From NCBI RefSeq assembly GCF_037414475.1, contig NZ_CP147913.1, forward strand, positions 4,216,001 through 4,280,000: DNA of 64,000 bases, given 5' to 3'. The notes under the pieces are model-generated. The model worked only from the letters and a program-made list of their open reading frames with translations, did no database searches and was not told the origin of the DNA. How positions within the stretch are numbered: position 1 is the first letter of the stretch; every line of letters begins with the position of its first letter. This DNA is from Myxococcus stipitatus. GTDB taxonomy: Bacteria; Myxococcota; Myxococcia; Myxococcales; Myxococcaceae. Shown here piece by piece: positions 1-64,000 of the stretch. A program made the translations under genes and the position numbers.

Positions 1-441
1 CCACAGCGGGTAGCGCTCCCCGTAGCTCACCGCCATGCGGTACGAGTCCGCCATCGCATCCACCAGCAGCCGGGGACTGCCCGTGGTCTCCGCCAAGAGC
101 TCGCGGCCGAACAGCGATGACAGGAAGTCCACCGACGCCTGCTCGCCCATGCGCAGCAGCACCTCGTCGAAGCCCCGGGAGCCCGGGCCCAACAACCGCG
201 CCGCCGTGGACACCATCCGCAGGTAGCGAGACACCGGGTACAGGTGGAAGGGATTGATTTCCCACACCCCCGCCACACCCTTGCACCGCGCCACCGCGCC
301 TTCTCCTCCCAGGCACGCGATGACGTGCAGCGCCCCCTGGAAGAACATGCCCCGCGCCTGGTCATCCTCCGTCGCCGCCAGGCGCCGCTGCTCCAACTCC
401 CACGCCGCGCCACCGCCGCTGACTTCCGTGCCCACGTACAT
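1..441 (-). CDS. DUF2378 (TIGR02265) family protein, 3' end cut by window edge
   Basis: The minus-strand frame is open from an ATG at 441 to the left window edge, giving 147 codons without a stop. The start has GGGGAG about six bases upstream. The protein begins MYVGTEVSGGG and contains GMFFQGALHVIACLGG, then an INPFHLYPVSRYLRM segment and a helical region with FLSSLFGRELLAE. This length and pattern fit the TIGR02265/DUF2378 family of about 180 residues, which is essentially confined to myxobacteria and amplified there. No function is established for the family and I see no catalytic motif. The C-terminal 30 or so residues lie outside the window. The family call is from memory of its pattern. 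Confidence 0.72.
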   Translation of the reverse strand, partial: MYVGTEVSGGGAAWELEQRRLAATEDDQARGMFFQGALHVIACLGGEGAVARCKGVAGVWEINPFHLYPVSRYLRMVSTAARLLGPGSRGFDEVLLRMGEQASVDFLSSLFGRELLAETTGSPRLLVDAMADSYRMAVSYGERYPLW

Positions 442-698
442 GGTCGTCTCCCCGAGGGGACTCGTGCTGCCTCGGCCCAGGGGACACACCCAGCCCCCTC
501 CTTGAATTACAGAGCTAGCTGGACTCCCCCCACTTCCTAGTTGCCAACCCTCTCATATTTTTCCACCCTTGTCGAAGGGTTCGAGCCGACCCCGGAAATG
601 GGGCAAGGCAGCGTTCAGCACCGGAAGCCCCTGGATTCTGGACACTTTTCTCCCGAGGGGCCCGCCTCGGGAGCGGAGGACGTCCTGGGTGCGGGCTG
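442..698. other. intergenic region upstream of the DUF2378 gene
   Basis: No credible gene. It holds the leader of the DUF2378 gene and the 3' side of the aminotransferase gene. An AT-richer patch lies near 555-567. Two inverted repeats are visible: CCCTT/AAGGG at 567-580 with a 4-base loop, and CTCCCGAG (650-657) with CTCGGGAG (666-673). The second lies 25 bases beyond the aminotransferase stop on its strand, but the bases after it on that strand are A-rich rather than T-rich, so it is not a classical terminator. Confidence 0.5.
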
Positions 699-1859
699 TC
701 AGCGGGAGGTGAGGGAGGACTCGGCGGCGGAGAGCCCCGCACCGGGTTCAAAGCGGTGGCCGGAGGCGAGCAGGGCCCGCTCCACGGCCCCCACGGTGGC
801 CAGCACATCCGAGGGGCTCACCCGGTTCATGTGGCCCACGCGGAAGTAGCGCGCCTTGAGGTCCGGGTGGAGTCCGCCGGCCACCACCACGCCCTCCTGC
901 TTCACGCGCCCCACCAGCGACGCGTCCACGCCCTCCGGGTAGTAGACGGCGCTCAGCATGTTCGCCGTCACGGCCTCGGACACCGGCACCATGCGCAGCC
1001 CCAACGCGGCCCAGGCGGAGCGGAAGGAGCGCGCCAGGCGCTGATGGCGGGCGAAGCGGGCCTCCAGCCCCTCCGCGAGAATCAGCCCCAGGCTCACGTC
1101 CAGCGCGTGGACCAGGTTGACGGGAGGCGTGGCGAAGTACGCGGGCTTGCCCGCCTCATAGGCCTCCATGATGGGGAGCCACTCCGCGAAGTCGCAGTAG
1201 ACGCTGGCCACGGGCGCGCGCCGGTTGCGCCACAGCTCCATCGCCCGAGGCCCCACGGTGAGCAGCGCCAATCCCGGCGGCACCCCCACCGCCTTCTGGC
1301 TGGCCGTCAGGTACACGTCCGCGCCCCACGCGTCCTGGTGGAACACCTCGCCCGCGGTGGCGCACACGCCGTCCACCACCGACACGGCGCCGAACTCGCG
1401 CGCCAGGCGGGACAAGGACTCCACGGGCGCGAGCACCCCGGTGGACGTGTCTACGTGGGTGATGGTCATCACCTTGAAGCCGCCGCGCTCCAGGTGGCCC
1501 TTCACCTCTTCGACGGAGGGCACGTCCCCCGGCGCGGCGCGCACGTGCGTCACCCTGGCGCCGTGGCGCTCGAGGATTTTCGCCATCCGGTCACTGAAGT
1601 AGCCCGTATTCACCACGAGGGCCGCGTCACCGGGCTCGACGAGGTTGGCGACGGCCAGCTCCATGGCCAGCGTGCCGGAGCCGGAGACGACGAAGGGCTG
1701 CGCGCTGGGGGCGAGGCACACCTCGCGCAGGCGCTTGAGCGCCCGTCCGAAGATGGCGATGAAGGCGGGGTCCGTGTGCCCGAGAGTGGGAGACCCCAGC
1801 GCTTGAAGCACCTCCTGCTCGAACTCCACGGGCCCCGGAATCATCAGCAGGTCTCTCAC
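699..1859 (-). CDS. class V pyridoxal-phosphate aminotransferase, alanine-glyoxylate/serine-pyruvate type
   Basis: A predicted cytosolic, PLP-dependent enzyme of the alanine-glyoxylate/serine-pyruvate transaminase family. The protein starts LLMIPGPVEF, the usual family opening, has the SGSGTLAMEL cofactor-phosphate region near residues 59-68, VVDGVCATAGE near 161-171 with the Asp that contacts the pyridine nitrogen, and ASQKAVGVPPGL with the Schiff-base lysine at about 189. I chose the GTG at 1859 because GAGGAG lies 10 bases upstream and it opens directly on the conserved N-terminus; an in-frame ATG at 1913 would add 18 poorly conserved residues. Length 386 residues is normal. The true amino donor and acceptor cannot be read from sequence; phosphonate-type transaminases are related alternatives. 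Confidence 0.88.
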   Translation of the reverse strand: MRDLLMIPGPVEFEQEVLQALGSPTLGHTDPAFIAIFGRALKRLREVCLAPSAQPFVVSGSGTLAMELAVANLVEPGDAALVVNTGYFSDRMAKILERHGARVTHVRAAPGDVPSVEEVKGHLERGGFKVMTITHVDTSTGVLAPVESLSRLAREFGAVSVVDGVCATAGEVFHQDAWGADVYLTASQKAVGVPPGLALLTVGPRAMELWRNRRAPVASVYCDFAEWLPIMEAYEAGKPAYFATPPVNLVHALDVSLGLILAEGLEARFARHQRLARSFRSAWAALGLRMVPVSEAVTANMLSAVYYPEGVDASLVGRVKQEGVVVAGGLHPDLKARYFRVGHMNRVSPSDVLATVGAVERALLASGHRFEPGAGLSAAESSLTSR

Positions 1860-1944
1860 GGCGTCACCACTCCTCGCGTGGCGCCGGCCCGGCGTGGGCC
1901 CTGAGCGCGTCACGCGTCACGCCGGGCACTGTACATCCCTGGGC

Positions 1945-3240
1945 TCACAGCCTCTCGAGCAGCTCGCGCAGGATGGAGAACCCCTGACGGAAATCCGCCA
2001 GATGGGCCTGCTCGTTGGGCGCGTGGTAGTACTTCATCTCGCCGAAGCCGGTGATTTGAACGTCGCAGCCCTGACGTTGCAGGTCCCTCACCAGCGGCAG
2101 CGAGCCGGTGAGCGAGAAGGGCTGCGCGTCCACGCCGCGCACGGCCTTCATCGCGTCCTTCAGCGCCTGGAGCCCCTGGGAGTCCAGACGACAGGCGATG
2201 CCCTCCGTGCCCGAGGCCGGGAAGCGGAACGACAGCGTGCCGCGCTTGCCGTCGGCCGTGCGGACGCGAGGGAACCCCGCGGGCACGTCGCCGCGCTCCA
2301 GCCGCGCGTCCAGCTCCCGCACGAAGTCCTCCGTGGCCCGCCGCACCTCGGCCAGGTCATGGAAGGGCGTCAGGCGGATGTCGCCGCGCAGCGTGACGTC
2401 CGCGGGAATCTTCGTCTCCTTCGTGTTCGCGGCCTCCACCACGGTGGCCTTGAGGCTGGAGGACGCCAGGAAGCCCCAGCGCTTCTCGTCGTCGGAAGGC
2501 GGGTAGCGCGCGTGGAACCAGCGGGCCAGCTCCAGCGACGCGGCCATGGCCAGCTCCAGCGCGTTGACGCAGTTCTGCGGCATGCCCGAGTGCCCTCCCA
2601 CGCCGGTGACCTTCAGCTCCCACTGGCTGATGCCGGCGGTGCCCAGCGTGGGCCCGAAGTTGGCGCTGTCCAGCCAGTACACCGGCTGCCCGGCCAGGTC
2701 CTTGAGCCGCCCCTGCTCCGCGACGTAGCCCAGGCCCAGGCCCGGCAGGTCCGTGGACTCCTCGTTGGCGATGAGCACCACCTTCAGCGTGCGGCGCGGA
2801 CGCTGGCCCGTCTCCGCCAGCTGCGCCAGCAGGTCCGTCGCCACCGCGACATGACCCAGGCAGTCGGTGACGCCGCGGCCGTAGAGCAGCCCGTCCGGGC
2901 CTTCCCACAGCTTGAAGGGGTCGTGCTCCCAGCCCTCCGCCTGCCGGTCGGCGGGGACCACGTCGAAGTGCGCGCCCACGAAGCCCAGCGCGCCCTCGCC
3001 CGTGCCCTTCACGGTGAGCACCAGGCTGGGGCGGGACTCGTTGCCGGGCGAGGCCAGGGACTCCGCGTGGATGAAGCCGCTGGCGATGTGCGGCGCCAAC
3101 GTGTCCAGCACCACCTGGGCGGCGAGCCGCTCCTCGGGCACCAGCCCCGCGGAGGGGTTGTTCTGCAGCTTGGGCGTCAGGGCGATGAGACGCCGGAGGA
3201 CATCCAGGAAACGGTCTTCACGCAGGGAGAGCGCGGTCAT
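1945..3240 (-). CDS. M20 family metallopeptidase (ArgE/DapE/CPG2 type)
   Basis: A predicted di-zinc hydrolase of 431 residues, from the M20 family that removes acyl or aminoacyl groups (acetylornithine deacetylase, succinyl-diaminopimelate desuccinylase, carboxypeptidase G2, dipeptidases). Family landmarks are clear: GAHFDVVPA with His91 as metal ligand and Asp93, GRGVTDCLGH with ligand Asp126, and ANEES at 159-163 with the catalytic Glu and adjacent ligand Glu. The lid or dimerisation domain follows, with the GHSGMPQ motif. There is no signal peptide. It lies downstream of the M43 protease genes on the same strand, separated by a strong terminator, so it is probably transcribed alone or with the aminotransferase. 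The substrate is not deducible; an amino-acid deacylase or dipeptidase role is likeliest. Confidence 0.87.
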   Translation of the reverse strand: MTALSLREDRFLDVLRRLIALTPKLQNNPSAGLVPEERLAAQVVLDTLAPHIASGFIHAESLASPGNESRPSLVLTVKGTGEGALGFVGAHFDVVPADRQAEGWEHDPFKLWEGPDGLLYGRGVTDCLGHVAVATDLLAQLAETGQRPRRTLKVVLIANEESTDLPGLGLGYVAEQGRLKDLAGQPVYWLDSANFGPTLGTAGISQWELKVTGVGGHSGMPQNCVNALELAMAASLELARWFHARYPPSDDEKRWGFLASSSLKATVVEAANTKETKIPADVTLRGDIRLTPFHDLAEVRRATEDFVRELDARLERGDVPAGFPRVRTADGKRGTLSFRFPASGTEGIACRLDSQGLQALKDAMKAVRGVDAQPFSLTGSLPLVRDLQRQGCDVQITGFGEMKYYHAPNEQAHLADFRQGFSILRELLERL

Positions 3241-3281
3241 GGGCGCGCGATTGGAGCCCAGGTGCTCCCCGCACGGAAATG

Positions 3282-3318
3282 AAAACGACGACGCCGGGGC
3301 GTGAGGAGCGCCCCGGCG
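3282..3318 (-). terminator. Rho-independent terminator after the M43 protease gene
   Basis: A perfect 10-bp inverted repeat, CGCCGGGGCG at 3292-3301 and CGCCCCGGCG at 3309-3318 with a 7-base loop, begins 48 bases beyond the stop of the protease gene. On the minus strand it is followed within six bases by TTTT and then TTT after two more bases. It separates the protease transcript from the M20 peptidase gene. Confidence 0.65.
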
Positions 3319-3365
3319 CCGGGTACCACGACATCAAGAAGCCACCGCGACCCGCGGGCTTTGCT

Positions 3366-4271
3366 TCAGCGGTAGGTCAGCGCCTGCGAATCCATGCGGG
3401 CCACCTGGCCGGCCGTGAACGAGTTCATGCAGGAGTCGTCGGTGTAGTCCATGAAGTTGGTGATGGGGTCGTTGCCAGCGGCGGAGCAGGTGTTGCGGCC
3501 CGTCGGGCAGCCGAAGGCGGCGGAGGCCTCGGCCGGCGTGTCGCTGACGGAGTCACCCGGGTTGGCGCAGCCGCCCTGGAACGTGTGGTACAGGCCCAGC
3601 CAGTGGCCGACCTCGTGCGTGCCCGTGTCGCCCAGGTTGTACGGAGCGGAGCTGCCGCCCGGCACGCTGGAGTGCAGAATCACGACGCCGTCCATGATGG
3701 GGTCGCTGGTGTAGCTGGAGGGGAACGTCGCCCAGCCCAAGAGGCCGCCGCTCGGGGCCGCGGAGTAGAGGTTCAGCGCGTTCTTGCCGCCCTTGCGCAG
3801 CGCCGTCTTCACCGCGCGCTCCGTCGTCGCGTTGCCGATGCCCGTGAACCAGGTGGCGTTCGTCGTGCGCGTCGTCGCCGTCAGCGTGAACTTGAACGGG
3901 GTGTTCGCGTACGCCGCGTTCAGCACGTTCATCTGGTTGGTGATCATGGCCGTGGTGAGGTCACCGTTCGCCACGCCCGTGCCCTTGTTGATGACATGGA
4001 AGTAGACGGGGATGGTCACCGAGCCATTGGGACGCGCGGACGCGGACAGCACGCGCTCCTGCGCATAGCGGCGCTCCATGTCCGCCATCTCCTCGTGGGT
4101 CGGATTCACGCGGCAACCCCGGGCCTCGAGAACCTGCTGCGTGGGCTGCTCCTCGCCCGCGGGAGGCTTCGCGTCACCCGACTCCGGGGCGTTGTTTGCA
4201 CAGCCGGACAGCGCAACCAGGGCACCGACGACCACGGCGAAACGACCGCTGCGACGCACGACACTGGACAT
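3366..4271 (-). CDS. M43 (pappalysin/cytophagalysin-type) zinc metalloprotease lipoprotein
   Basis: A predicted lipoprotein protease of 301 residues. A short n-region (MSSVVRRSGRF), a hydrophobic stretch and the lipobox LSGC put the lipidated Cys at 24. A propeptide-like linker leads to the catalytic domain from about residue 85 (VTIPVYFHVI). The extended zinc motif HEVGHWLGLYH gives ligands His219, His223 and His229 with catalytic Glu220. Paired cysteines follow, then the Met-turn NFMDYTDDSCM near 272-282, as in MEROPS family M43B. The product should act at the cell surface or be released, consistent with a predatory bacterium that degrades proteins. It lies next to a close paralogue on the same strand and ends in a strong terminator. 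Confidence 0.88.
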   Translation of the reverse strand: MSSVVRRSGRFAVVVGALVALSGCANNAPESGDAKPPAGEEQPTQQVLEARGCRVNPTHEEMADMERRYAQERVLSASARPNGSVTIPVYFHVINKGTGVANGDLTTAMITNQMNVLNAAYANTPFKFTLTATTRTTNATWFTGIGNATTERAVKTALRKGGKNALNLYSAAPSGGLLGWATFPSSYTSDPIMDGVVILHSSVPGGSSAPYNLGDTGTHEVGHWLGLYHTFQGGCANPGDSVSDTPAEASAAFGCPTGRNTCSAAGNDPITNFMDYTDDSCMNSFTAGQVARMDSQALTYR

Positions 4272-4391
4272 TCCCGACTCCTCGGAAAATGCGGGGGAAG
4301 CACGATATTCCTGAATGATTCCCCTTACGTCAAACGGGTCACGGAAACCCCGGCCCGAAGTGGGGGGCGACCTCGGAGGGAGCGGCCCCCG

Positions 4392-5288
4392 TCAGCGGTA
4401 GGTCAGCGCCATCGCGTCCATGCGCGCCGCCTGCCCCGGCGTGAACGCGTTCATGCAGGCGTCGTCGGTGTAGTCCATGAAGTTGTAGATGGGGTCCACG
4501 CCCTGGCCAGGACAGGTGTCGCGGCCAAGGGGACAGCCGGCGGCGGCGGTGGCCTCCGGGGCCGTGTCGCTGACGGCGTCACCCGGGCTCACGCAGCCAC
4601 CCTGGAACGTGTGGTACAGGCCCAGCCAGTGGCCGACTTCGTGCGTGGCCGTGTCGCCCTGATTGAAGGGCGCGGCGGTGCCCCCGGGGACGGTGGTGTA
4701 CAGGAGGGCCACGCCATCCAGCTTGGGGTTGCTGGCGTAGTCGGCGGGGAACGTCGCATAGCCCAGCAGGTTGTTCTTCAGGTTCGCGGTGTAGAGGTTC
4801 AACGCGTTCTTGCCGCCCTCACGCAGGGCGATTTTGACGGCGGCGCCGAAGTCATCGAATGCGATGCGGTCCGTCGTGCGGGTCGTCTTCGTCAGCGTGA
4901 ACTTGAATGGCGTGTTCGCGTACGCCGCGTTCAGCACCGCCATCTGGTCGGCAATCATCCTCGCGGTGAGGTCGCCGTTCGCCACGCCCGTGCCCTTGTT
5001 GATGACGTGGAAGTAGACAGGGATGTCCACCGAGCCGTTGGGCCGCGCGGACGCGGACACCACCCGCTCCTGCTGGAAGCGGCGCTCCAGGTCCGCCATC
5101 TCCTCGGGGGAGGGGTTCACTCCACAACCGCGGTCCTTCAGCCCCCGCGCCGTGGGCGCCTCTTCACCGACGGATGGCGAGCCCTCTTCCGGTGTCCCCG
5201 GGGCGCCGCTGGAACAACCCGACAGGACTCCGAGGGCAATGACGACTCCGGCGAAACGACGGCTTCGACCGCGGGTGCTTTGGACCAT
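4392..5288 (-). CDS. M43 zinc metalloprotease lipoprotein, tandem paralogue
   Basis: A second M43B protease of 298 residues, collinear over its whole length with the gene at 3366-4271: lipobox LSGC, the same NPSPEEMADLERR linker, IPVYFHVINKGTGVANGDL, the zinc motif HEVGHWLGLYHTFQGGC, and the Met-turn NFMDYTDDACM. I prefer the ATG at 5288, which opens an arginine-rich signal sequence; an in-frame ATG at 5312 would add eight residues. The two genes are separated by 120 bases on the same strand, so this is a tandem duplication. Differences concentrate between the strand segments just before the zinc motif, where substrate-pocket residues lie in the family. Likely secreted or surface bound. Confidence 0.88.
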   Translation of the reverse strand: MVQSTRGRSRRFAGVVIALGVLSGCSSGAPGTPEEGSPSVGEEAPTARGLKDRGCGVNPSPEEMADLERRFQQERVVSASARPNGSVDIPVYFHVINKGTGVANGDLTARMIADQMAVLNAAYANTPFKFTLTKTTRTTDRIAFDDFGAAVKIALREGGKNALNLYTANLKNNLLGYATFPADYASNPKLDGVALLYTTVPGGTAAPFNQGDTATHEVGHWLGLYHTFQGGCVSPGDAVSDTAPEATAAAGCPLGRDTCPGQGVDPIYNFMDYTDDACMNAFTPGQAARMDAMALTYR

Positions 5289-5418
5289 TTCCAGACCCCC
5301 ATGAGCAGACAAAGGGGGCCATTATTCAGACTCGCGTTGGAATCACCAAACGCGCTCCGGGGACAGCACGGGAGTTATCCAGGGAGTTCCCCCTCAGCCG
5401 AACGAGGGCATCCAGGAG

Positions 5419-5524
5419 GTGCACGACATTGTGTACTCCCCGGCATGACGTGCAAGGCGTTGCACAGTGGGGACTGCACAGGGGAGCGCCTGTCGAGGAA
5501 TAAGCAAGGGGCATGCTCCTTGCT
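5419..5524. promoter_or_regulatory. cluster of GTGCA-type inverted repeats between divergent genes
   Basis: The 284 bases between the divergent M43 protease and collagen-repeat lipoprotein genes hold several symmetrical elements: GTGCAC at about 5419, a perfect 16-base palindrome of GTGCAA and TTGCAC arms with a GGCG centre at 5450-5465, another CTGCAC at 5474, and AGCAAGG/CCTTGCT arms at 5503-5509 and 5518-5524. The repeated TGCA half-sites suggest operators for a dimeric regulator, but no regulator is identified. Confidence 0.4.
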
Positions 5525-5572
5525 CACCCCGCATGTGGGCCGGAACGAAGGCACACCCAGAACGAGGAGCGA

Positions 5573-6250
5573 GTGAACTCAACCCTGAAGACAGACAGCA
5601 AGCACCTGGAAGACATGCATCCGCATCAGCGCCACACGATGGCCGGAAGTCTCTGCGTGGGCCTCTTGCTGCTCGCGGGCTGTGACACGGGAAACAAGTC
5701 CGAGCCGGGCCCCCAGGGGGAGAGGGGGCCGGCTGGAGAGCGAGGGCCCCAAGGAGAACCCGGCCCTCCCGGCGAGACGAAGAATGTCGCGCCCTGCGAC
5801 GGCTGGGTCTACGTGGACGCGAAGGGGACCGTGGTCGCGCCCGTCTGCGTGCCCTACCTCATCGATGCGCAAGGACATACCTGGGCCGTGAACAAGGAGA
5901 CGGGCCAGCCCACCTTCGAAGGGACAGACCCGAGCCATCTCCTGCGCCTCGACGACCTGGCGTCCCTCGTGAACTTCGAGACGAACGACTGCACGGGAAC
6001 ACCGTACATGACGTTTGCCATGGCGCCGCGGATGCCCTTTCCCGTGAAGGGCAAGTACCACGTGCGCCGGGATACGGATGCCTGGGAGACGCGGACCTTC
6101 CGCTCGAGCTGGGCGGATGACGGCTCGTGCCACACCTTCCCGAGCGGGCCTCCCTCGATGGAGACAGGGGGCTTCATCCTGAGGACGGACGTCGAGCTCA
6201 CGCCCCCCGCTGGATTCCAGGGCCCCCTCCACATGGAACAGCGTCGCTGA
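5573..6250 (+). CDS. lipoprotein with collagen-like Gly-X-Y repeats, function unknown
   Basis: A predicted surface lipoprotein. After the hydrophobic stretch GSLCVGLLLLAGC comes a short collagen-like tract of consecutive Gly-X-Y triplets (GPQ, GER, GPA, GER, GPQ, GEP, GPP), then a cysteine-containing domain of about 150 residues that I do not recognise. Collagen-like tracts often trimerise bacterial surface proteins; this one is short. The start is uncertain: GTG at 5573 has GAGGAG four bases upstream but gives a long n-region; ATG at 5615 or 5639 would give a more typical signal peptide with weaker ribosome binding sites. It is divergent from the M43 protease genes. Confidence 0.65.
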   Translation: MNSTLKTDSKHLEDMHPHQRHTMAGSLCVGLLLLAGCDTGNKSEPGPQGERGPAGERGPQGEPGPPGETKNVAPCDGWVYVDAKGTVVAPVCVPYLIDAQGHTWAVNKETGQPTFEGTDPSHLLRLDDLASLVNFETNDCTGTPYMTFAMAPRMPFPVKGKYHVRRDTDAWETRTFRSSWADDGSCHTFPSGPPSMETGGFILRTDVELTPPAGFQGPLHMEQRR

Positions 6251-6317
6251 ACCTTCGCGAAGGGCACATGGACTCCGGGCGGCCACTTCGGCTCGGAGTC
6301 CGTGAGGGATGCAGCGC

Positions 6318-7496
6318 TCACTCCGTGGTCGGCACCGGCGGTGTCGACGTGGGCGCGCTCGGCGGCTCCACGCGCTTGACCTTGCCCATCTGGTCCAGGT
6401 CCTTGCGGTTGTCCAAGGAGAAGCGCACCAGCGCGCGCAGGATGCGGTTGCGCTTCACGTTGCCCAACACCTCGCGCAGGTCCTCGTAGATGGTCGGGTC
6501 GGTGATGAGCCCGCCCACGGTGCCCTCGCCCTTGGCCACCGTGGCCGTGATTTTCTTCAGGTCCGCCGCCGCGCTGCCCAGGTCCGCGAACATGCCTCGC
6601 GCGTCCCCATACACCAGCTGGTGCACCGCGCCGTTCTCGCTCTTCTTCGCGTCTTCAATCAGCCCCGCCAACTGCCCCGCCGCCTCCCCCAGCTCGCGCA
6701 ACGCCGTGGCCCCTTCGTCCCCGTAGATGAGCGCGTGCGCGGTGCCATCTCCCGTGCGGACCTCCGCGAGCAGCGCCTCCAGGTGCCCCACCGCGCCGTC
6801 CACGCGGTGCGCCGCGCGCGACGCGTTCATCACCAGCCCCCGCACCTCGCGCCCCGCGTCCTTGTCGTAGATGAGCGCGTGCAGCACGCCGCTCCCTTTC
6901 TCCACCTCCTCCAACACCGCGCGCAGCGACGCGAGCCCCCGATGCACGTCGCTGATCATCCGCGGGTCCCCGAACGACTGCACCGTCTTGAGCAGCGACT
7001 CACTGATGGCCACCGAGTTGTCCATCACCTTGCTCGCGCCGCTGAGCAGGCTGGAGATGTCGCCTCCGGAGACGGCCGACAGCTCGCCCCCCGGCTCCAA
7101 CGGTGGCGCCGTGGGCGTCCCCAACGAGATATCCACGGCCTTGTCCCCCAGCACGCCCATGCTGGTGAGCTGCGCGGTGGAGTCCTTCTTCACGCGGTCC
7201 TGATATCGCGCGGAGACCCGCAGCTGCACCTCCAGCCGAGGGTCCTGAGGGTCCTCGGAGAAGAAGATGCCCGTCACCTTCCCCACCTCCAGGCCGCCCA
7301 GCCACACCGGGGACTTGTCGCTCAGCCCCTGCACGTTGGGCAGGTACACCCGGTAGGTCACCTGCCGCTGGAACAGCCTCGACTCCTGGCCGATGAAGAA
7401 CACCACCACACCCGCCACCACCAGGCCCAGCGCCACGAACAGGCCCGTGCGAATCGCCAGCCGCCGCTCGTTCGAGGTGGAGGTGAAGAGACTCAT
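6318..7496 (-). CDS. MlaD-type MCE-domain protein of an ABC lipid transporter
   Basis: A predicted inner-membrane-anchored periplasmic protein of 392 residues. One N-terminal transmembrane segment (residues about 15-36, RTGLFVALGLVVAGVVVFFIG) is followed by an MCE/MlaD domain with the signature VYLPNVQGLSDKSPVWLGG and a long helical C-terminal region of about 230 residues. MCE proteins form hexameric rings that bind lipid between the membranes. Its start overlaps the stop of the upstream ATPase gene by ATGA, so the two are translationally coupled. The long helical tail is longer than in E. coli MlaD (183 residues) and resembles the Mce-type arrangement. Last gene of a four-gene operon. Confidence 0.87.
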   Translation of the reverse strand: MSLFTSTSNERRLAIRTGLFVALGLVVAGVVVFFIGQESRLFQRQVTYRVYLPNVQGLSDKSPVWLGGLEVGKVTGIFFSEDPQDPRLEVQLRVSARYQDRVKKDSTAQLTSMGVLGDKAVDISLGTPTAPPLEPGGELSAVSGGDISSLLSGASKVMDNSVAISESLLKTVQSFGDPRMISDVHRGLASLRAVLEEVEKGSGVLHALIYDKDAGREVRGLVMNASRAAHRVDGAVGHLEALLAEVRTGDGTAHALIYGDEGATALRELGEAAGQLAGLIEDAKKSENGAVHQLVYGDARGMFADLGSAAADLKKITATVAKGEGTVGGLITDPTIYEDLREVLGNVKRNRILRALVRFSLDNRKDLDQMGKVKRVEPPSAPTSTPPVPTTE

Positions 7497-8314
7497 GACA
7501 CGGCTCCCGGCTCCAGCTCCACCCGGCGCGCGTCGAGGAACGCCCGCACCTCCGGAACCGTGGAGCGGCGGAACTCCTCGCGGGTCCCCACCTGGACGAT
7601 TCTCCGCTCGGCCAGCATCGCCATCCGGTCCCCCACCGAGAACGCACTCACCAGGTCATGCGTCACGACGATGGAGGTGCTGCCCAGCTTCGTCTTCATC
7701 GAGTTGATCATCGCGTTGATGGACTGAGTGGTGACCGGGTCCAACCCCGTGGTGGGCTCGTCCCAGAGGATGACCTCCGGATTGGTGGCGATGGCCCGCG
7801 CCAACCCCACCCGCTTCTTCATGCCGCCCGACAAATCCGCGGGCATCAGCTGCTCCGTGCCGGGCAGGTTCACCAACGCCAGCTTCTCCGCCACGCGCTC
7901 GCGCACCTCGTCCACGGACATGTCCGGGAAGTGCTCACGCAGCGGATACGCCACGTTCTCCCCCACGCACAGCGAGTCGAACAGCGCCGCGCCCTGGAAC
8001 ACCATGGCCACGTTGCGGCGCACCGGAATGAAGTCCTCCTCCGAGAAGCCCGTCAGGTCGTGGCCCTGGAAGACGATGCGTCCAGCGTCCGGCCGCTGCA
8101 ACCCGATGAGGCACTTGAGCAGCACGCTCTTCCCCGTCCCCGAGCCGCCCAGCACCACCAGCGTCTCCCCCGCGCGCACCTCCAGGTCCAGGTCGTCATA
8201 CACACGCTTGGAGCCAAAGGCCTTGCGCAGGTGCTCGAAGTGGATGAGCCGCTCTCCGGGCGTGGGCCGGTGGAACTCGAAACCCGGTGCTTCTCTGCGG
8301 CGAAAGAGGGGCAT
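7493..8314 (-). CDS. MlaF-type ABC transporter ATPase
   Basis: ATP-binding subunit of the lipid transporter, 273 residues, peripheral to the inner membrane. It shows Walker A GGSGTGKS, Q-loop VFQGAALFDSL, signature LSGGMKKR, Walker B VILWDEPTTGLDP and the switch His in VVTHD. The AALFDSL segment after the Q-loop is typical of the MlaF/Mkl group. The first 20 residues are an extra lead before the ABC fold. It lies between the permease gene (six-base gap upstream) and the MCE gene (four-base overlap downstream), so the three core transporter subunits are co-transcribed. No MlaB/STAS gene is present in this operon. Confidence 0.92.
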   Translation of the reverse strand: MPLFRRREAPGFEFHRPTPGERLIHFEHLRKAFGSKRVYDDLDLEVRAGETLVVLGGSGTGKSVLLKCLIGLQRPDAGRIVFQGHDLTGFSEEDFIPVRRNVAMVFQGAALFDSLCVGENVAYPLREHFPDMSVDEVRERVAEKLALVNLPGTEQLMPADLSGGMKKRVGLARAIATNPEVILWDEPTTGLDPVTTQSINAMINSMKTKLGSTSIVVTHDLVSAFSVGDRMAMLAERRIVQVGTREEFRRSTVPEVRAFLDARRVELEPGAVS

Positions 8315-8320
8315 GGCGCG

Positions 8321-9133
8321 TCACAGGTACAGCGTCACCTTGGTGATGAAGAAGTCCGCCAGACACACCGCCACGGAAGTAATCGCCACCGTCTGCGTGG
8401 TGGCGCGCCCCACGCCCTCCGTCCCTCCCTCCACCGTCATGCCCTTGAAGCAGCCCACCAGGCCGATGATGAGTCCGAACACCGCGCCCTTGAACACACC
8501 GGACACGAAGTCCTGCATCAGCACCGAATCCAGCGCGCCTCGGAAGAACAGGTTCAACGAGATGGCGTACTGCGTGTTCACCACCACCGCGCCCGCCACC
8601 AGGCCCACCACGTCCGCGAACACCGTGAGCACCGGCATCACCACCAGACACGCCAGCACCCGCGGCACCACCAGCTTGCGCAGCGGGTCCGCGCCCAGCG
8701 CGCGGATGGCGTCCACCTGCTCCGTCACCGTCATGGAGCCCAGCTCCGCCGCCATGCCGCTGCCCAACCGCGCGCCCACCGTCAGCGCCGTCAGCACGGG
8801 CGCCAGCTCCCGGAACAGGGTGAGCACCACCACGCGGCCCACCGTGTACTGCACACCGAAGCGCGCCAGGAAGTAGCCGAACTGGAGCGAGATGACCAAG
8901 CCCGCGAACGTCGCCGTCAACAGCGCGATGGGCAGCGAGCGCACGCCCAGCGACTCGACATGAAAGACAAACGCGCTGACGTTGTACGGAGGCCTCACCG
9001 CGCGGCTGAGCACCTGCCCCGTCATCACCGCCAACGCCCCCAAGGACTCCAGATGATATCGGGCCCGCTCCACCAACCCGTGGCGCTCTCTGGACGCCAT
9101 CACCGTCGCCCCTGCCTCCACCGAAGGGCTCAT
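8321..9133 (-). CDS. MlaE-type ABC transporter permease
   Basis: Integral inner-membrane permease of 270 residues with several hydrophobic segments and the MlaE family landmarks: FAGLVISLQFGYFLARFG, VLTALTVGARLGSGMAAELGSMTVTEQVDAIRALG, and VFKGAVFGLIIGLVGCFKG. MlaE dimers couple the MlaF ATPase to the MlaD ring and move phospholipid between inner membrane and periplasm in E. coli; direction of transport here cannot be inferred. An internal ATG 11 codons in is an alternative start, but the present ATG overlaps the upstream lipoprotein stop by ATGA, which supports it. Confidence 0.9.
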   Translation of the reverse strand: MSPSVEAGATVMASRERHGLVERARYHLESLGALAVMTGQVLSRAVRPPYNVSAFVFHVESLGVRSLPIALLTATFAGLVISLQFGYFLARFGVQYTVGRVVVLTLFRELAPVLTALTVGARLGSGMAAELGSMTVTEQVDAIRALGADPLRKLVVPRVLACLVVMPVLTVFADVVGLVAGAVVVNTQYAISLNLFFRGALDSVLMQDFVSGVFKGAVFGLIIGLVGCFKGMTVEGGTEGVGRATTQTVAITSVAVCLADFFITKVTLYL

Positions 9134-9630
9134 CCCACGCGCTCCGACTTGAACCCCGACAGCAACGCGTCGAAGTCCGGCATCCGCTCCTGGGCCATTC
9201 CAGGCGGCGCCACGTAGGTGAAGTCGAAGACGCAGTTGTCCTTCTTCAACACCACCAACTCCAACTCCACCGGCACGCCATCCATCTTCGCCAGATAGCG
9301 GCTGCGCAAGGCCTCGCGCCCATCCAAGGCCATGAGCCGCTGAGACACCTCCTGGCGCTCCGTGAAGCCCATCAGCAGGTGCCGGGTGAGCACCTGCAAC
9401 GACGGGTCATCATGTCCCTTGCACGTCGCGTTGACGGAGAGCGCGCGGCCCGTGCCTGTCTCGGAGAACGCCAGGTCATTGTCCTCCAACCAGACGCGGC
9501 GCCACCCCTTGGGCAACTCTCCCACGCGGTAGCGGACCTCCGGCTTGGACAACACCGAGTCCTCGAAGGTCACCCGGTGACAGCCTCCGACAGCGGCCAA
9601 CAACACGAGCAGCAGCGTCATCCTCTGCAT
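9130..9630 (-). CDS. small lipoprotein, first gene of the Mla-type operon
   Basis: A 166-residue predicted lipoprotein with signal MQRMTLLLVLLAAVGGC and lipidated Cys at 17. The mature part has an RVGELPKGWRRV segment, two cysteines (in NATCKGHDD and KKDNCVFDF) and no motif I recognise. It is the first gene of the operon and its stop overlaps the permease start by four bases, so it is probably a component of the transport system, perhaps playing the part that MlaC or MlaA play elsewhere. That role is inferred from position only: it does not resemble MlaC or MlaA in sequence. Confidence 0.75.
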   Translation of the reverse strand: MQRMTLLLVLLAAVGGCHRVTFEDSVLSKPEVRYRVGELPKGWRRVWLEDNDLAFSETGTGRALSVNATCKGHDDPSLQVLTRHLLMGFTERQEVSQRLMALDGREALRSRYLAKMDGVPVELELVVLKKDNCVFDFTYVAPPGMAQERMPDFDALLSGFKSERVG

Positions 9631-10021
9631 GGCACCGTTCTTCGCCTTGTCACGTTCCGGCCCCTGCGGGCCAAGTCATGCGTCACCCCAGCCGGTGCCG
9701 CAAGCAATTCCGCGTCGTCATGAAACGTCCACCCCCACGCCACCTCTCCCACCCCGGGATGACGAATAGGTGACACAAGACCTTCAAGGTCCCACCGTCA
9801 CCCACGCACCGCGCGCGGGTTATTCCCTCGTCCCGGACGAATCACGCTCGTCCGCCCCGTCCACAATCAATCTGGCCCGCTTCCCGCGAATGGGGAGTCC
9901 CCGGGTGCGATTCGGGTTCGCATGTTCGTTTCAGCACCCCACCGGGACGAGGAGGCCACGCGTGGCGCCCGCCCGTCCCCCTCCTCCCTCGGTGGGAGGG
10001 GTTGAGGCGAGAGGAGGTCCC
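9631..10021. promoter_or_regulatory. divergent control region between Mla operon and membrane protein gene
   Basis: No credible gene in 391 bases. A perfect 13-base palindrome, GACCTT-C-AAGGTC, sits at 9779-9791, about 150 bases before the Mla operon start; it could be an operator. A CCTCCC/GGGAGG hairpin with a 5-base loop at 9983-9999 lies directly upstream of the GAGAGGAGG ribosome binding site of the rightward gene and could affect access to it. Confidence 0.4.
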
Positions 10022-10408
10022 ATGGACGGCGGACTCGCGGTGTTCGGCTTCGGTCTCTTCCTGTTGTCGATCGCCAACCTGTACGCACGCACCGCCTACT
10101 GGATGGCGGTCTCCATCCTGCTGCTCTCGGTCATCTCCATGGGGATGGCGTTCAGCGAATCCAAGAAGCTGCGCGAGCTGTCGCTCGGAATCGGCATCGC
10201 GTTGCTGGTGCTGACGATTGTCGGCCTGGCGGTGGGGACACGCTGGTGGCTGACGCTGGCGACGTTCCTCTTCTCCGTGGCCTTCGCCGTGCTGTGGGCC
10301 GAGTACCGCTTCGCCTTCTTCGGCCATGTGCGGCAGCAGGACCTGCCCGCGCACCACTCGGGGCGGATGCACATGCACTGGCCCTGGCAGCGGCGCCGCT
10401 CGGTGTAG
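10022..10408 (+). CDS. four-helix membrane protein of unknown function
   Basis: A 128-residue predicted integral membrane protein. Four hydrophobic segments are visible: GLAVFGFGLFLLSIANLYA, YWMAVSILLLSVISMGMAF, LSLGIGIALLVLTIVGLAVG and WLTLATFLFSVAFAVLWA. The C-terminus is short, cytosolic-looking and His-rich (AHHSGRMHMHWPWQRRR). The ATG at 10022 is chosen because GAGAGGAGG precedes it by six bases; the frame stays open further upstream but encodes Pro/Arg-rich, unconserved-looking sequence. It converges on recF with a gap of 17 bases. I do not recognise a family. Confidence 0.75.
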   Translation: MDGGLAVFGFGLFLLSIANLYARTAYWMAVSILLLSVISMGMAFSESKKLRELSLGIGIALLVLTIVGLAVGTRWWLTLATFLFSVAFAVLWAEYRFAFFGHVRQQDLPAHHSGRMHMHWPWQRRRSV

Positions 10409-10425
10409 CGCGCGCGCCGGGAGCG

Positions 10426-11565
10426 TCAGCCCGCGTCGGGGGCTTGCATGTCCCGCAGGGACACCTGCCCCGTCGCCACGGAGAGCCAGAGTGAGTCCTC
10501 CGCCGCCGCGCCACGCACCAGCGAGCCATCCGTGGTGGAGAGGAAGACCTGCGCGCCGCTCCTCGACAGGTAGTCCATCAGGTAGGCGTTGCGCTCCGGG
10601 TCCAGCTCGCTCGACACGTCATCCAACATGAGCAGCGGCAGGAACCCCATGCACGTCTGGAGGTTCTCGATTTCGGCAATCTTCCAGCCGAGCACCAGCG
10701 CCCGCTGCTGCCCCTGGCTCGCGTAGGCCCGCGCGCTGCGTCCCCCCAGCGTCACCGTCACGTCGTCCGCGTGAGGCCCCACCGAGGTGAAGCCCCGGTC
10801 CAAATCCCTGCGCATCCGCGCGCTCAGCGCCTCGCGCAGCGCCAGGGCGAGCGCCGCCTCGTCCGCCCCCGCGAAGTCTCCGCCCAGGTGCGCCGGGTGA
10901 TAGCCGTACGTGGCCGGGTCCACCGTGCGGCCAATGGAGGCGAAGGTCGCCTGCGCGCGGGGCGCCAGCTCCGCCATCAACGCGCGCCTGCGCGAGTAGA
11001 TGCGCGCCCCCGCCTTCGCGAGCGTCTCGTCGTAGGCCTCCAGGTAGACGGGGTCCACCGCGCCGCCCTCACGCAGCAGCCGGTTGCGGTTCTTCAGCGC
11101 GCGCGCGTACTCCCGGCTCTCCCGGAGGTAGGCGGGGAAGCGGTTGAACACCGCCCGGTCCAGGAAGCCCCGTCTCGAGTCCGGGCCGCCCTTCACCACC
11201 TCCAGGTCATCCGGCGTGAAGGCCACCACGGACACGCCGCCGAAGTACTCCTCCAGGCTGGGCGCCTTCTTGCCGTCCACGAAGGCCTGCCGGGTGCCGC
11301 CGCCCACCTCCACGGCGATTTCACGCTCGGCGCCCTTGAGGAGGAAGCGGCCGCTGACGCGCGCACCATCGGTGCCCCAGCGCACCAGCTCCGACAGCCG
11401 CCCCGCGCGCAGCGGCTTGAGCGTGGACAGGAAGTAGAGCGCCTCCAGCAGGTTCGTCTTGCCCTGCCCGTTCTGCCCCACCGCGATGGTGGCATGGGCA
11501 CTGGGCGTGAGCGACACCTGCGCGAGATTGCGGAAGTCTTGGACGTGAAGTGCGAGGAGGCGCAC
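10426..11565 (-). CDS. recF: DNA replication and repair protein RecF
   Basis: SMC-like ATPase of 379 residues that helps load RecA at single-strand gaps with RecO and RecR. It opens with LLALHVQDFRNL, the RecF N-terminal signature, has Walker A GQNGQGKT at residues 30-37, QGQQRALVLGWKIAEIE (ABC signature region) near 310-325, and Walker B LLLMLDDVSSELDPERN. Length is normal. In many bacteria recF directly follows dnaN; here the two lie in the same orientation but are 4.7 kb apart, with a histidine kinase, an alkC-type gene and an unknown gene between them. Confidence 0.95.
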   Translation of the reverse strand: MRLLALHVQDFRNLAQVSLTPSAHATIAVGQNGQGKTNLLEALYFLSTLKPLRAGRLSELVRWGTDGARVSGRFLLKGAEREIAVEVGGGTRQAFVDGKKAPSLEEYFGGVSVVAFTPDDLEVVKGGPDSRRGFLDRAVFNRFPAYLRESREYARALKNRNRLLREGGAVDPVYLEAYDETLAKAGARIYSRRRALMAELAPRAQATFASIGRTVDPATYGYHPAHLGGDFAGADEAALALALREALSARMRRDLDRGFTSVGPHADDVTVTLGGRSARAYASQGQQRALVLGWKIAEIENLQTCMGFLPLLMLDDVSSELDPERNAYLMDYLSRSGAQVFLSTTDGSLVRGAAAEDSLWLSVATGQVSLRDMQAPDAG

Positions 11566-11662
11566 GGCCCCCCCCGTATACCCGCCTCCGCGCCCAGGCG
11601 GGGAAGCTATCTCGCGCCCACCCCGTTTCCCCCCTGCCCGCCACCTGGGCCGCCAAGGTCCC

Positions 11663-13741
11663 TCAGGACGCCAGGTCCTTGATGGCCTTGAGAGCCACGG
11701 CCACCGGCCCGGACGGACAGAGCGGCAACTCCACGGTGAAGGTGGCGCCCGCGCCCGGCTGGCTGTCCACGCGGATGAAGCCCTCCATGGCCTCCACCAG
11801 CGTGCGGGTGACGTACAGCCCCAGGCCCAGGCCGCCGTAGTTCCGCTCGGACACGGCGCGCTCGAACTTGTGGAAGATGCGCGCCTGGGCCTCCGCGCAG
11901 ATGCCGATGCCCTCGTCGCGCACCCGCAGGCGCGCGCGGCCGTCCTCCACTTCGACGTCGACGTGCACGGGCCGGCCCGCGCCGTACTTGAGCGCGTTGG
12001 AGACCAGGTTGGTCACCACCTGCTCCAACCGCATCCGGTCCCACGCCCCGACGATGGACTGGGGGCCGGAGATCTCCACGTCACACTCCGCGCGCTCCGC
12101 CTCGGGCTGGAAGCGGACCGTCACCTCCTGCACCAGCGCGCGCAGGTCCACCTGCTCGTACTCCAGATTGAGCCGCCCCGTGCTGATGCGCGAGACATCC
12201 AGCAGCCCGTTCACCAGGTCCGCCAGCCGCATCACCTGCCGCAGCATCCCCTCCACGTCGCGGGCATGGCACCGAGACCAGTCGGAGTCCGGGTCCGCCA
12301 GCGCGGCGCGCGCGAAGGCTTGCAGCCTCAAGCCCAGCACCGTCAGCGGCGTCTTCAGCTCGTGGCTCGCCACGGACAGGAACTCGTCGCGCACGCGGAT
12401 GGCGTCCTGCAGCCGCTGCTCCACCGACTTCAGGCGGGTGATGTCCAGGAAGGGCAGCAGCGTCACCTCGGGGTGCCCGTGCATGGCGGGCAGCACCTCC
12501 GAACAGATGCTGAGCACGAACTGGCCCGCCTTCGTGTGCCACATGACCTCCATGCCATCCAACCGCTCGCCTCGCGCCGCGCGCGCGGAGGGCAGCAGCT
12601 CCGGCCCCAACCTGCGGCCCTGCATGTCCGTCACGTGGAAGATTTCGCCGTACTCGGAGGCGGACACATGCGTGGGCATGGGGCCTCCGTACAGCCGGTC
12701 CGCGGCGTCGTTGGAGAAGGTGATGACGCCCGTGTTGGGCTCGGCCATCACCACCGGCATGGGCATCAAGTCCAACACCGCCTCCAGCCACCGCTGCTGG
12801 TGCTCCACCGCGTGGCGGGCCAGCACCTGCTCGGTGACTTCGAAGGCGAACGTCACAATCCCATCCACGCGGCCCTTCTCGTCGAACAGCGGCTCATGCG
12901 AGAGATTCCAGTACCGCGTCTCCACCTGCCCCTTGCCCGCGTAGTCGATGGTCAACGCATACTCGCGCGCCACCACCCGCTCGCCTGTCTTCAGCACCCG
13001 CAGACACAGCGTCACCAGGTCCGGGGCGATGTCCGGCACGGCATCCAGCAGCCTGCGGCCCACCAGCTCGCGCCCGCCGAGCAGCCGCGTGAGCAGGGGA
13101 CTGGCGAACTCGAAGCGCAGCTCCGGACCGCGCAACAGGTCGATGGCCAGGGGCGCCTTGGTGAGCAGTTGATAGAGCCGCCGCCGCTCCAGGTGCTCGG
13201 CCTCCTTCGCCATCAGTTCCGCCGTCACGTCCTTGTAGGCCAGGGCGATGTAGCGCACCTGGCCCGCGTCGGAGACCAGCGGGAAGCAGGTGCAGGAGAT
13301 GGCGATGCGGTGGGCCTGCGTCACCTCGATGTGCTGGAGCTCCTTCACGTCGTACCAGATGGTGGGCGTCTGGACCGTCTCGCCCGCGAAGGCGCGGCGC
13401 AGGAGCATGTCCAGCCCCATCTTCGCCACCAGCTCGTCGCGAAAGAGGCTGTACTCGGGCGGAGGCACCGAGCCGAACATCGCCTTGTACGCGGGGTTGC
13501 TCAGCCGACAGTGCCCCTCCCGGTCGAAGATGGCGTAGGGCACCGGTGAGTGCAGGAAGAGTCCTTCCAATAACGCCACCGGGTCCGACACCGATGCGAG
13601 CTGCTCGCGCAACGGAGGAGCACCCGATGTGGGACGAACGGCTCGATTCGCGCCGTCACCCCGGCTTCGTCGTACCGCGCCCTGCTTCGCACCCCGAGGG
13701 CCACGGCCCTTGCGTGTCGCCACGACCCATACGCCTAGCAA
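11663..13741 (-). CDS. PAS-domain sensor histidine kinase
   Basis: A predicted cytosolic hybrid-less histidine kinase of about 690 residues with no transmembrane segment. Three PAS-like regions are visible: LFLHSPVPYAIFDREGHCRLSN near residue 63, a second near 195-310, and LDLMPMPVVMAEPNTGVITFSN near 325. The dimerisation domain has VASHELKTPL with the phosphorylated His near 460, followed by the N box NLVSNALKYG, G1 DEGIGI, F box IFHKFERAV and G2 GGLGLGLY. No response regulator gene is adjacent. The start is uncertain: the longest frame uses TTG at 13741, a GTG at 13723 is an alternative. It is divergent from the alkC-type gene with only about 77 bases between. Confidence 0.85.
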   Translation of the reverse strand: MLGVWVVATRKGRGPRGAKQGAVRRSRGDGANRAVRPTSGAPPLREQLASVSDPVALLEGLFLHSPVPYAIFDREGHCRLSNPAYKAMFGSVPPPEYSLFRDELVAKMGLDMLLRRAFAGETVQTPTIWYDVKELQHIEVTQAHRIAISCTCFPLVSDAGQVRYIALAYKDVTAELMAKEAEHLERRRLYQLLTKAPLAIDLLRGPELRFEFASPLLTRLLGGRELVGRRLLDAVPDIAPDLVTLCLRVLKTGERVVAREYALTIDYAGKGQVETRYWNLSHEPLFDEKGRVDGIVTFAFEVTEQVLARHAVEHQQRWLEAVLDLMPMPVVMAEPNTGVITFSNDAADRLYGGPMPTHVSASEYGEIFHVTDMQGRRLGPELLPSARAARGERLDGMEVMWHTKAGQFVLSICSEVLPAMHGHPEVTLLPFLDITRLKSVEQRLQDAIRVRDEFLSVASHELKTPLTVLGLRLQAFARAALADPDSDWSRCHARDVEGMLRQVMRLADLVNGLLDVSRISTGRLNLEYEQVDLRALVQEVTVRFQPEAERAECDVEISGPQSIVGAWDRMRLEQVVTNLVSNALKYGAGRPVHVDVEVEDGRARLRVRDEGIGICAEAQARIFHKFERAVSERNYGGLGLGLYVTRTLVEAMEGFIRVDSQPGAGATFTVELPLCPSGPVAVALKAIKDLAS

Positions 13742-13818
13742 AAGGGCGTCTTCCAGGGCAGCGAGGAAAGGTGCGACACGTCTTGTGGGTTACGTCTCGC
13801 CGGGCTTTTGTTGACGCC

Positions 13819-14931
13819 ATGGCGGAGCCCCTCAAGTTCTTCTTCGATGCCCAACTGGTGGAGCGTTTGGGCAAAACACTCCATCTGGCCCATCCAGCCT
13901 TCCCGCTCGCCACCTTCGTGCGTGAAGCGAGACAGGGTTTGGAGGAGCACGAGCTCATCGGCCGCGCGCAACACATCCGTCAGGCGATGCACCGCGCGCT
14001 GCCGAGCGACTATCCCCAGGCCGTGGACATCCTCATCCGCTCGCTGGGCGAGGAGCGTGAGACGGACCGCGTGGGCGGCATGTCCGTCTTCTTCTACCTG
14101 CCCCACACGATGTACGTGTCCGAGCACGGGCTGGAGCACTTCGAGGAGTCCATGCGGGCGCAGCACGCGCTCACCCGCCGCTTCACGGCGGAGTACTCCA
14201 TCCGGCCCTTCATCGAGCGGCATCCGCAGCGGACGATGGCGCGGCTGCGCGAGTGGACGAAGGACCCCAACGTCCACGTGCGGCGGCTCGTCTCCGAGGG
14301 CACGCGCCCGCGCCTGCCGTGGGCCTCGCGCCTGCGCGGCTTCCAGAAGGACCCCACGCCGGTGCTGGCGCTGTTGGAGCTGCTCAAGGACGACCCGGAG
14401 CTGTACGTGCGCCGTTCGGTGGCCAACAACCTCAACGACATCGGCAAGGACCATCCGGAGGTGTTGGTGAAGGTCGCCAAGGCGTGGATGAAGGACGCCA
14501 CGCCGGAGCGCGAGTGGGTGGTGCGGCACGCGCTGCGCTTCGCCATCAAGCTGGGCGAGCCCTCCGCGCTGGAGGTGCTGGGCGCGAGCAAGCCCACCGG
14601 CATCGAGGTGCGTCCGACGGGGATTCCCAAGCGCGCGAAGCTGGGCGGCGCCATGGACCTGCGCTTCATGGTGGCCAACCGCTCCAAGAAGTCCCAGTCG
14701 CTCGTGGTGGACCTGGCGGTGCACTTCATGAAGGCGCGCGGCGAGGCGCCCCAGCCCAAGGTCTTCAAGGTGAAGGAGCTGACGCTCGCGGCCGGACAGG
14801 AAGAGGAGGTGGGCAAGAAGGTGTCGCTGGCGCAGCTCTCCACGCGCCGCCACTACCCGGGGCTCCACCGCGTCGAGGCGCGCATCAACGGCCTGGACCT
14901 GCCGCTGGGCGAAGTGGACGTGGTGGACTGA
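13819..14931 (+). CDS. AlkC-type 3-methyladenine DNA glycosylase / DNA alkylation repair protein
   Basis: A 370-residue HEAT-like repeat protein of the AlkC/AlkD superfamily, which excises alkylated bases without flipping them. It opens MAEPLKFFFDAQLVERLG, then has the conserved segments GGMSVFFYLPHTMYVSEHGL, RFTAEYSIRPFIERHP, HVRRLVSEGTRPRLPWA and ELYVRRSVANNLNDIGKDHP typical of AlkC. From about residue 275 a separate beta-rich domain with alternating hydrophobics (DLRFMVANRSKKSQSLVVDLAVHF) matches the Ig-like C-terminal domain reported for AlkC. The ATG at 13819 has no clear ribosome binding site but fits the family N-terminus; upstream codons of the open frame look non-coding. It converges on the next gene with a 7-base gap. 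Confidence 0.83.
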   Translation: MAEPLKFFFDAQLVERLGKTLHLAHPAFPLATFVREARQGLEEHELIGRAQHIRQAMHRALPSDYPQAVDILIRSLGEERETDRVGGMSVFFYLPHTMYVSEHGLEHFEESMRAQHALTRRFTAEYSIRPFIERHPQRTMARLREWTKDPNVHVRRLVSEGTRPRLPWASRLRGFQKDPTPVLALLELLKDDPELYVRRSVANNLNDIGKDHPEVLVKVAKAWMKDATPEREWVVRHALRFAIKLGEPSALEVLGASKPTGIEVRPTGIPKRAKLGGAMDLRFMVANRSKKSQSLVVDLAVHFMKARGEAPQPKVFKVKELTLAAGQEEEVGKKVSLAQLSTRRHYPGLHRVEARINGLDLPLGEVDVVD

Positions 14932-14938
14932 CGCGGCC

Positions 14939-16135
14939 CTACTCCTGACGCAGGGCCGCGTTCCTCGCGGCCCGCACCAGGGAAGGAAGGTCCTTCACCT
15001 CGGGCCCCACGTCATCGGAGGCCCGAGCCTGCGCGCGCGTGGGCGAGAACAAGCGGGCCGGTGTCTGGCCTTGTCCCCGCAGGAGGATGAACAGGCGCAG
15101 GGCGTCGCGCAGCCGCTCCACGTCCGCGCCCTCCTCGTCGCGAGCCCGCCGCGCCGCGGTCCACAGCCGGGTCCACGCGGCCTCCTCGTTCCAGGCCCCC
15201 GAGGGCCGCTCGCGCGACAGCCGCGCCAGCTCCGCCGCCAGCTCGAGCAGGCCCGCGCGCCCGTCGCTGAAGGCCTCGCCCGCCAGAAGCCCGGGCCCTT
15301 CCTCGCGGCCTCCACGCGCGGCGAACCACGGCAACAGCTCCGGCACCTCTCCCTCGAACGGAACGAGCGGCGACAGCCGCTCATCCAAGAGCCCCCGCGC
15401 CCGCGCGAGCGCGACGCCGTGCCAGAACGCCGCGTGCAGCATCAGCTCCGGCCCGCTGCGAGGCACCTGCAGCGGCGCGCGCGAGGCCCGGCGCACCAGG
15501 AAGTCCTTCACCCTCCCGCTGGTGTCGAAGTGCTCCAGCCGCCGCCACAGCGCCTCGAGCGCGGACGCGGCCAGCGGGAAGGCGCGGCGCAGCTCTCCGG
15601 CCTCCGTCTCGTCGAAGGGCAGCGCGCCCCCGGACACGGGGCGCTTGAAGACACGCTCGAACACCTCCGCGGCGGCACACGCGGCGCGCAGCTCCGGGAG
15701 GTTTCGCGGCAACAGCTCGATGGCGCGCGCCCAGGTGCGCCGCCCCAGCAGCGGCCCCGCCTCCAGCACCACCTCCTCCAGCCGCAAGAGCGCCTGCGCC
15801 AGCGGCACCGGCGCGTCGGCCTCTGGCAGCCGCTTGAGCACCAGGCGCTCCACCGCCTCGCGCAGCCGCTCCACCTCCGACATCAGCTTCACGGGGGAGG
15901 CATCGCGAGGCCAGCCCTCGACGGCGGCGCGGCGCTTCAGCGAGGCCAGCGTGGCATCGACCTCGGGCTGCGCCTGCGCCACCTCGCGCAAGAGCTCGAA
16001 GTGGGCGCGCACCCGGTCCTTCCAGAAGAACGCATCCAACATGCCCCGCAGCGCCCGGTAGCGCAGCCGCGCGGACTCCAGCAGGTCCGCTCGGTCCTCC
16101 AACCGCGCGCTGAGGTTGTCCGGGGACGAAGCCAC
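14939..16135 (-). CDS. hypothetical protein, helical, no recognised domain
   Basis: A 398-residue protein starting at GTG 16135. It is rich in Leu, Ala, Arg and Glu and reads as almost wholly alpha-helical, with no signal peptide, membrane segment or metal motif. An ESARLRYRALRGMLDAFFWKDRVRAHFELLREVA segment near the N-terminus looks like a coiled coil or helical bundle. I do not recognise a family. It lies downstream of dnaN on the same strand, separated by 145 bases that contain a terminator-like hairpin, so co-transcription with dnaN is doubtful. Codon use matches the neighbours. Confidence 0.75.
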   Translation of the reverse strand: MASSPDNLSARLEDRADLLESARLRYRALRGMLDAFFWKDRVRAHFELLREVAQAQPEVDATLASLKRRAAVEGWPRDASPVKLMSEVERLREAVERLVLKRLPEADAPVPLAQALLRLEEVVLEAGPLLGRRTWARAIELLPRNLPELRAACAAAEVFERVFKRPVSGGALPFDETEAGELRRAFPLAASALEALWRRLEHFDTSGRVKDFLVRRASRAPLQVPRSGPELMLHAAFWHGVALARARGLLDERLSPLVPFEGEVPELLPWFAARGGREEGPGLLAGEAFSDGRAGLLELAAELARLSRERPSGAWNEEAAWTRLWTAARRARDEEGADVERLRDALRLFILLRGQGQTPARLFSPTRAQARASDDVGPEVKDLPSLVRAARNAALRQE

Positions 16136-16204
16136 CCCCGCACTCTACCGGAAGCCCCACCCACGCCAGGCCGCCCGGAAGGCCCGAGTCCCTGGTCACC
16201 ACCC

Positions 16205-16248
16205 CACAAACACGAAGCCCATGCGCTCCGCCTGGGAGTCGCATGGGC
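16205..16248 (-). terminator. probable terminator of dnaN
   Basis: A perfect 9-bp inverted repeat, GCCCATGCG at 16217-16225 and CGCATGGGC at 16240-16248, begins 33 bases after the dnaN stop. On the minus strand it is followed by TTCGTGTTTG, moderately T-rich. A Rho-independent terminator is likely though the T tract is interrupted. Confidence 0.5.
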
Positions 16249-16280
16249 CGGTGAAGCCAGGGCGTGGGCCGGCGAGCGGC

Positions 16281-17387
16281 TCAGACGCGCATGGGCATGA
16301 CCACGGCGGTGAACGACCGGTCGCCCGGGGCGTGGAGGACACCGGGGCTGTGCTCGTCACCCAGCTCGAAGCTCACCTCGTCCGTGTCCGTCACCATCAG
16401 CACGTCCGTGAGGTAGCGCGCGTTGAAGCCCACGGTGATGTCGTTGCCCCGGTAGGCCAGCTCCACCACGTCGCGCGCCTCACCCAGGTCGGGGTTGCTC
16501 GCGGTGATGACCAGCTTGTTCTCCTCCAGACCGATGCGCACCGCGTTGCTCTTGTCCGCGGACAACAGCGCGATGCGCTTGAGTCCTTCCAGGAAGCGCA
16601 CCTTGGGGACGAGGACGACCTTCTCGCCCTCCTTCGGAATCACGCGCTGGTACTCGGGGAACTGGCCGTCGATGAGCCGCATCACCATCGTCAGGCCCGG
16701 CTTCTTGAACAGCGCCGAGTTCTCCGCGAAGCCCAGGTGGCACTCCGCCTCCGGCGCCTCGTCCAGCAGGCGCTTGAGCTCCATCAGGCCCTTGCGCGGG
16801 ATGATGACGCCGCTCTTGAGCTTGAAGTCACCCGTCAGCTCGCGCTCGATGAGCGACAGCCGGTGACCGTCGGTGGCCACCATGCGGACCTTGCCGCTGG
16901 CCTGCGGCTCGAAGAAGACGCCGTTGAGGATGTAGCGCGTCTCGTCGCTGGAGATGGCGAACTGGGTCTTCTTGATCATCTCCAGCAGCGTGCTGCCGCC
17001 CACCTGGACCAGCGGGGCGTTCTCTTCCTTGGGCAGCTTCGGGTACTCCTCCGCGGCCATGCCCACAATCTTGAAGTGGGCGGAGCCGCTGGAGATGTCC
17101 ACGTAGTTGTTGGCCAGCTTCTTCAGCGTCACCTGCGCGTCGGGCAGGTTCTGGACGATGTCGAAGACGTACTTGGCGCTGAGCGTGACGGCGCCCGTCT
17201 TGATGACCTCGGCGGGGTGCTCGGAGACGATGCCGATGTCCAGGTCGAACGCGGTGACGGTGATGCCACCTTTCGTCGCGTTGACGAGCACGTTCGCGAG
17301 GATGGGCATCGTCGTCTTGCGCTCCACGATGCCTTGGGCGCGATAGAGGGCCTTCTTCAGCTCGTCGGCGGCGATGCGGAATTCCAT
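16281..17387 (-). CDS. dnaN: DNA polymerase III beta subunit (sliding clamp)
   Basis: The ring-shaped processivity clamp of the replicative polymerase, 368 residues, normal length. It starts MEFRIAADELKKAL, has the family segments ERKTTMPILANVLV, RYILNGVFFE, MVATDGHRLSL, GQFPEYQRVIP and the C-terminal VVMPMRV that ends close to the partner-binding cleft. The start has an AAGGA element about 11 bases upstream. The gene lies alone: no dnaA is adjacent, and recF is 4.7 kb downstream on the same strand. Confidence 0.97.
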   Translation of the reverse strand: MEFRIAADELKKALYRAQGIVERKTTMPILANVLVNATKGGITVTAFDLDIGIVSEHPAEVIKTGAVTLSAKYVFDIVQNLPDAQVTLKKLANNYVDISSGSAHFKIVGMAAEEYPKLPKEENAPLVQVGGSTLLEMIKKTQFAISSDETRYILNGVFFEPQASGKVRMVATDGHRLSLIERELTGDFKLKSGVIIPRKGLMELKRLLDEAPEAECHLGFAENSALFKKPGLTMVMRLIDGQFPEYQRVIPKEGEKVVLVPKVRFLEGLKRIALLSADKSNAVRIGLEENKLVITASNPDLGEARDVVELAYRGNDITVGFNARYLTDVLMVTDTDEVSFELGDEHSPGVLHAPGDRSFTAVVMPMRV

Positions 17388-17540
17388 CGGAGGGCGTCCT
17401 TAAAAATCCCGGCCCCAGAGGGCCGATCAGGGCGCCGATGTAGCCCGTGGCATGGGGAGCGTCAACGACGCCCGTACGGCCGTTTCACCCCCTTCCCTCC
17501 CCGTTGAGACTCCCAGTCTCGCTGCACGGGCTTTCAGTCA

Positions 17541-17574
17541 CCCCCAGTCCAAATGACCTGAGGTCATTCGGGGG
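17541..17574. promoter_or_regulatory. nested palindrome between dnaN and a lipoprotein gene
   Basis: A perfect 17-base palindrome with arms AATGACCT (17552-17559) and AGGTCATT (17561-17568) around a single G. It is framed by CCCCC (17541-17545) and GGGGG (17570-17574). It lies 64 bases before the lipoprotein start at 17638 and about 165 bases before dnaN. The arms are typical in size of an operator for a dimeric repressor; a hairpin in the dnaN-side transcript is less likely because that gene reads away. Confidence 0.45.
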
Positions 17575-17637
17575 CGCTGGCCCTTGTCCGCCCGGCGATG
17601 GACACTAGGAGTCCCTCCTCCTTTTGGAGCCACTCCC

Positions 17638-18135
17638 ATGAACGTCCGTCCGCTGTTGCTCGCCGCCCTCGCGCTGGGCTTCGCCGCCGGCTGCAGCAAG
17701 CCCTCCTCCACGCCGCCGACGCCGTCGAACGAGCCGGGAACCCCGTCCGCCGGGGATTCCAAGCAGCCGTCCGCGCCGGCGGCCCCCAGTGGTGACCAGA
17801 GTGGTACTCCTGTCCCACCTTCCCCCCAAGGCAACAACACCGAGGTCAAGATGGGTGAGAGCGCCGTCTACATCGTCAAGGACAGTGGCATCCGTTGCAT
17901 CGCCCCGCCCTGTCCGTCCTACAACGCCGTCCTGGCGGACAAGCCGGACATGGACGCGATTCCCGTCCATGACCTGGACCTGTCCGCGGTGGCGGGTGGC
18001 TCCGAGCAGCAGATGGAGCAGCTGATGCAGCGCACCGTGTCGGGTGGCCTGAAGATTCGGGGGGTGCTGGAGGTCAAGCCCAAGGCGGGGCCCGCGGGCG
18101 ACGCCACCATCCTGCGCGCCACGCAGGTGGAGTAG
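17638..18135 (+). CDS. small lipoprotein with Pro/Ser-rich linker
   Basis: A 165-residue lipoprotein: signal MNVRPLLLAALALGFAAGC with lipidated Cys at 19, then about 45 residues rich in Pro, Ser and Gly that look like a cell-envelope tether, then a domain of about 95 residues. That domain contains IRCIAPPCPSYNAVL, a two-cysteine pattern seen in small myxobacterial and other secreted proteins, and ends in a beta-rich RGVLEVKPKAGPAGDATILRATQVE. I do not assign a function. The ATG is chosen because it opens the signal peptide. It converges with the next gene, with seven bases between them. Confidence 0.8.
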   Translation: MNVRPLLLAALALGFAAGCSKPSSTPPTPSNEPGTPSAGDSKQPSAPAAPSGDQSGTPVPPSPQGNNTEVKMGESAVYIVKDSGIRCIAPPCPSYNAVLADKPDMDAIPVHDLDLSAVAGGSEQQMEQLMQRTVSGGLKIRGVLEVKPKAGPAGDATILRATQVE

Positions 18136-18142
18136 CCCCGGC

Positions 18143-18754
18143 TCAGAAGTGCATGCCCAACTGGAGGCCGGGCCAGTGCTGGATGCGCTGGTCCGCCTTC
18201 GGACGGCTCTCGCTCACGCTCATGCGCGTGACGGAGGCGAAGTCCGGCTGGCCCCACACGAACCACAGGTTGTAGGTGGGCCCCACGAACAGGGCGAAGC
18301 GCGACGCCACCTGGACGCCCAGCATCAGCCGCAGCTGCCCCAGCACGTTGCCACCGTCCCCCTCCAGGGGCTTCTGCACCGGCTGCACCGCGCCGCCCGT
18401 CACGTCCAGGTCCAACCAGAGCCGGTGCGACAGCACCACGTGGCCCCCCACACCCAGGCCGAAGTTGAAGCGAGCGTCCTTGCGACCGCCCGGCTCCAGG
18501 CCCGCGAACAGCGTCAGGTAGAAGGGGCCGCCGCCCAGCTTCACCGCCAGGTTGGCGAGCTGGATGTCGCTGGCCCACAGCTCCATGTGGACGTTGCCGC
18601 GGCGCAGCCCGCGCTTGCTCGTGGAGGTGGACTCTCCCGAGCCCTGCTCGAAGACGTCTTCGCCTTCATCCAAGGCAAGGGGGCCCACCGTCCCGACCTC
18701 GGCGGCGGCCGCCCCCGCCCACAGCCACAGTGCGAGAAGGGCGAAGGGTCTCAT
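18143..18754 (-). CDS. predicted outer-membrane beta-barrel protein
   Basis: A 203-residue exported protein: signal MRPFALLALWLWAGAAAA, a short acidic linker, then alternating hydrophobic/polar strands (VHMELWASDIQLANLAVKLGG, FYLTLFAGLEPG, FNFGLGVGGHVVLSHRLWLDLDVTGGAVQ, LRLMLGVQVASRFALFVGPTYNLWFVWG) ending QLGMHF with a terminal Phe, the usual outer-membrane insertion signal. It is the third gene of the sigma/anti-sigma operon, five bases after the anti-sigma gene, so its level or state may be linked to that system. Specific function unknown. Confidence 0.75.
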   Translation of the reverse strand: MRPFALLALWLWAGAAAAEVGTVGPLALDEGEDVFEQGSGESTSTSKRGLRRGNVHMELWASDIQLANLAVKLGGGPFYLTLFAGLEPGGRKDARFNFGLGVGGHVVLSHRLWLDLDVTGGAVQPVQKPLEGDGGNVLGQLRLMLGVQVASRFALFVGPTYNLWFVWGQPDFASVTRMSVSESRPKADQRIQHWPGLQLGMHF

Positions 18755-18759
18755 CGCTT

Positions 18760-19569
18760 CTACTTTTGAAGCGTGAAGGACACCTGCGTCAAGCCCTCGG
18801 GCAACGAGAGCGACGCGGTGTGCGCGTCAGGTGAAGCCGCCAGCTTCCGCGCCGCCTCCACGACGGTCTCCACCTGGAAGGGCTCGTCCGCCGTCACGAA
18901 GAAGAAGCGCTCGAAGCCCGGTGCGTCATCCAGCTCGTACGCGCCCGGCAGCCGGTGTGTGCCGGACGGCGCCAGCGACGCGGCCTGGGCGCCCTGCTCC
19001 GGTGTGTGCAGCGTGACGGAGCCTCGCCCGTCCACGGAGAGGATGACGCCGTGAGCCCGCCCGGCCGCCACATACGCCAGCTGCACCACGTCTCCGGCGG
19101 CGGCGGCCGCCCCATCCGCGAGCACCTCGTCACCGCGCGACTTCTGGCGGTGGACCTCCAGCTTGGGCGACAGGCCCTTGGAGCGGGTGACCTCCGTGCC
19201 CAGGCCCGCCACGGGCCCCGTCACCGGGTCCTCCAGCGTCGCCTGCTCCCCCGGCTGCACCACCACGAAGAGCGCCAGGGCCGCGAGCACCGGCACCAGC
19301 CCCAGGGCCGAGGTGAACCAGGGGGAGCGGGCCGGGGCCTTGCGCTCGGCGGACGCGCGGCGCAGACGGGCCTCCACCTCGCGCGTCACCCGCTCGGGCG
19401 GCAGCCGCTCCAGGGTGGCGGCCGAGTCCGCCTTGAGGGCCGCGAGCCGCGCGGGGCCATCCGGCTCCTTCTCCAGCCGGGCGTGCGCGGCGGCCAGCTC
19501 CTCCGGGGGGAGTTCCCCCAGGGCGATTCGCTCCAACAGCCAGTCCGGAGTGCGTTGAGGGGAAGTCAT
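18760..19569 (-). CDS. probable membrane-anchored anti-sigma factor
   Basis: A 269-residue protein with an N-terminal cytosolic segment (LLERIALGELPPEELAAAHARLE, the kind of helical segment seen in anti-sigma domains), one transmembrane helix near residues 84-105 (WFTSALGLVPVLAALALFVVV) and a periplasmic beta-rich domain resembling the DUF4384-type domain. There is no zinc-binding HxxxCxxC motif. Its start overlaps the stop of the ECF sigma gene by ATGA, the usual arrangement for a sigma factor and its inhibitor. The anti-sigma role follows from this coupling and topology and is not proved by a motif. Confidence 0.7.
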   Translation of the reverse strand: MTSPQRTPDWLLERIALGELPPEELAAAHARLEKEPDGPARLAALKADSAATLERLPPERVTREVEARLRRASAERKAPARSPWFTSALGLVPVLAALALFVVVQPGEQATLEDPVTGPVAGLGTEVTRSKGLSPKLEVHRQKSRGDEVLADGAAAAAGDVVQLAYVAAGRAHGVILSVDGRGSVTLHTPEQGAQAASLAPSGTHRLPGAYELDDAPGFERFFFVTADEPFQVETVVEAARKLAASPDAHTASLSLPEGLTQVSFTLQK

Positions 19570-20051
19570 GCGGCCTCCAGTTCCAGCTCGTGCAGCGCGG
19601 ACGTCAGCGCCCGCAGGCGCTTGCGCACCCCTGAAACGGACAGGCCCACCTCACGCGCCGTCTCCTCCAGGGTCATTCCATCCACCAGGTGCAGCACGGC
19701 GATGTCGCGGCTGGACGCGGGCACCCGGTTGAAGAGCCGGTCCAGCATCCCCCGCGCGCTGGCGCGGGACTCCGTGTCCTCCGCGGAGGCAATCTGCAGC
19801 ACCAGCTCATCCTCCCGGTCCTCGGGCCGGCGCTTGGCGCCGCGCAGCCGGTTGAGGCACACCGTGGTCGCGATGCGATGCAGCAGGCTGGAGGGAGCGG
19901 CGTCCTTCAACGCCCCCTGGTAGCGCAAGAGCTGCACGAACACGTCGTGCATGGCGTCCACGGACTTCTCCTCGTCACGAAGGAGGAAGCGGCAGCGCCG
20001 GAGCACCTGGGGGCCGTAGCGGCGGTAGTAGGCCTCCACATCGATAGACAC
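19566..20051 (-). CDS. ECF-family RNA polymerase sigma factor
   Basis: A sigma-70 family protein of 161 residues with region 2 (YRRYGPQVLRRCRFLLRDEEKSVDAMHDVFVQLLRY) and region 4 (FNRVPASSRDIAVLHLVDGMTLEETAREVGLSVSGVRKRLRAL) but no region 3, the ECF layout. I chose GTG 20051 because GGGAGG precedes it by about ten bases; a GTG at 20087 would add 12 residues and lacks a ribosome binding site. First gene of an operon with the anti-sigma and barrel genes, so envelope stress or surface state is the likely input. Confidence 0.87.
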   Translation of the reverse strand: MSIDVEAYYRRYGPQVLRRCRFLLRDEEKSVDAMHDVFVQLLRYQGALKDAAPSSLLHRIATTVCLNRLRGAKRRPEDREDELVLQIASAEDTESRASARGMLDRLFNRVPASSRDIAVLHLVDGMTLEETAREVGLSVSGVRKRLRALTSALHELELEAA

Positions 20052-20441
20052 CGGCGTCGCGCCTCCCTGTTTCGCGGAAAGGAACACCAGCGCCCTGGAA
20101 AACTGTCACCGGCGTGTTCCGCCCTCGTCCCTACCCCGATTCCGGCCTCCGGCCAAACCCCACCCTCCCCACCCGCTCCTGCAAAATCTACAGGCCCGTC
20201 CGTCCGCCGGGCAGTCGCCTTCCGCCGGGTTCAGTGTCAGCTTGTCGATGAAACCCTCCCATCCCCAGGGCCCCCGACTGTCGCAAAGCCAGCCCCCGTC
20301 ACTACTTTCTGGCCCTCGAGCGTCTCCGTGCGCGTGACCTCCGTGATTGAAGACCTCTTCCCCCACCCGCTCGCACGCGGTCTCGGACCGCCCCGCGCAC
20401 GGTCCGCCCACCCCCGCGCGCCGAGGGGTTGAGCCATCCCC
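20052..20441. other. divergent intergenic region upstream of the sigma operon
   Basis: About 390 bases with no credible gene. It must hold the sigma operon promoter (leftward) and that of the unknown gene at 20442 (rightward). A GGAAC-type -35-like element on the minus strand lies near 20115, as ECF sigma factors often use, but I could not pair it with a convincing -10, so autoregulation is only a possibility. Confidence 0.35.
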
Positions 20442-21149
20442 ATGGAGCCGCCCCTCAGCCGCCAGGTGGAAGCGCGCGCCGACGCACTCGTCCAGGCCAC
20501 CCTGGAGGTGCTGCACCAGGACCCGTTCTGGGAAGCGCGCCACGGCGCCGAGCACGCCCGGCGCGTGGGCACCGAGGACGTGCGCGCCCACGTGCACCAC
20601 CTCGTCCAGTCGCTCGACGCGAGCCAGCCCTCCCTCATGGAGAGCTACGTGCACTCGCTGCGCCCCCCGTGGTTGACGCGAGGCCTGTCCACGCTCCACC
20701 TCGACACGCACTTCAGCCGGCTCTCCTCCGCGTTGGAGGCGCAGGGTTGGGGACCAGGCACCGAACCCCACGAGCACCTGCGCGTCGCGAGGCAAGCGCT
20801 GCACTATCCCTCCGGCCTCGCGCGGCGGCTCCAGGAGGACGCGCCCGAATTGTCCCTCGCGGCCACCACGCGCCTGCGCTTCTACCTCACGCCGGAGGAC
20901 CGGCCCCGGCTGGAGGAGGAGCTGCGCCTGCAGTTGTCCTATCTCGCCGACGCGCTCGACGAGGACCGGCCGGAGGTGATGGCGGACCACGTGCGCTGGT
21001 ACGTGGGCTTCTGGCCGCGCCGCGGCTTCGGGCTGCTCGCCTTCACCACCGTGCTGGGCATGTTGAAGGCGGTGCTCGCGTCCCGGCATCCCCAGGCGCG
21101 CCTCCTGCTCTCCACCGCGGGCGTCTCCTGGGAAGAGACGCGCTCCTGA
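20442..21149 (+). CDS. hypothetical protein, helical, soluble
   Basis: A 235-residue protein starting MEPPLSRQVEARADALVQATLEVLHQDPFWEARHG. It is Leu/Arg/Glu rich, predicted mostly helical, without signal peptide or membrane segment. Several histidines sit in the first third (RHGAEHARRV, RAHVHHLVQSL), which could bind a metal or cofactor, but the pattern matches no family I know. It stands alone between the divergent sigma operon and a convergent XRE regulator. Codon use is normal for the window, so it is very probably a real gene. Confidence 0.72.
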   Translation: MEPPLSRQVEARADALVQATLEVLHQDPFWEARHGAEHARRVGTEDVRAHVHHLVQSLDASQPSLMESYVHSLRPPWLTRGLSTLHLDTHFSRLSSALEAQGWGPGTEPHEHLRVARQALHYPSGLARRLQEDAPELSLAATTRLRFYLTPEDRPRLEEELRLQLSYLADALDEDRPEVMADHVRWYVGFWPRRGFGLLAFTTVLGMLKAVLASRHPQARLLLSTAGVSWEETRS

Positions 21150-21320
21150 GCCACTCCACGCCGGCGAGGGACACTCACGCCTCGACACCGGACACATGTC
21201 GAACCCCGCGCTGCCACGGGCCTTGGAGGCCTGGCGCGAGTGGGGTGCGGCTTCGGGAGAGGAGGTGATGAATCAACAAACGTCGGGCGCGGGCCGGCGC
21301 CCTTCAACCGGGCAGCGCGC

Positions 21321-21686
21321 TCAGCGCCGGCCCAGGGCGTTGGCCACCAGCCCCAGGAGCTTCACGTGGGGGGCTTCGAGCTGACGCACGGTGCGAAGCA
21401 AGCGACGGACTTCGGGTCGCTCGGGAGGAGATGACGGAGGCTCGCTGGTGCGCGAGGACGCGGCGCCGTGCGCGGCGAGCCCCAGCAGCTCGTCCGCGGA
21501 GACATGAAGCTCGTGACACAGCTTCAGCAGCGTCTGCACGCTGGGAAGCATGCCGCCTCGCTCCAGACGCCCATACACCTCCGTGGCCACGTCGATGCGT
21601 TCGGCCACGTCAGCTTGCGTGAGCTCCAGCCGCGTCCGCGCGGCTCTCGCCGCCGCTCCGATGTTGGTTGCCAGTTTCTTGTCCAT
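21321..21686 (-). CDS. XRE-family transcriptional regulator
   Basis: A 121-residue DNA-binding protein. Residues about 8-65 form a Cro/C1-type helix-turn-helix: IGAAARAARTRLELTQADVAERIDVATEVYGRLERGGMLPSVQTLLKLCHELHVSADELLGL. The C-terminal third is Pro/Ser-rich then helical (VRRLLRTVRQLEAPHVKLLGLVANAL), probably for dimerisation. No target gene is evident; an AAACGTTT palindrome at 21701-21708 lies 15 bases upstream of the start codon and could be an autoregulatory site. It stands alone. Confidence 0.87.
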   Translation of the reverse strand: MDKKLATNIGAAARAARTRLELTQADVAERIDVATEVYGRLERGGMLPSVQTLLKLCHELHVSADELLGLAAHGAASSRTSEPPSSPPERPEVRRLLRTVRQLEAPHVKLLGLVANALGRR

Positions 21687-22070
21687 GCCTTACCGACCCG
21701 AAACGTTTGGCCGACGGCATAGGACGTATAGAGGCAGACAGACAGAACTTGTCGGGTCAGCCTCAGGTTGTTCACCCAGCGGGTTACCGTCCTAGAGGGA
21801 GACTTTCGGGGTTCGGAGGGCCTCTTCACCCCACCCTTTTCCTCGACGGAAGACCCGTCTTCCAGGCGCTTCCCGGCCCCCCGAAGCCCGAGGGAGACGG
21901 CCTGTTCGCGGACGACCTGAGACGTTGGGCGGCAATTTTCCTACGGTGCCGGAGAGTCCTACCGCCAGGGCCGCCCCCCAGGGTTGTATCCCTCTGGCCG
22001 CATGTCATCACGCCGCGGGTGGAGCCGCTCGCCGCGCGGGTCCGCCCACTGCTACGTGAAGGCACACGCG
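21687..22070. other. intergenic region upstream of the XRE regulator
   Basis: 384 bases without a credible gene. It includes the leader of the XRE gene with AAACGTTT at 21701-21708 and a slightly AT-richer stretch near 21715-21770 that may hold its promoter. Nothing else stands out. Confidence 0.35.
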
Positions 22071-23459
22071 TCAGTCCATGGCGCGCGCGGAAGGCGGCGG
22101 CACGGGCAGGACGATGCGCGCGGTGGTGCCCTGGCCCGGCGTGCTCTCCAGCGTCAGCGTGCCGCCGTGTGCATCGACGATGCGCCGGGCCAGCGCCAGG
22201 CCCATGCCCACGCCTCCGGTGCGGCGCGCGCGGCTGCGGTCCGTGCGGAAGAAGGGCGTGCCCACGCGAGGCAGGTCCTCCGGCTCGATGCCGATGCCGT
22301 CATCCGCCACCTCCAGCGCGAGCTTGCCTGTCGCGCCCACGCGCGCGCGCAGCCGCACGGGGGTCCGGGGCTCGGAGTACTTGCCCGCGTTGTCGAGCAG
22401 GTTGTCCAGCGCGCGCCGCAACAACACCGGGTCCGCGTCCAGCGCGGGCAGCGTCTCGTCCACGCTCACCTCCAGCACGCGCCCGGGCCGCGCGGTGCGG
22501 AAGCGCGAGGCCGCCTTCTCCACCAGCCCCTGGACCTCCACGCGCTCGGGCCGCAGCGGCGGTGTGCCGGAGCCCTCCGAGGCCAGGTCCAGCTTGGACG
22601 TGGTGAGCACGTCCTCCACCAGCCGCTCCAGTTCGGACAGGTCCTCGGTGATGTCCGAGAGCATCTCCCGCGCCGTGGCCGCGTCGCCCTCTTCCGCCAG
22701 GTCCAGCGCCACGCGGATGCGCGCCAGCGGCGTGCGCAGCTCATGGGACACGTTGGCGAGCAGCTCCGTCTGCGAGCGCAGGAGGTGGGTGATGCGGCCC
22801 GCCATCTCGTCGAACGCCTCCGCCACCCGGCCCAGCTCATCGCGGCGGCGGATGCCCGTGCGGGTGTCCAGCTTGCCTTCGCCCAGCTCGCGCGCCACGT
22901 CCGCGAGCCGCTGGAGCGGGAGGGCCAGCATGCGCGAGAGGGCGAACGAGGTGATGGCCGTGACGAGCACCACCGCGCCCGCGAAGAGCGCGACCTTCCC
23001 CCGCGCGGGCTCGGGGGCGCGGGAGATGATGGTGGCATAGGCCTCGATGGGGCCTGTCTCCGGGATGGGCAGCGTGATGGCATGGGGCGAGCGCCCCGCC
23101 GAGGAGTGCTCACCGCGCGTGGCCAGCACGTCCAGCTCCGCGGGCGTCAGCGGGGGCGCGGGTGACGCGGCGTTGTTGGTGGCGATGAGCCGCCCGGACA
23201 CATCCCGCAGCGTCACCCGTGCTTCCAGGAGCCGCGCGGCGCGGTCCAGCGACGCCTGGAGCGCGACGGGTTCATCACGCAGCTCACTCCACTCGCTGAT
23301 GTTGTAGGCCGCGTGGCGATTGAAGCCGTGCCGCAGCGGCCGGTCGAGGATGAGGTGGCGGGCCAGGTAGAACGAGGTGATGACCAGGATGAACTGCGCG
23401 AGGCCCACCAGGTAGATGCGAAGCAGCAGCCGGCCGGGTGTCCGGGGCCGCAGACTCAC
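22071..23459 (-). CDS. membrane sensor histidine kinase with HAMP domain
   Basis: A 462-residue inner-membrane kinase of the CpxA/EnvZ type. Transmembrane helix 1 covers about residues 12-34, a periplasmic sensor domain of about 120 residues follows, helix 2 is near 155-178 and a HAMP domain at 179-232. The phosphoacceptor motif LLANVSHELRTPL places His239. Catalytic boxes are NLLDNAGKYS (N), DDGIGI (G1), TPFFRTD (F) and GVGMGLAL (G2). Its start overlaps the response regulator stop by four bases, so the pair is a two-component system. The stimulus is unknown; the periplasmic domain has no recognised ligand motif. Confidence 0.92.
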   Translation of the reverse strand: MSLRPRTPGRLLLRIYLVGLAQFILVITSFYLARHLILDRPLRHGFNRHAAYNISEWSELRDEPVALQASLDRAARLLEARVTLRDVSGRLIATNNAASPAPPLTPAELDVLATRGEHSSAGRSPHAITLPIPETGPIEAYATIISRAPEPARGKVALFAGAVVLVTAITSFALSRMLALPLQRLADVARELGEGKLDTRTGIRRRDELGRVAEAFDEMAGRITHLLRSQTELLANVSHELRTPLARIRVALDLAEEGDAATAREMLSDITEDLSELERLVEDVLTTSKLDLASEGSGTPPLRPERVEVQGLVEKAASRFRTARPGRVLEVSVDETLPALDADPVLLRRALDNLLDNAGKYSEPRTPVRLRARVGATGKLALEVADDGIGIEPEDLPRVGTPFFRTDRSRARRTGGVGMGLALARRIVDAHGGTLTLESTPGQGTTARIVLPVPPPSARAMD

Positions 23460-24184
23460 CCTTCGCCTCCCAAGGCGAGCAGGTAGCCCGCGCCTCGGAC
23501 CGTCTTCAGCAGCAGGGGGTTGCGCGGGTCCACCTCCAGCTTCTGACGGAGCCGGAAGATGTGCACGTCGACGGAGCGGTCGAACACCTCGTCGGAGCTG
23601 CCCTTCACCAAATCCAGGAGCTGCTCGCGGCTGAGCACGCGGCCGGCGCGCTCGGCCAGCACACGCAGCAGGCTGAACTCATACGTGGTGAGGTGCAGCG
23701 GCTTGCCGTCCAGCGTCGCGCGGAGGTTGCGCGGGTCCATCACCAGCCGCCCCGTCTGCACCGGCTGCGACGGTGGGCCGGTGCGGCCTCGGGCGCGGCG
23801 GACCTGGGCGCGAATCCGCGCCAGCAGCTCGCGCGAGGAGTAGGGCTTCGCCAGGTAGTCATCCGCGCCGGTCTCCAGCCCGAGCACGCGGTCTTCCTCC
23901 TCGCCGCGCGCGGTGACCATGATGATGGGGACATCGGTGCGGCCCCGCAGCTCGCGGCAGACGGCGAGCCCGTCGCGCCCGGGCAGCATCAAGTCCAACA
24001 GGATGATGTCGAAGACGTGGCGCTGCGCCTCCACCAGCGCGTCGTTGCCCGTGCCGGCCACCGTGACGACGAGCCCGTGCTCATGGAGATATCGAGTGGT
24101 GAGCCGGGCCAGTCGCTCGTCATCCTCGACGAGCAGGACCTGGATGGTGCCTTCCTCCAGGCCAGTACGGTTGAGCTGCTCCAT
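23456..24184 (-). CDS. OmpR/PhoB-family response regulator
   Basis: A 242-residue response regulator. The receiver domain has the acidic pair ED-D near residues 20-22, phosphoacceptor Asp64 in LLDLMLPG, the conserved Thr in MVTARG and Lys in AKPYSS. The C-terminal winged helix (residues about 140-238) shows LTTYEFSLLRVLAERAGRVLSREQLLDLV and RSVDVHIFRLRQKLE, then TVRGAGYLL. It is the first gene of the pair with the HAMP kinase downstream. The ATG at 24184 is chosen because it gives the family N-terminus; the frame is open upstream only because it runs antisense-like through the neighbouring ligase gene. Confidence 0.93.
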   Translation of the reverse strand: MEQLNRTGLEEGTIQVLLVEDDERLARLTTRYLHEHGLVVTVAGTGNDALVEAQRHVFDIILLDLMLPGRDGLAVCRELRGRTDVPIIMVTARGEEEDRVLGLETGADDYLAKPYSSRELLARIRAQVRRARGRTGPPSQPVQTGRLVMDPRNLRATLDGKPLHLTTYEFSLLRVLAERAGRVLSREQLLDLVKGSSDEVFDRSVDVHIFRLRQKLEVDPRNPLLLKTVRGAGYLLALGGEG

Positions 24185-24359
24185 GCGCGTGCGCCTCCTA
24201 CGACCAAGGACCTTCCCACCGAGACGGTAGCAGCGGGGGACGTGGCCCGGGAGCGAGCGAGCGAGGTCCACCGCACAACCGGGCTCGCTCCCCCTGAAAG
24301 GGGCCCGGTGGGCCTCGCGCAGATGACGGATTGTTACGAACCCTGAAGAGGAGCGCGCC

Positions 24360-25877
24360 TCAAGGCGTACCCCGCGTGGTGGCCAGTGCGCGGCGGTCCA
24401 CCTTGCCCGCCGAGGTGCGAGGCAGCGCGTCGATGAAGCACACCGAGCGAGGGGTCTTGTAGCGGGCGAGCCTGCCCTCACAGAAGGCGAGCAGGGCCTC
24501 GGCGGAGGGGGTGGAGCCCGCGCGAGGCACGACGAGGGCGCGGGGGGTCTCGCCCCACTTCGGGTCGGGCACGCCGATGACGGCGACCTCGGCGACGTCG
24601 GGGTGGCCCGCGAGAACACTCTCGACCTCGGCGGGGTAGATGTTCTCTCCTCCGGAGATGATGAGGTCCTTGCCGCGGCCGACGATGCGGAAGCAGCCGT
24701 CCTCATCGCGCAGGGCCAGGTCTCCGGTGCGCAGCCATCCATCGGTGAAGGCGCGGGCGGTCTCCTCGGGGCGGCGCCAGTAGCCGGCGCAGACGTGCGG
24801 GCCTCGCAGGAGGAGCTCGCCGACGTCGCCGGGTTGGTGTTCGTCCTCGATGCGGGCCTCCACGTGGAAGAGCGGCACGCCGACGAAGCCCGGCTTGTTT
24901 CGCACGTGAGCGGGCGGGAGCCAGAAGTTGTTGGGGCCGGCTTCGGTGAGGCCGTAGCCGGTCTTGAAGGCGACGCCTCGGGCGAAGAAGCGCTCGAACA
25001 CGGGCAGGGGGCACGGTGCGCCGCCGCTGACGAGCAGCTTGAGGTGGGAGAAGTCCACGGCATCGAAGCGTGGGTGGCGCTGCATCTCGATGAACATGGT
25101 GGGCACGCCGAAGACGAGGCTCACCTGTCGTTGGTGGATGAGGTCGAACACCTGCTCGACGTCGAAGCCCTTGCAGACGACGGAGGCGCCGCCGGCGTAG
25201 ACGAGGGGCAAGGTGAAGACGTTGAGGCCACCGGTGTGGAAGAGGGGCGCGTTGAGGACGGCGACGTCGTCGGAGGTGAGGCCCCAGCTTACCACGGTGT
25301 TGGCGGCGTTGGCGGTGATGGAGCCGTGGGTGAGGACCGCGGCCTTGGGGAGGCCGGTGCTGCCGCCCGTGTAGCAGAGCACCCAGGGTGTCTCGGCCTC
25401 GAGCTCCAGGGTGGGGAGCGGAGTGGAGGGCGCGTCGTCTCGCGAGGAGAAGGCGCGTTCACCGGGGAGCGGGGAGTCGAGGCAGAGCCAGTGGCGCACG
25501 AAGGGCGCGCGGGAGCGGACGGAGTCGACCAGGGCGCGCAGCTCCGGGCCGTAGACGAGGACCGACGGTTCCGCGTCCGCGAGGATGCCGGTGAGCTCCG
25601 GGGAGCTGAGGCGCCAGTTGAGGGGTTGGAGGACGGCGCCGAGCTTCGCGCAGGCGAAGAGCAGGTCGAGTGTCTCGACGCGGTTGTGGGCGAGGACGGC
25701 GACGCGGTCGCCGCGTTGGACGCCGAGGGTGTGGTGCAGCCAGGCGGCGGTGCGCGAGGCGGAGGTGTTCCACTCGCGATAGGAGATGCGGCGCCCGTCC
25801 CGGGTGGAGTCGACGAGGGCGAGGTGGTCGGGGTCCAGAGCCGCGCGGCGGGCCAGCCAGTCATGGACGATGGGCAT
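24360..25877 (-). CDS. acyl-CoA synthetase / AMP-dependent ligase
   Basis: An ANL-superfamily enzyme of about 505 residues that should activate a carboxylic acid as acyl-AMP and then form the CoA thioester. It has the P-loop-like YTGGSTGLPKAAVLTH, the A5 motif GYGLTEAG, A7 TGDLALRD, A8 GRGKDLIISGGENIYPAEVE and the A10 lysine in PRTSAGKVDRRAL. The ATG at 25877 is used; a GTG three codons upstream is possible. No signal peptide. It lies upstream of the two-component genes on the same strand, 175 bases away, probably a separate unit. Chain length of the substrate cannot be told. A second, separate AMP ligase lies at 36347-37930. Confidence 0.88.
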   Translation of the reverse strand: MPIVHDWLARRAALDPDHLALVDSTRDGRRISYREWNTSASRTAAWLHHTLGVQRGDRVAVLAHNRVETLDLLFACAKLGAVLQPLNWRLSSPELTGILADAEPSVLVYGPELRALVDSVRSRAPFVRHWLCLDSPLPGERAFSSRDDAPSTPLPTLELEAETPWVLCYTGGSTGLPKAAVLTHGSITANAANTVVSWGLTSDDVAVLNAPLFHTGGLNVFTLPLVYAGGASVVCKGFDVEQVFDLIHQRQVSLVFGVPTMFIEMQRHPRFDAVDFSHLKLLVSGGAPCPLPVFERFFARGVAFKTGYGLTEAGPNNFWLPPAHVRNKPGFVGVPLFHVEARIEDEHQPGDVGELLLRGPHVCAGYWRRPEETARAFTDGWLRTGDLALRDEDGCFRIVGRGKDLIISGGENIYPAEVESVLAGHPDVAEVAVIGVPDPKWGETPRALVVPRAGSTPSAEALLAFCEGRLARYKTPRSVCFIDALPRTSAGKVDRRALATTRGTP

Positions 25878-25977
25878 GGCCCGCACGGTAGCCGAGGGCT
25901 GGCAGTCCGTCCCGTGGGGTGACGAGGTGAGGAGCGGGCGGGCGCTCGTGGGGATTCAGCGGGGTATGCTCGGGGGC

Positions 25978-26418
25978 ATGACGCTTCGACGCATGGACAA
26001 TGTGAGCATCGTTGTCGAAGACCTCGCGGGGGCCATCGCGTTCTTCCGTGAGCTGGGCATGGAGGTCGAGGGCCAGATGCCCGTCGAGGGAGCGTGGGTG
26101 GACCAGGTCGTCGGGCTCGACGGAGTTCGCGTCGACATCGCGATGATGAGGACGCCGGATGGGCACGGCCGGCTGGAATTGACGAAGTTCCACCACCCGG
26201 CGGCGTTCAGCGGGGAGCCGAAGAGCGCGCCGCCGAACGTGTTGGGCCTTCGCCGCATCATGTTCGCGGTCGAGGGCATCGACGATGTCATTGCCCGCCT
26301 GCGCACCCACGGCGCCGAGTTCGTCGGCGAGGTGGGACAATACGAAGACCGCTACCGGCTCTGCTACCTCCGCGGACCCGAGGGCATCCTCATCGCGCTG
26401 GCGGAACAGCTCCGCTGA
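25978..26418 (+). CDS. VOC (glyoxalase/bleomycin resistance) family protein
   Basis: A 146-residue vicinal-oxygen-chelate fold protein. It has the two beta-alpha-beta-beta-beta modules: RRMDNVSIVVEDLAGAIAFFRELGMEVEG and GLRRIMFAVEGIDDVIARLRTHGAEFVGEV, ending YLRGPEGILIALAEQL. The family includes lyases, dioxygenases and drug-binding proteins; candidate metal ligands are the Glu in RLELTKFHH and a final Glu near ALAEQL. Substrate not deducible. ATG 25978 is preferred; an in-frame ATG at 25966 would add four residues. It is divergent from the acyl-CoA synthetase gene with 100 bases between. Confidence 0.85.
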   Translation: MTLRRMDNVSIVVEDLAGAIAFFRELGMEVEGQMPVEGAWVDQVVGLDGVRVDIAMMRTPDGHGRLELTKFHHPAAFSGEPKSAPPNVLGLRRIMFAVEGIDDVIARLRTHGAEFVGEVGQYEDRYRLCYLRGPEGILIALAEQLR

Positions 26419-26472
26419 CGAACTCGGCCCGCTTCCGCGCACGAGAAGAAAGCAGCGCTCGCGAGGTGCCCC

Positions 26473-26922
26473 TTGTCGCTGGACTACAACTTCCGCATCA
26501 CCACCTCGCTAGCCCCCGAGCAGGTACTGCAAGTGGCGATGGAAGCCCTCGCGCTGCGGCCCGCCTCGGAGAGTCCGCGCGGAGAAATCAGAGGCCCCGG
26601 ATTCCTCCTCGCCGCCGGTCCCGTCGCGCCCATGAGCAAGGCGATGATGGAGGAGGCTCGGGGCTTCGCGCCGTCGGTCGACCTTCAATTCGGGTTGGAG
26701 GCCCACCAGCGGCACACCGCGATGACCGCGATGCTTCACGGAGTCCTCGCGGTCCTGCGCCACGTCTCTGGCGACGCGGCCCTCCTCTTCGGAGGCGAGA
26801 CCGTCCTCCTCCTTCGACGGCACGGGCAACTGCTCCTCGACGCAAGCACCGGCGTCTGGACACCAGAGCGACTGGCACTCGTGAGCGCCCCCTACGCCAT
26901 GCAGGCGCTCCCCACGCTCTAA
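26473..26922 (+). CDS. small cytosolic protein, possibly SitI3-like immunity protein
   Basis: A 149-residue protein whose only good start is TTG 26473, with GAGGTG six bases upstream. It reads SLDYNFRITTSLAPEQVLQVAMEALALR and later MLHGVLAVLRHVSGDAALLFGGETVLLLRRHGQLLLD followed by WTPERLALVSAPY. This layout resembles, from memory, the SitI3 immunity family of Myxococcus swarm-inhibition systems, but I cannot verify it. No signal peptide. It follows the VOC gene by 54 bases on the same strand and converges with the next gene, 39 bases apart. If it is SitI3-like, a SitA-type toxin would normally be upstream, and none is seen. Confidence 0.62.
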   Translation: MSLDYNFRITTSLAPEQVLQVAMEALALRPASESPRGEIRGPGFLLAAGPVAPMSKAMMEEARGFAPSVDLQFGLEAHQRHTAMTAMLHGVLAVLRHVSGDAALLFGGETVLLLRRHGQLLLDASTGVWTPERLALVSAPYAMQALPTL

Positions 26923-26961
26923 CCCGCCACCCACCGCCGCGAAGTGCCCGTGCGCCCCCCG

Positions 26962-28305
26962 TCACTCCATGCCCGTCGACGGCAGGGGCTGGAGGTCCGT
27001 GTTCTCGGGGCTCACCGTCGCGCGGTAGAGCGCCTGGGCGAACGCGCGCTCCCCACCCTGCGTCATCGCGCGCAACGCATGCTCGAGCCGCTCCCGGCCC
27101 ATGCCCATCCCCCGCGCATCAACACCCTGACGTCCCATCGTCCGCTCGACCATCTGCCGCGCCTGCGCCTCGGTAAGATTCACCGACAGCGGGTCGCCAT
27201 TCGTGACGCTCGCATCCCCACTGAACGCGATGCGCGCCAGCCGCGCCGCCTCCGGGTTCTGGAACCGCAACTGATACGACGTCGTCGGCTGCCCGCCCGG
27301 CGGCGTCACCGTGGTCCCCGTCACCATGCCGTTGATCTGCGTCACCGACCGCGCCCCATCCGGCCCCACCGTCGTCTCGCGATTCATCGACCCCAGACCC
27401 GGCGCGTTCGTGGACGTCGCCACGCGGCTGCCGTCGTCCGTCGTCGTCACGCTGACCTGGTCATTCCCCTCCAACCCCCTGCGCCCCGCGGCACTGCGCC
27501 CCGTGGTCGACTCACGGCTGTCCTCCCGCCGCACGTTGCCCACGCCGGGCCCACCCGTCGTCGGCAGCTCGCCACTGCGCAGGAACCGCTGATACGCCTC
27601 CCTGCCCTGCGGAGAAGAGATGTCGAAGTCCGCGCTGTGCATCCGCGTCAGCGACTGGCGCTGGTCCATCCCCACACCCCGGATGCCCACGCTGTCGTCC
27701 TGCCCCACCCGCGACGTCACCGTCGCGCGCACCGTGGTGGGATTCACCTTCTCCAACTCATACCGCCGCGAGTCGTTGCGCTCGAACGACGCGTTGAATC
27801 CCAGTGCGCTGCGAAGCCCTCGCATCGCCCGGCCCAACCGCCCCGCGCCCCCGACCTCCGTGTTCACCTCCGCCGTCGCCCGAGTCCCCACCGGCCACGA
27901 CCCGGGGTCCCCCGGGTTCGGCACCTGCCCCCGGCGAATCGCATCCGTCGCCTCCGACGCGGGCACCTCCACGCGCAGCCGACCCGTCGCCTCCGCGTTG
28001 AAACTCCCACCCACGCGGCGGCCTCCGGGGAGACGCAAACCACCGCGCGGCGTCCGCCCATCGCGCTCGATGCCCCCTTCCGCCTGGAGCACCACCCGGT
28101 CGCCTTCCGTCGTCATCCGCACCCGACCTCGCGGGTTGAATGACTGCAGCACCGACGCCGGCGGCGACGCCGCCTCGAACGTGTCCCGGTCCCTCGCCGC
28201 AACCGCCGCCTCCCGAGGCTCCGTCCGCGGGGGGCCTTCCGCCGGACGCGTGGATTGGACCGCGGGCTGCTGCACCTGCCGATGCGAAATGGGAGAGACA
28301 CTCAT
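26962..28305 (-). CDS. large hypothetical protein with exported-protein-like N-terminus
   Basis: A 447-residue protein from ATG 28305 (GAGGG seven bases upstream). It begins MSVSPISHRQVQQPAV, then a Pro/Arg/Glu-rich disordered segment containing RDTFEAASPP, a feature I associate with a group of large myxobacterial proteins of unknown export route. The middle is beta-rich (TEVGGAGRLGRAMRGLR, TTTDDGSRVATSTNAPG), and the end is helical (LTEAQARQMVERTMGRQGVDARGMGMGRERLEHALRAMTQGG). No signal peptide, no lipobox and no catalytic motif are visible. It converges with the small protein gene at 26473. Function unknown. Confidence 0.72.
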   Translation of the reverse strand: MSVSPISHRQVQQPAVQSTRPAEGPPRTEPREAAVAARDRDTFEAASPPASVLQSFNPRGRVRMTTEGDRVVLQAEGGIERDGRTPRGGLRLPGGRRVGGSFNAEATGRLRVEVPASEATDAIRRGQVPNPGDPGSWPVGTRATAEVNTEVGGAGRLGRAMRGLRSALGFNASFERNDSRRYELEKVNPTTVRATVTSRVGQDDSVGIRGVGMDQRQSLTRMHSADFDISSPQGREAYQRFLRSGELPTTGGPGVGNVRREDSRESTTGRSAAGRRGLEGNDQVSVTTTDDGSRVATSTNAPGLGSMNRETTVGPDGARSVTQINGMVTGTTVTPPGGQPTTSYQLRFQNPEAARLARIAFSGDASVTNGDPLSVNLTEAQARQMVERTMGRQGVDARGMGMGRERLEHALRAMTQGGERAFAQALYRATVSPENTDLQPLPSTGME

Positions 28306-28435
28306 GGGATGCCCTCTGGAAATGTGAGGAAGCCTCCCCTTCAACGCACCAGCTCGCGTTTGGAGTTATCCCCCACGCCACCGCGGCGGCACAGGTCTGG
28401 GTTTGCAGGCACCCACCCATTCACATCAAACGCCA

Positions 28436-30058
28436 TCAGAGTTCGCCAGGCTCCTCCGGAATCTCCGGGCCCTTCGGGGGCTCCGGGTCGGAGAGGATGA
28501 GCAGCCCCCGTGAGGTGTCGACGACGTAGACATAGCCATCCCCCGGAACACGGATGCCAATGGCCCCCTCCCAGGAACTCGTGCCCCGGTGGCGGTCCGT
28601 CTCCCGCCAGGTATTGAAGTACGCGAACTCCTGGGGCTTGGCGGGGCCCGAGACATCCAACACGCGCACGCCGTGCTGATAGTGCGCCACATAGAGCCGG
28701 CCGCCGACGAGCTCCATATTGTGGATGGAGACCTCGGGCGACAGCTTGTACTCACCGATGAGCCGAGGACTCTTCGCGTCGGACAGGTCGAGCACCCGCA
28801 GGTGGGCCCCCCAACCCTCGCCTCCCTCGAAGGCGGTGAGGTTGCCGTTGATGCGCCCCACGCGCGCGAAATGGCTCGACGCCCCGGGATACTTGTACGC
28901 CCCCACTTGCTTCACGTTCGCCGGGTCGGTCGGGTCGAGGACGAGCAGACCCGCGCGCCAGTGATTGACGTAGAGCTTGTCCTCGAAGACCGTCGTCTCG
29001 TGGGGGAAGCTCTTGAGCTCTCCAGCACTCGCGTCCTGGTGACGCCCCAGCAGCACGGGCTCACGCGCGTTCTTCACATCATAGATGAGCGTCTCCGTGG
29101 TCGGGTCCACCAGCGTGGCATAGAGCCGGGAGCCCGCCACCTGGACGGTGTGGACATTCTGGCGGGAGCCATTGGACAGGTCTCGGAGGAACCGGGGATT
29201 GGCGGGCTCCGAGATGTCGAACACCAGGACACCGCGGTCGCCGCTGGCGACGTAGAGCGCATCATCCTTGGCCCAGACGCCATTCCAGTAGTTCTCACTC
29301 TCATGCCGACGGGTCGCCACCAGCCGGGGCGCCTTGCGGTCCCGGATGTCGAAGACATAGAGCCCGCCGTCCCCGTGCGCGGAGTCGTCGATGGACACCA
29401 CATACGCATGGTCCTTGGTGATGAAGAGCTCCGTGGCGGCGCCCGTTCCCGTCGCGGCCTCCCCCACGAGCGTCATGCCGCCCCCGGATTCACTCTCACC
29501 CGCACGGCGGCGAATCCGGGCCGCCTCGAAGGTGAACATCCGAGTCACCGCGCCATTCACACACGACACCTCGCACCCGGTGACGCGGTCCGTGCCCTTC
29601 GCCGAGCACCCCACCTGACTCGTGACGGTGACCCGCCCATCCGCGGAGGTGCGGGTCGTCCGGTTGAACATCGGGTGAGGCGCTCCGGCCCCGCGGTCCA
29701 CCGAGAATTTCCCGGCCCGCATGAGGGTGGCCCAGTCGTTCTGTTCGATGTCGGACCGGTGCAGGCGCACGTTGAAAGCCCCCGCCGTCTCCAGCCCCAG
29801 CAGGCTGTTGGCATCACAGCCGGACAGGTCGAAGGACTCCAACGAACCACACTCCGCGGAGGAGGAGCCCGCGGGACGCATCTTGCACTCGGCCAGTGGC
29901 ACCGCGGCGTAGTCCCCGACCTCGGGCAGGGACGAGCCTGGCGTCGGAGGCGTGGGAGGAGGCTCTCCGCCACTCAAGTCGTCGACCTTGGGGATACATG
30001 CCCCCAACAGACCCACGCACAGACATACGACGACCCTCTCCAACCAACTGTTGGCCAT
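28436..30058 (-). CDS. LVIVD-repeat beta-propeller lipoprotein
   Basis: A 540-residue predicted surface lipoprotein. ATG 30058 has GAGGAG six bases upstream; the signal VVVCLCVGLLGAC gives a lipidated Cys at about 21. After a Pro-rich linker and a Cys-containing domain of about 150 residues comes a propeller built from LVIVD repeats, with recurring blades such as GLYVFDIRDRKAPRLVATR, GVLVFDISEPANPRFLRDL, GLLVLDPTDPANVKQVGAY and GVRVLDVSGPAKPQEFAYF. The family binds proteins or polysaccharide at the cell surface in some bacteria, without known enzymatic activity. Its 200-base leader holds two copies of a shared palindromic motif. Confidence 0.85.
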   Translation of the reverse strand: MANSWLERVVVCLCVGLLGACIPKVDDLSGGEPPPTPPTPGSSLPEVGDYAAVPLAECKMRPAGSSSAECGSLESFDLSGCDANSLLGLETAGAFNVRLHRSDIEQNDWATLMRAGKFSVDRGAGAPHPMFNRTTRTSADGRVTVTSQVGCSAKGTDRVTGCEVSCVNGAVTRMFTFEAARIRRRAGESESGGGMTLVGEAATGTGAATELFITKDHAYVVSIDDSAHGDGGLYVFDIRDRKAPRLVATRRHESENYWNGVWAKDDALYVASGDRGVLVFDISEPANPRFLRDLSNGSRQNVHTVQVAGSRLYATLVDPTTETLIYDVKNAREPVLLGRHQDASAGELKSFPHETTVFEDKLYVNHWRAGLLVLDPTDPANVKQVGAYKYPGASSHFARVGRINGNLTAFEGGEGWGAHLRVLDLSDAKSPRLIGEYKLSPEVSIHNMELVGGRLYVAHYQHGVRVLDVSGPAKPQEFAYFNTWRETDRHRGTSSWEGAIGIRVPGDGYVYVVDTSRGLLILSDPEPPKGPEIPEEPGEL

Positions 30059-30102
30059 GACACTCCTCGGGGATTGACCGGCACGACGACCTGGCGGGGT
30101 GA

Positions 30103-30118
30103 CCAGACGTCTGTCTGG
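30103..30118. promoter_or_regulatory. palindromic motif upstream of the LVIVD lipoprotein gene
   Basis: CCAGAC at 30103-30108 and GTCTGG at 30113-30118 form a perfect inverted repeat with a 4-base centre; the core CAGACGTCTG is itself palindromic. It lies 45 bases upstream of the lipoprotein start. A near copy (13 of 14 positions) is on the opposite strand at 30232-30245, and another lies at 35593-35606 upstream of the porin gene. Confidence 0.5.
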
Positions 30119-30231
30119 CCAACCAGGCCCCCTGCGAACGGCGCAATACAGTTGCCATATCGCCCCCCGGGGAAAATCGTTCACGCGGGCAACCATCCCT
30201 TCGCAGGGAGGGGCCGTCTCCTTTTGCCTGA

Positions 30232-30245
30232 AGACAAACGTCTGG
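30232..30245 (-). promoter_or_regulatory. second copy of the CCAGACGTYTGTCY motif
   Basis: On the minus strand this 14-base element matches the first 14 bases of the 30103 site except for one T in place of C. It lies between the stop of the oxidoreductase gene and the lipoprotein leader, 174 bases upstream of the lipoprotein start. Confidence 0.4.
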
Positions 30246-30258
30246 ACTTCCGCTCCGC

Positions 30259-31296
30259 TCAGGGCACCAGCACGAGCTTGCCCACCGTCGTCCCGGACTC
30301 GAGCGCCCGGTGAGCGTCCGCGACGGCGTCCAGCGGGAACTTCGTCACCTGGGGCGAGACCACCTTGCCCTCCTCCACCCAGGTCAGCAGCCGCGCCATG
30401 CACTCCTCCAGCACGAAGCGCTGCTCGAACAGATAGGACAGGTTGAACGCCAGGACACTGGTGTTGTCGTTGGTCAACGTCAGCGGGTCGAACCGAGGCG
30501 TGCGCAGCCAATCCCACGCCAGCTTCGCGTAGTTCGGCCGGCCTCCCTTGCGGGGCAGCATGGAGTGGAACCCGTAGATGACCAGCTTCCCCGGCGACGC
30601 CAGGTGCCGGTAGCTGTCCCGCAGCGTGGACGGACCATTGGCGTCCAGCACCACGTCGTACCCACGAGGCGCCGCCGCCTCCGCGGCCTTCCACAGGTCC
30701 TCGCGGCTCTTGTCGATGACCACCTCCGCGCCTAGCGCCCGCGCCGCCTCCACCTTGTGGGTTCCCCCCACCACGCCCACCATCCGGCACCCGGCGATGC
30801 GCCCCAACTGCAAGAGCGCGCTGCCCACCCCGCCCGCCGCCGAGTGCACCAGCACCGTCGCCCCCGGCCTGGGATGCGCCAGCTCGAACAGCGCGAAGTA
30901 CGCCGTCAGGAACACCGCGGGAAAGCCCGCCGCCTGCTCCATCGTCAGCGTCGAAGGCAGCGCGAACAATTGATGTCGCGCAACCGTGACATGCGTCGCG
31001 TACCCGCCGAACCGCGTCACCCCGAACACGCGGTCTCCGGGGGCCAGGTCCTCCACGCCCGCGCCCACGGCCTCCACCGTGCCGGAGAACTCGAAGCCCG
31101 GGGTGATGGGCCACCCCACGTATTCCTTGGCGGAGGCGTACAGCCCCATGCGGATGACGCAGTCCGCATAGTTCACCCCGATGGCCTGGGTGGCCACCAA
31201 CACCTCCCCGGCTCCAGGTGAAACCTGATTCAGGTTTTCAACCCGGAGCTGCCCGTACCCACCTGGCTTCGCGATGACGACCTTGCGTGCGCTCAT
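30259..31296 (-). CDS. medium-chain dehydrogenase/reductase, VAT1-like quinone oxidoreductase
   Basis: A 345-residue zinc-free MDR enzyme that should reduce quinones or enones with NADPH. It shows the GroES-like N-terminal fold, the substrate segment GVNYADCVIRMGLY, FPITPG-like WPITPGFEFSGTV, and the Rossmann motif VHSAAGGVGSALLQLGR. No catalytic zinc ligands are present. The C-terminus (FALP...SYLFEQRFVLEECMARLLTWVEEGKVVSP) resembles the VAT1 subgroup. ATG 31296 is chosen for its AGGGACGC ribosome site. It is divergent from the lipase gene. A role in the lipid locus is possible but rests on proximity only. Confidence 0.83.
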   Translation of the reverse strand: MSARKVVIAKPGGYGQLRVENLNQVSPGAGEVLVATQAIGVNYADCVIRMGLYASAKEYVGWPITPGFEFSGTVEAVGAGVEDLAPGDRVFGVTRFGGYATHVTVARHQLFALPSTLTMEQAAGFPAVFLTAYFALFELAHPRPGATVLVHSAAGGVGSALLQLGRIAGCRMVGVVGGTHKVEAARALGAEVVIDKSREDLWKAAEAAAPRGYDVVLDANGPSTLRDSYRHLASPGKLVIYGFHSMLPRKGGRPNYAKLAWDWLRTPRFDPLTLTNDNTSVLAFNLSYLFEQRFVLEECMARLLTWVEEGKVVSPQVTKFPLDAVADAHRALESGTTVGKLVLVP

Positions 31297-31450
31297 GCGT
31301 CCCTGAGTACCACGCGACGCGGCGCGACAACGTCCGCGCACGGCCACACGGCTGACGACTCTCGCGCGAGATGTCCCTACACTGCGTTTCGTGCCCGATG
31401 ATTGTCTTCAAACCGGGCACGCGTACCCCCACAACTCGAAGGAGTTCTCC

Positions 31451-32455
31451 ATGCGATTGCGGCATTCGCTGTTCCTCATGGGCCCGTTGCTCGTGGGCGC
31501 CCTCTCCGGCTGCGGACAGGACGTCGACGAGCCCTCGGCCGAACCGCTCGCCACCGTCGAATCCCCCGTCGTCTCCACCTCCGGTCTCACGCCGCACTTC
31601 CGCACGTGGCTTTCCGCCAACGGCTATGACAGCTACGACTTCGTCCGCGCCGACCTCACCGGTGGCAGCTACGGCGGCAAGGCGAGCGCCACCGACACGG
31701 TGGTGAACACCCCGGTCATCTTCATCCACGGCAACTCGGACAAGGCGGTGGGCACGGGCACCGCGGGCCAGTCCGGATGGAATGCCTCCATCGAGTACTT
31801 CCTCGCCAACGGCTACAAGCCGAGCGAGCTGTACGCGACGACGTGGGGCCCCGCCGACGTGATGCAGACGGCGGTCCAGTACCACTCGAAGACGAACGTG
31901 ATGAAGGTCCGCAAGTTCATCGAGGCCGTGAAGGCGTACACGGGCGCGACGAAGGTGGACATCATCACCCACTCCATGGGCGTGACGCTCGCGCGCAAGG
32001 CCATCCTGGGAGGCTCCGCCAACGACTCGGCCAACGGCGGCGCGTACAACGTGGGCCCCGCGCTCACGACGTCCGTGGACACCTTCGTGGGCATCGCCGG
32101 CGCCAACCTGGGCCTCACGTCCTGCTACCAGACGGGCCCCACCACGCCGACGTGCGGCTCCACCAACGGCCTGTATCCGGGCTACCTCTACCTGGGGCTG
32201 GTCGTCGGCCGCTCCGCGTACCTGGACAACCTGCGCGCGCAGAGCAATTACGAGGGCGACTACCGCTACACCATCTACTCCACGGCCGATGAAGTCATCG
32301 GATACGGAGGCATCGTGTACGGCCAGTACACCTCGCGCATCCCAGGCCAGACGGGAGAGAAGGTCTACTCGGCCTATCCCTACGGGCACTTCAACTCGAA
32401 GGACCTGACGGCCGCGGTGCAGTACAGCATGGTGCGCAACCACACCATCCCGTAG
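31451..32455 (+). CDS. secreted lipase/esterase lipoprotein
   Basis: An alpha/beta hydrolase of 334 residues. The signal MRLRHSLFLMGPLLVGALSGC gives a lipidated Cys at about 21 and AAGGAG precedes the start. The mature protein has the oxyanion-side VIFIHGNSDKAVG, the nucleophile elbow THSMG (Ser in VDIITHSMGV) and the C-terminal GHFNSKDLTAAVQ, which may carry the catalytic His. The pattern fits the class 2 lipase family (Lipase_2), which hydrolyses short and long acyl esters. It lies next to the acyl-substrate locus on its left and is oriented towards the alpha/beta hydrolase gene. Substrate unknown. Confidence 0.82.
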   Translation: MRLRHSLFLMGPLLVGALSGCGQDVDEPSAEPLATVESPVVSTSGLTPHFRTWLSANGYDSYDFVRADLTGGSYGGKASATDTVVNTPVIFIHGNSDKAVGTGTAGQSGWNASIEYFLANGYKPSELYATTWGPADVMQTAVQYHSKTNVMKVRKFIEAVKAYTGATKVDIITHSMGVTLARKAILGGSANDSANGGAYNVGPALTTSVDTFVGIAGANLGLTSCYQTGPTTPTCGSTNGLYPGYLYLGLVVGRSAYLDNLRAQSNYEGDYRYTIYSTADEVIGYGGIVYGQYTSRIPGQTGEKVYSAYPYGHFNSKDLTAAVQYSMVRNHTIP

Positions 32456-32601
32456 TCACCGCCCCATCGCCCCCGGCACGCCAGATTCACGGGCGCCGCC
32501 GGGGGTTCCCTGCCTGAGTGTCCTCGAGGCCGGCCACCAGAGCCGACGACGGCCCATCCACGCCGTGGGGGAGTGGATGTGGCCGTCGCGCGCTCAGGGG
32601 C

Positions 32602-33780
32602 TCACGGACTGGGGCCATCCGAGGGCGCGGGGGCGTCCTGCTGCTGGGGCATGGGCGAGGGCTGGCTGCCCGGAACCCCCGGCATGGGCGCGGGCTCACC
32701 CGGCTTCGGCGTCTTGTCCTCGCGCGCCTTCTCCAGGAAGGGCCGCGCCGAGGCCGGGTCCTTCACGAACGCCAGCGCCACCTCGTTGAAGGACTCCGGG
32801 CAGTCGAGCTGCACCGTGTGGCCGCAGCCCTTCATCGGCACCAGCGACGCGGCGGGGATGTTCGACGCGCCGAACTCCATGATGTCGCGCGCCTCGCCGC
32901 CGTGGAGGAACGGGTTGGGGATGAGCCGGTCATCCGTGCCGTAGACGATGAGCGTGGGCACGGTGACATGGCCCAGGTTGTCCCGGACGAAGTCGTTGTG
33001 CGCCAGCCCCTGCACCGTGCGGACGTTGGCGTAGGCATAGGCGTCGAACTCGGGCGTCTTCGCCAGCCGCACCCGCTCTTCAATGAGCCACTCGAGCTGG
33101 GGCCGCCAGTTCATGAAGTTCCCCTGGCGCACGCTGCCCCAGATGTTCGCCTCGGGCGCGTACTTGATGAACTCCGTGCTCATCACCCGCGCGAACCACG
33201 CCTTCTCCTTCCAGGTGAACTTCTCGAAGCCGGCCGGAGACACCAGCACCAGCGCGCTGAGCGCCTCCGGGTAACGGATGGCGTATGACAGCGACGTCTG
33301 CCCGCCCATGGAGTGGCCCACGAGGATGGGCTTCTCCACGCCGAGCACCCGCGTCAGCTCCAGCACCACGTCCGCCATGGCCTCCATGGTGTACGGGAAC
33401 ATGGCCGGCTTGTCGGACTTGCCGTAGCCGGGCAGGTCCACCGCGATGACGCGGTAGCCCTGCGAATGAAAGACATCCAGCTGCGCGCGCCAGAACTTCA
33501 GATAGGAGCCCAGGCCGTGCACGAAGACCACCGTCTTCGCCTCGGGCGACGCGGCGGGCAGGTCCACGTAGGACACATGCAGCATGGTGCTCAGCTGGTA
33601 GCGGAGCGTGGCGTAGGGCAGCGGAGCCCGGTGCACGGGCCACGCCTGCTTCGTGCCCTCGGTGGAGTAGTCCAGGTCCTTGAAGGACAGCGCGGACTCA
33701 CTGGCATACGAGCGCACGCAACCACTGGAGGACAGCCCGGCCGCGAGGAGCAGGGCGGTGAAAGCGCGGGAGGAGCTCAT
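32602..33780 (-). CDS. alpha/beta hydrolase, predicted lipoprotein
   Basis: A 392-residue hydrolase with a signal (MSSSRAFTALLLAAGLSSSGC, lipidated Cys at about 21). The catalytic triad is Ser in VGHSMGGQ, Asp in YGTDDRLIP and His in GCGHTVQLD; FVHGLGSYLKFW provides the oxyanion hole. The C-terminal 50 residues are Pro-rich and probably extended. Its start lies two bases after the porin gene stop, so the two are coupled and it is the last gene of the minus-strand lipid locus. It probably acts in the periplasm or at the outer membrane on acyl esters that the porin or lipase handles. Substrate not deducible. Confidence 0.83.
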   Translation of the reverse strand: MSSSRAFTALLLAAGLSSSGCVRSYASESALSFKDLDYSTEGTKQAWPVHRAPLPYATLRYQLSTMLHVSYVDLPAASPEAKTVVFVHGLGSYLKFWRAQLDVFHSQGYRVIAVDLPGYGKSDKPAMFPYTMEAMADVVLELTRVLGVEKPILVGHSMGGQTSLSYAIRYPEALSALVLVSPAGFEKFTWKEKAWFARVMSTEFIKYAPEANIWGSVRQGNFMNWRPQLEWLIEERVRLAKTPEFDAYAYANVRTVQGLAHNDFVRDNLGHVTVPTLIVYGTDDRLIPNPFLHGGEARDIMEFGASNIPAASLVPMKGCGHTVQLDCPESFNEVALAFVKDPASARPFLEKAREDKTPKPGEPAPMPGVPGSQPSPMPQQQDAPAPSDGPSP

Positions 33781-33782
33781 GG

Positions 33783-35441
33783 TCAGAACGCGTACCAGGT
33801 GAAGGTGGTGAAGGCCGCCCACGGGTCGCTCTGCACGGTGGGGGCGCCGTCGTAGAAGCTGCCGCGGAAGAGGTAGCCACCGTGGAGGCCCACGGTCATC
33901 AGGTAGCGGATGTGGTAGCGCAGCTCCGCGTTGAGCTCCGCGCCGATGAACCGGCCCCGCCGCACCGCCGGGTCCCACCGCGCCGGGTCCGCCCCCGCGT
34001 TGGCGAGCCCCGCGCCCACCTTGAGGTTGAGCTTGTTGGGGACGATGTCCCACGCCGCCGTGGCGATGCCCGCGCGCAGGCCGTAGCCCTGGTTGGAGAT
34101 GTCCGTCACCGCGCCCGTGTAGTTGTTCACCGTGCTGGTGAACGGGAACAGGATGAGCATCTTGTGGTTGAACCACACCGCGCCCGGCAGGCCGTACTGG
34201 TTGAGGGTGAAGGCGCCGGTGTACTTGTCGTCGCCCGGGTTGCTGTCGCCCGAGGAGAACATGCCCTCCACGGTGATGACGTCACCGGGTCCGTGGCCCC
34301 ACTGGTACATGACCTCCAGGTTGGCGGACACGCCGGAGATGTTCAGCTCGTCGAGCACCGAGTTCTCGGGGTCGTCGCTCTCGTACTTGCCCCCGTTGTA
34401 CATGACGAAGCCGGAGGCCCCCAGGCGGCCCAACCGGAAGTCGATGTTGTGGTTGAAGTGCGCGCCCGCCCAGAAGACGTTGCCCGTGGGCCTGTTGATG
34501 TCGAAGCGCGCCGTGCCCGTGAAGCCGGGCAGGCCCGAGGACGACGGGCCGCTCTTCACCAGGCCCTCGAAGGCGTAGGCGTCACCCTTGGTGTTGTCGT
34601 TCAGATACCAGAGCGACACGCCCACGTTGGTGTTGGGGCGCACCGGGTAGACGTAGTCCGCCATCGCCAGCCAGATGTACTTGAGGCGCGGGTCATTGCG
34701 CGTGGCGCGGTCCGCCTGCGCGCTGCCCAGCGGCGTCAGCGTCAGGCGGGCGTTGCCCTTGTAGCCGCTGAAGATGGACAGGCCCGTGGCGTCGCTGCCC
34801 AGGAAGGCCAGCTTGTAGCCCGTGCGCACCAGGTCCGAGAGCGGAGTGCGCGTGGGGTCATAGGGGCTGTCATAGACAGGCTGCGTACCGATGAGCAGCG
34901 CCAGCTTGCTGGGGCTGCGCGTCGGGTAGATGGCGACGTTGATGTTCTTCGTCTGGATGTTGACCTGGTCGGCGTTGAAGCCGCCGCCCTCGTTCTGGCC
35001 AATGGTGTTGGCCGAGCGGCCCCAGAGGAAGTCCACCTCGAACTGGGCGCGGAAGGACGCCAGGCCGTCGACGAAGAACGGGCTGTATTCGATGACGGGA
35101 ATCCAGCGCTGCTCCACGAAGTACGCGGAGCGGCCGGGCTCGACGCTCACGGCACTGCCCACCGGCGAGCCGATGGGGCCCAGCGCCACGCCACGCAGGC
35201 CCGCGGGGTCTCCCACCTGGTTCGTCACCGAGCCACGCGTGAAGAAGTAGTTGATGAGGGTGAACTCGCGCGGCTCCGCGTCCTCCTCGCGGTCCTTGGC
35301 CTCCAGCCACTCGCCATACAGGCCCGGCACCGGCGGACTCTGGGCCGCCGACGGCGACGACAGAGCCACGAGCCCCAGCGCGGCGAGCATCCTCGCGCCC
35401 CGCCACACCCTCTCGCGTGCTTCAAACCCACTTCCCGTCAT
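33783..35441 (-). CDS. outer-membrane beta-barrel porin-like protein
   Basis: A 552-residue exported protein from ATG 35441 (GAGGTGG five bases upstream). A signal of about 34 residues ends SSPSAAQS, and the mature protein is rich in alternating strands, aromatic girdle residues and a terminal Phe (FTTFTWYAF), typical of an outer-membrane barrel. Repeated segments such as VNIQTKNINVAIYPTRSP and GNVFWAGAHFNHNIDFRLGRLGASGFVMYNGG look like strand pairs. Function is probably uptake of a hydrophobic or acyl substrate, judged from its place between the lipoprotein and hydrolase genes. I do not recognise a named family. Confidence 0.78.
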   Translation of the reverse strand: MTGSGFEARERVWRGARMLAALGLVALSSPSAAQSPPVPGLYGEWLEAKDREEDAEPREFTLINYFFTRGSVTNQVGDPAGLRGVALGPIGSPVGSAVSVEPGRSAYFVEQRWIPVIEYSPFFVDGLASFRAQFEVDFLWGRSANTIGQNEGGGFNADQVNIQTKNINVAIYPTRSPSKLALLIGTQPVYDSPYDPTRTPLSDLVRTGYKLAFLGSDATGLSIFSGYKGNARLTLTPLGSAQADRATRNDPRLKYIWLAMADYVYPVRPNTNVGVSLWYLNDNTKGDAYAFEGLVKSGPSSSGLPGFTGTARFDINRPTGNVFWAGAHFNHNIDFRLGRLGASGFVMYNGGKYESDDPENSVLDELNISGVSANLEVMYQWGHGPGDVITVEGMFSSGDSNPGDDKYTGAFTLNQYGLPGAVWFNHKMLILFPFTSTVNNYTGAVTDISNQGYGLRAGIATAAWDIVPNKLNLKVGAGLANAGADPARWDPAVRRGRFIGAELNAELRYHIRYLMTVGLHGGYLFRGSFYDGAPTVQSDPWAAFTTFTWYAF

Positions 35442-35592
35442 ATCCACCTCGGCCCCGCGCGTGGGGCACTCCCGGCGCACCGGGTGTCGATGTCTTCCCT
35501 GTTGCGGCTCACGGCACGAGCGGCGGGCACCGCGTCCCGCGCGGGTGGCTCGTATCGCGGTGCTCCTTGGAACGGGCCCTGGGGCCCGCGCC

Positions 35593-35636
35593 GGACAGAC
35601 GTCTGGAGGGAAGGCGGGAGCACACCCTCCCTCCAG
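35593..35636. promoter_or_regulatory. third CCAGACGTYTGTCY motif plus hairpin upstream of the porin gene
   Basis: GGACAGACGTCTGG at 35593-35606 shares 13 of 14 positions with the site at 30103. Overlapping it, a perfect 9-bp inverted repeat CTGGAGGGA (35603-35611)/TCCCTCCAG (35628-35636) lies between the lipoprotein stop and the porin start, 167 bases upstream of the porin ATG. No T tract follows on either strand, so it is unlikely to be a classical terminator. Confidence 0.42.
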
Positions 35637-35654
35637 CGTGAAACACAGCCAGGA

Positions 35655-36248
35655 CTACTGGATGGCGTAGACCTGCACGGCGTTGCCGGTGAAGGCCTTG
35701 TCGCCCATCTTCACCGTGTTCGCCGCGCCCACGGCGCCGTTGGCGCAGCGCATGCCGGTCGCCTGGTTCTTGAAGAAGATCTCCAGGCTGAGCTTCTTCT
35801 GGTCCGCGGAGAAGCCGCCGCGGCCCTCCTGCACCAGGCCGCCCGGGAAGGTGAACGTCACGTCGAAGCAGCTGCCGTCCTCCGTCGCGTTCTCGATGAG
35901 GACGGTGGTGGAGGTGAAGGTGAGCGGGTTCTTCGCCTGGTCATGGTGGCAGACGCCATCCGTGATGGTGCCCGGGATGCTGTCGACCTTGAAGTTGCCG
36001 GCCGCCACCGACATGGTGACCTTCTGGTAGCACTGCGACACAGCGCCAAAGTCGGTGTCCTCGCTGTAGCCGTTGGGATGAGAGGGGATGTTGTCCCCCG
36101 TCATCACCATCGACTTGCCGTCCAGGAACGCCAGGATGTTGGCGGAGCTGTTGAGCTTCGGCTTCTCGACGACGGGGTCCTTGTCGTCACCACAGCCCAC
36201 GAGGCCCAGCGTGCACAGCATCACCGCGGACAGAAGCTTCTTCTTCAT
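35655..36248 (-). CDS. small lipoprotein of the lipid locus
   Basis: A 197-residue lipoprotein: MKKKLLSAVMLCTLGLVGC, lipidated Cys at 19. The mature part is beta-rich with paired cysteines (SQCYQK, VCHHDQ, SCFDVT, MRCANG) and phenylalanine-rich strands (LTFTSTTVLIE, CFDVTFTFPGG). No catalytic motif is visible. The start has GGGGAG eight bases upstream, next to a small hairpin. It lies between the AMP ligase gene (98 bases upstream) and the porin gene (213 bases downstream), all on the same strand, so it may be the envelope partner of the porin. Function unknown. Confidence 0.78.
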   Translation of the reverse strand: MKKKLLSAVMLCTLGLVGCGDDKDPVVEKPKLNSSANILAFLDGKSMVMTGDNIPSHPNGYSEDTDFGAVSQCYQKVTMSVAAGNFKVDSIPGTITDGVCHHDQAKNPLTFTSTTVLIENATEDGSCFDVTFTFPGGLVQEGRGGFSADQKKLSLEIFFKNQATGMRCANGAVGAANTVKMGDKAFTGNAVQVYAIQ

Positions 36249-36266
36249 GTGATTGCTCCCCTTCTC

Positions 36267-36284
36267 GCCGGTGTCACCACCGGC
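36267..36284 (-). promoter_or_regulatory. hairpin next to the lipoprotein ribosome binding site
   Basis: A perfect 7-bp inverted repeat GCCGGTG/CACCGGC with a 4-base loop lies just before the GGGGAG ribosome site (36252-36259) of the lipoprotein gene. It could influence translation or act as a processing site between the ligase and lipoprotein cistrons. No T tract follows it. Confidence 0.4.
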
Positions 36285-36346
36285 AGGTCACGACAGACGA
36301 CAGGCTTTGAGGGCCAGATGAGACAGGCCCGTTTTCAACGGCGTGT

Positions 36347-37930
36347 TCAGCGCGGCGCGGCGCTTCGGGAGGGCGTCACGGCCCTGTCCGCGTCGGCGGC
36401 GATGGCCGCCTCGCGCAGCTCGCGCTTGAGAATCTTCCCCGCCGCGGACACCGGCAGGCGCTCCACCAACTCCACCTGCTTGGGCACCTTGAAGCGCGCC
36501 ACCCGGCCGCGCAGGTGCTCGAGCAGCACGTCCCCGGAAGCCTGCGCGCCCGGCTTGAGCACCACGAAGGCGCGGCCCACCTCGCCCCATTTCGCGTCGG
36601 GCACGCCCACCACCGAGCACTGCTGCACCGCGGGGTGTTCGTAGAGCACCGACTCCAGCTCCAGCGGGTACACGTTCTCTCCACCGGAGATGAACATGTC
36701 CTTCTTGCGGCCGGCGATGGTGAAGAAGCCGTCCGCGTCCACGCGCGCCAGGTCCCCCGAGTGGAACCAGCCATCCGCGTCGATGGCCTCGCGCGTGGCG
36801 GCCGCGTCCTCGAAGTAGCCCGAGCACATCGAGGGGCCCTTGAGGACGAGCTCCCCCACCTGGCCGACGGGCACCTCGCGGCCGTCGTCGTCCACCAACT
36901 TCGCGGCGATGAAGTAGTTGGGGCGGCCGATGGAGCCCGCCTTCGACACCGCGAACTCGGGCCCCATGCTGAAGATTCCCGGGCCGAACTCCGTCATGCC
37001 GAAGCCCTGCTTGAAGGGCACCGCGTGCACGGCCTGCCACGCCTGGATGAGCGGCACCGGCAGCGCCGCGCCACCGCTGGTCATGAAGCGCACGGAGGAG
37101 AAGTCCGTGCTCGCGAAGCGCGGCGAGTCGAGCAACTGCTGGTACTGCGTGGGCACCGCGAAGAAGAGCGACACCTTCTCGCGGGGGATGAGCGCGAGCA
37201 GCTCCTCCGGCTCCCAGCGGCGCATGATGACCACCGTGCCGCCCGCGGTGAGCAAGGGCACCGTGTAGACCAGCAGTCCGCCCGTGTGGAACATGGGCGT
37301 GTGCGTCACGGTGACGTCGCCGGGGCGCACCTCGTGCACCAGCGTGTTGAGCGTGTTCCACGCCACCATGCGGTAGCTGATGCACGCGCCCTTGGAGCGC
37401 CCCGTGGTGCCGCCCGTGAAGAGCAGGCAGAGGATGTCCTCCTCGGACACCGCGTCGTTCTTCACCGGCTCCGTGGGGCGGTGCGCGAGCGCCGCTGAGT
37501 ACGCGGTGGCGCCCGGCAGCCCCTGGGGCTCGAGCGAGACGAGGTGCAGCGACTCCCCCACGTGCTCGCGCACCTGGGCCACGGCGTCGCGGAAGTCGTC
37601 GCCGAAGAGGAGCACGCGCGGACGGATGGCGCGCACCAGGTCGGTGAGCTCGGCGGCGTGCAGGCGCCAGTTGTAGGGGACGAAGATGGCGCCCAGCTTC
37701 CCGCAGGCGAAGAGGACGTCCAGGTACTCCACGCCGTTGTGGGCGACCAGGCCCACGCGGTCGCCGCGCTTCACGCCGGCGACGTCGCGCAGCCAGCCTC
37801 CGAGCGCCTCGGCGCGCGCGTTCAGGTCGCGATAGGTGAAGCGGCCCGCGGCGCCCTTGGCCGTGTCCACCACCGCGACGTGCTCGGGCCAGTACAGGGC
37901 GCCCCGCCCCATCCAGTCTCCGATGAACAT
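36347..37930 (-). CDS. AMP-dependent acyl ligase of the lipid locus
   Basis: An ANL-superfamily enzyme of 527 residues, predicted to activate a fatty or similar acid. ATG 37930 is chosen because GGAGG sits five bases upstream, inside the extended frame. Motifs: LLFTGGTTGRSKGACIS (P-loop), GFGMTEFGP (A5), SGDLARVDADGFF (A7), GRKKDMFISGGENVYPLELE (A8) and the catalytic lysine in PVSAAGKILKRELR (A10). The C-terminal tail is Ala/Arg rich. It starts 15 bases after the stop of the KAS III-like gene, so the two are co-transcribed. It could feed acyl-CoA or acyl-AMP to the neighbouring protein. Confidence 0.9.
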   Translation of the reverse strand: MFIGDWMGRGALYWPEHVAVVDTAKGAAGRFTYRDLNARAEALGGWLRDVAGVKRGDRVGLVAHNGVEYLDVLFACGKLGAIFVPYNWRLHAAELTDLVRAIRPRVLLFGDDFRDAVAQVREHVGESLHLVSLEPQGLPGATAYSAALAHRPTEPVKNDAVSEEDILCLLFTGGTTGRSKGACISYRMVAWNTLNTLVHEVRPGDVTVTHTPMFHTGGLLVYTVPLLTAGGTVVIMRRWEPEELLALIPREKVSLFFAVPTQYQQLLDSPRFASTDFSSVRFMTSGGAALPVPLIQAWQAVHAVPFKQGFGMTEFGPGIFSMGPEFAVSKAGSIGRPNYFIAAKLVDDDGREVPVGQVGELVLKGPSMCSGYFEDAAATREAIDADGWFHSGDLARVDADGFFTIAGRKKDMFISGGENVYPLELESVLYEHPAVQQCSVVGVPDAKWGEVGRAFVVLKPGAQASGDVLLEHLRGRVARFKVPKQVELVERLPVSAAGKILKRELREAAIAADADRAVTPSRSAAPR

Positions 37931-37945
37931 GCGCGCCTCCACGGC

Positions 37946-38941
37946 TCAGGCCGTCCAGCGATAGAGGGCGGAGGCCATGGCGAGACCACCGCCGCTGGCA
38001 CAGAAGGCCACCAAATCACCACGCCGCACCTTCCCCTGGACGACCGCGTCGTCGAGCGTCATGGGGATGCAGGCCGAGCCGGTGTAGCCCCACTTGTCCA
38101 TGGTGTAGTGCGCCTTCTCCATGGGCTGATTCAGCGCCTTCATGGTGGCCTCGATGGTGCGCAGGTTGAGCTGGGTGAAGACGAACAGCTTCACGTCATC
38201 CAGCGTCTGCGACTGCTTCTTGAGGAGCTGGTCCAGGAGCATGGGCCAGCGCTCGGTGTTGAACGTCGCGGGGAACTTGCGGACGAACTGCACGGCAGGC
38301 TTGCCGCCGGTGAGGGGCAGCGTCTCCGCGGTGGCGGGGCGGTGGCTGCCGCCGGTGTAGATGCCGAGCGCGTCGTGGTACTCGCCGTTGGCCAGCAGCT
38401 TCGCGCCCATGAAGCCGGGCTTGTCGCCCGCGCCCAGGACCACCGCGCCCGCGCCGTCCGCGAACAGGGTGCAGGTCTTCTTGTCCTTCCAGTTCACGTA
38501 GCGGGTCATCGCGTACGCGCCCACGACGAGGATGCGGCGGTAGCTGTCGTCCGCGGCAATCGTCTTGGAGCCCACGTCCAGCGCCGTCACCCACCCGGCG
38601 CACGCGCAGTTGAGGTCGTACGTACCAGCGTTGACGGCGCCCAGCTTGGCCTGCACCACGGAGGAGGTGGCGGGGCTCAGGTAGTCGGGCGTGTCGGTGG
38701 CGACGATGACCAGGTCCAGCTCCTCCGGCTTCGTCCCGGAGCGCTCCAGCGCCTGGCGGGCGGCGGCGACGCACAGGTCACTGGTGGCCTGGGAGTCCGC
38801 CATGACGTGGCGCTGCTTGATGCCCACGTTCTGCTGGAGCCACTCGTCCACGGGCTCGCCGAGGAGCTTCTCGACGTCCGCGTTGGTGAGGACCTTCTCG
38901 GGGACGTAACGGCCGGTGGAGAGGATCTGCGCGTATCGCAT
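37946..38941 (-). CDS. KAS III-like thiolase-fold protein lacking the catalytic His and Asn
   Basis: A 331-residue protein with the ketoacyl-ACP synthase III fold. The nucleophile is kept (Cys114 in NCACAGWVTAL), but aligned by eye with E. coli FabH the VPHQANLR motif reads VFTQLNLR, so the active-site His is Thr256, and the HGNTSAAS motif reads WGYTGSAC, so the active-site Asn is Tyr286. All surrounding residues (GGG near 317-319, SALYRW at the end) are kept, so this is not decay. It may bind or transfer acyl groups without decarboxylative condensation. ATG 38941 opens the family N-terminus. It lies between TetR and the AMP ligase. Confidence 0.85.
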   Translation of the reverse strand: MRYAQILSTGRYVPEKVLTNADVEKLLGEPVDEWLQQNVGIKQRHVMADSQATSDLCVAAARQALERSGTKPEELDLVIVATDTPDYLSPATSSVVQAKLGAVNAGTYDLNCACAGWVTALDVGSKTIAADDSYRRILVVGAYAMTRYVNWKDKKTCTLFADGAGAVVLGAGDKPGFMGAKLLANGEYHDALGIYTGGSHRPATAETLPLTGGKPAVQFVRKFPATFNTERWPMLLDQLLKKQSQTLDDVKLFVFTQLNLRTIEATMKALNQPMEKAHYTMDKWGYTGSACIPMTLDDAVVQGKVRRGDLVAFCASGGGLAMASALYRWTA

Positions 38942-38949
38942 TGCGGTGT

Positions 38950-39696
38950 TCAGCTCCGGGCGCTCCGCGCCGGACGGCGCGCGGGACGCAGCGTGTTCTT
39001 CTTCGGTGTCTTGGGTGTCTTGGAAGCGGCGGGGGCCTTGGAGGCGGCGGTGGACTTCAGGCCGTTGCGTCCGGTGGCGGCGGCGGGGCGGGCGTCGAGG
39101 CCGTGGCGGATGAGGCTCATCGCGGTGTCGAGCACGCGCTCGAGGCCCCGGTCCTCCTCCCACAGCACCCAGCGCATGCCGAGGAAGTCGCCGATGCCCA
39201 TCAGGCAGTAGGCGAGCGTCTCCGGGTCCATGCGGCGCACTTCGCCTTCGTCCATGGCGTTGGAGAGGCCGGTGACGTAGCCCTTGGCGAAGCGGTCGTA
39301 GTAGCGGCGGTAGCAGTCGGTGTCGACGAACTCCGCCTGGCGCACGACGCGGTAGAGGTTGGGGTGCTGGCGGACGAACTGGAAGAAGGTGCGCAGGCCC
39401 TCGCGCTCCACGTCCATGCGGTTGTCGCAGCGGGCGGTGGACTCACCGATGAGGCGGCGCAGGCGCGTGCCCAGGTCGTCGACCACTTCGATGAAGATGG
39501 ACTGCTTGTCGGGGAAGTAGACGTAGAACGTTCCGAGCGCCACGCCGCTCTTGCGGGTGATGTCCGCGATGGACGCGCGCTCGTAGCCCTTCTCTCCGAA
39601 GACCGACTCCGCGGCCTTCAGCAGCTTCGCACGCGTCCGCTGTCCTCGCGGGGTGACGGGTCCGGAGCGGTCTGGAGAAGTTGAAGGCCGATTCAT
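38950..39696 (-). CDS. TetR-family transcriptional repressor
   Basis: A 248-residue regulator. Residues about 17-65 form the TetR helix-turn-helix (RAKLLKAAESVFGEKGYERASIADITRKSGVALGTFYVYFPDKQSIFIEVV). The rest is an alpha-helical ligand-binding domain with aromatics (YRRYYDRFAKGYVTG) suited to a hydrophobic ligand such as an acyl-CoA. The C-terminal 35 residues are Ala/Lys/Arg-rich, an unusual basic tail. It is the first gene of the locus, eight bases before the KAS III-like gene, so it should autoregulate and control the downstream genes. The putative operator at 39679-39705 covers its own start codon. Confidence 0.92.
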   Translation of the reverse strand: MNRPSTSPDRSGPVTPRGQRTRAKLLKAAESVFGEKGYERASIADITRKSGVALGTFYVYFPDKQSIFIEVVDDLGTRLRRLIGESTARCDNRMDVEREGLRTFFQFVRQHPNLYRVVRQAEFVDTDCYRRYYDRFAKGYVTGLSNAMDEGEVRRMDPETLAYCLMGIGDFLGMRWVLWEEDRGLERVLDTAMSLIRHGLDARPAAATGRNGLKSTAASKAPAASKTPKTPKKNTLRPARRPARSARS

Positions 39697-39705
39697 GTTT
39701 CACCT
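39679..39705. promoter_or_regulatory. putative TetR operator overlapping the TetR start codon
   Basis: A 27-base element with inverted arms AGTTGAA (39679-39685) and TTCACCT (39699-39705, one mismatch) and inner core CCGATTCATG. 24 of its 27 positions are identical to the element at 42963-42989 upstream of the FabG-like SDR gene. It covers the ATG of the TetR gene (39694-39696). A nearby AGCGG/CCGCT inverted repeat lies at 39706-39721. Confidence 0.6.
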
Positions 39706-39914
39706 AGCGGTAGCACCCGCTCGACGCGGTTGTCAAAGCGCGGACAATGGCTCCGCGCGTCATGGACGACGGGCGACGCGGGGCGTCACCCTGGAGGCCT
39801 CATGCCTCCGAGCGCTGGAGCGTACTCCGATTGCGAGAGCACCCAAGGAGCACCATCGACGCGGCGCGTGGTCGATGCTTCGATGCGTGGCTCACCCAGG
39901 GGAAAGTCCACACC

Positions 39915-40853
39915 ATGAAGCGCCCGTCGTTCCTCCCACTGTCCCTGCTCCTCGTCGCGTGGCTCGGCGCGGGCTGCGCTTCCACGCCCACCGCGCGGCA
40001 GTATGTCCCCGCCGACTCCGGCAACGCCTTCCTGTGGGAAGTGAAGGACTCACACGGCGGCGTCGCGTACCTCGTCGGCTCCATCCACATGGGCAAGCCC
40101 GGCGCCCTCACTCTCCCCGCCTCCATGGAGGCCGCCTTCTCCAAGGCCGAGGTCCTCGCCGTCGAGGTCGACACCACCCGCACCGACCCCACCACCCTGC
40201 AGAAGCTCGTGCTCGAGTTGGGCACGCTCCCCGAGGGCCAGGGCCTCTCCCAACGCCTGGACCCCACCACGCGCGAGCTGCTCGAGCGCACCGCCACGCG
40301 GCTGGGCATCGCCGCGCAGGGGCTCGAGCGGCTGCGCCCCTGGCTCGCGGGCCTGCTGCTCAACAACCTGGAGTTCGAGGCCGCCGGCTACAAGCAGGGC
40401 CACGGCATCGACCGGGCCTTCCTCGACCGCGCCCACGGCCTCCAGAAGCAGGTGATGGAGTTGGAGACCGCCGACGGACAGCTCCGCATGCTCGCGGGCA
40501 CTCCCGACAAGCTCCAGGACCTCATGCTCCGCGACCAACTCCGCCGCGAGCAGCCCCCCGCCGAAATCGTCGAGGCCCTCACCTCCGCCTGGAAGGCCGG
40601 CGACGCGGACGGCATGGCCGCCCTGCTGCTCGAGGGCGCCAAGGACGCCACGTACCGCCCCGTCTACGAGCGCGTCTTCTTCGAGCGCAATGTCCAGATG
40701 GCCAACAAGCTGGACACCCTGCTCGCCGAGCCCCGCGTCCACCTGGTCGTCGTCGGCGCGGGCCACGTCGTCGGCCCCGAGGGCATCGTCGCCCTCCTCC
40801 AGAAGAAGGGCCACACCGTCCGCCAGCTCCCACGCGACGCCGCCACTCCGTGA
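39915..40853 (+). CDS. TraB/GumN-family lipoprotein
   Basis: A 312-residue lipoprotein: signal MKRPSFLPLSLLLVAWLGAGC gives Cys21. The family landmarks are LVGSIHMG at about residue 53-60 and the C-terminal VVVGAGHVVGPEGIVALLQKKGH with conserved Gly/His. The family (PF01963) has a protease-like Tiki fold with metal-binding histidines; here the His in GSIH and the GxGH motif are both present. Start ATG 39915 has GGGGAAAG nine bases upstream. It is divergent from the TetR gene. A role in pheromone or peptide inactivation is known for relatives, but nothing here specifies it. Confidence 0.85.
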   Translation: MKRPSFLPLSLLLVAWLGAGCASTPTARQYVPADSGNAFLWEVKDSHGGVAYLVGSIHMGKPGALTLPASMEAAFSKAEVLAVEVDTTRTDPTTLQKLVLELGTLPEGQGLSQRLDPTTRELLERTATRLGIAAQGLERLRPWLAGLLLNNLEFEAAGYKQGHGIDRAFLDRAHGLQKQVMELETADGQLRMLAGTPDKLQDLMLRDQLRREQPPAEIVEALTSAWKAGDADGMAALLLEGAKDATYRPVYERVFFERNVQMANKLDTLLAEPRVHLVVVGAGHVVGPEGIVALLQKKGHTVRQLPRDAATP

Positions 40854-41190
40854 GCCCCACGGCCTCGCGCCGCCCCGTCTGAGACAGCCGGGCCCGTCAT
40901 CGGGCCCCGCGCGACGGCGGATCCACCCCACGGCGAGGAAGCCGCGCACCCCACGTGGGCAACGCCCTGCCCCACGTGACGACGGCACCTCCACGTCCGC
41001 GCGGCGGATCCACGGCGGAGTCCACGGCACCTCACCCGCAGTCCCCACCCACCCGGGCTGCGGGCGCCTGTCACCTGCCTTGCTCACATTCGGGCTTGCG
41101 TTATCCGCCCAGTTGCCTATTTTGCACGCCAAATTTAATTTAGCAGCCGAACCCTTTCGGGACTTATAAAAATAAGGTTTGTTGCCCCTC
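40854..41190. promoter_or_regulatory. Lrp gene control region with AT-rich palindrome
   Basis: 337 bases with no gene. The last 70 are markedly AT-rich for this genome (TTTAATTT, TATAAA at 41165-41170). A 17-base imperfect palindrome (14 of 17 symmetric) lies at 41128-41144, fitting the site type used by Lrp/AsnC dimers, and it sits just before the Lrp start, consistent with autoregulation. A CGGGCCC hairpin at 40889-40908 may end the upstream gene but lacks a T tract. Confidence 0.5.
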
Positions 41191-41667
41191 ATGCCCATGG
41201 ATGAACTCGACTTCCGCCTGGTGGACCTGTTGCAGCGCGATGGCCGCGCGACGCAGCTGGAGCTGTCGCGCGCGGTGGGTTTGTCGCAGCCCGCGGTGGC
41301 GGAGCGGATCCGCAAGTTGGAAGAGCGGGGGGTCGTCACGGGCTACGCGGCGCGCGTGGACGCGACGAAGCTGGGCAAGGACATCACGGCGTTCATCGGG
41401 GTGAGCATCGAGCACCCCAAGTACTTCGAGGGCTTCGCGAAGAAGGTCCTCGCGCTGCCCGACGTGCTGGAGTGCCACCGCGTCGCCGGGCAGGACTCCT
41501 ATCTGCTCAAGGTCAAGAGCGCGAACACGCGCACCTTGGACTCGCTGCTCGTGGAGACGCTGCGCACCATCGCCGGCGTGACCCGCACGCAGACCACCAT
41601 TGTCCTGTCATCCATCAAAGAGGACACGCACGTCCGCGTGCCTCCCGAGTACGCCAAAGGAGAGTGA
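41191..41667 (+). CDS. Lrp/AsnC-family transcriptional regulator
   Basis: A 158-residue regulator. The N-terminal helix-turn-helix reads MDELDFRLVDLLQRDGRATQLELSRAVGLSQPAVAERIRKLEERGVVTGYAARVD, followed by the AsnC ligand-binding domain (AFIGVSIE, LECHRVAGQDSYLLKVKSANTRTLDSLL). The start could also be the ATG at 41197. It overlaps nothing and ends three bases before the aminotransferase gene, so the two are surely co-transcribed. Such pairs typically control a single amino acid pathway in response to the amino acid. Ligand unknown. Confidence 0.93.
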   Translation: MPMDELDFRLVDLLQRDGRATQLELSRAVGLSQPAVAERIRKLEERGVVTGYAARVDATKLGKDITAFIGVSIEHPKYFEGFAKKVLALPDVLECHRVAGQDSYLLKVKSANTRTLDSLLVETLRTIAGVTRTQTTIVLSSIKEDTHVRVPPEYAKGE

Positions 41668-41670
41668 GAG

Positions 41671-42888
41671 ATGAGTGCCGACGCCATGAGCGCCCCCCTT
41701 CCCCCGCCGCCGGTCTGGCGTCTCGCGCAACGCATGTCGCGCATCAAGACGTCCGCGGTGCGCGAAATCCTCAAGGTCGCCGAGCGGCCCGACATCCTCT
41801 CCTTCGCCGGCGGCCTGCCCGCCCCCGAGCTCTTCCCGCTGGAGGCCATCGCGGACGCCCACGCGCGTGTGCTGGCCGAGGACGGCCGCTCCGCCCTCCA
41901 GTACAGCACCACGGAGGGCTTCGCCCCGCTGCGTGAGTGGATTGCCACGCACCTGGGCAAGAAGGGCCGCGTGTGCACCGCGGACCAGGTCCTCATCACC
42001 AACGGCTCGCAGCAGGGCATCGACCTGGTGGCGAAGGTCCTCCTGGACCCGGGTGACCTGGTCATCGTGGAGAACCCCAGCTACCTGGCCGCGCTGCAGA
42101 CGTTCGGCGGCTACGAGGCGAAGTTCGCCACGGTGGAGAGCGACGACCACGGCATGCGCGTGGACGACCTGGAGCGCGTGCTGGCGACGCACAAGCCGAA
42201 GCTGCTCTACATCGTCGCCAACTTCCAGAACCCCAAGGGCACCACCCTGGCCCTGGAGCGGCGCAAGGAGCTGGTGCGGCTGGCGCAGCAGCACCGCTTC
42301 CTCATCCTGGAGGATGACCCGTACGGCGAGCTGCGCTTCCGCGGCGAGCACCTGCCGTCCCTTGCCGCCTTCGACGACCAGGGCGTCGTCGTGTCCCTGG
42401 GCACGTTCTCCAAGACGCTGGCCCCGGGTCTGCGCATCGGCTGGGTGGCGGGCCCCAAGGACTTCGTGCGCAGCCTCACCATCGCCAAGCAGTCCACGGA
42501 CCTGCACACGGCCACCGTCGCCCAGCGCGCCGTGGTGAAGCTGCTCCAGAACTTCGACTACTACGGCCACCTGGAGGCGCTGCGCCCCGTCTACGGCGAG
42601 CGCGCCAACGCCATGCTGGACGCCCTCAAGCTCCACATGCCCGAGGGCACGAGCTGGACGCACCCCGATGGCGGCATGTTCCTCTGGGCCCAACTTCCCC
42701 CGGGCCTCAGCGGTGACACCCTGCTACCGCGCGCCATCGAGCAGAAGGTCGCCTTCGTCCCGGGCAGCCCCTTCTTCGCCACCAACCCGCGCTCGGAGTT
42801 CATCCGCCTCAACTACTCCAACCGCCCGCCGGAGCTGATTGCCGAGGGCATGCGCCGCCTGGGCGCCGTCATCTCCGGCGCCCTGTAG
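41671..42888 (+). CDS. class I/II PLP aminotransferase, LysN/2-aminoadipate type
   Basis: A 405-residue PLP enzyme. It contains ILSFAGGLPAPELFP, the cofactor motifs TNGSQQGIDLVAKVLLDPGD, the pyridine-contact segment YIVANFQNPKG, and the Schiff-base lysine in LGTFSKTLAPGLRIGW. The N-terminal LSFAGGLPAPELFP opening is the signature of the 2-aminoadipate/aspartate and multi-substrate aminotransferase group, often annotated LysN-like. It is the second gene of the Lrp-type operon, three bases downstream, so its expression should answer to the amino acid sensed by that regulator. Followed by a strong terminator. Confidence 0.92.
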   Translation: MSADAMSAPLPPPPVWRLAQRMSRIKTSAVREILKVAERPDILSFAGGLPAPELFPLEAIADAHARVLAEDGRSALQYSTTEGFAPLREWIATHLGKKGRVCTADQVLITNGSQQGIDLVAKVLLDPGDLVIVENPSYLAALQTFGGYEAKFATVESDDHGMRVDDLERVLATHKPKLLYIVANFQNPKGTTLALERRKELVRLAQQHRFLILEDDPYGELRFRGEHLPSLAAFDDQGVVVSLGTFSKTLAPGLRIGWVAGPKDFVRSLTIAKQSTDLHTATVAQRAVVKLLQNFDYYGHLEALRPVYGERANAMLDALKLHMPEGTSWTHPDGGMFLWAQLPPGLSGDTLLPRAIEQKVAFVPGSPFFATNPRSEFIRLNYSNRPPELIAEGMRRLGAVISGAL

Positions 42889-42915
42889 TCCGCGCCGCCA
42901 GGACCTCCAGGTCGT

Positions 42916-42950
42916 GCCGCGCCGCGTCGGGTCTCCCGGCGCGGCGTTTT
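42916..42950 (+). terminator. Rho-independent terminator after the aminotransferase gene
   Basis: Perfect 9-bp inverted repeat GCCGCGCCG (42916-42924) and CGGCGCGGC (42937-42945) with a 12-base loop, followed by G and then TTTT (42947-42950). It begins 28 bases after the stop codon. Confidence 0.75.
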
Positions 42951-42962
42951 CATTTCCACCGG

Positions 42963-42989
42963 AGTTGAATCCCGATTCATGTTTCAACT
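42963..42989. promoter_or_regulatory. putative TetR operator upstream of the SDR gene
   Basis: Arms AGTTGAA (42963-42969) and TTCAACT (42983-42989) are perfectly complementary and extend to GGAGTTGAA/TTCAACTCC. The core CCGATTCATG is identical to that at 39679-39705. It lies 108 bases upstream of the SDR start, just after the terminator, so it is placed to control the SDR promoter. The inner TGAATC/GATTCA is also symmetric. Confidence 0.6.
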
Positions 42990-43097
42990 CCTTCCCCGCT
43001 GGCCAGGGCGGGCCGGGTTGCGTACCCTGCGCGGCGGACCTTCTGGCGGCGAAGGGGTGCTCGAGTCACTCCGCCGCCCAACACACCGGAGAGACAC

Positions 43098-43844
43098 ATG
43101 CAGCTCAAGGACCTGAAGGTGATTGTGACGGGCGGTGCCCAGGGCATGGGCGCGCACTTCGCGCAGCGGCTGTTGGAGGCGGGGGCCCAGGTGGCGGTGG
43201 GCGACGTCGCCGAGGAGAAGCTGGCCGCGCTGCCCGCGGGCATCCACCGGCGCAAGCTGGATGTGTCGTCCGAGGAGGACATCACGTCCTTCGTGAACTG
43301 GGCGCACGGGGCGATGGGCGGCCTCAACGGCCTCATCAACAACGCGGGCATCCTGCGCGACGCGCTGCTGGTGAAGAAGGACAAGGCCACCGGCCAGGTG
43401 AAGAAGCTGTCCACCGCGGACTGGAACACCGTCATCGGCGTCAACCTGACGGGCGCCACGCTGATGGTGCGCGAGGTGGTGGCGAAGATGGTGGAGACGG
43501 ACCAGAAGCCGGGCGTCGTCGTCAACATGTCGTCCATCGCGCGGCACGGCAACCGCGGCCAGTCCAACTATGTGTCCGCCAAGGCAGCGCTGGCGGCGAA
43601 CACCGTGACGTGGTCGCGCGAGTTCGGCCCCTTCGGCGTGCGCGTGGGCGCGGTGGCCCCGGGCATGATTGAGACGCCCATGACGCAGGGCATGAACCAG
43701 AAGGCCCGCGACGCGCTGGTCTCCGCCATCCCCGTGGGCCGCATTGGCCTGCCCGAGGACATCTGGCTGGCCGTGAAGTTCATCCTCGAGTGCGACTACT
43801 TCAACGGCCGCACCATCGACGTGGACGGCGGCCTCAACTTCTAG
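43098..43844 (+). CDS. short-chain dehydrogenase/reductase (FabG-like)
   Basis: A 248-residue classical SDR. The NAD(P) motif TGGAQGMGAH (Gly-rich), the structural INNAGI, catalytic Ser in NMSSIARHG, Tyr and Lys in YVSAKAAL, and the PGMIETPM loop are all present. Such enzymes reduce 3-oxoacyl-CoA/ACP or oxidise 3-hydroxyacyl substrates. It is preceded by the same 27-base element that lies at the TetR start at 39696, so it is probably in that regulon and may reduce or oxidise the product of the acyl locus. It ends near a large hairpin. Confidence 0.92.
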   Translation: MQLKDLKVIVTGGAQGMGAHFAQRLLEAGAQVAVGDVAEEKLAALPAGIHRRKLDVSSEEDITSFVNWAHGAMGGLNGLINNAGILRDALLVKKDKATGQVKKLSTADWNTVIGVNLTGATLMVREVVAKMVETDQKPGVVVNMSSIARHGNRGQSNYVSAKAALAANTVTWSREFGPFGVRVGAVAPGMIETPMTQGMNQKARDALVSAIPVGRIGLPEDIWLAVKFILECDYFNGRTIDVDGGLNF

Positions 43845-43861
43845 GCCCCGCCGTGTCGTAG

Positions 43862-43914
43862 CCCCTCCCTCGGAGGCACTTCGGCGGCAAGCCCGCTGAA
43901 GCGCCTTCGAGGGG
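43862..43914. terminator. large imperfect hairpin between convergent genes
   Basis: Between the convergent SDR and small membrane protein genes, CCCCTC at 43862-43867 through GGCGG pairs with CCGC through GAGGGG at 43914, giving more than 15 paired bases with one 5-base bulge. No T tract follows, so it is perhaps a bidirectional barrier or a factor-dependent end. Confidence 0.4.
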
Positions 43915-43937
43915 TGGAGTCACGACGCTCGCGCCGG

Positions 43938-44249
43938 CTACGGGGCGGCGTCGGTCTTCAGCGCCACCAACTTGGTGGCCATCAAGAGCAGCATGGACAG
44001 GGGGTGGAACGGGCCCTTCGTCAACTCGCGCATGTCGGCCTCCATGACGGAGGGGCCACCCGGGGTGAGGAAGGTGAAGCGCATGTTGAGGCCCTCCACC
44101 GGCGCCTGGGGGCGCGGCGCGGGCGCGGGCAGGTCGACCTTCGAGGACGAATCCGCCTCTTCCGAAGAGGGACCCGAAGAGCGTGAGCGGACGACGGCGA
44201 ACACGACTCCGGCCATGCCGAGCAGCGCCAGTATCAACAGCAGTGACAT
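43938..44249 (-). CDS. small single-pass membrane protein, function unknown
   Basis: A 103-residue protein: an N-terminal hydrophobic helix (MSLLLILALLGMAGVVFAVV), a Ser/Glu/Pro-rich linker and a C-terminal segment containing MRFTFLTPGGPSVMEADMRELTKGPFHPLSMLLLMATKLVALK, which has a second weak hydrophobic stretch. ATG 44249 has CGAGGG about seven bases upstream. I do not recognise a family. It converges with the SDR gene. Confidence 0.65.
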   Translation of the reverse strand: MSLLLILALLGMAGVVFAVVRSRSSGPSSEEADSSSKVDLPAPAPRPQAPVEGLNMRFTFLTPGGPSVMEADMRELTKGPFHPLSMLLLMATKLVALKTDAAP

Positions 44250-44611
44250 CAAATCCCTCGAGCCAGGTGATGCCTGCGCGGACGCCCGGGCATCCAGATG
44301 TTGGTGGGTTGCATTCGCCACCCTATGACGAAACATCGAGGCACGTAGGTGGAGGGCGCCATCCTCGAGGTCTCCCGGCGTGGCGGCTCACGAACGCTGG
44401 GGAATTTCCGCTCACGCACAGGGGGCCCTCTGACAGGGCTGCCGGAGCAGCGTTTCGGCCCCGGGAGCGACGGCGAGGGCAACCGTGGTGACATTCCGGC
44501 ATGATGGCCCACGTGCGCAGGGCCACGTCCGCTCTCGCACAGGGGGCCGCCCTGACAGATCCGCCGAAGCATCACCTCGGCGAAGGGCCGGGCTCGCCTC
44601 GCCCAAGGCAG
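44250..44611. repeat. non-coding stretch with a direct repeat, 44407-44436 and 44528-44558
   Basis: 362 bases between two minus-strand genes, with no credible gene. TCCGCTCACGCACAGGGGGCC at 44407 is repeated as TCCGCTCTCGCACAGGGGGCC at 44528, and each copy continues to a CTGACAG about 10 bases later; the copies are 121 bases apart. An adjoining CCGNNGNAGC segment is also partly shared. The repeats may be degenerate palindromic or regulatory units; no transposase gene is near. Confidence 0.5.
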
Positions 44612-46945
44612 CTACCGCCGGCTGACGTCACCCGAGCGCATCGCGTGCAACATCAAGGGCTCACCGGTGTAGAGCAGCTTGTAGGCCCCGTAGCTGCCGA
44701 GCACGTGTTTCACGTACTCACGCGTCTCGTCGAAGGCGATGTGCTCCACCCACTCGTCGAGCTCCGCCTCGGGCAGCGCCTCGCGCCAGCGCTCCACCGC
44801 CGCGGGCCCCGCGTTGTACGCGGCCACCGCGTAGGCTACGTTGCCGTCGAAGCGCTGGAGCAGGCTCCCCAGATAGGCCGCGCCCAACCGGACGTTCTGC
44901 GCGGGCTGCAGCAACCCCGCCTCGCCCACGTCGGGCAGCTTCAACTGACGGGCGACGGCCCTGGCCGTGTCGGGCATGAGCTGCGCGAGCCCCAGCGCTC
45001 CCGTGGCCGAACGCGCCTGGGGACGGAACCGACTCTCCTCGCGGATGAGCCCCTGCATCAGGTCCGGGTCCACGCGCGACACGCGTGAGTAGCGCTGGAT
45101 GATCTTCCGATACGTCAGCGGCCAAGTGGCCTCCCAGACGGGACGCGACGACGCGTTGAGCGGGCCCTGCACATCCTGGCGGAGGGAGACCCGGGCCACC
45201 TGCCGCGCGGCCTGCTTGCGCCCCGCGCGCAGCATCGTCTGGTAGAGCAGCCGCGCGGGTGCCTCGGGGAGCCCCCGCGAATCCACCGCGAGCAGCTCCT
45301 TGGCCGCGCCTGGATGTCCCAACCTCAAGAGCTCCACCCCCGCGGTGAAGCGAGGGTCATCGCGCAGGACGCCAGGCGGCAAGGGCCACACCTCGTCGGG
45401 AGGGACCTCCGCGCCCGGCTCGGGAGGAGGCACCGAGCGCGACAGCCGCACGGGCGCGACACGCGCGAGCCGCGAGCGCGCCAGCATTCCGTACCAGCTC
45501 GCGGGCCGCTCCGTGGTCAGCCGGACGTAGTCGTCGAGCGCCGCGGCGTTGGTGAGGGGCGCTGCTTCGCGCAGACGCGCGCGCCAGTACCGCGCCCTCC
45601 AGAGTGACTCGTCCGTGCGCGAGGCCGCGGGCAGGTGCTCCACCGCGTCCAGCGCGGCCAAGGCCTCCGCGGGGGCGTCGCGCCGCGCGTGGAGCCAGAA
45701 GGCCCGGAAGAGGGACTCCGCGGCGAAGTTGCCCGCCGGATACCGCTTCGCGGCCTCCTCGTAACGCGCGAGCGCCACGTCGGGCTGGCCCGTGCGCTGG
45801 AGCAGCCACGCCTCGAAGAAGAGCGCGTCGTCCGCGTAGCCATGCTCGGGGTAGTCGCGCGCGAGCGTCGCGTACGTCTCGATGGCCCCCTTCGGGTCCA
45901 CCACCGACTGCGAGTACCCCAGCACATAGAGCGCCTGGGGCCGCTGCTCCGGGGACAGGCACTTCTCCGCGACGGGCGCGAGCAGTTGGATGGCCCGGCG
46001 GTGCTGACGCTCCTTGCGCAGCGCCCGGCCATAGGCGAGGTGCGCGCGGCAGGAGAGCTCATCGGGCAGCTCGACCTGGGACATCACCCCGCGCAAGAGC
46101 TCCATCGCCGCGACATTGTGGTGCAGCTCCACCAGCGCCTCCGCGCGGCGCACCTTCCACTTGAGGGGCAGCGCCAAACCCGAGAGGCGCTGGCGGGCCC
46201 GCTGCGCCTCGCGCGACAAGGGGCTGGTGGCCCAGACCTCCAGCAGCGCGCGGTGCTCCAGGTTGTACTGCCCCTGCGCCCGAGCCAAATCACAGACGGC
46301 GAGCAGCGCCTTCGTCCGCAAGTCATCCGGCCCCTTCGTCCGCCGGGTGTCGATGAGCTCCTCGAGCGCCTTCACCGCGCCCGGAATGTCATTCTGGCGC
46401 CGGAGCACTCGCGCCAGGCTGAAGCGCGCCTCCGCGTAGAGCGGAGAGCCCTGGCTCACGTCGCGGTATTGAGAAGCAGCCAGCTCCCGCTTGCGCAGCT
46501 TCTCGTTCGCCTGCGCCGCCCACAGCAGGAAGTGGTCCTTCAACGGCGTGTAGTCGACCGCGAGCGCGGCCAGCTCCTGCGCCGAAGTGGCGTAGTCGCG
46601 GGCCAGGTGCGCGCTCTGCGCACGCAGGAAGCGGACGGGCAACGTGGGGGCCTCGTCCGCGAGCAGCGCACGGGCGCGCGCATGACGGCCCAGGCGCAAC
46701 GCGTCGCGCGCCTTGGCCAACGTCCCTTGCGCGAAGTACGGCGCGAGCTGCTCCGAACCGAACATCGCGACGGAGAGCTCCGCGCCCGAAGGCTGCGCCG
46801 CCGGAGTGTCGAGCAGTTGCTCCAACTGCTCCTCCGACAGGACCTCACCGGGGCCTTCATCCTCGGGTGACTGCGCCCAGGCGGTGCTCACGTGGGTGAG
46901 GCAAACCACCACCACGCCCACGCGCAGCCAACGTCGTCCATCCAT
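44612..46945 (-). CDS. soluble lytic murein transglycosylase, Slt70 type
   Basis: A 777-residue periplasmic enzyme that cleaves peptidoglycan to 1,6-anhydro muropeptides. ATG 46945 has GAGGG seven bases upstream and opens a signal peptide (MDGRRWLRVGVVVVCLTHVSTAWAQ). The first 550 residues are alpha-helical TPR-like repeats forming the superhelical scaffold. The C-terminal SLT domain has LMQGLIREESRFRPQARSATGALGLAQLMPDTA, with the catalytic Glu in REES, and AVAAYNAGP. The nearby SRPBCC gene reads the same way. Important for wall turnover and perhaps for prey lysis. Confidence 0.92.
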   Translation of the reverse strand: MDGRRWLRVGVVVVCLTHVSTAWAQSPEDEGPGEVLSEEQLEQLLDTPAAQPSGAELSVAMFGSEQLAPYFAQGTLAKARDALRLGRHARARALLADEAPTLPVRFLRAQSAHLARDYATSAQELAALAVDYTPLKDHFLLWAAQANEKLRKRELAASQYRDVSQGSPLYAEARFSLARVLRRQNDIPGAVKALEELIDTRRTKGPDDLRTKALLAVCDLARAQGQYNLEHRALLEVWATSPLSREAQRARQRLSGLALPLKWKVRRAEALVELHHNVAAMELLRGVMSQVELPDELSCRAHLAYGRALRKERQHRRAIQLLAPVAEKCLSPEQRPQALYVLGYSQSVVDPKGAIETYATLARDYPEHGYADDALFFEAWLLQRTGQPDVALARYEEAAKRYPAGNFAAESLFRAFWLHARRDAPAEALAALDAVEHLPAASRTDESLWRARYWRARLREAAPLTNAAALDDYVRLTTERPASWYGMLARSRLARVAPVRLSRSVPPPEPGAEVPPDEVWPLPPGVLRDDPRFTAGVELLRLGHPGAAKELLAVDSRGLPEAPARLLYQTMLRAGRKQAARQVARVSLRQDVQGPLNASSRPVWEATWPLTYRKIIQRYSRVSRVDPDLMQGLIREESRFRPQARSATGALGLAQLMPDTARAVARQLKLPDVGEAGLLQPAQNVRLGAAYLGSLLQRFDGNVAYAVAAYNAGPAAVERWREALPEAELDEWVEHIAFDETREYVKHVLGSYGAYKLLYTGEPLMLHAMRSGDVSRR

Positions 46946-47098
46946 GCAAACCCTCTTCGGCGAAACGGGTCGCTCAGGGTTTGCACGACGGCTCGAGTTG
47001 GGACCGCACCCAGGGCGCGACATCCGCACCCGCGTCGACCAGGCGATACACGCGCCTGACACGTCCCCCCGCCTCTGCCAGATACCCGACGGAGGCCG

Positions 47099-47530
47099 CT
47101 ACGCGCGCACCCGCTCCGCCAACGCCCGGTTCATCGCCGCATACGCGGACCGGATGGCCTCCACGCGCGTTGCGCCGAAGAGCGCTGTCGCCGCGCCGCG
47201 GAACGCCTCTCCGTGCACCAGCCGCGTCCCGCCCCCTTCCGAGGTCAGATGGAAGAAGTGCCGCCCCTGCAACACGCCCGGCACGCCGCCCGTCCACTCC
47301 AACGCCCCAGGTGACTCCACGCGCACCAGCGTCGCGGTGAAGCGCATCGCCCACCACGCCGGACCTCCTGGCGGGTAGGCCCGCATCACCACACGCGCGC
47401 CCACCTCCAGCCGCCCCCGCGCCTCCAACAACAGCGGGTTCCAGGCCGCATAACTCCCAAAGTCACTCAACACCGCCCACACCCTCTCCGGGGGTGCGGC
47501 GATGAAGTCCTCCGTCCTCACGTGGAGCAT
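47099..47530 (-). CDS. SRPBCC (START/PYR) domain protein
   Basis: A 143-residue protein of the polyketide cyclase/START superfamily: MLHVRTEDFIAAPPERVWAVLSDFGSYAAWNPLLLEARG starts the fold, and the C-terminal long helix reads RVEAIRSAYAAMNRALAERV. The family binds hydrophobic ligands in a helix-grip cavity. No catalytic residue is recognisable. It lies upstream of the lytic transglycosylase gene on the same strand, 153 bases away; no functional link is clear. Start has AAGGGAG five bases upstream. Confidence 0.85.
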   Translation of the reverse strand: MLHVRTEDFIAAPPERVWAVLSDFGSYAAWNPLLLEARGRLEVGARVVMRAYPPGGPAWWAMRFTATLVRVESPGALEWTGGVPGVLQGRHFFHLTSEGGGTRLVHGEAFRGAATALFGATRVEAIRSAYAAMNRALAERVRA

Positions 47531-47840
47531 CCCACTCCCTTACCGCCCGCACCCCGCCACGCAAAGACAGACCCGTACCCCGTGGCGTCTTGCATCCACG
47601 AACACCTGACATCCCCCTGCCCTTTCGGACGATTGCGGGATGACAGGACAATCGCGACTTTCTTCGTTAATCAGGAAGAAGCGGAGAGACCGTGGGTTGC
47701 TGGTATCAAAACCCTTTCAAGTCTCTCCTGGCGCACAACGCCTCCGAGGCTGGCGCCTGGAACGCAGGGAAGAGGGCCGCCCTCCGCGGTATCGGATGGG
47801 GAGCCCAGACCAGGGGTGCGAGGGCGAGGGGCACCCACCG
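47531..47840. other. intergenic region upstream of the SRPBCC gene
   Basis: 310 bases between the SRPBCC start and the stop of the small gene at 47841. The stretch near 47640-47725 is AT-richer and probably holds the SRPBCC promoter on the minus strand. No gene, repeat or clear operator is visible. Confidence 0.4.
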
Positions 47841-48254
47841 CTAGTAGAGGTCGACGGGCATCGTCGCGCCCGCCTCGAACTCCGGAGCGCGCCGGAGCTG
47901 ATCCAGCACACGCGGCGCGCAGCGCAGGTGAAGCATGGGCAACGAGCCCGGCGGACTCACCGAACGCACGGAGCCCATGAGGTGGTGCGCCTCGAGCCAG
48001 CGGATGAAGCTCTCGTGGAAACGAGCGCCTTCCGCCAGCCCGGCCCGATGGACCTCCGCTCGAGAAAGGGGCGGGGTGCGGGCAGACGTGTGCCTTCGGG
48101 ACGGCGCGGGGGCCTCCCGGGGCATCACCGTGATGTCTATCCACTCGGGCTGCGTCCGCGCGCTGGCCGAGCCAGGCAACGGGCGCACCGCCGAGGAGAC
48201 ATAGGAACCGCCCGCGGAGAAACCCTCCCCGGGCTCGCCGGTCTTCCTGCTCAT
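47841..48254 (-). CDS. small protein downstream of the subtilase, possible I9-like partner
   Basis: A 137-residue protein, GGAGGATG-preceded ATG at 48254. It has a disordered, Ser/Arg-rich N-terminus, then WIDITVMPRE, a helix (RFHESFIRWLEAHHLMG) and a second strand-rich part (VSPPGSLPMLHLRCAPRVLDQLRRAPEFEAG) that resembles the beta-alpha-beta pattern of I9-type subtilisin propeptides. No signal peptide. It starts 62 bases after the subtilase gene on the same strand, so it is probably co-transcribed and may assist or inhibit that protease. This assignment rests on pattern and position only. Confidence 0.6.
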   Translation of the reverse strand: MSRKTGEPGEGFSAGGSYVSSAVRPLPGSASARTQPEWIDITVMPREAPAPSRRHTSARTPPLSRAEVHRAGLAEGARFHESFIRWLEAHHLMGSVRSVSPPGSLPMLHLRCAPRVLDQLRRAPEFEAGATMPVDLY

Positions 48255-48316
48255 GGCCTCATCCTCCCCCGGGTCCGGCGCTCACCTGGCGCCGACCCCG
48301 GCTGCGACCCACACCG

Positions 48317-49744
48317 TCACCTGAATACAGCCAGGCCCTTGCCCGTCCGATGTCCGTTGGAGCGAGGAAGCTTGACCGCATTGGCCAAAATCAAATCCCG
48401 CACCTCAAGCGCCGTCAAGTCAGGGGCACGGCACCGATAGAGCGCCGCGATACCCGCTACATAAGGCGCCGCCATGCTCGTGCCACTCATTCGTTCGTAG
48501 AATGCCTGATTGTTACAACGTCGCTCGGTGCTGGAATACACATTCACTCCGTAACCCATGACGTCGGGTACGACACGGCGCTCCACGACGCCGCTCGCGG
48601 AGAAATGAGCCACGTTGCGCTCGAAGTCGACTGCCCCCACGGCCAGGGACTCTTCAAAGGCGGCTGGATAACCAACCGTGTCGGGTCCACTGTTGCCTGC
48701 CGCGACAACAGGCAGCACGTTGCTGTCCAGCAGCCGACGAATCATCGTCTGGAGCGCGCGCTGGTTGAGCTTGTAGTCCGCCTCCGAGATTCCCGGCGGC
48801 GGCTTGAGCGGAAACCCCAGGGAGAGGTTCACCACCGCGGGACGCGTGACGTTCTGCGGGCTGCTGAACTGGTGCAGCAGCCACTCCATGCCCGCGGCCA
48901 CGCGGCCCAGGCTGGTGCGGATGGTCTCCGACTCGATGACGGACGCGACGTAGAGGTCCACCTCCGGCGCGACGCCGTGGTGCGTGCCCGCGGCGATGCC
49001 ACACACGTGGGTGCCGTGGCCGTCCGGGTCGAAGCCGCGAATGTCTCGCGCCGGATTGTGCGGCGAGTTGGGGAACAGCGACACGTAGCGGAACTGGATG
49101 ACGCGAGCGGCGTGCTCGGGGTGGTCCGCGTCCACGCCCGTGTCCAGCACGCCCAGCAGCACGCCCGCGCCGCGGATGCCCTGGGCATGAGCCAGGGGCA
49201 CGCCGCTCTCGTCGGGCCACTCGCGCTGGGCAAGCGAGCTCATGCCCCGGTTGCGCGGGCCGGACTGTCCCGCCGACACGGGGCCGGGGAAGGACAGGGG
49301 CACGACGTCGGGGATGAACTCGAAGTCGCTGGCCAACTCGCCCCGCGCCTCGGTCTCCGTGGCCTCTGAATAGAAGTGCGCCATGGTGGCACCGATGAGC
49401 GGCATGAAGCGGAAGCTGCCCGCCTCGCTGCCGGTCTGCTCCGTCACGGGCGCGCCCGGAAGCGGCGGAACCGTGGCGTCCGCACCGCGCGTGGTGGGGC
49501 GCTTGATGCGAGAGCCCTTCGACACCCGCTTGCGCGCCTCCTCTCCACTGACGGGAGGACGCGGACCGGGCAGCGTGGCGGAGCGCATGCCCAGCGACGA
49601 CAGGGTGTCCGGCGCGCGGTTGGCGACCGCGAAACGAAGGGCCGTGGTGCGAGGCAACACGCGCTCGCCCTGCTGCGTACCGCGAGGCCCCACGCGGGCC
49701 TGCGTCTCGATGGACTCCTTGGGAACCAACAGGTAGGACTTCAT
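48317..49744 (-). CDS. S8 family subtilisin-like serine protease
   Basis: A 475-residue subtilase. The catalytic triad is complete: Asp201 in GVLDTGVD, His243 in DGHGTHVCG and Ser423 in MSGTSMAAPYVAG, with oxyanion Asn351 in VVAAGNSGPD. The first 170 residues include FRFMPLIGATMAHFYSEATETEARGELASDFEFIPD, an I9-like propeptide region. There is no signal peptide, so it acts inside or leaves by a non-classical route. It is followed 62 bases later by a small gene that may encode its partner. Start has AAGGAG about ten bases upstream. Confidence 0.9.
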   Translation of the reverse strand: MKSYLLVPKESIETQARVGPRGTQQGERVLPRTTALRFAVANRAPDTLSSLGMRSATLPGPRPPVSGEEARKRVSKGSRIKRPTTRGADATVPPLPGAPVTEQTGSEAGSFRFMPLIGATMAHFYSEATETEARGELASDFEFIPDVVPLSFPGPVSAGQSGPRNRGMSSLAQREWPDESGVPLAHAQGIRGAGVLLGVLDTGVDADHPEHAARVIQFRYVSLFPNSPHNPARDIRGFDPDGHGTHVCGIAAGTHHGVAPEVDLYVASVIESETIRTSLGRVAAGMEWLLHQFSSPQNVTRPAVVNLSLGFPLKPPPGISEADYKLNQRALQTMIRRLLDSNVLPVVAAGNSGPDTVGYPAAFEESLAVGAVDFERNVAHFSASGVVERRVVPDVMGYGVNVYSSTERRCNNQAFYERMSGTSMAAPYVAGIAALYRCRAPDLTALEVRDLILANAVKLPRSNGHRTGKGLAVFR

Positions 49745-50364
49745 GGGTTGTCTACTCCTTGAACCACCGTGCTACGCGGGCGGCGCGCAACAAGGGCCTC
49801 CCGCCTCCAAGCCGCGTCCGCCGCGCCCGGAGCCTTACGGGACGGGCGGGAGATGAATGGCGCGCGCTGGGTGGCGCGCCGCACCGCCGGGTCCTCTCGC
49901 CCGGCGCATGGGCCCTCCTCGTTGCGTGGGGCCGCGGCGCGGCCCTCGAATCCCCACTCAGCCCCGGGCATCAGGCCGGACACACGCCGGCCCCGCGCCC
50001 TCGATGGCTCCCGGCCCTTCGTGGCTGTGGTCCGCTGCTCCATGCCTCGCGCATCCCTCCTGAGAATCCTGCCCGAATGGGGAGATTGGACAGGACAGCC
50101 CTGACAATTAAAGCAGGGTTTCCAAGTTGTAGACGCATGAGCCCCCCCGAATCGGTCCTGACGGGACTTTCTGGAGCGTCTGGAAGTATGAAGGAGGGAG
50201 CCCGGACTGCTCGGCGCGTCACAGGCAGGGTGTCCGCCACCAGACCCGGGGCGTGGTCAGGGGACGGGCAGGAGGGGGGAAGTTCGCGTCCCCACAATTG
50301 TTCGCATCCGTCCTCAACGACGGATTAAGTGGGGAGGACGTAAGCCCCCCTTGGAGCCATCGAC
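49745..50364. other. 620-base divergent region between subtilase and lgt-like gene
   Basis: No credible gene: open frames here are short, Arg/Pro-rich and lack ribosome sites. The segment near 50100-50150 is AT-richer and has CTGACA at 50101 as a possible -35 for the rightward gene. A CCGTC/GACGG hairpin lies at 50308-50323, about 40 bases before the lgt-like start, and GGAG precedes that GTG by nine bases. Confidence 0.4.
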
Positions 50365-51159
50365 GTGATTCCCTATTGGCATGCCCCCTCCTTGAAGCTG
50401 GGGCCCCTCACCATCGAGCCCTTCGGCATCTTCGTCGCCCTGGGCATCCTGCTGGCCGCCCGGCTGCTAGGCCGCCAGGCCGAGCGCCAAGGGTTGGACC
50501 CGACGCCGCTCGCCGACTACGCCCCGTGGGGCGTGGGCGTGGGCGTGTTGGTGGGGCACTGGGTGCACCTGTTCTTCTACCACCCGGAGGAGCTGGCCAA
50601 GTCGCCGTTCCAGATTCTGAAGGTGTGGGATGGGCTGTCGTCGTTCGGCGGCCTGGTGGGCGGCATCATCGCGGCCATCTTCTTCTTCCGGCACCGCAAG
50701 CTGCGCTTCAACGACTACGCGGACGCGTTCGCCCTGGGCGTGGCGCCGGGCTGGGCGGTGGCGCGGCTGGGCTGCTTCGCGGTGCATGACCACCCGGGTG
50801 TGCGCACCGACTTCTTCATGGCGGTGGCGTTCCCCAACGGGCCTCGGCACGACCTGGGCATGTACGACGCGATGGCCCTGTTCGTCATCTCCGGCATCCT
50901 GTACGCCCTGCGCGACGTGCCGAAGATGAAGGGGCGGCTCTTGCCGCTGCTGGCGATTCTCTACGCCGCGTGCCGCTTCAGCTTCGACTTCCTGCGCGCC
51001 ACGGACATGAGCTACGTGGACGCGCGCTACTTCGGCATGACGCCCGCGCAGTACGGCTGCTTCGCGCTGGTGGCCTACGGCGTGTGGGGTCTGCTGCGCC
51101 GCCGCGAGTCGAGCGCGCCGTCTTCGCCCCCGGGCAATCCGGTGGGCGCCGCGCGGTAG
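50365..51159 (+). CDS. prolipoprotein diacylglyceryl transferase-like protein (Lgt family)
   Basis: A 264-residue integral membrane protein with several hydrophobic helices. Lgt attaches diacylglycerol to the lipobox Cys of prolipoproteins at the inner membrane. Landmarks are LGPLTIEPFGIFVALGILLAA, SSFGGLVGGIIAAIFFFR and the conserved Arg region GWAVARLGCFAVHDHPG. That last motif differs from the usual RxGNFxNxExxG: Asn-rich residues are replaced by CFAVHDHPG, so this may be a divergent paralogue. The start is GTG 50365. The window encodes many lipoproteins, but an Lgt paralogue need not serve all of them. Confidence 0.82.
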   Translation: MIPYWHAPSLKLGPLTIEPFGIFVALGILLAARLLGRQAERQGLDPTPLADYAPWGVGVGVLVGHWVHLFFYHPEELAKSPFQILKVWDGLSSFGGLVGGIIAAIFFFRHRKLRFNDYADAFALGVAPGWAVARLGCFAVHDHPGVRTDFFMAVAFPNGPRHDLGMYDAMALFVISGILYALRDVPKMKGRLLPLLAILYAACRFSFDFLRATDMSYVDARYFGMTPAQYGCFALVAYGVWGLLRRRESSAPSSPPGNPVGAAR

Positions 51160-51217
51160 TAGTTGTCCGCTGTGCTTCGCCGGCCCTCGCGTTGGATGCG
51201 GGGGCCGCGAGCGAGGC

Positions 51218-52180
51218 TCACGCCGGCGGAGGAATCCGTACCCCCGCGAGCTTGCGCGTGGTGAGCACCGCGTGGATGTGCGCGATGCGTCCATCCGCTC
51301 CGAGCTCCACGCGGAACACGCCGCGGGTGGCGTGCATCGGGTCCTTGTCCGGTGCGAAGGTCATGGCCAGGGCGGGCAGGCCGTTGAGCCCCTGGAGTTC
51401 CACCGAGAGCGGCGGCCCTCGCAGCACCATCAGCCGGGTCAGGAACTGCATCACCTGGCGTGGGCCCACGAGCGGCACCTGGGCGGCGCGCACCTCGCCT
51501 CCACCGTCGGACAGGGCGCGCACGTCGTCGGCCAGCAGGGCCTCGGCCGCGGCCACGTCGCGAGTCACGAGCGCCCCCAGGAAGCTCTCCAGCGCGACAC
51601 GCGTGCGCTCCTGGAGTTCCTTCGTCGGCAGGCACCGCGCGCCGTTGTAGGCCGCCATGGCCGCGCGGGCGCGGTGGTGCACCACCTTCACGTGGACCTC
51701 GCTCATGTCCAGCGCGTCGGCGACCTCGCGCACGGTGGAGTCGAACACGTCGCGCAGGAGCAGCACCGCGCGCTGCTTGGGGGTCAGGGCCTCCAGCGCC
51801 AGCAGGAAGGCATAGGAGACACTCTCCAGGAGTTCGTAGCGCCCCTCCGTCGAGCCGCCTCCGGGCAGCCGCGCTTCCGCGGAGGGCGCCACCTCCTCCT
51901 CCTCGCCCGTCTCGAGTGGAGAGGGAAGCCACGGGCCCACGTAGGCCTCGCGCCTGCGCCGGCGCAGGGCGTCTCGGGACAGGTTCACCGCCACCCGCGT
52001 CAGCCAGGGGCGCAGGTCCTCCTGTCGCCGAGGAGGCGACGTCAGCGCGCGGGCGAAGGTCTCCTGCACCAGTTCGTCCGCGTCCGCCGCCACCCCCGTC
52101 ATGCGGTAGCACAGCCCCCAGAGGTAGCGCTCATGCTCCCGCGCCGCCTCCGCCCATACCCCGTGTGCCTGGTCTGTCAT
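51218..52180 (-). CDS. ECF41-type sigma factor with SnoaL-like C-terminal domain
   Basis: A 320-residue sigma factor. Region 2 (RYLWGLCYRMTGVAADADELVQETFARAL...DLRPWLTRVAVNLSRDALRRRRRE) and region 4 (LEALTPKQRAVLLLRDVFDSTVREVADALDMSEVHVKVVHHRARAAM) are followed by about 120 residues of an NTF2/SnoaL-like domain. The linker WLPSP and the DGGG motif (ALSDGGGEVRAAQVPLVG) are the marks of ECF41, where the C-terminal domain regulates the sigma without a separate anti-sigma. ECF41 genes usually neighbour an oxidoreductase, as here. Its start overlaps the last of two truncated copies of its own 5' end by ATGA. Confidence 0.9.
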   Translation of the reverse strand: MTDQAHGVWAEAAREHERYLWGLCYRMTGVAADADELVQETFARALTSPPRRQEDLRPWLTRVAVNLSRDALRRRRREAYVGPWLPSPLETGEEEEVAPSAEARLPGGGSTEGRYELLESVSYAFLLALEALTPKQRAVLLLRDVFDSTVREVADALDMSEVHVKVVHHRARAAMAAYNGARCLPTKELQERTRVALESFLGALVTRDVAAAEALLADDVRALSDGGGEVRAAQVPLVGPRQVMQFLTRLMVLRGPPLSVELQGLNGLPALAMTFAPDKDPMHATRGVFRVELGADGRIAHIHAVLTTRKLAGVRIPPPA

Positions 52181-52296
52181 GAGACGAAGCCCTCCCGCAC
52201 CCGCTCGTCCGTGTCCGCCACCACTCGTGTCATGCGCGCGATGAGGCCGCGCTCATCCGCCCGCGCGGCCTCCGCCCTGTGTGCCCGGTTCGTCAT
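52177..52296 (-). pseudogene. truncated sigma copy B, 39-residue open frame
   Basis: ATG 52296 to TGA at 52179, 39 residues: starts MTNRAHRAEAARADERGLIA and ends with an acidic helix. Compared with the sigma N-terminus it matches MTxxAHxxAEAAR, ER, RMT and VADxDExVxE. It keeps an open frame, an ATG and a stop that overlaps the sigma ATG as ATGA. Whether it is translated, acts as a leader peptide or is decaying cannot be told. Confidence 0.7.
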
Positions 52297-52412
52297 GAGG
52301 AGAAGGGCTCCCGCACCAGTTCGTCCGCCGCTACGCCCGTCCTGCGAGTTCCGAGGCAGCGCCCATCCTTCCGCGCCGCCCCCGCCCACACCCTGTGTGC
52401 CCGATTCACCAT
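52293..52412 (-). pseudogene. truncated sigma copy C, 39-residue open frame
   Basis: ATG 52412 to TGA at 52295, also 39 residues: starts MVNRAHRVWAGAARKDGRCLG and ends DELVREPFSS. It is closer to the sigma N-terminus at RVWAGAAR and TGVAADELVRE than copy B is. It begins five bases after the stop of the oxidoreductase gene and its own stop overlaps the ATG of copy B. The operon therefore runs oxidoreductase, copy C, copy B, sigma. Confidence 0.7.
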
Positions 52413-52417
52413 GAAGC

Positions 52418-53725
52418 TCAGGCCCCCATCGCCATCCGAACAGGCTCCGCATGTCGCTCGCCCCGCAGCAGCGCCTGCTCCACCACCTCCGCGCTGGCGA
52501 AGGACGCGTCCACCAACATGCCCTCCTCGCCCACCCAGTCACCCACTCGGTACAGCCCGCTGACATGGGGCACCTTGGCCGTGGGCCGGCCGGACAGGCC
52601 TCCCGCCTTCGCGGTGGGCAGCAGGTGCGTCACCACCAGCGAGGGCCGGAAGCGCCGGGCCACCAGGACCTCGCGCCACCCCGGTTGCAGCGTGTCCATC
52701 ACCACCTCCAGCTCCGCCTCGCTCGCCTCGGCGTCCGCCTCCGTCAGGTACTTCATGACGTGCACCATGGCGCCTCCCTCGGGCCCCAGCTTCGCGTAGG
52801 CCGAGTGCACCGACGCGTACCACGGCCCGTCGATGCCCAGCGCGAAGAGCGCCTGCGGCTTCGGCAGCCGCGACAGGCCCAGCTCCAGCGTCGCGGCCCT
52901 CACCGGAATCGCCGCGGCGGCCTCGCCCTCCAGCACCTCGTCACCCGGCATCAGCGAAGCCACATCCCCTGGCGCCCCCGCCACCACCACCGCGTCCGCC
53001 GCGAGCACCGTCCCATCCCCCATCCTCAGCCCCTCCACCCGGCCGTCCTTCACGACGACACGCTCCACCTTCGCGGAGACCTCCACCCTCGCCCCCGCGT
53101 CCCTCGCGACCGCCGCCACGCGCGTCACGAGCGAGCCCCAGCCCTCGTCCACGTACAGCACGTTCCCCTTGAGCCCCTGCTGGAGCTGCCGCACCGCCGC
53201 CTGGGCACTGAGCCCCTCCAGGTCCGCGCAGTAGCTGGCCACCCGCACCAACGCTCCCGCGACGTCGCGCACCTCCTCGCTCGCCACACGCGTCCGCAGC
53301 CACTCGCGCGCCGGCACGTTCTCCAACGCGTCCGCGTCGACTCGAGGCAGGGCCCCCAGGAACCGCGCCAGCTCCAGCTTGCCCGCCAGGCCCAACAGGT
53401 CCGTCGTCAAGAGCGACACTGGCCCCCGAGGCAGCGGGTGCAGCCGCCCCGCCCTCAGCGCATAGGTCCCACCCTTCTGCCCCGGGACGCTTCCCTGCGG
53501 CGTCACCCCCAACCGCCCGAGCACCCGCATCCCCGCCCCCGCCCTCGCGAGCGCTCGAGGTCCCAGGTTGAATCGGAACCCCTCGACCTCGGACGTCTGC
53601 CCCCGTCCACCCAGGTGCTTGGAGCGCTCGAACAACGTCACCGAGCACCCACCCCGCGCCAGCAACGCCGCCGCCGTGAGCCCACCCAAGCCCCCGCCCA
53701 CCACCACCACCTTCTTCGCCGTCAT
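52418..53725 (-). CDS. FAD-dependent amine oxidase / phytoene desaturase-like oxidoreductase
   Basis: A 435-residue flavoprotein. The dinucleotide-binding motif VVVVGGGLGGLTAAALLARGG opens the protein and the GG-doublet-type motif KHLGGRG follows about residue 42. The C-terminal FAD segment reads GLYRVGDWVGEEGMLVDASFASAEVVEQAL. It fits the phytoene desaturase/protoporphyrinogen oxidase group. It is the first gene of the ECF41 operon; ECF41 factors are usually linked to a carboxymuconolactone decarboxylase, oxidoreductase or epimerase, which supports the pairing. ATG 53725 has GGAGG eight bases upstream. Substrate unknown. Confidence 0.88.
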   Translation of the reverse strand: MTAKKVVVVGGGLGGLTAAALLARGGCSVTLFERSKHLGGRGQTSEVEGFRFNLGPRALARAGAGMRVLGRLGVTPQGSVPGQKGGTYALRAGRLHPLPRGPVSLLTTDLLGLAGKLELARFLGALPRVDADALENVPAREWLRTRVASEEVRDVAGALVRVASYCADLEGLSAQAAVRQLQQGLKGNVLYVDEGWGSLVTRVAAVARDAGARVEVSAKVERVVVKDGRVEGLRMGDGTVLAADAVVVAGAPGDVASLMPGDEVLEGEAAAAIPVRAATLELGLSRLPKPQALFALGIDGPWYASVHSAYAKLGPEGGAMVHVMKYLTEADAEASEAELEVVMDTLQPGWREVLVARRFRPSLVVTHLLPTAKAGGLSGRPTAKVPHVSGLYRVGDWVGEEGMLVDASFASAEVVEQALLRGERHAEPVRMAMGA

Positions 53726-54196
53726 GACCGCCTCCGTCGTGCCGCCCGGGAAAATCCCGAGCTCTCGACGCCCCCACGAAAATCGCCACCCGAAGGTTAC
53801 AGACCCCGTCCGTTTCCCCTGGCCCCCCCTCACCCGAGCGCTTTTCCGCGTCTTCCAGGGATGCGCCGCCACCACTGAAGCACTTCAGGATGGCTGCAAT
53901 CACAGGCACGGCCCGAGCGCGAGCGCTGTCATTCCTGACATCCCCCTTCGGCCTGCCAGTGAATGCATCTTCACGGCGCTTCAATGACGCATGACACCTG
54001 TTTGAGACACGTTTTCGCCCGGGCAGAAACCTTCCGTTCCGAGTGGCGAAAGCACGGACTCCGGGTCGTCTTTGCCTCGCACGCTGGAGCAAACAGGACC
54101 CCGCACGTCATGACAGACAAAACAATGTCAGAGGTAGGCGTAGAATGATTCACGTCACGGCGGATGCACCGCCGGGTCTCGACAAGGCACCCACCC
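53726..54196. other. divergent intergenic region left of the hydrolase lipoprotein gene
   Basis: 471 bases with no credible gene. It holds the candidate ECF41-type promoter (leftward) and, near the right end, inverted TGACA (54111-54115)/TGTCA (54126-54130) arms with TAGAAT at 54141-54146 as a possible -10 for the rightward gene. A GTGAA/TTCAC inverted repeat is near 53959. Confidence 0.4.
53775..53801 (-). promoter_or_regulatory. candidate ECF41-type promoter of the oxidoreductase-sigma operon
   Basis: On the minus strand TGTAACC (53795-53801) is followed after 16 bases by CGTG (53775-53778), 50 bases upstream of the start codon. The ECF41 consensus, as I recall it, is a TGTCACA-like -35 and a CGTC-like -10 with a similar spacer, so both elements match with one or two changes. 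Autoregulation is therefore plausible. Confidence 0.35.
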
Positions 54197-55129
54197 ATGA
54201 AGACGCTTCTGGCCGCCCTGCTGACGCTGCCCCTGCTCGCTTGTGGTCCCGCTTCCGAGCCCGAGCCCACCGAGGCCCCCCCAGCGGTGGAGACCGCCGA
54301 GCAGTCCAGCGAGCTGTCGTCCGTGGGGCCTCGCGAGCGCTCCGTCCGCCTGCGCACGGGCGTGACGCTGCGCTACGTGGAGCAGGGCTCGCGCCATGGC
54401 CCCGCCGTCGTCTTCCTCCACGGCTACACCGACTCGCACCACACCTGGGACTTGAACCTTCCGCTCTTCTCCCGGGACTTCCACATCTACGCGCTGGACC
54501 AGCGCGGTCACGGCGACTCGACCCGCCCCGTGTGTTGCTACACGCAGCAGTCCTTCGCCGCGGACGTGGCGGCCTTCCTCGACGCCGTGGGTGAGCGCCG
54601 CGCCATCATCGTGGGCCACTCCATGGGCAGCTTCATCGCGCAGCAGGTGGCGCTGGACTACCCGCGCCGCGTGGAGGCCCTGGTGCTGGTCGGCTCGGCG
54701 CCCACCGTCTCCGGCAACGAGGTGGCCCTGTTCCTCAAGTCCGTCGTCGATGAGCAGGTCGGCACCGTCGACCCGGCCTTCGTGCGCGACTTCCAGTCGA
54801 GCACCTTCGTGCGCCCCGTGCCCGCGTCCTATCTGGACACCCTCATCTCGGAGAGCCTGAAGGTCCCCGCGCGCGTGTGGCAGGACGCTCTCGATGGCCT
54901 GCTCGCGGAGGACCACTCCGCGCGCCTGTCCACCCTCCGCGTGCCCGTGCTCGTGGTGGGCGGAGACCAGGACGGCTTCTTCCCCGTCGCGCAGCAGCAG
55001 GCGCTCGTCAACGCGCTGCCCGACGCGCGCTTCATCCTCTACCCGAACACGGGCCATGCGCCCCACGCGGAGCTGCCGCGGACCTTCGTGCGCGACGTCA
55101 GCCAGTTCATGCACCGCGTGGCGCACTGA
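54197..55129 (+). CDS. alpha/beta hydrolase lipoprotein
   Basis: A 310-residue hydrolase with signal MKTLLAALLTLPLLAC (lipidated Cys at 16) and an acidic Pro/Glu linker. The mature fold has FLHGYTDSHHTW (oxyanion), DQRGHGDS, the nucleophile in VGHSMGSFI, Asp in GGDQDGFFP and His in GHAPHAE. A nearby AAAACAATGTCA element may be its promoter. It belongs to the same superfamily as the hydrolase at 32602 but is not a close copy. Probably acts at the cell surface on esters or amides; substrate unknown. Confidence 0.83.
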   Translation: MKTLLAALLTLPLLACGPASEPEPTEAPPAVETAEQSSELSSVGPRERSVRLRTGVTLRYVEQGSRHGPAVVFLHGYTDSHHTWDLNLPLFSRDFHIYALDQRGHGDSTRPVCCYTQQSFAADVAAFLDAVGERRAIIVGHSMGSFIAQQVALDYPRRVEALVLVGSAPTVSGNEVALFLKSVVDEQVGTVDPAFVRDFQSSTFVRPVPASYLDTLISESLKVPARVWQDALDGLLAEDHSARLSTLRVPVLVVGGDQDGFFPVAQQQALVNALPDARFILYPNTGHAPHAELPRTFVRDVSQFMHRVAH

Positions 55130-55183
55130 CGCTCATCCGGTGACCCCGCGCCCAGGGGCTCACCCCGCCTGGCGCGTGTCGCT

Positions 55184-56104
55184 TCACCCCGCGCCGGGCG
55201 CGGTCTCCTCGGACTTCGCGGGCTCGGCGGCCCCCAGGCTCGCGCCGGGCATGTCGGAGCGGGCCAGCAACACGGCGGCGCCGAGGATGAGCGCGCCGCC
55301 CAGCACCTGGCGCAAGCTGAGCCGCTCATCCAGGAAGAGCACGCTCAGCACCACCGCCGTCAGCGGCTCCATGTTGGACACCAGCGACGTGTTCACCGGG
55401 CCGATGCGCGCCATGCCCACGAAGAAGAGGAGCACGGCGACGACGGTGGAGATGAAGGCCAGCCCCACCACCGCGCCCCAGCCCAGCGTCGTCGTGGGGA
55501 AGGACGGCCCTCGCACCAGCACCGCGAGGCCGAAGGTGAGCCCCGCCGAAAAGAGGATGACGGTGCTGGAGGCCAGGGGGCCCGCCTTCCCCGCCGCCCT
55601 CGCGCTCAAGACGACGTAGAGCGCGTAGATGACCGCGGACAACACCCCCAGGAAGACGCCCAGCGGCGTCACCTCGCCCTGGCGCAGGTCCGCCGTCAGC
55701 GCCGTGCCGCACAGGGCCAGCACCACCGCCACCCACTTGAGCCGGCCCAGGCGCTCGCGGAAGACGAACACCTGGAGCAGCGCCACCAGCGCGGGGAAGG
55801 AATAGAGCAGCAGGGCCACGAGGCCCGCGGGCGCGTACTTGAGCGCGGTGAAGTAGACGCCCGCCTCGCTCACGTACCCCACCGCGCCCAGCAGGATGAG
55901 GTTGAAGAGCAGCCGCCCTCTCGGCAGCGACTGGCGCGTCACCACCATGGCTGAGCCCAGCACCACGCCCGCCCCCGTGAAGCGCAGGAAGAGCAGCGTG
56001 GGGACATCGGTGCCCGCCGCATAGGCGAGGCGGCCGAAGAGCCCGAGCGCGCCGAAGCACACCCCGGACAGGGCCACGATGAGGAAGCCAGCGGTGCGGT
56101 TCAT
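55184..56104 (-). CDS. EamA-family (DMT superfamily) membrane transporter
   Basis: A 306-residue inner-membrane protein with ten predicted transmembrane helices in two EamA repeats: the first begins GFLIVALSGVCFGALGLFGRLAYAAG, the second PLGVFLGVLSAVIYALYVVLSARA. Both carry the typical TFPALVALLQVFVFRERL and SNMEPLTAVVLSVLFLDERLS loops (the second Pro/Glu motif near MEPLT). Family members export metabolites, amino acids or toxins. C-terminus is a short acidic, Ala-rich tail. Substrate unknown. It converges with the hydrolase gene. Confidence 0.9.
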   Translation of the reverse strand: MNRTAGFLIVALSGVCFGALGLFGRLAYAAGTDVPTLLFLRFTGAGVVLGSAMVVTRQSLPRGRLLFNLILLGAVGYVSEAGVYFTALKYAPAGLVALLLYSFPALVALLQVFVFRERLGRLKWVAVVLALCGTALTADLRQGEVTPLGVFLGVLSAVIYALYVVLSARAAGKAGPLASSTVILFSAGLTFGLAVLVRGPSFPTTTLGWGAVVGLAFISTVVAVLLFFVGMARIGPVNTSLVSNMEPLTAVVLSVLFLDERLSLRQVLGGALILGAAVLLARSDMPGASLGAAEPAKSEETAPGAG

Positions 56105-56185
56105 GGCGGAGCGGCACCACGCTGCTCCAACCCGCCGTCCATGTCACGCACCACCCGCTCCGCGCTCCGGCCGGGGGCCCTTCGG

Positions 56186-56467
56186 TTACCAGTTGTTCAC
56201 GGACCGCAGGTCGAAGACGTCCGGGAAACCGTTGGAGCGCAAAAGCTGTGCGGCCACGGCGCTGCGGCCTCCGGCGGCGCAGTACACCACCACGCGAGTG
56301 CCGGGCGGGCCCACCTCCTTCAGGCGCTGGGGCAGCTCCTGCACGGGGATGTTGCGGGCGGCATCCGGGTGCCCCTGCTGAAACTCCTGGGGCGTGCGCA
56401 CATCCAGCAGCACCGCGCCTTCCGCGACGAGCTGCCGGGCCTTCTGGGACAGTTCCTGGGGCGTCAT
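56186..56467 (-). CDS. single-domain rhodanese (sulfurtransferase)
   Basis: A 93-residue protein. Landmarks are LLDVRTPQEFQQGHPDAARNIP and the active loop VVVYCAAGGRSA with the catalytic Cys at about 62. No signal peptide is evident. The ATG at 56467 gives a normal single-domain rhodanese; the open frame upstream is a shadow of another gene. It is divergent from the GreA/B-like gene, 79 bases away. Likely role is transfer of sulfane sulfur or thiol detoxification. Confidence 0.9.
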   Translation of the reverse strand: MTPQELSQKARQLVAEGAVLLDVRTPQEFQQGHPDAARNIPVQELPQRLKEVGPPGTRVVVYCAAGGRSAVAAQLLRSNGFPDVFDLRSVNNW

Positions 56468-56546
56468 GGGTAGGCAGCATGCCTGATTCGGCGTCCCGGC
56501 CGAAAACTGGAGGGACTGCCCTGGAGGGCTACAGTCCTGTGCCATC

Positions 56547-57062
56547 ATGTCACTCGACAAGCAGGCTCTGATGCACCAGCTCGCCGAGCGCCTCCAGCAG
56601 AGCGACAGGCTGGCCCACCGGGCGGAAGCCGAGGCACGCGAGGCGGCTCGCAGCCTGGCCACCGAGTCGGAGAAGAAGGAAGACGGCCGCGCCGCCCTGG
56701 AGTTCGGCAGTCTGGCCACGGGCCAGGCCCACCGCGCCCGCCGTGTGCAGGAGGAACTCCAGGCGCTCACCAACTTCGGCCGCGGCCCCATGCCCCGCTT
56801 TCCGCGCCAGGGCCCCGTGGGCCTGGGCGCCCTGGTGGACGTGAGCACCGAGGACGAGGAAGGCTTCGCCGAGCGCACCTTCTTCATGCTGCCCGTGGGC
56901 GCGGGCACCGAGCTCACCGGCCCCGGCGGCGACGGCTTCCTGTCCGTCATCACCCCCGCCTCCCCCGTGGGCAAGGCCCTCATGGGACGCAAGGCAGGCG
57001 ACACCATCGAAGTCACCCTGGCTGGCGAGGTGCGTGAGTGGACGGTGCTCGAGGTGGCCTGA
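56547..57062 (+). CDS. GreA/GreB-family transcription factor-like protein
   Basis: A 171-residue protein. Its N-terminal half is a coiled coil (AERLQQSDRLAHRAEAEAREAARSLATESEKKEDGRAALEF) and the C-terminal half a GreA/B-type domain, ending SPVGKALMGRKAGDTIEVTLAGEVREWTVLEV. Canonical Gre factors bind the RNA polymerase secondary channel and use acidic residues at the coiled-coil tip to rescue arrested complexes. Here the tip reads ESEKKEDGRAALEF rather than the usual GDLSENAEY, so it is a paralogue with an altered tip and may not stimulate cleavage. No neighbour helps. Confidence 0.8.
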   Translation: MSLDKQALMHQLAERLQQSDRLAHRAEAEAREAARSLATESEKKEDGRAALEFGSLATGQAHRARRVQEELQALTNFGRGPMPRFPRQGPVGLGALVDVSTEDEEGFAERTFFMLPVGAGTELTGPGGDGFLSVITPASPVGKALMGRKAGDTIEVTLAGEVREWTVLEVA

Positions 57063-57165
57063 CGCACGGTGTCCCACCTGAATCGTCCCGGGTGTCAGGA
57101 CCCGGACGAAACGCGCGGGAGCACTAGAATCCATGGGCCCTGACACGCGTGAATCGGGGAAGAAG

Positions 57166-59685
57166 ATGTCTCTACTTCCCGCCCCGCGAATACATCAGGC
57201 GCCCTCCCTCCCGACGCTGCCCCTCACCTGGCCCGCCGCGCTCATCGGCCTGATGTGCGGTGTGCTCATGACGTATGTGCCGTACGAGTTCCGGATGGCC
57301 GCGTTCCGGCCCCTGTACCCGTACGTCCGGCTGCTCGGGCTCACCTACCTGGCCGGCAGCATCTGCCTGATGGGGGCGCTGCTGTATCCGCGCGCCCCTC
57401 GGTGGATGGACCTGGGGGGCCGCGTGCTGCTCGGCATGGCCATGGCCCTGTACTGGTGGGTGCTCAACGTGCTGCCCGGCGGCTTCACGGGCACCATCCT
57501 GTACCCGCTGTTCTTCGTGGGCCTGCTGCTGGAGGCGTGGCCCTCCATGCGCCAGCGCCCCATCCTGCGCACCGTGGTGGCCCTCACCGGCGCCGCGTTC
57601 GGCGTGGCGCTGCTCTCCACGCCCGAGCGCTTCCCGCTGTCCATCTACGCGCACCTGGCGCCGCTGCTCCCGTGGGTCGGCCTGTTGTTCACCGCCAGCG
57701 CCGTGGGGCTCCTGATGCCCGCGCACTGGCTGCCCTCGCGCGCATCCAATGTCCTGATGCTCGCCCTGGCCGTGCCCTTCGCGATGTTGGGGTATGGCCT
57801 GGCGCGAGGCTCGTCGTGGCTGGGCGCCAGCGTCTACATGGTGCTGGCCCTGTCGTGTGTGGCCCAGGCGGGACAGTGGAGGCCTCGCGCGCCGCGCACC
57901 GTGGGGTGGAAGCTCCTGCGCGGGCTGGCCTTCGCGGGGTTGGTGCCCTTGCTCGCGCTGGGGGGACTCGCGGCGTACCTGGCGCAGCGGGCCATCGAGC
58001 AGCAGGTGCGCGATGACACGCGCTACGCGGCCGCCGGCGAGGCCGACTTCCTGCGGCGCTACCTGGATGACTCGCGCGAGTCCCTGCACCTGCTGCTGGA
58101 GTCTCCGGGGTTCCGAGCGGCGCTCGCGAGTGGAGAGCGCGAGCGGCTGGTGCCGTACCTCACCAACCTGGCCTCGAGGGAGCGGACCTTCCACGCCGCG
58201 CTCACGCTGGACGAGCGCGCCCAGGTGCTGGCCACCTCCGAGGGCGTGGAGGGCTGGGGCTTCCAGGCCCATGAGCTGTTCCCCGAGCCCACCACTCCGG
58301 GCGAGCTTCCCCTGTCCCTGCCCTTCACCCGTCCCCCCAACCGGCCGCTGGTGGCCGTGGCGCTGCCCTTCGAGCTGGAGGGCGCGCACAGTGGAGTGCT
58401 GGTGGGCCTGTTGTCCCTGGAGCGGCTGAGCGAGGCCGCGACGCCCGCGTCCCAGCGCTTCCGCGTGCAGGTGTTGGACAGACGTGGGAAGCGAATCCTG
58501 CGCGACACCACGCCCGGCGCGCAGCTGTTGGGTGAGGCCCATCTGCCCGAGGCGCTCGACGCGGAGCTGGAGCGCCCCGGCGGCGGCGTGCTGGAGGCGT
58601 TCGACGCGGCGGACCGGCGCGTGCTGGCGGCGGAGGCGCCCGTGGAGGCGTCCCCCTGGAGCGTGGTGGTGACGCAGGAGCTGGGCGTGGCGTACGCGGC
58701 GATTACGCGCATGAGCGCGGCGGTGGTCGGGCTGGTGCTGCTGGGGGTGGTGATGGCGCTGGGGCTCTCGCAGCTCGTCGCGCGAGACATCATCCGCCGG
58801 CTGGACACGCTGCGCGAGGCGACGGGTGCGCTCGCCGCCGGAGACCTGACGCGGCGAGTGGAGGTGGAGGAGGACGACGAGCTGGGCGAGCTGGTGCGCG
58901 GCTTCAACGACATGGCGGACCGCACCGGCGCCACGCAGGAGGAGTTGAAGGAGGCCGTCCGCGCGCGCGAGGAGTTCCTCAGCGTGGCGAGCCATGAGCT
59001 GCGCACGCCGCTGACGCCGCTCAAGGGCTTCGCCGCGCTCTCACTCCAGCGGTTGGAGAAGGCGGCCGACTTCCCGGAGCGGGAGCGGCTGCTCAAGGCG
59101 CTGCGCTCCATGGCCCGGCAGACCGAGCGGCTGGCGCGGTTGGTGGATGACCTGCTCGACACCGCGCGCATCCAGGGTGGCCGCTTCGATTTGGAGCGCA
59201 ACCGCGTGGACCTCATCCCCGTGCTGCGCGAGGTGATGGAGCGCTTCGAGCTGCGAGGTGAGGGAGGCATCGCCTTCGAGCTGTGCGTGCCCGAGCATCC
59301 CGTGGAGGGCGACTGGGACGCGCCCCGGTTGGACCAGGTGCTCACCAACCTGGTGAGCAACGCCGTGCGCTACTCGCCGCAAGGAGGCGCCGTGCACGTG
59401 ACGCTGGAGGAGGCACGTGACTACATCCTCGTCCACGTGAGGGACCAGGGCATCGGCATTCCGCCGGAGAGCCTGGCGGGACTGTTCCGCCCCTTCGCCC
59501 GCGCGTCCAACGCCACCGCGCGCCACTACGGCGGCCTGGGCCTGGGGCTCTTCATCTGCCGCGAAATCGTGGAGCGCCACGGCGGCGCCATCTGGGCGGA
59601 GAGCCCCGGCCCGCAGCAGGGCAGCTCGTTCCATGTCCGACTGCCACGCCACCTCATGCCCCACGTCACCGACGTGGCCGCGTGA
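57166..59685 (+). CDS. membrane sensor histidine kinase, multi-helix N-terminus and HAMP
   Basis: A kinase of about 839 residues. The N-terminal 200 residues contain seven or more hydrophobic helices (a MASE-like or 7TM-type sensor), then a helix near 260, a long periplasmic segment to about 530, a helix near 540 (VVGLVLLGVVMALGLSQLV) and HAMP. The phosphoacceptor motif is FLSVASHELRTPL with His near 607, and the boxes NLVSNAVRYS, DQGIGI and GGLGLGLF follow. The ATG 57166 follows GGGGAAGAAG; an in-frame ATG at 57133 would add 11 residues. No adjacent response regulator. Confidence 0.83.
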   Translation: MSLLPAPRIHQAPSLPTLPLTWPAALIGLMCGVLMTYVPYEFRMAAFRPLYPYVRLLGLTYLAGSICLMGALLYPRAPRWMDLGGRVLLGMAMALYWWVLNVLPGGFTGTILYPLFFVGLLLEAWPSMRQRPILRTVVALTGAAFGVALLSTPERFPLSIYAHLAPLLPWVGLLFTASAVGLLMPAHWLPSRASNVLMLALAVPFAMLGYGLARGSSWLGASVYMVLALSCVAQAGQWRPRAPRTVGWKLLRGLAFAGLVPLLALGGLAAYLAQRAIEQQVRDDTRYAAAGEADFLRRYLDDSRESLHLLLESPGFRAALASGERERLVPYLTNLASRERTFHAALTLDERAQVLATSEGVEGWGFQAHELFPEPTTPGELPLSLPFTRPPNRPLVAVALPFELEGAHSGVLVGLLSLERLSEAATPASQRFRVQVLDRRGKRILRDTTPGAQLLGEAHLPEALDAELERPGGGVLEAFDAADRRVLAAEAPVEASPWSVVVTQELGVAYAAITRMSAAVVGLVLLGVVMALGLSQLVARDIIRRLDTLREATGALAAGDLTRRVEVEEDDELGELVRGFNDMADRTGATQEELKEAVRAREEFLSVASHELRTPLTPLKGFAALSLQRLEKAADFPERERLLKALRSMARQTERLARLVDDLLDTARIQGGRFDLERNRVDLIPVLREVMERFELRGEGGIAFELCVPEHPVEGDWDAPRLDQVLTNLVSNAVRYSPQGGAVHVTLEEARDYILVHVRDQGIGIPPESLAGLFRPFARASNATARHYGGLGLGLFICREIVERHGGAIWAESPGPQQGSSFHVRLPRHLMPHVTDVAA

Positions 59686-59688
59686 GCG

Positions 59689-61446
59689 TCAGGCCAGCGG
59701 CTCGGACACGCTCAGCCACTCCTCGGGGATGTCGCCGCGCGGAAGCTCCAGCACGAAGGTGGAGCCGCGCCCCACTTCGCTCGTGGCCGTCACCGAACCG
59801 CCGAACGCCTCCACAATCTGCCGGGTGATGTAGAGACCCAGGCCCAGGCCGCCGTAGTGCCGGTCACTCACCGCGCGCTCGAAGCGCTCGAAGATGCGCG
59901 GCAGGTCCTGCGCGGAGATGCCGATGCCTCCGTCCTCCACCGTGAGCCGCGCCATACGCCCATCCGCCTCCACCGTCAGGCGCACCGGCTGACCCGCGCC
60001 GTACTTCAGCGCGTTGGACAACAGGTTGGTCACCACCTGCTCCAGCCTCAATCGGTCCCACCGGCCCAGCACCGGCACCGGCGCGTGCATCTCCAGTGAG
60101 CAGTGGTGCTGCGCCGCGGCGGGGGCGAAGCGGTAGAGGATTTCCGCGGCCACGCTGGCCAGGTCCATCTCCTCCAACTCCAGCTTCAGCCGCCCCGCCG
60201 TGATGCGCGACACGTCCAACAAGTTGTCCACCAGGCTCGTCAGCTTGCGCACCTGACGCTGCACCACCTCCAGCGTCTCCGAGACACGCTCCGCCGACAC
60301 CGGCTTGCCATGCGCGGCCAGCACCTCCACCTGCTTCTGGAGGAGCTGCACCTTGAGGTGCAACGGCGTCAGCGGCGTCTTCAGCTCGTGGCTCGCGATG
60401 CCCAGGAACTCGTCCCTCAGGCGCACCGCCTCGCGCGCCTCGCTCAAGAGCCTGGCGTTGTCCAGCGACAGCGCCACGCGCCGCGCCAGCTCCTCCGCCA
60501 GCTGCTCGTCCTCCTCGCCGAAGCCCGGGGCCCCCTCGGTGCGGAACAGGGCCAACGCGCCGATGACCCGCCCTCGCGCCACCAGTGGCACGCCCAGGTA
60601 ACTGGTCAGCCCCAGCAGGAGCAGCAGCCGCGCGTGCTCCGCGTCCCGCGCGACGTCCTCCTGCTGGGATTGCGTCAAGAGCGCCACCCGCTCCGTCCGG
60701 CCCGAGAGCGCCATCGCGGGCAGCCCCCGCGTGTCGCTGAGCTCCGGCGGATAGCGCCGCAGCATCTCCACCATCGCCACGTGCCGCGCCGGCTCCGCGT
60801 GCACCGCCGCCGCCGCACGCACCGACTCCCCCGCGAGCCCCAGGAAGAACACCCCCGCGTCCGCCAGCGTGGGCACCATGAGCCGCAGCAGCGGCTCCAG
60901 CCGCGCCTCCGCGTCCAACTCCGCCCCCAGCAACGCGCCCGCCTCCGCCAGCAGCGTCGCCGCCCGCGTCGCGTCCAGGCGCGGAGGAACCTCTTCCCTC
61001 GCGCGCAGGAGCACCGCCTCGGGGGCCTCGCCTCCCTCCGGCGACACGGGGAACACCCCACCGCGCAGCACCACCACCGTGCCGTCCGGACGGCGCAGGC
61101 CCCAGCGCTCCTCGAACACCCGCTCCCCCGCGAACGCCCGCCTCAGCGGCGAGTCCTCCAACGGCGTGACGCCATCCTCCGCCCGCACCCAGGCACACCC
61201 AGGCACCACTCCGTGCTCCACCCGCGCGGGCGCCGTGACGCGGAACTGCCGCCCAGCCTCCGCGTTGAAAACGAGCACGCGGCCCGTCACATCCACCAGG
61301 AGAAGCACCTCCACCGCCTGCTCGACGAGCAGGCGCAAGGCCGCGTCGCTCAACCGGGCCTCCGCCCGTTCCGCGAGCACCTGACGCACCATCGAAAGCT
61401 GGACGCCGCCAGAGGACATGAGTTCAGGGGAATTCCGCCCGCGCAT
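59689..61446 (-). CDS. PAS-GAF sensor histidine kinase
   Basis: A cytosolic kinase of 585 residues. A PAS-like module (VEQAVEVLLLVDVTGRVLVFNAEAGRQF) comes first, then a GAF domain (about residues 165-330, LGVPLVARGRVIGALALFRT), the dimerisation domain with FLGIASHELKTPL and His near 351, and the catalytic boxes NLLSNALKYG, DGGIGI, FERFERAV and GGLGLGLY. It converges with the kinase to its left, three bases apart, and is divergent from the one to its right. It closely resembles the kinase at 11663-13741 in its catalytic half. No response regulator is adjacent. Confidence 0.9.
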   Translation of the reverse strand: MRGRNSPELMSSGGVQLSMVRQVLAERAEARLSDAALRLLVEQAVEVLLLVDVTGRVLVFNAEAGRQFRVTAPARVEHGVVPGCAWVRAEDGVTPLEDSPLRRAFAGERVFEERWGLRRPDGTVVVLRGGVFPVSPEGGEAPEAVLLRAREEVPPRLDATRAATLLAEAGALLGAELDAEARLEPLLRLMVPTLADAGVFFLGLAGESVRAAAAVHAEPARHVAMVEMLRRYPPELSDTRGLPAMALSGRTERVALLTQSQQEDVARDAEHARLLLLLGLTSYLGVPLVARGRVIGALALFRTEGAPGFGEEDEQLAEELARRVALSLDNARLLSEAREAVRLRDEFLGIASHELKTPLTPLHLKVQLLQKQVEVLAAHGKPVSAERVSETLEVVQRQVRKLTSLVDNLLDVSRITAGRLKLELEEMDLASVAAEILYRFAPAAAQHHCSLEMHAPVPVLGRWDRLRLEQVVTNLLSNALKYGAGQPVRLTVEADGRMARLTVEDGGIGISAQDLPRIFERFERAVSDRHYGGLGLGLYITRQIVEAFGGSVTATSEVGRGSTFVLELPRGDIPEEWLSVSEPLA

Positions 61447-61647
61447 GGTGGCATCCCCACCTGCCTGAAGGAAGACAACTGCCTGCCCTCGCTCAACACC
61501 CCAGGGGGCGCGGTCTGAATCCCAACCATCCTGGTGTCACCTCAGCCCCCTTGCCTGTACTGCAGGAAATCCTGAATCGTTGGATAGTTGTACATCGCCC
61601 GGACTCCCTGCCCTGGCGACGCGGTCCCCGTGCACGAGCCTCGACAC

Positions 61648-64000
<2,353 letters not shown>

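Follow-up and report, generated by a model that had tools for sequence, protein, structure and literature searches.

The closest described counterparts of the locus analyzed here are the MIRUs of mycobacteria, small repeats reported to insert at start codons with little disturbance of expression and to carry an ORF coupled at -4 nt (PMC12548453). In the senX3-regX3 interval, three MIRUs lie side by side as units of 77 and 53 bp and have been credited with promoter activity (PMC4213456). The stop-start geometry involved is that of translational coupling by termination-reinitiation, in which pairs overlapping as ATGA are described as strictly coupled in 13 of the 14 cases tested in H. volcanii and E. 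coli (PMC6728339). According to the studies reviewed in PMC12548453, coupling works best at a spacing of -4 to +3 nt and is 3- to 10-fold lower, or nearly lost, by 30-40 nt in most studies, whereas in one study it faded only between +50 and +350 nt.

The repeats at our locus resemble MIRUs as described in these reports: they are short units between operon genes, they bear a small ORF that meets the next gene at -4, and they occur in tandem. MIRU units (77 and 53 bp) and the units found here (116, 101, and 107 nt) all have lengths of 2 mod 3. The -4 overlap that characterizes a MIRU is seen here at 52296 and 52180, by geometry alone. MIRUs are, however, dispersed and apparently mobile, whereas our repeat unit occurs in a single place (as does a comparable unit in the relative G007) and was copied from the neighboring gene's own start. 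The stop-start geometry is identical to that of known ATGA termination-reinitiation coupling, which joins two real genes directly (PMC6728339), whereas in the present case an expanded gap is spanned by mini-ORF chains whose peptides are not conserved. Synthetic nonsense upstream ORFs likewise consist of a short ORF with an internal ribosome-binding site and a stop adjoining the target start (PMC13255528), but those are engineered and single, and the present ones are natural, tandem, and located inside an operon. At the level of titles and abstract openings in the open-access literature, no description of such self-derived relays was found.

Layout of the oxidoreductase-sigma locus

The window (the whole stretch of 64,000 nt analyzed, from the Myxococcus stipitatus genome labeled G000) contains the following features:

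52418..53725, minus strand: FAD-dependent oxidoreductase of the Amino_oxidase family (Pfam PF01593, E 4.6e-23), the upstream partner of sigma
52420-52418, minus strand: stop codon TGA of the oxidoreductase
52293..52412, minus strand: mini-ORF 1 (stub 1), 39 codons, a truncated copy of the sigma 5' end
52177..52296, minus strand: mini-ORF 2 (stub 2), 39 codons, a second truncated copy of the sigma 5' end
51218..52180, minus strand: ECF41-like sigma factor gene (Pfam and NCBIfam matches), the source of the duplicated units
52055..52180, minus strand: sigma codons 1-42, the parent segment of the duplication (alignment of the units)

An earlier sequence-only reading of this DNA had given the operon order as oxidoreductase, mini-ORF, mini-ORF, sigma, which is correct, and had placed the start codons at 52412, 52296, and 52180, whose spacing of exactly 116 nt is confirmed from the coordinates. 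Its claim that the mini-ORFs align with the sigma N terminus is borne out by the alignment of the units, in which they are truncated copies of the first 42 codons of sigma; it had the 39-residue size of the frames right but numbered them units 2 and 3, whereas they are units 1 and 2, unit 3 being sigma itself. The same reading took each stop to overlap the next start as ATGA. This is true of both stub stops, with overlaps at 52296 (stub 1 stop/stub 2 start) and 52180 (stub 2 stop/sigma start), but not of the first link, TGA-N5-ATG at 52420-52410, in which stub 1 starts 5 nt past the oxidoreductase stop. The oxidoreductase-sigma gap in G000 amounts to 237 nt. A longer sigma start within stub 2 was ruled out, as the sigma frame is devoid of ATG, GTG, and TTG from the upstream stop to 52180.

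Regions 2 and 4 of the ECF core are present in the sigma factor (Pfam Sigma70_r2, E 3.8e-15; Sigma70_r4_2, E 8.9e-12), its C terminus gives a weak SnoaL_2 match (E 1.5e-5; 25.9 bits versus a cut-off of 27), and the SigX4 and SigJ models match almost the full length with scores under their cut-offs. The linker reads WLPSP in the translation (by eye), the ECF41 motif being WLPEP (PMC3426412). A COE-type partner is adjacent, since the gene directly upstream of sigma encodes an Amino_oxidase-domain oxidoreductase and this domain is among those given for COE oxidoreductases (PMC3426412). The order COE-then-ECF is reported for 107 ECF41 loci (29%), with the promoter located 5' of the partner gene and not 5' of sigma (PMC3426412), so that sigma would depend on the upstream gene. 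As in those operons, the oxidoreductase lies 5' of sigma in the same direction; unlike them, our locus has stubs between both genes and shows no TGTCACA-CGTC promoter upstream. The sequence TGTCACA-N16-CGTC has no exact match in the window, and no TGTCACA-CGTC pair with at most 2 mismatches and a 15- to 17-nt spacer occurs within 455 nt 5' of the oxidoreductase. Because the consensus promoter was not found in these searches, the sigma factor is termed only ECF41-like.

Origin, age, and peptide conservation of the stubs

When the region was compared with its own genome by BLAST, the one secondary match fell within the locus (E 5.9e-15, 75%); the 116-nt repeat is therefore not a product of chance, and no dispersed element was found for this unit. 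In a local-repeat scan covering 2.42 Mb of the 10.3-Mb genome, the best-matching offset was divisible by 3 in all but 8 of 90 repeat groups, the stub locus being one of the 8.

Relative to an ancestor of the duplicated segment, inferred by hand from the alignment, units 1 and 2 have in common the loss of 9 nt and six derived bases (one of these bases lies at codons 21-22, where the alignment is poor); in addition, each stub carries a different private 6-nt deletion. All three deletions (9, 6, and 6 nt) are in frame. The common changes followed by separate losses show that a first copy diverged before it was itself duplicated. Of 111 sites, 20 or 21 differ between a stub and the ancestor, against 3 of 126 for sigma itself; as judged from this alignment, the copies are diverged rather than recent. 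The nearest species, G008, G017, and G019, show a mutual dS of 0.12-0.15 and a dS of 0.25-0.29 versus G000, in agreement with the sigma tree. Since these three are closer to one another than to G000, the duplication arose on, or survived only on, the G000 branch. By hand arithmetic from dS, this branch measures ~0.17 synonymous changes per site, and a comparison with stub divergence suggests that the stubs are of roughly the same age as the branch and have drifted near the neutral rate. A horizontal origin was rejected, because unit 1 has the sigma-lineage changes of unit 3 at codons 8, 9, and 36 that are absent from the three nearest species; the copies are therefore taken as made in place. 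In unit 2, codons 8-9 are missing and codon 36 shows the ancestral base, a state that requires a reversal or gene conversion if the copy was made in place. By this evidence, the stubs arose long ago and locally, by tandem duplication of the first ~40 codons of sigma.

The stubs show no purifying selection in dN/dS, a check that the sequence-only reading had proposed for a functional role: versus the hand-inferred ancestor, the ratio is 1.24 for stub 1 and 1.50 for stub 2, and between the stubs it is 0.77. Sigma over the same codons has a ratio of 0.14, from three changes only. Changes are spread evenly over codon positions 1/2/3 (8/7/5 and 8/8/5 in the two stubs). Of the residues that are conserved in the 26 congeners, the stubs keep 12 of 24 and 13 of 24, no higher a share than of the variable ones (11 of 17 and 10 of 17). 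The center of region 2.1 is deleted from both stubs, and stub 1 retains an ADELV tail. The stub peptides drift neutrally, with no visible selection on their sequence; a sigma-like function was rejected on dN/dS and residue conservation, and the neutral dN/dS makes decoys or working leader peptides unlikely.

Both stub frames are free of stops, and both ATGs are intact. In neutral simulations, both original frames were retained in 9-12% of runs when in-frame deletions were forced and in ~1% with random deletion lengths; some ATG relay was left in 24-26% and 14-17% of runs, respectively, and in 27-46% counting GTG. Frame retention at this locus alone is suggestive of selection on the relay and no more.

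Several other repeats were observed. Two similar small tandem ORFs at L119:16867-17167 are offset by 224 nt (2 mod 3) and overlap as ATGA (by eye), and a direct repeat at 44373-44551 of the window, outside the larger conserved genes, has an offset of 121 nt and is at best 76% alike. Elsewhere in the G000 genome, C1:5155039-5161416 is a long CRISPR-like array whose repeat ends GGGTTGAAAC (by eye), and C1:7007421-7007734 holds 98-nt repeats across the 3' end of a minus-strand ORF.

Expanded junctions in relatives and at a second operon

A search of 96 genomes of the family found sigma at E 1e-40 or better in 58. An upstream oxidoreductase match is present at 56 of the 58 loci, of which 43 are compact, 12 (G000 included) are expanded, and one (G077) is outside the measured set. 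All 26 other Myxococcus species, each represented by a single genome, carry the oxidoreductase-sigma pair, and G000-type stubs were found in none of these 26 congeners searched: sigma starts 3-6 nt after the oxidoreductase stop in 24, and the other two, G011 and G007, are expanded differently. The sequence-only reading had held that relatives without the mini-ORFs would speak against a function; with all 26 congeners lacking them, sigma function in general does not depend on these stubs. Beyond Myxococcus and genus g6, 14 of 15 loci were checked, and at 12 of the 14 the oxidoreductase has an in-frame ATGA overlap with sigma. In G087 the letters ATGA are present, but by frame the start is an ATG 4 nt past the stop, and G077 has no ATGA.

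Five expansions are free of palindrome arrays: G000 (237 nt), G011 (81 nt), G050 (95 nt), G043 (118 nt), and G007 (454 nt). In all five, ATG mini-ORFs follow one another without a break between the oxidoreductase stop and the start of sigma, the links measuring -7 to +6 nt; a chain of this kind arose in 1.9-4.8% of shuffled gaps at this junction. They occupy five separate places of the sigma tree (52 of the 58 loci, the six most distant being omitted), with G043 sister to the array clade. In the mini-ORF of G050 and G011, the sigma start runs in frame into a duplicate of the oxidoreductase tail (by eye), and the mini-ORFs of these two genomes have zero stops in any sense frame. Stop counts in the other sense frames were set aside as a test, because an ATGA start adds a TGA to the second frame, and the frame of a relay is necessarily open. 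The G007 expansion (L056:2464-2917, 454 nt) is built of 95-nt repeats with mini-ORFs joined by ATGGTGA overlaps; its unit has no further match in G007 and none in G014 or G000.

In genus g6, the oxidoreductase-sigma gap contains a 25-nt palindrome, AACCTGTCSGACAGTCGGACAGGTT (L057, L058, L060, L062, L065, L080, L082, and L084). Seven genomes of this genus, in which the oxidoreductase end is readable, have at least two copies in gaps of 245-1236 nt; an eighth array genome, G056, has no oxidoreductase match on its contig and was left unscored. One of the seven (G054) has an ATG chain, and G044 has one only if GTG starts count. Sigma is without an internal stop in all palindrome-bearing genomes. 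An intact sigma in g6 genomes that mostly lack a chain indicates that coupling can be lost and is not indispensable. With 2 mismatches or fewer, forward matches to the 23-nt core of the palindrome number 246 in G044, 54 in G043, and 5 in G050; G000 and G007 have none.

The local-repeat scan revealed a second stub array in the same genome at C1:4111418-4111851 (L101:11418-11850), in the order ECF sigma, a 298-aa protein, three 34-codon stubs, and a caspase-like gene (start L101 11780; Peptidase_C14 E 2e-4, 21.6 bits versus a cut-off of 21.4). The 298-aa protein has no family match in profile searches and is taken as a putative anti-sigma factor from its position and an N-terminal His/Cys motif. 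The stubs join the caspase-like gene's own start to the tail of the upstream gene; they are near-identical, with a period of 101 and ATGA at each link, and these copies in G000 are probably recent. All 27 genomes of the genus give some match to this junction, and the best 11 loci of these were examined. Six are expanded (G000, 299 nt; G008, 97; G005, 427; G012, 561; G003, 154; G009, 46), every one with an unbroken chain in which each link is ATGA; in G012, ATGA sites follow 107 nt apart three times running. The junction is compact in G017, G019, G006, and G026 (the last by eye), as GTGA in G017, G019, and G026, and G004 is the eleventh locus. The number of stubs thus varies by species from none to at least three. 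Shuffled gaps with fixed ends gave a chain in 7-88% of cases, so several of the second-junction cases are weak taken singly.

Random tandem duplications of 40-240 nt spanning a junction, when simulated, produced an ATG chain in 28-33% of cases for six ATG-start parents and in 1% for a GTG-start parent. The chance that eight of eight lineages have a chain is then ~1.5e-4 (hand arithmetic), the lineages being delimited by judgement as five at junction 1, G007 included irrespective of the origin of its expansion, and about three at junction 2 (G000 and G008; G003, G009, and G012; G005), for which there is no tree. Adding the array clade as a ninth, failing lineage changes this to ~1e-3 (hand arithmetic); the exclusion of palindrome arrays was decided after they were seen. 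The statistics support, but do not prove, selection for the chain. One gap of 213 nt in the window is uncoupled and yet holds a chain if GTG starts count beside ATG, though no ATG-only one. Of 12 syntenic junctions that are tight in some species, four were flagged as differing by at least 30 nt, the stub locus being one of them. The control junction at 61.5 kb aligns end to end without expansion, that at 11.6 kb differs by about 40 nt (against G008 alone), and that at 35.5 kb (35481-35653), a loosely spaced pair, has an insertion of ~120-130 nt versus G008, G017, and G019 without an ATG chain.

A proposed reinitiation relay and its alternatives

We consider it rather probable that duplications at such junctions persist when they leave a termination-reinitiation relay, which keeps translational coupling. 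Ribosomes leaving the oxidoreductase stop would reinitiate at stub 1, terminate at its ATGA to reinitiate at stub 2, and terminate at the next ATGA to reinitiate at sigma. Selection would keep this relay unbroken, so that sigma would remain translationally coupled to the upstream gene and the peptides would be by-products. One rule, that a duplication persists if its mini-ORF chain is unbroken, would cover the expansions in other species and the second junction as well. The stop-start geometry at each link fits reinitiation. Given the decay of coupling with distance, an expansion of at least 100 nt would in most systems sever sigma from the oxidoreductase ribosomes, and mini-ORFs linked at -4 would bridge it.

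Duplex energies with the anti-Shine-Dalgarno sequence were calculated for the links. In kcal/mol, they are -8.4 in front of stub 1, -6.6 in front of stub 2, and -10.8 in front of sigma, the last for a Shine-Dalgarno-like GGGAGGG within the stub 2 tail, and -9.3 to -10.2 at the second junction; the background has a mean of -5.1, an s.d. of 3.0, and a 5% quantile of -10.2. Since only the sigma site lies beyond this quantile and one other equals it, most links fall within the background and Shine-Dalgarno sites lend modest support. Against the relay being indispensable, most array-bearing relatives (6/7) are without an ATG chain. It also counts against the relay that any ATG relay survives 14-26% of neutral runs, that a fresh duplication of a coupled junction yields a chain about one third of the time unselected, and that short frames easily stay open in GC-rich DNA, as the stop-free mini-ORFs of G011 and G050 and the uncoupled 213-nt gap illustrate.

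An unlikely but credible reading takes the stubs as plain relics, that is, duplicates left by slippage or recombination whose frames are open by chance in GC-rich DNA and have no fitness effect. Neutral evolution of the peptides, congeners without stubs, and the chainless state of most palindrome-bearing relatives agree with it, and the suggestion of slippage relics in the sequence-only reading was right about the origin, a tandem duplication in this lineage only. It leaves the kept frames unexplained, however: unbroken ATG chains occur in 5/5 array-free expansions at junction 1 and 6/6 at junction 2, and both original frames survive in just 1-12% of neutral runs. Selection for the stubs could also act on their number, which would set the ratio of downstream to upstream product and let evolution tune it, links lowering, or stubs with Shine-Dalgarno sites raising, a costly product such as sigma or the caspase-like protease. 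The varying stub number at junction 2 (none to at least three), the nearly identical and probably recent copies there in G000, and the gain in translation of up to 20-fold that designed nonsense ORFs are reported to give in E. coli (PMC13255528) are in line with such tuning; we regard it as distinctly improbable, since neutral persistence with coupling intact accounts for the pattern equally well.

That the stubs yield working products, either leader peptides or decoy sigma fragments binding core polymerase, is very improbable. Their derivation from region 2 and the ADELV tail kept in stub 1 point that way, but dN/dS is about 1 or more, conserved residues are not preferentially kept, and the region-2.1 core is gone. 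The decoy fragments of the sequence-only reading fail on these counts; its leader peptides metering sigma translation come nearest of the three roles it named, in that the act of translation would matter, through the relay, and the peptide would not. Least probable of all is that the inserted units carry a promoter for sigma, which would have its sole precedent in the MIRUs between senX3 and regX3 (PMC4213456) and would leave the open chains unexplained.

As a tentative and rather unlikely extension of the relay, myxobacterial coupled junctions may in general give rise to self-derived, ATGA-linked chains under selection for their frame only, whose varying copy number could serve as an evolvable rheostat on sigma factors and caspase-like proteins. 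If the relay is true, the DNA of these junctions would be selected for its translation but not for the encoded peptide, and the junctions would constitute a natural experiment on the number of reinitiation steps that an operon tolerates. For annotators and small-protein surveys, the stubs are a caution that open mini-ORFs, even translated ones, may yield no functional peptide.
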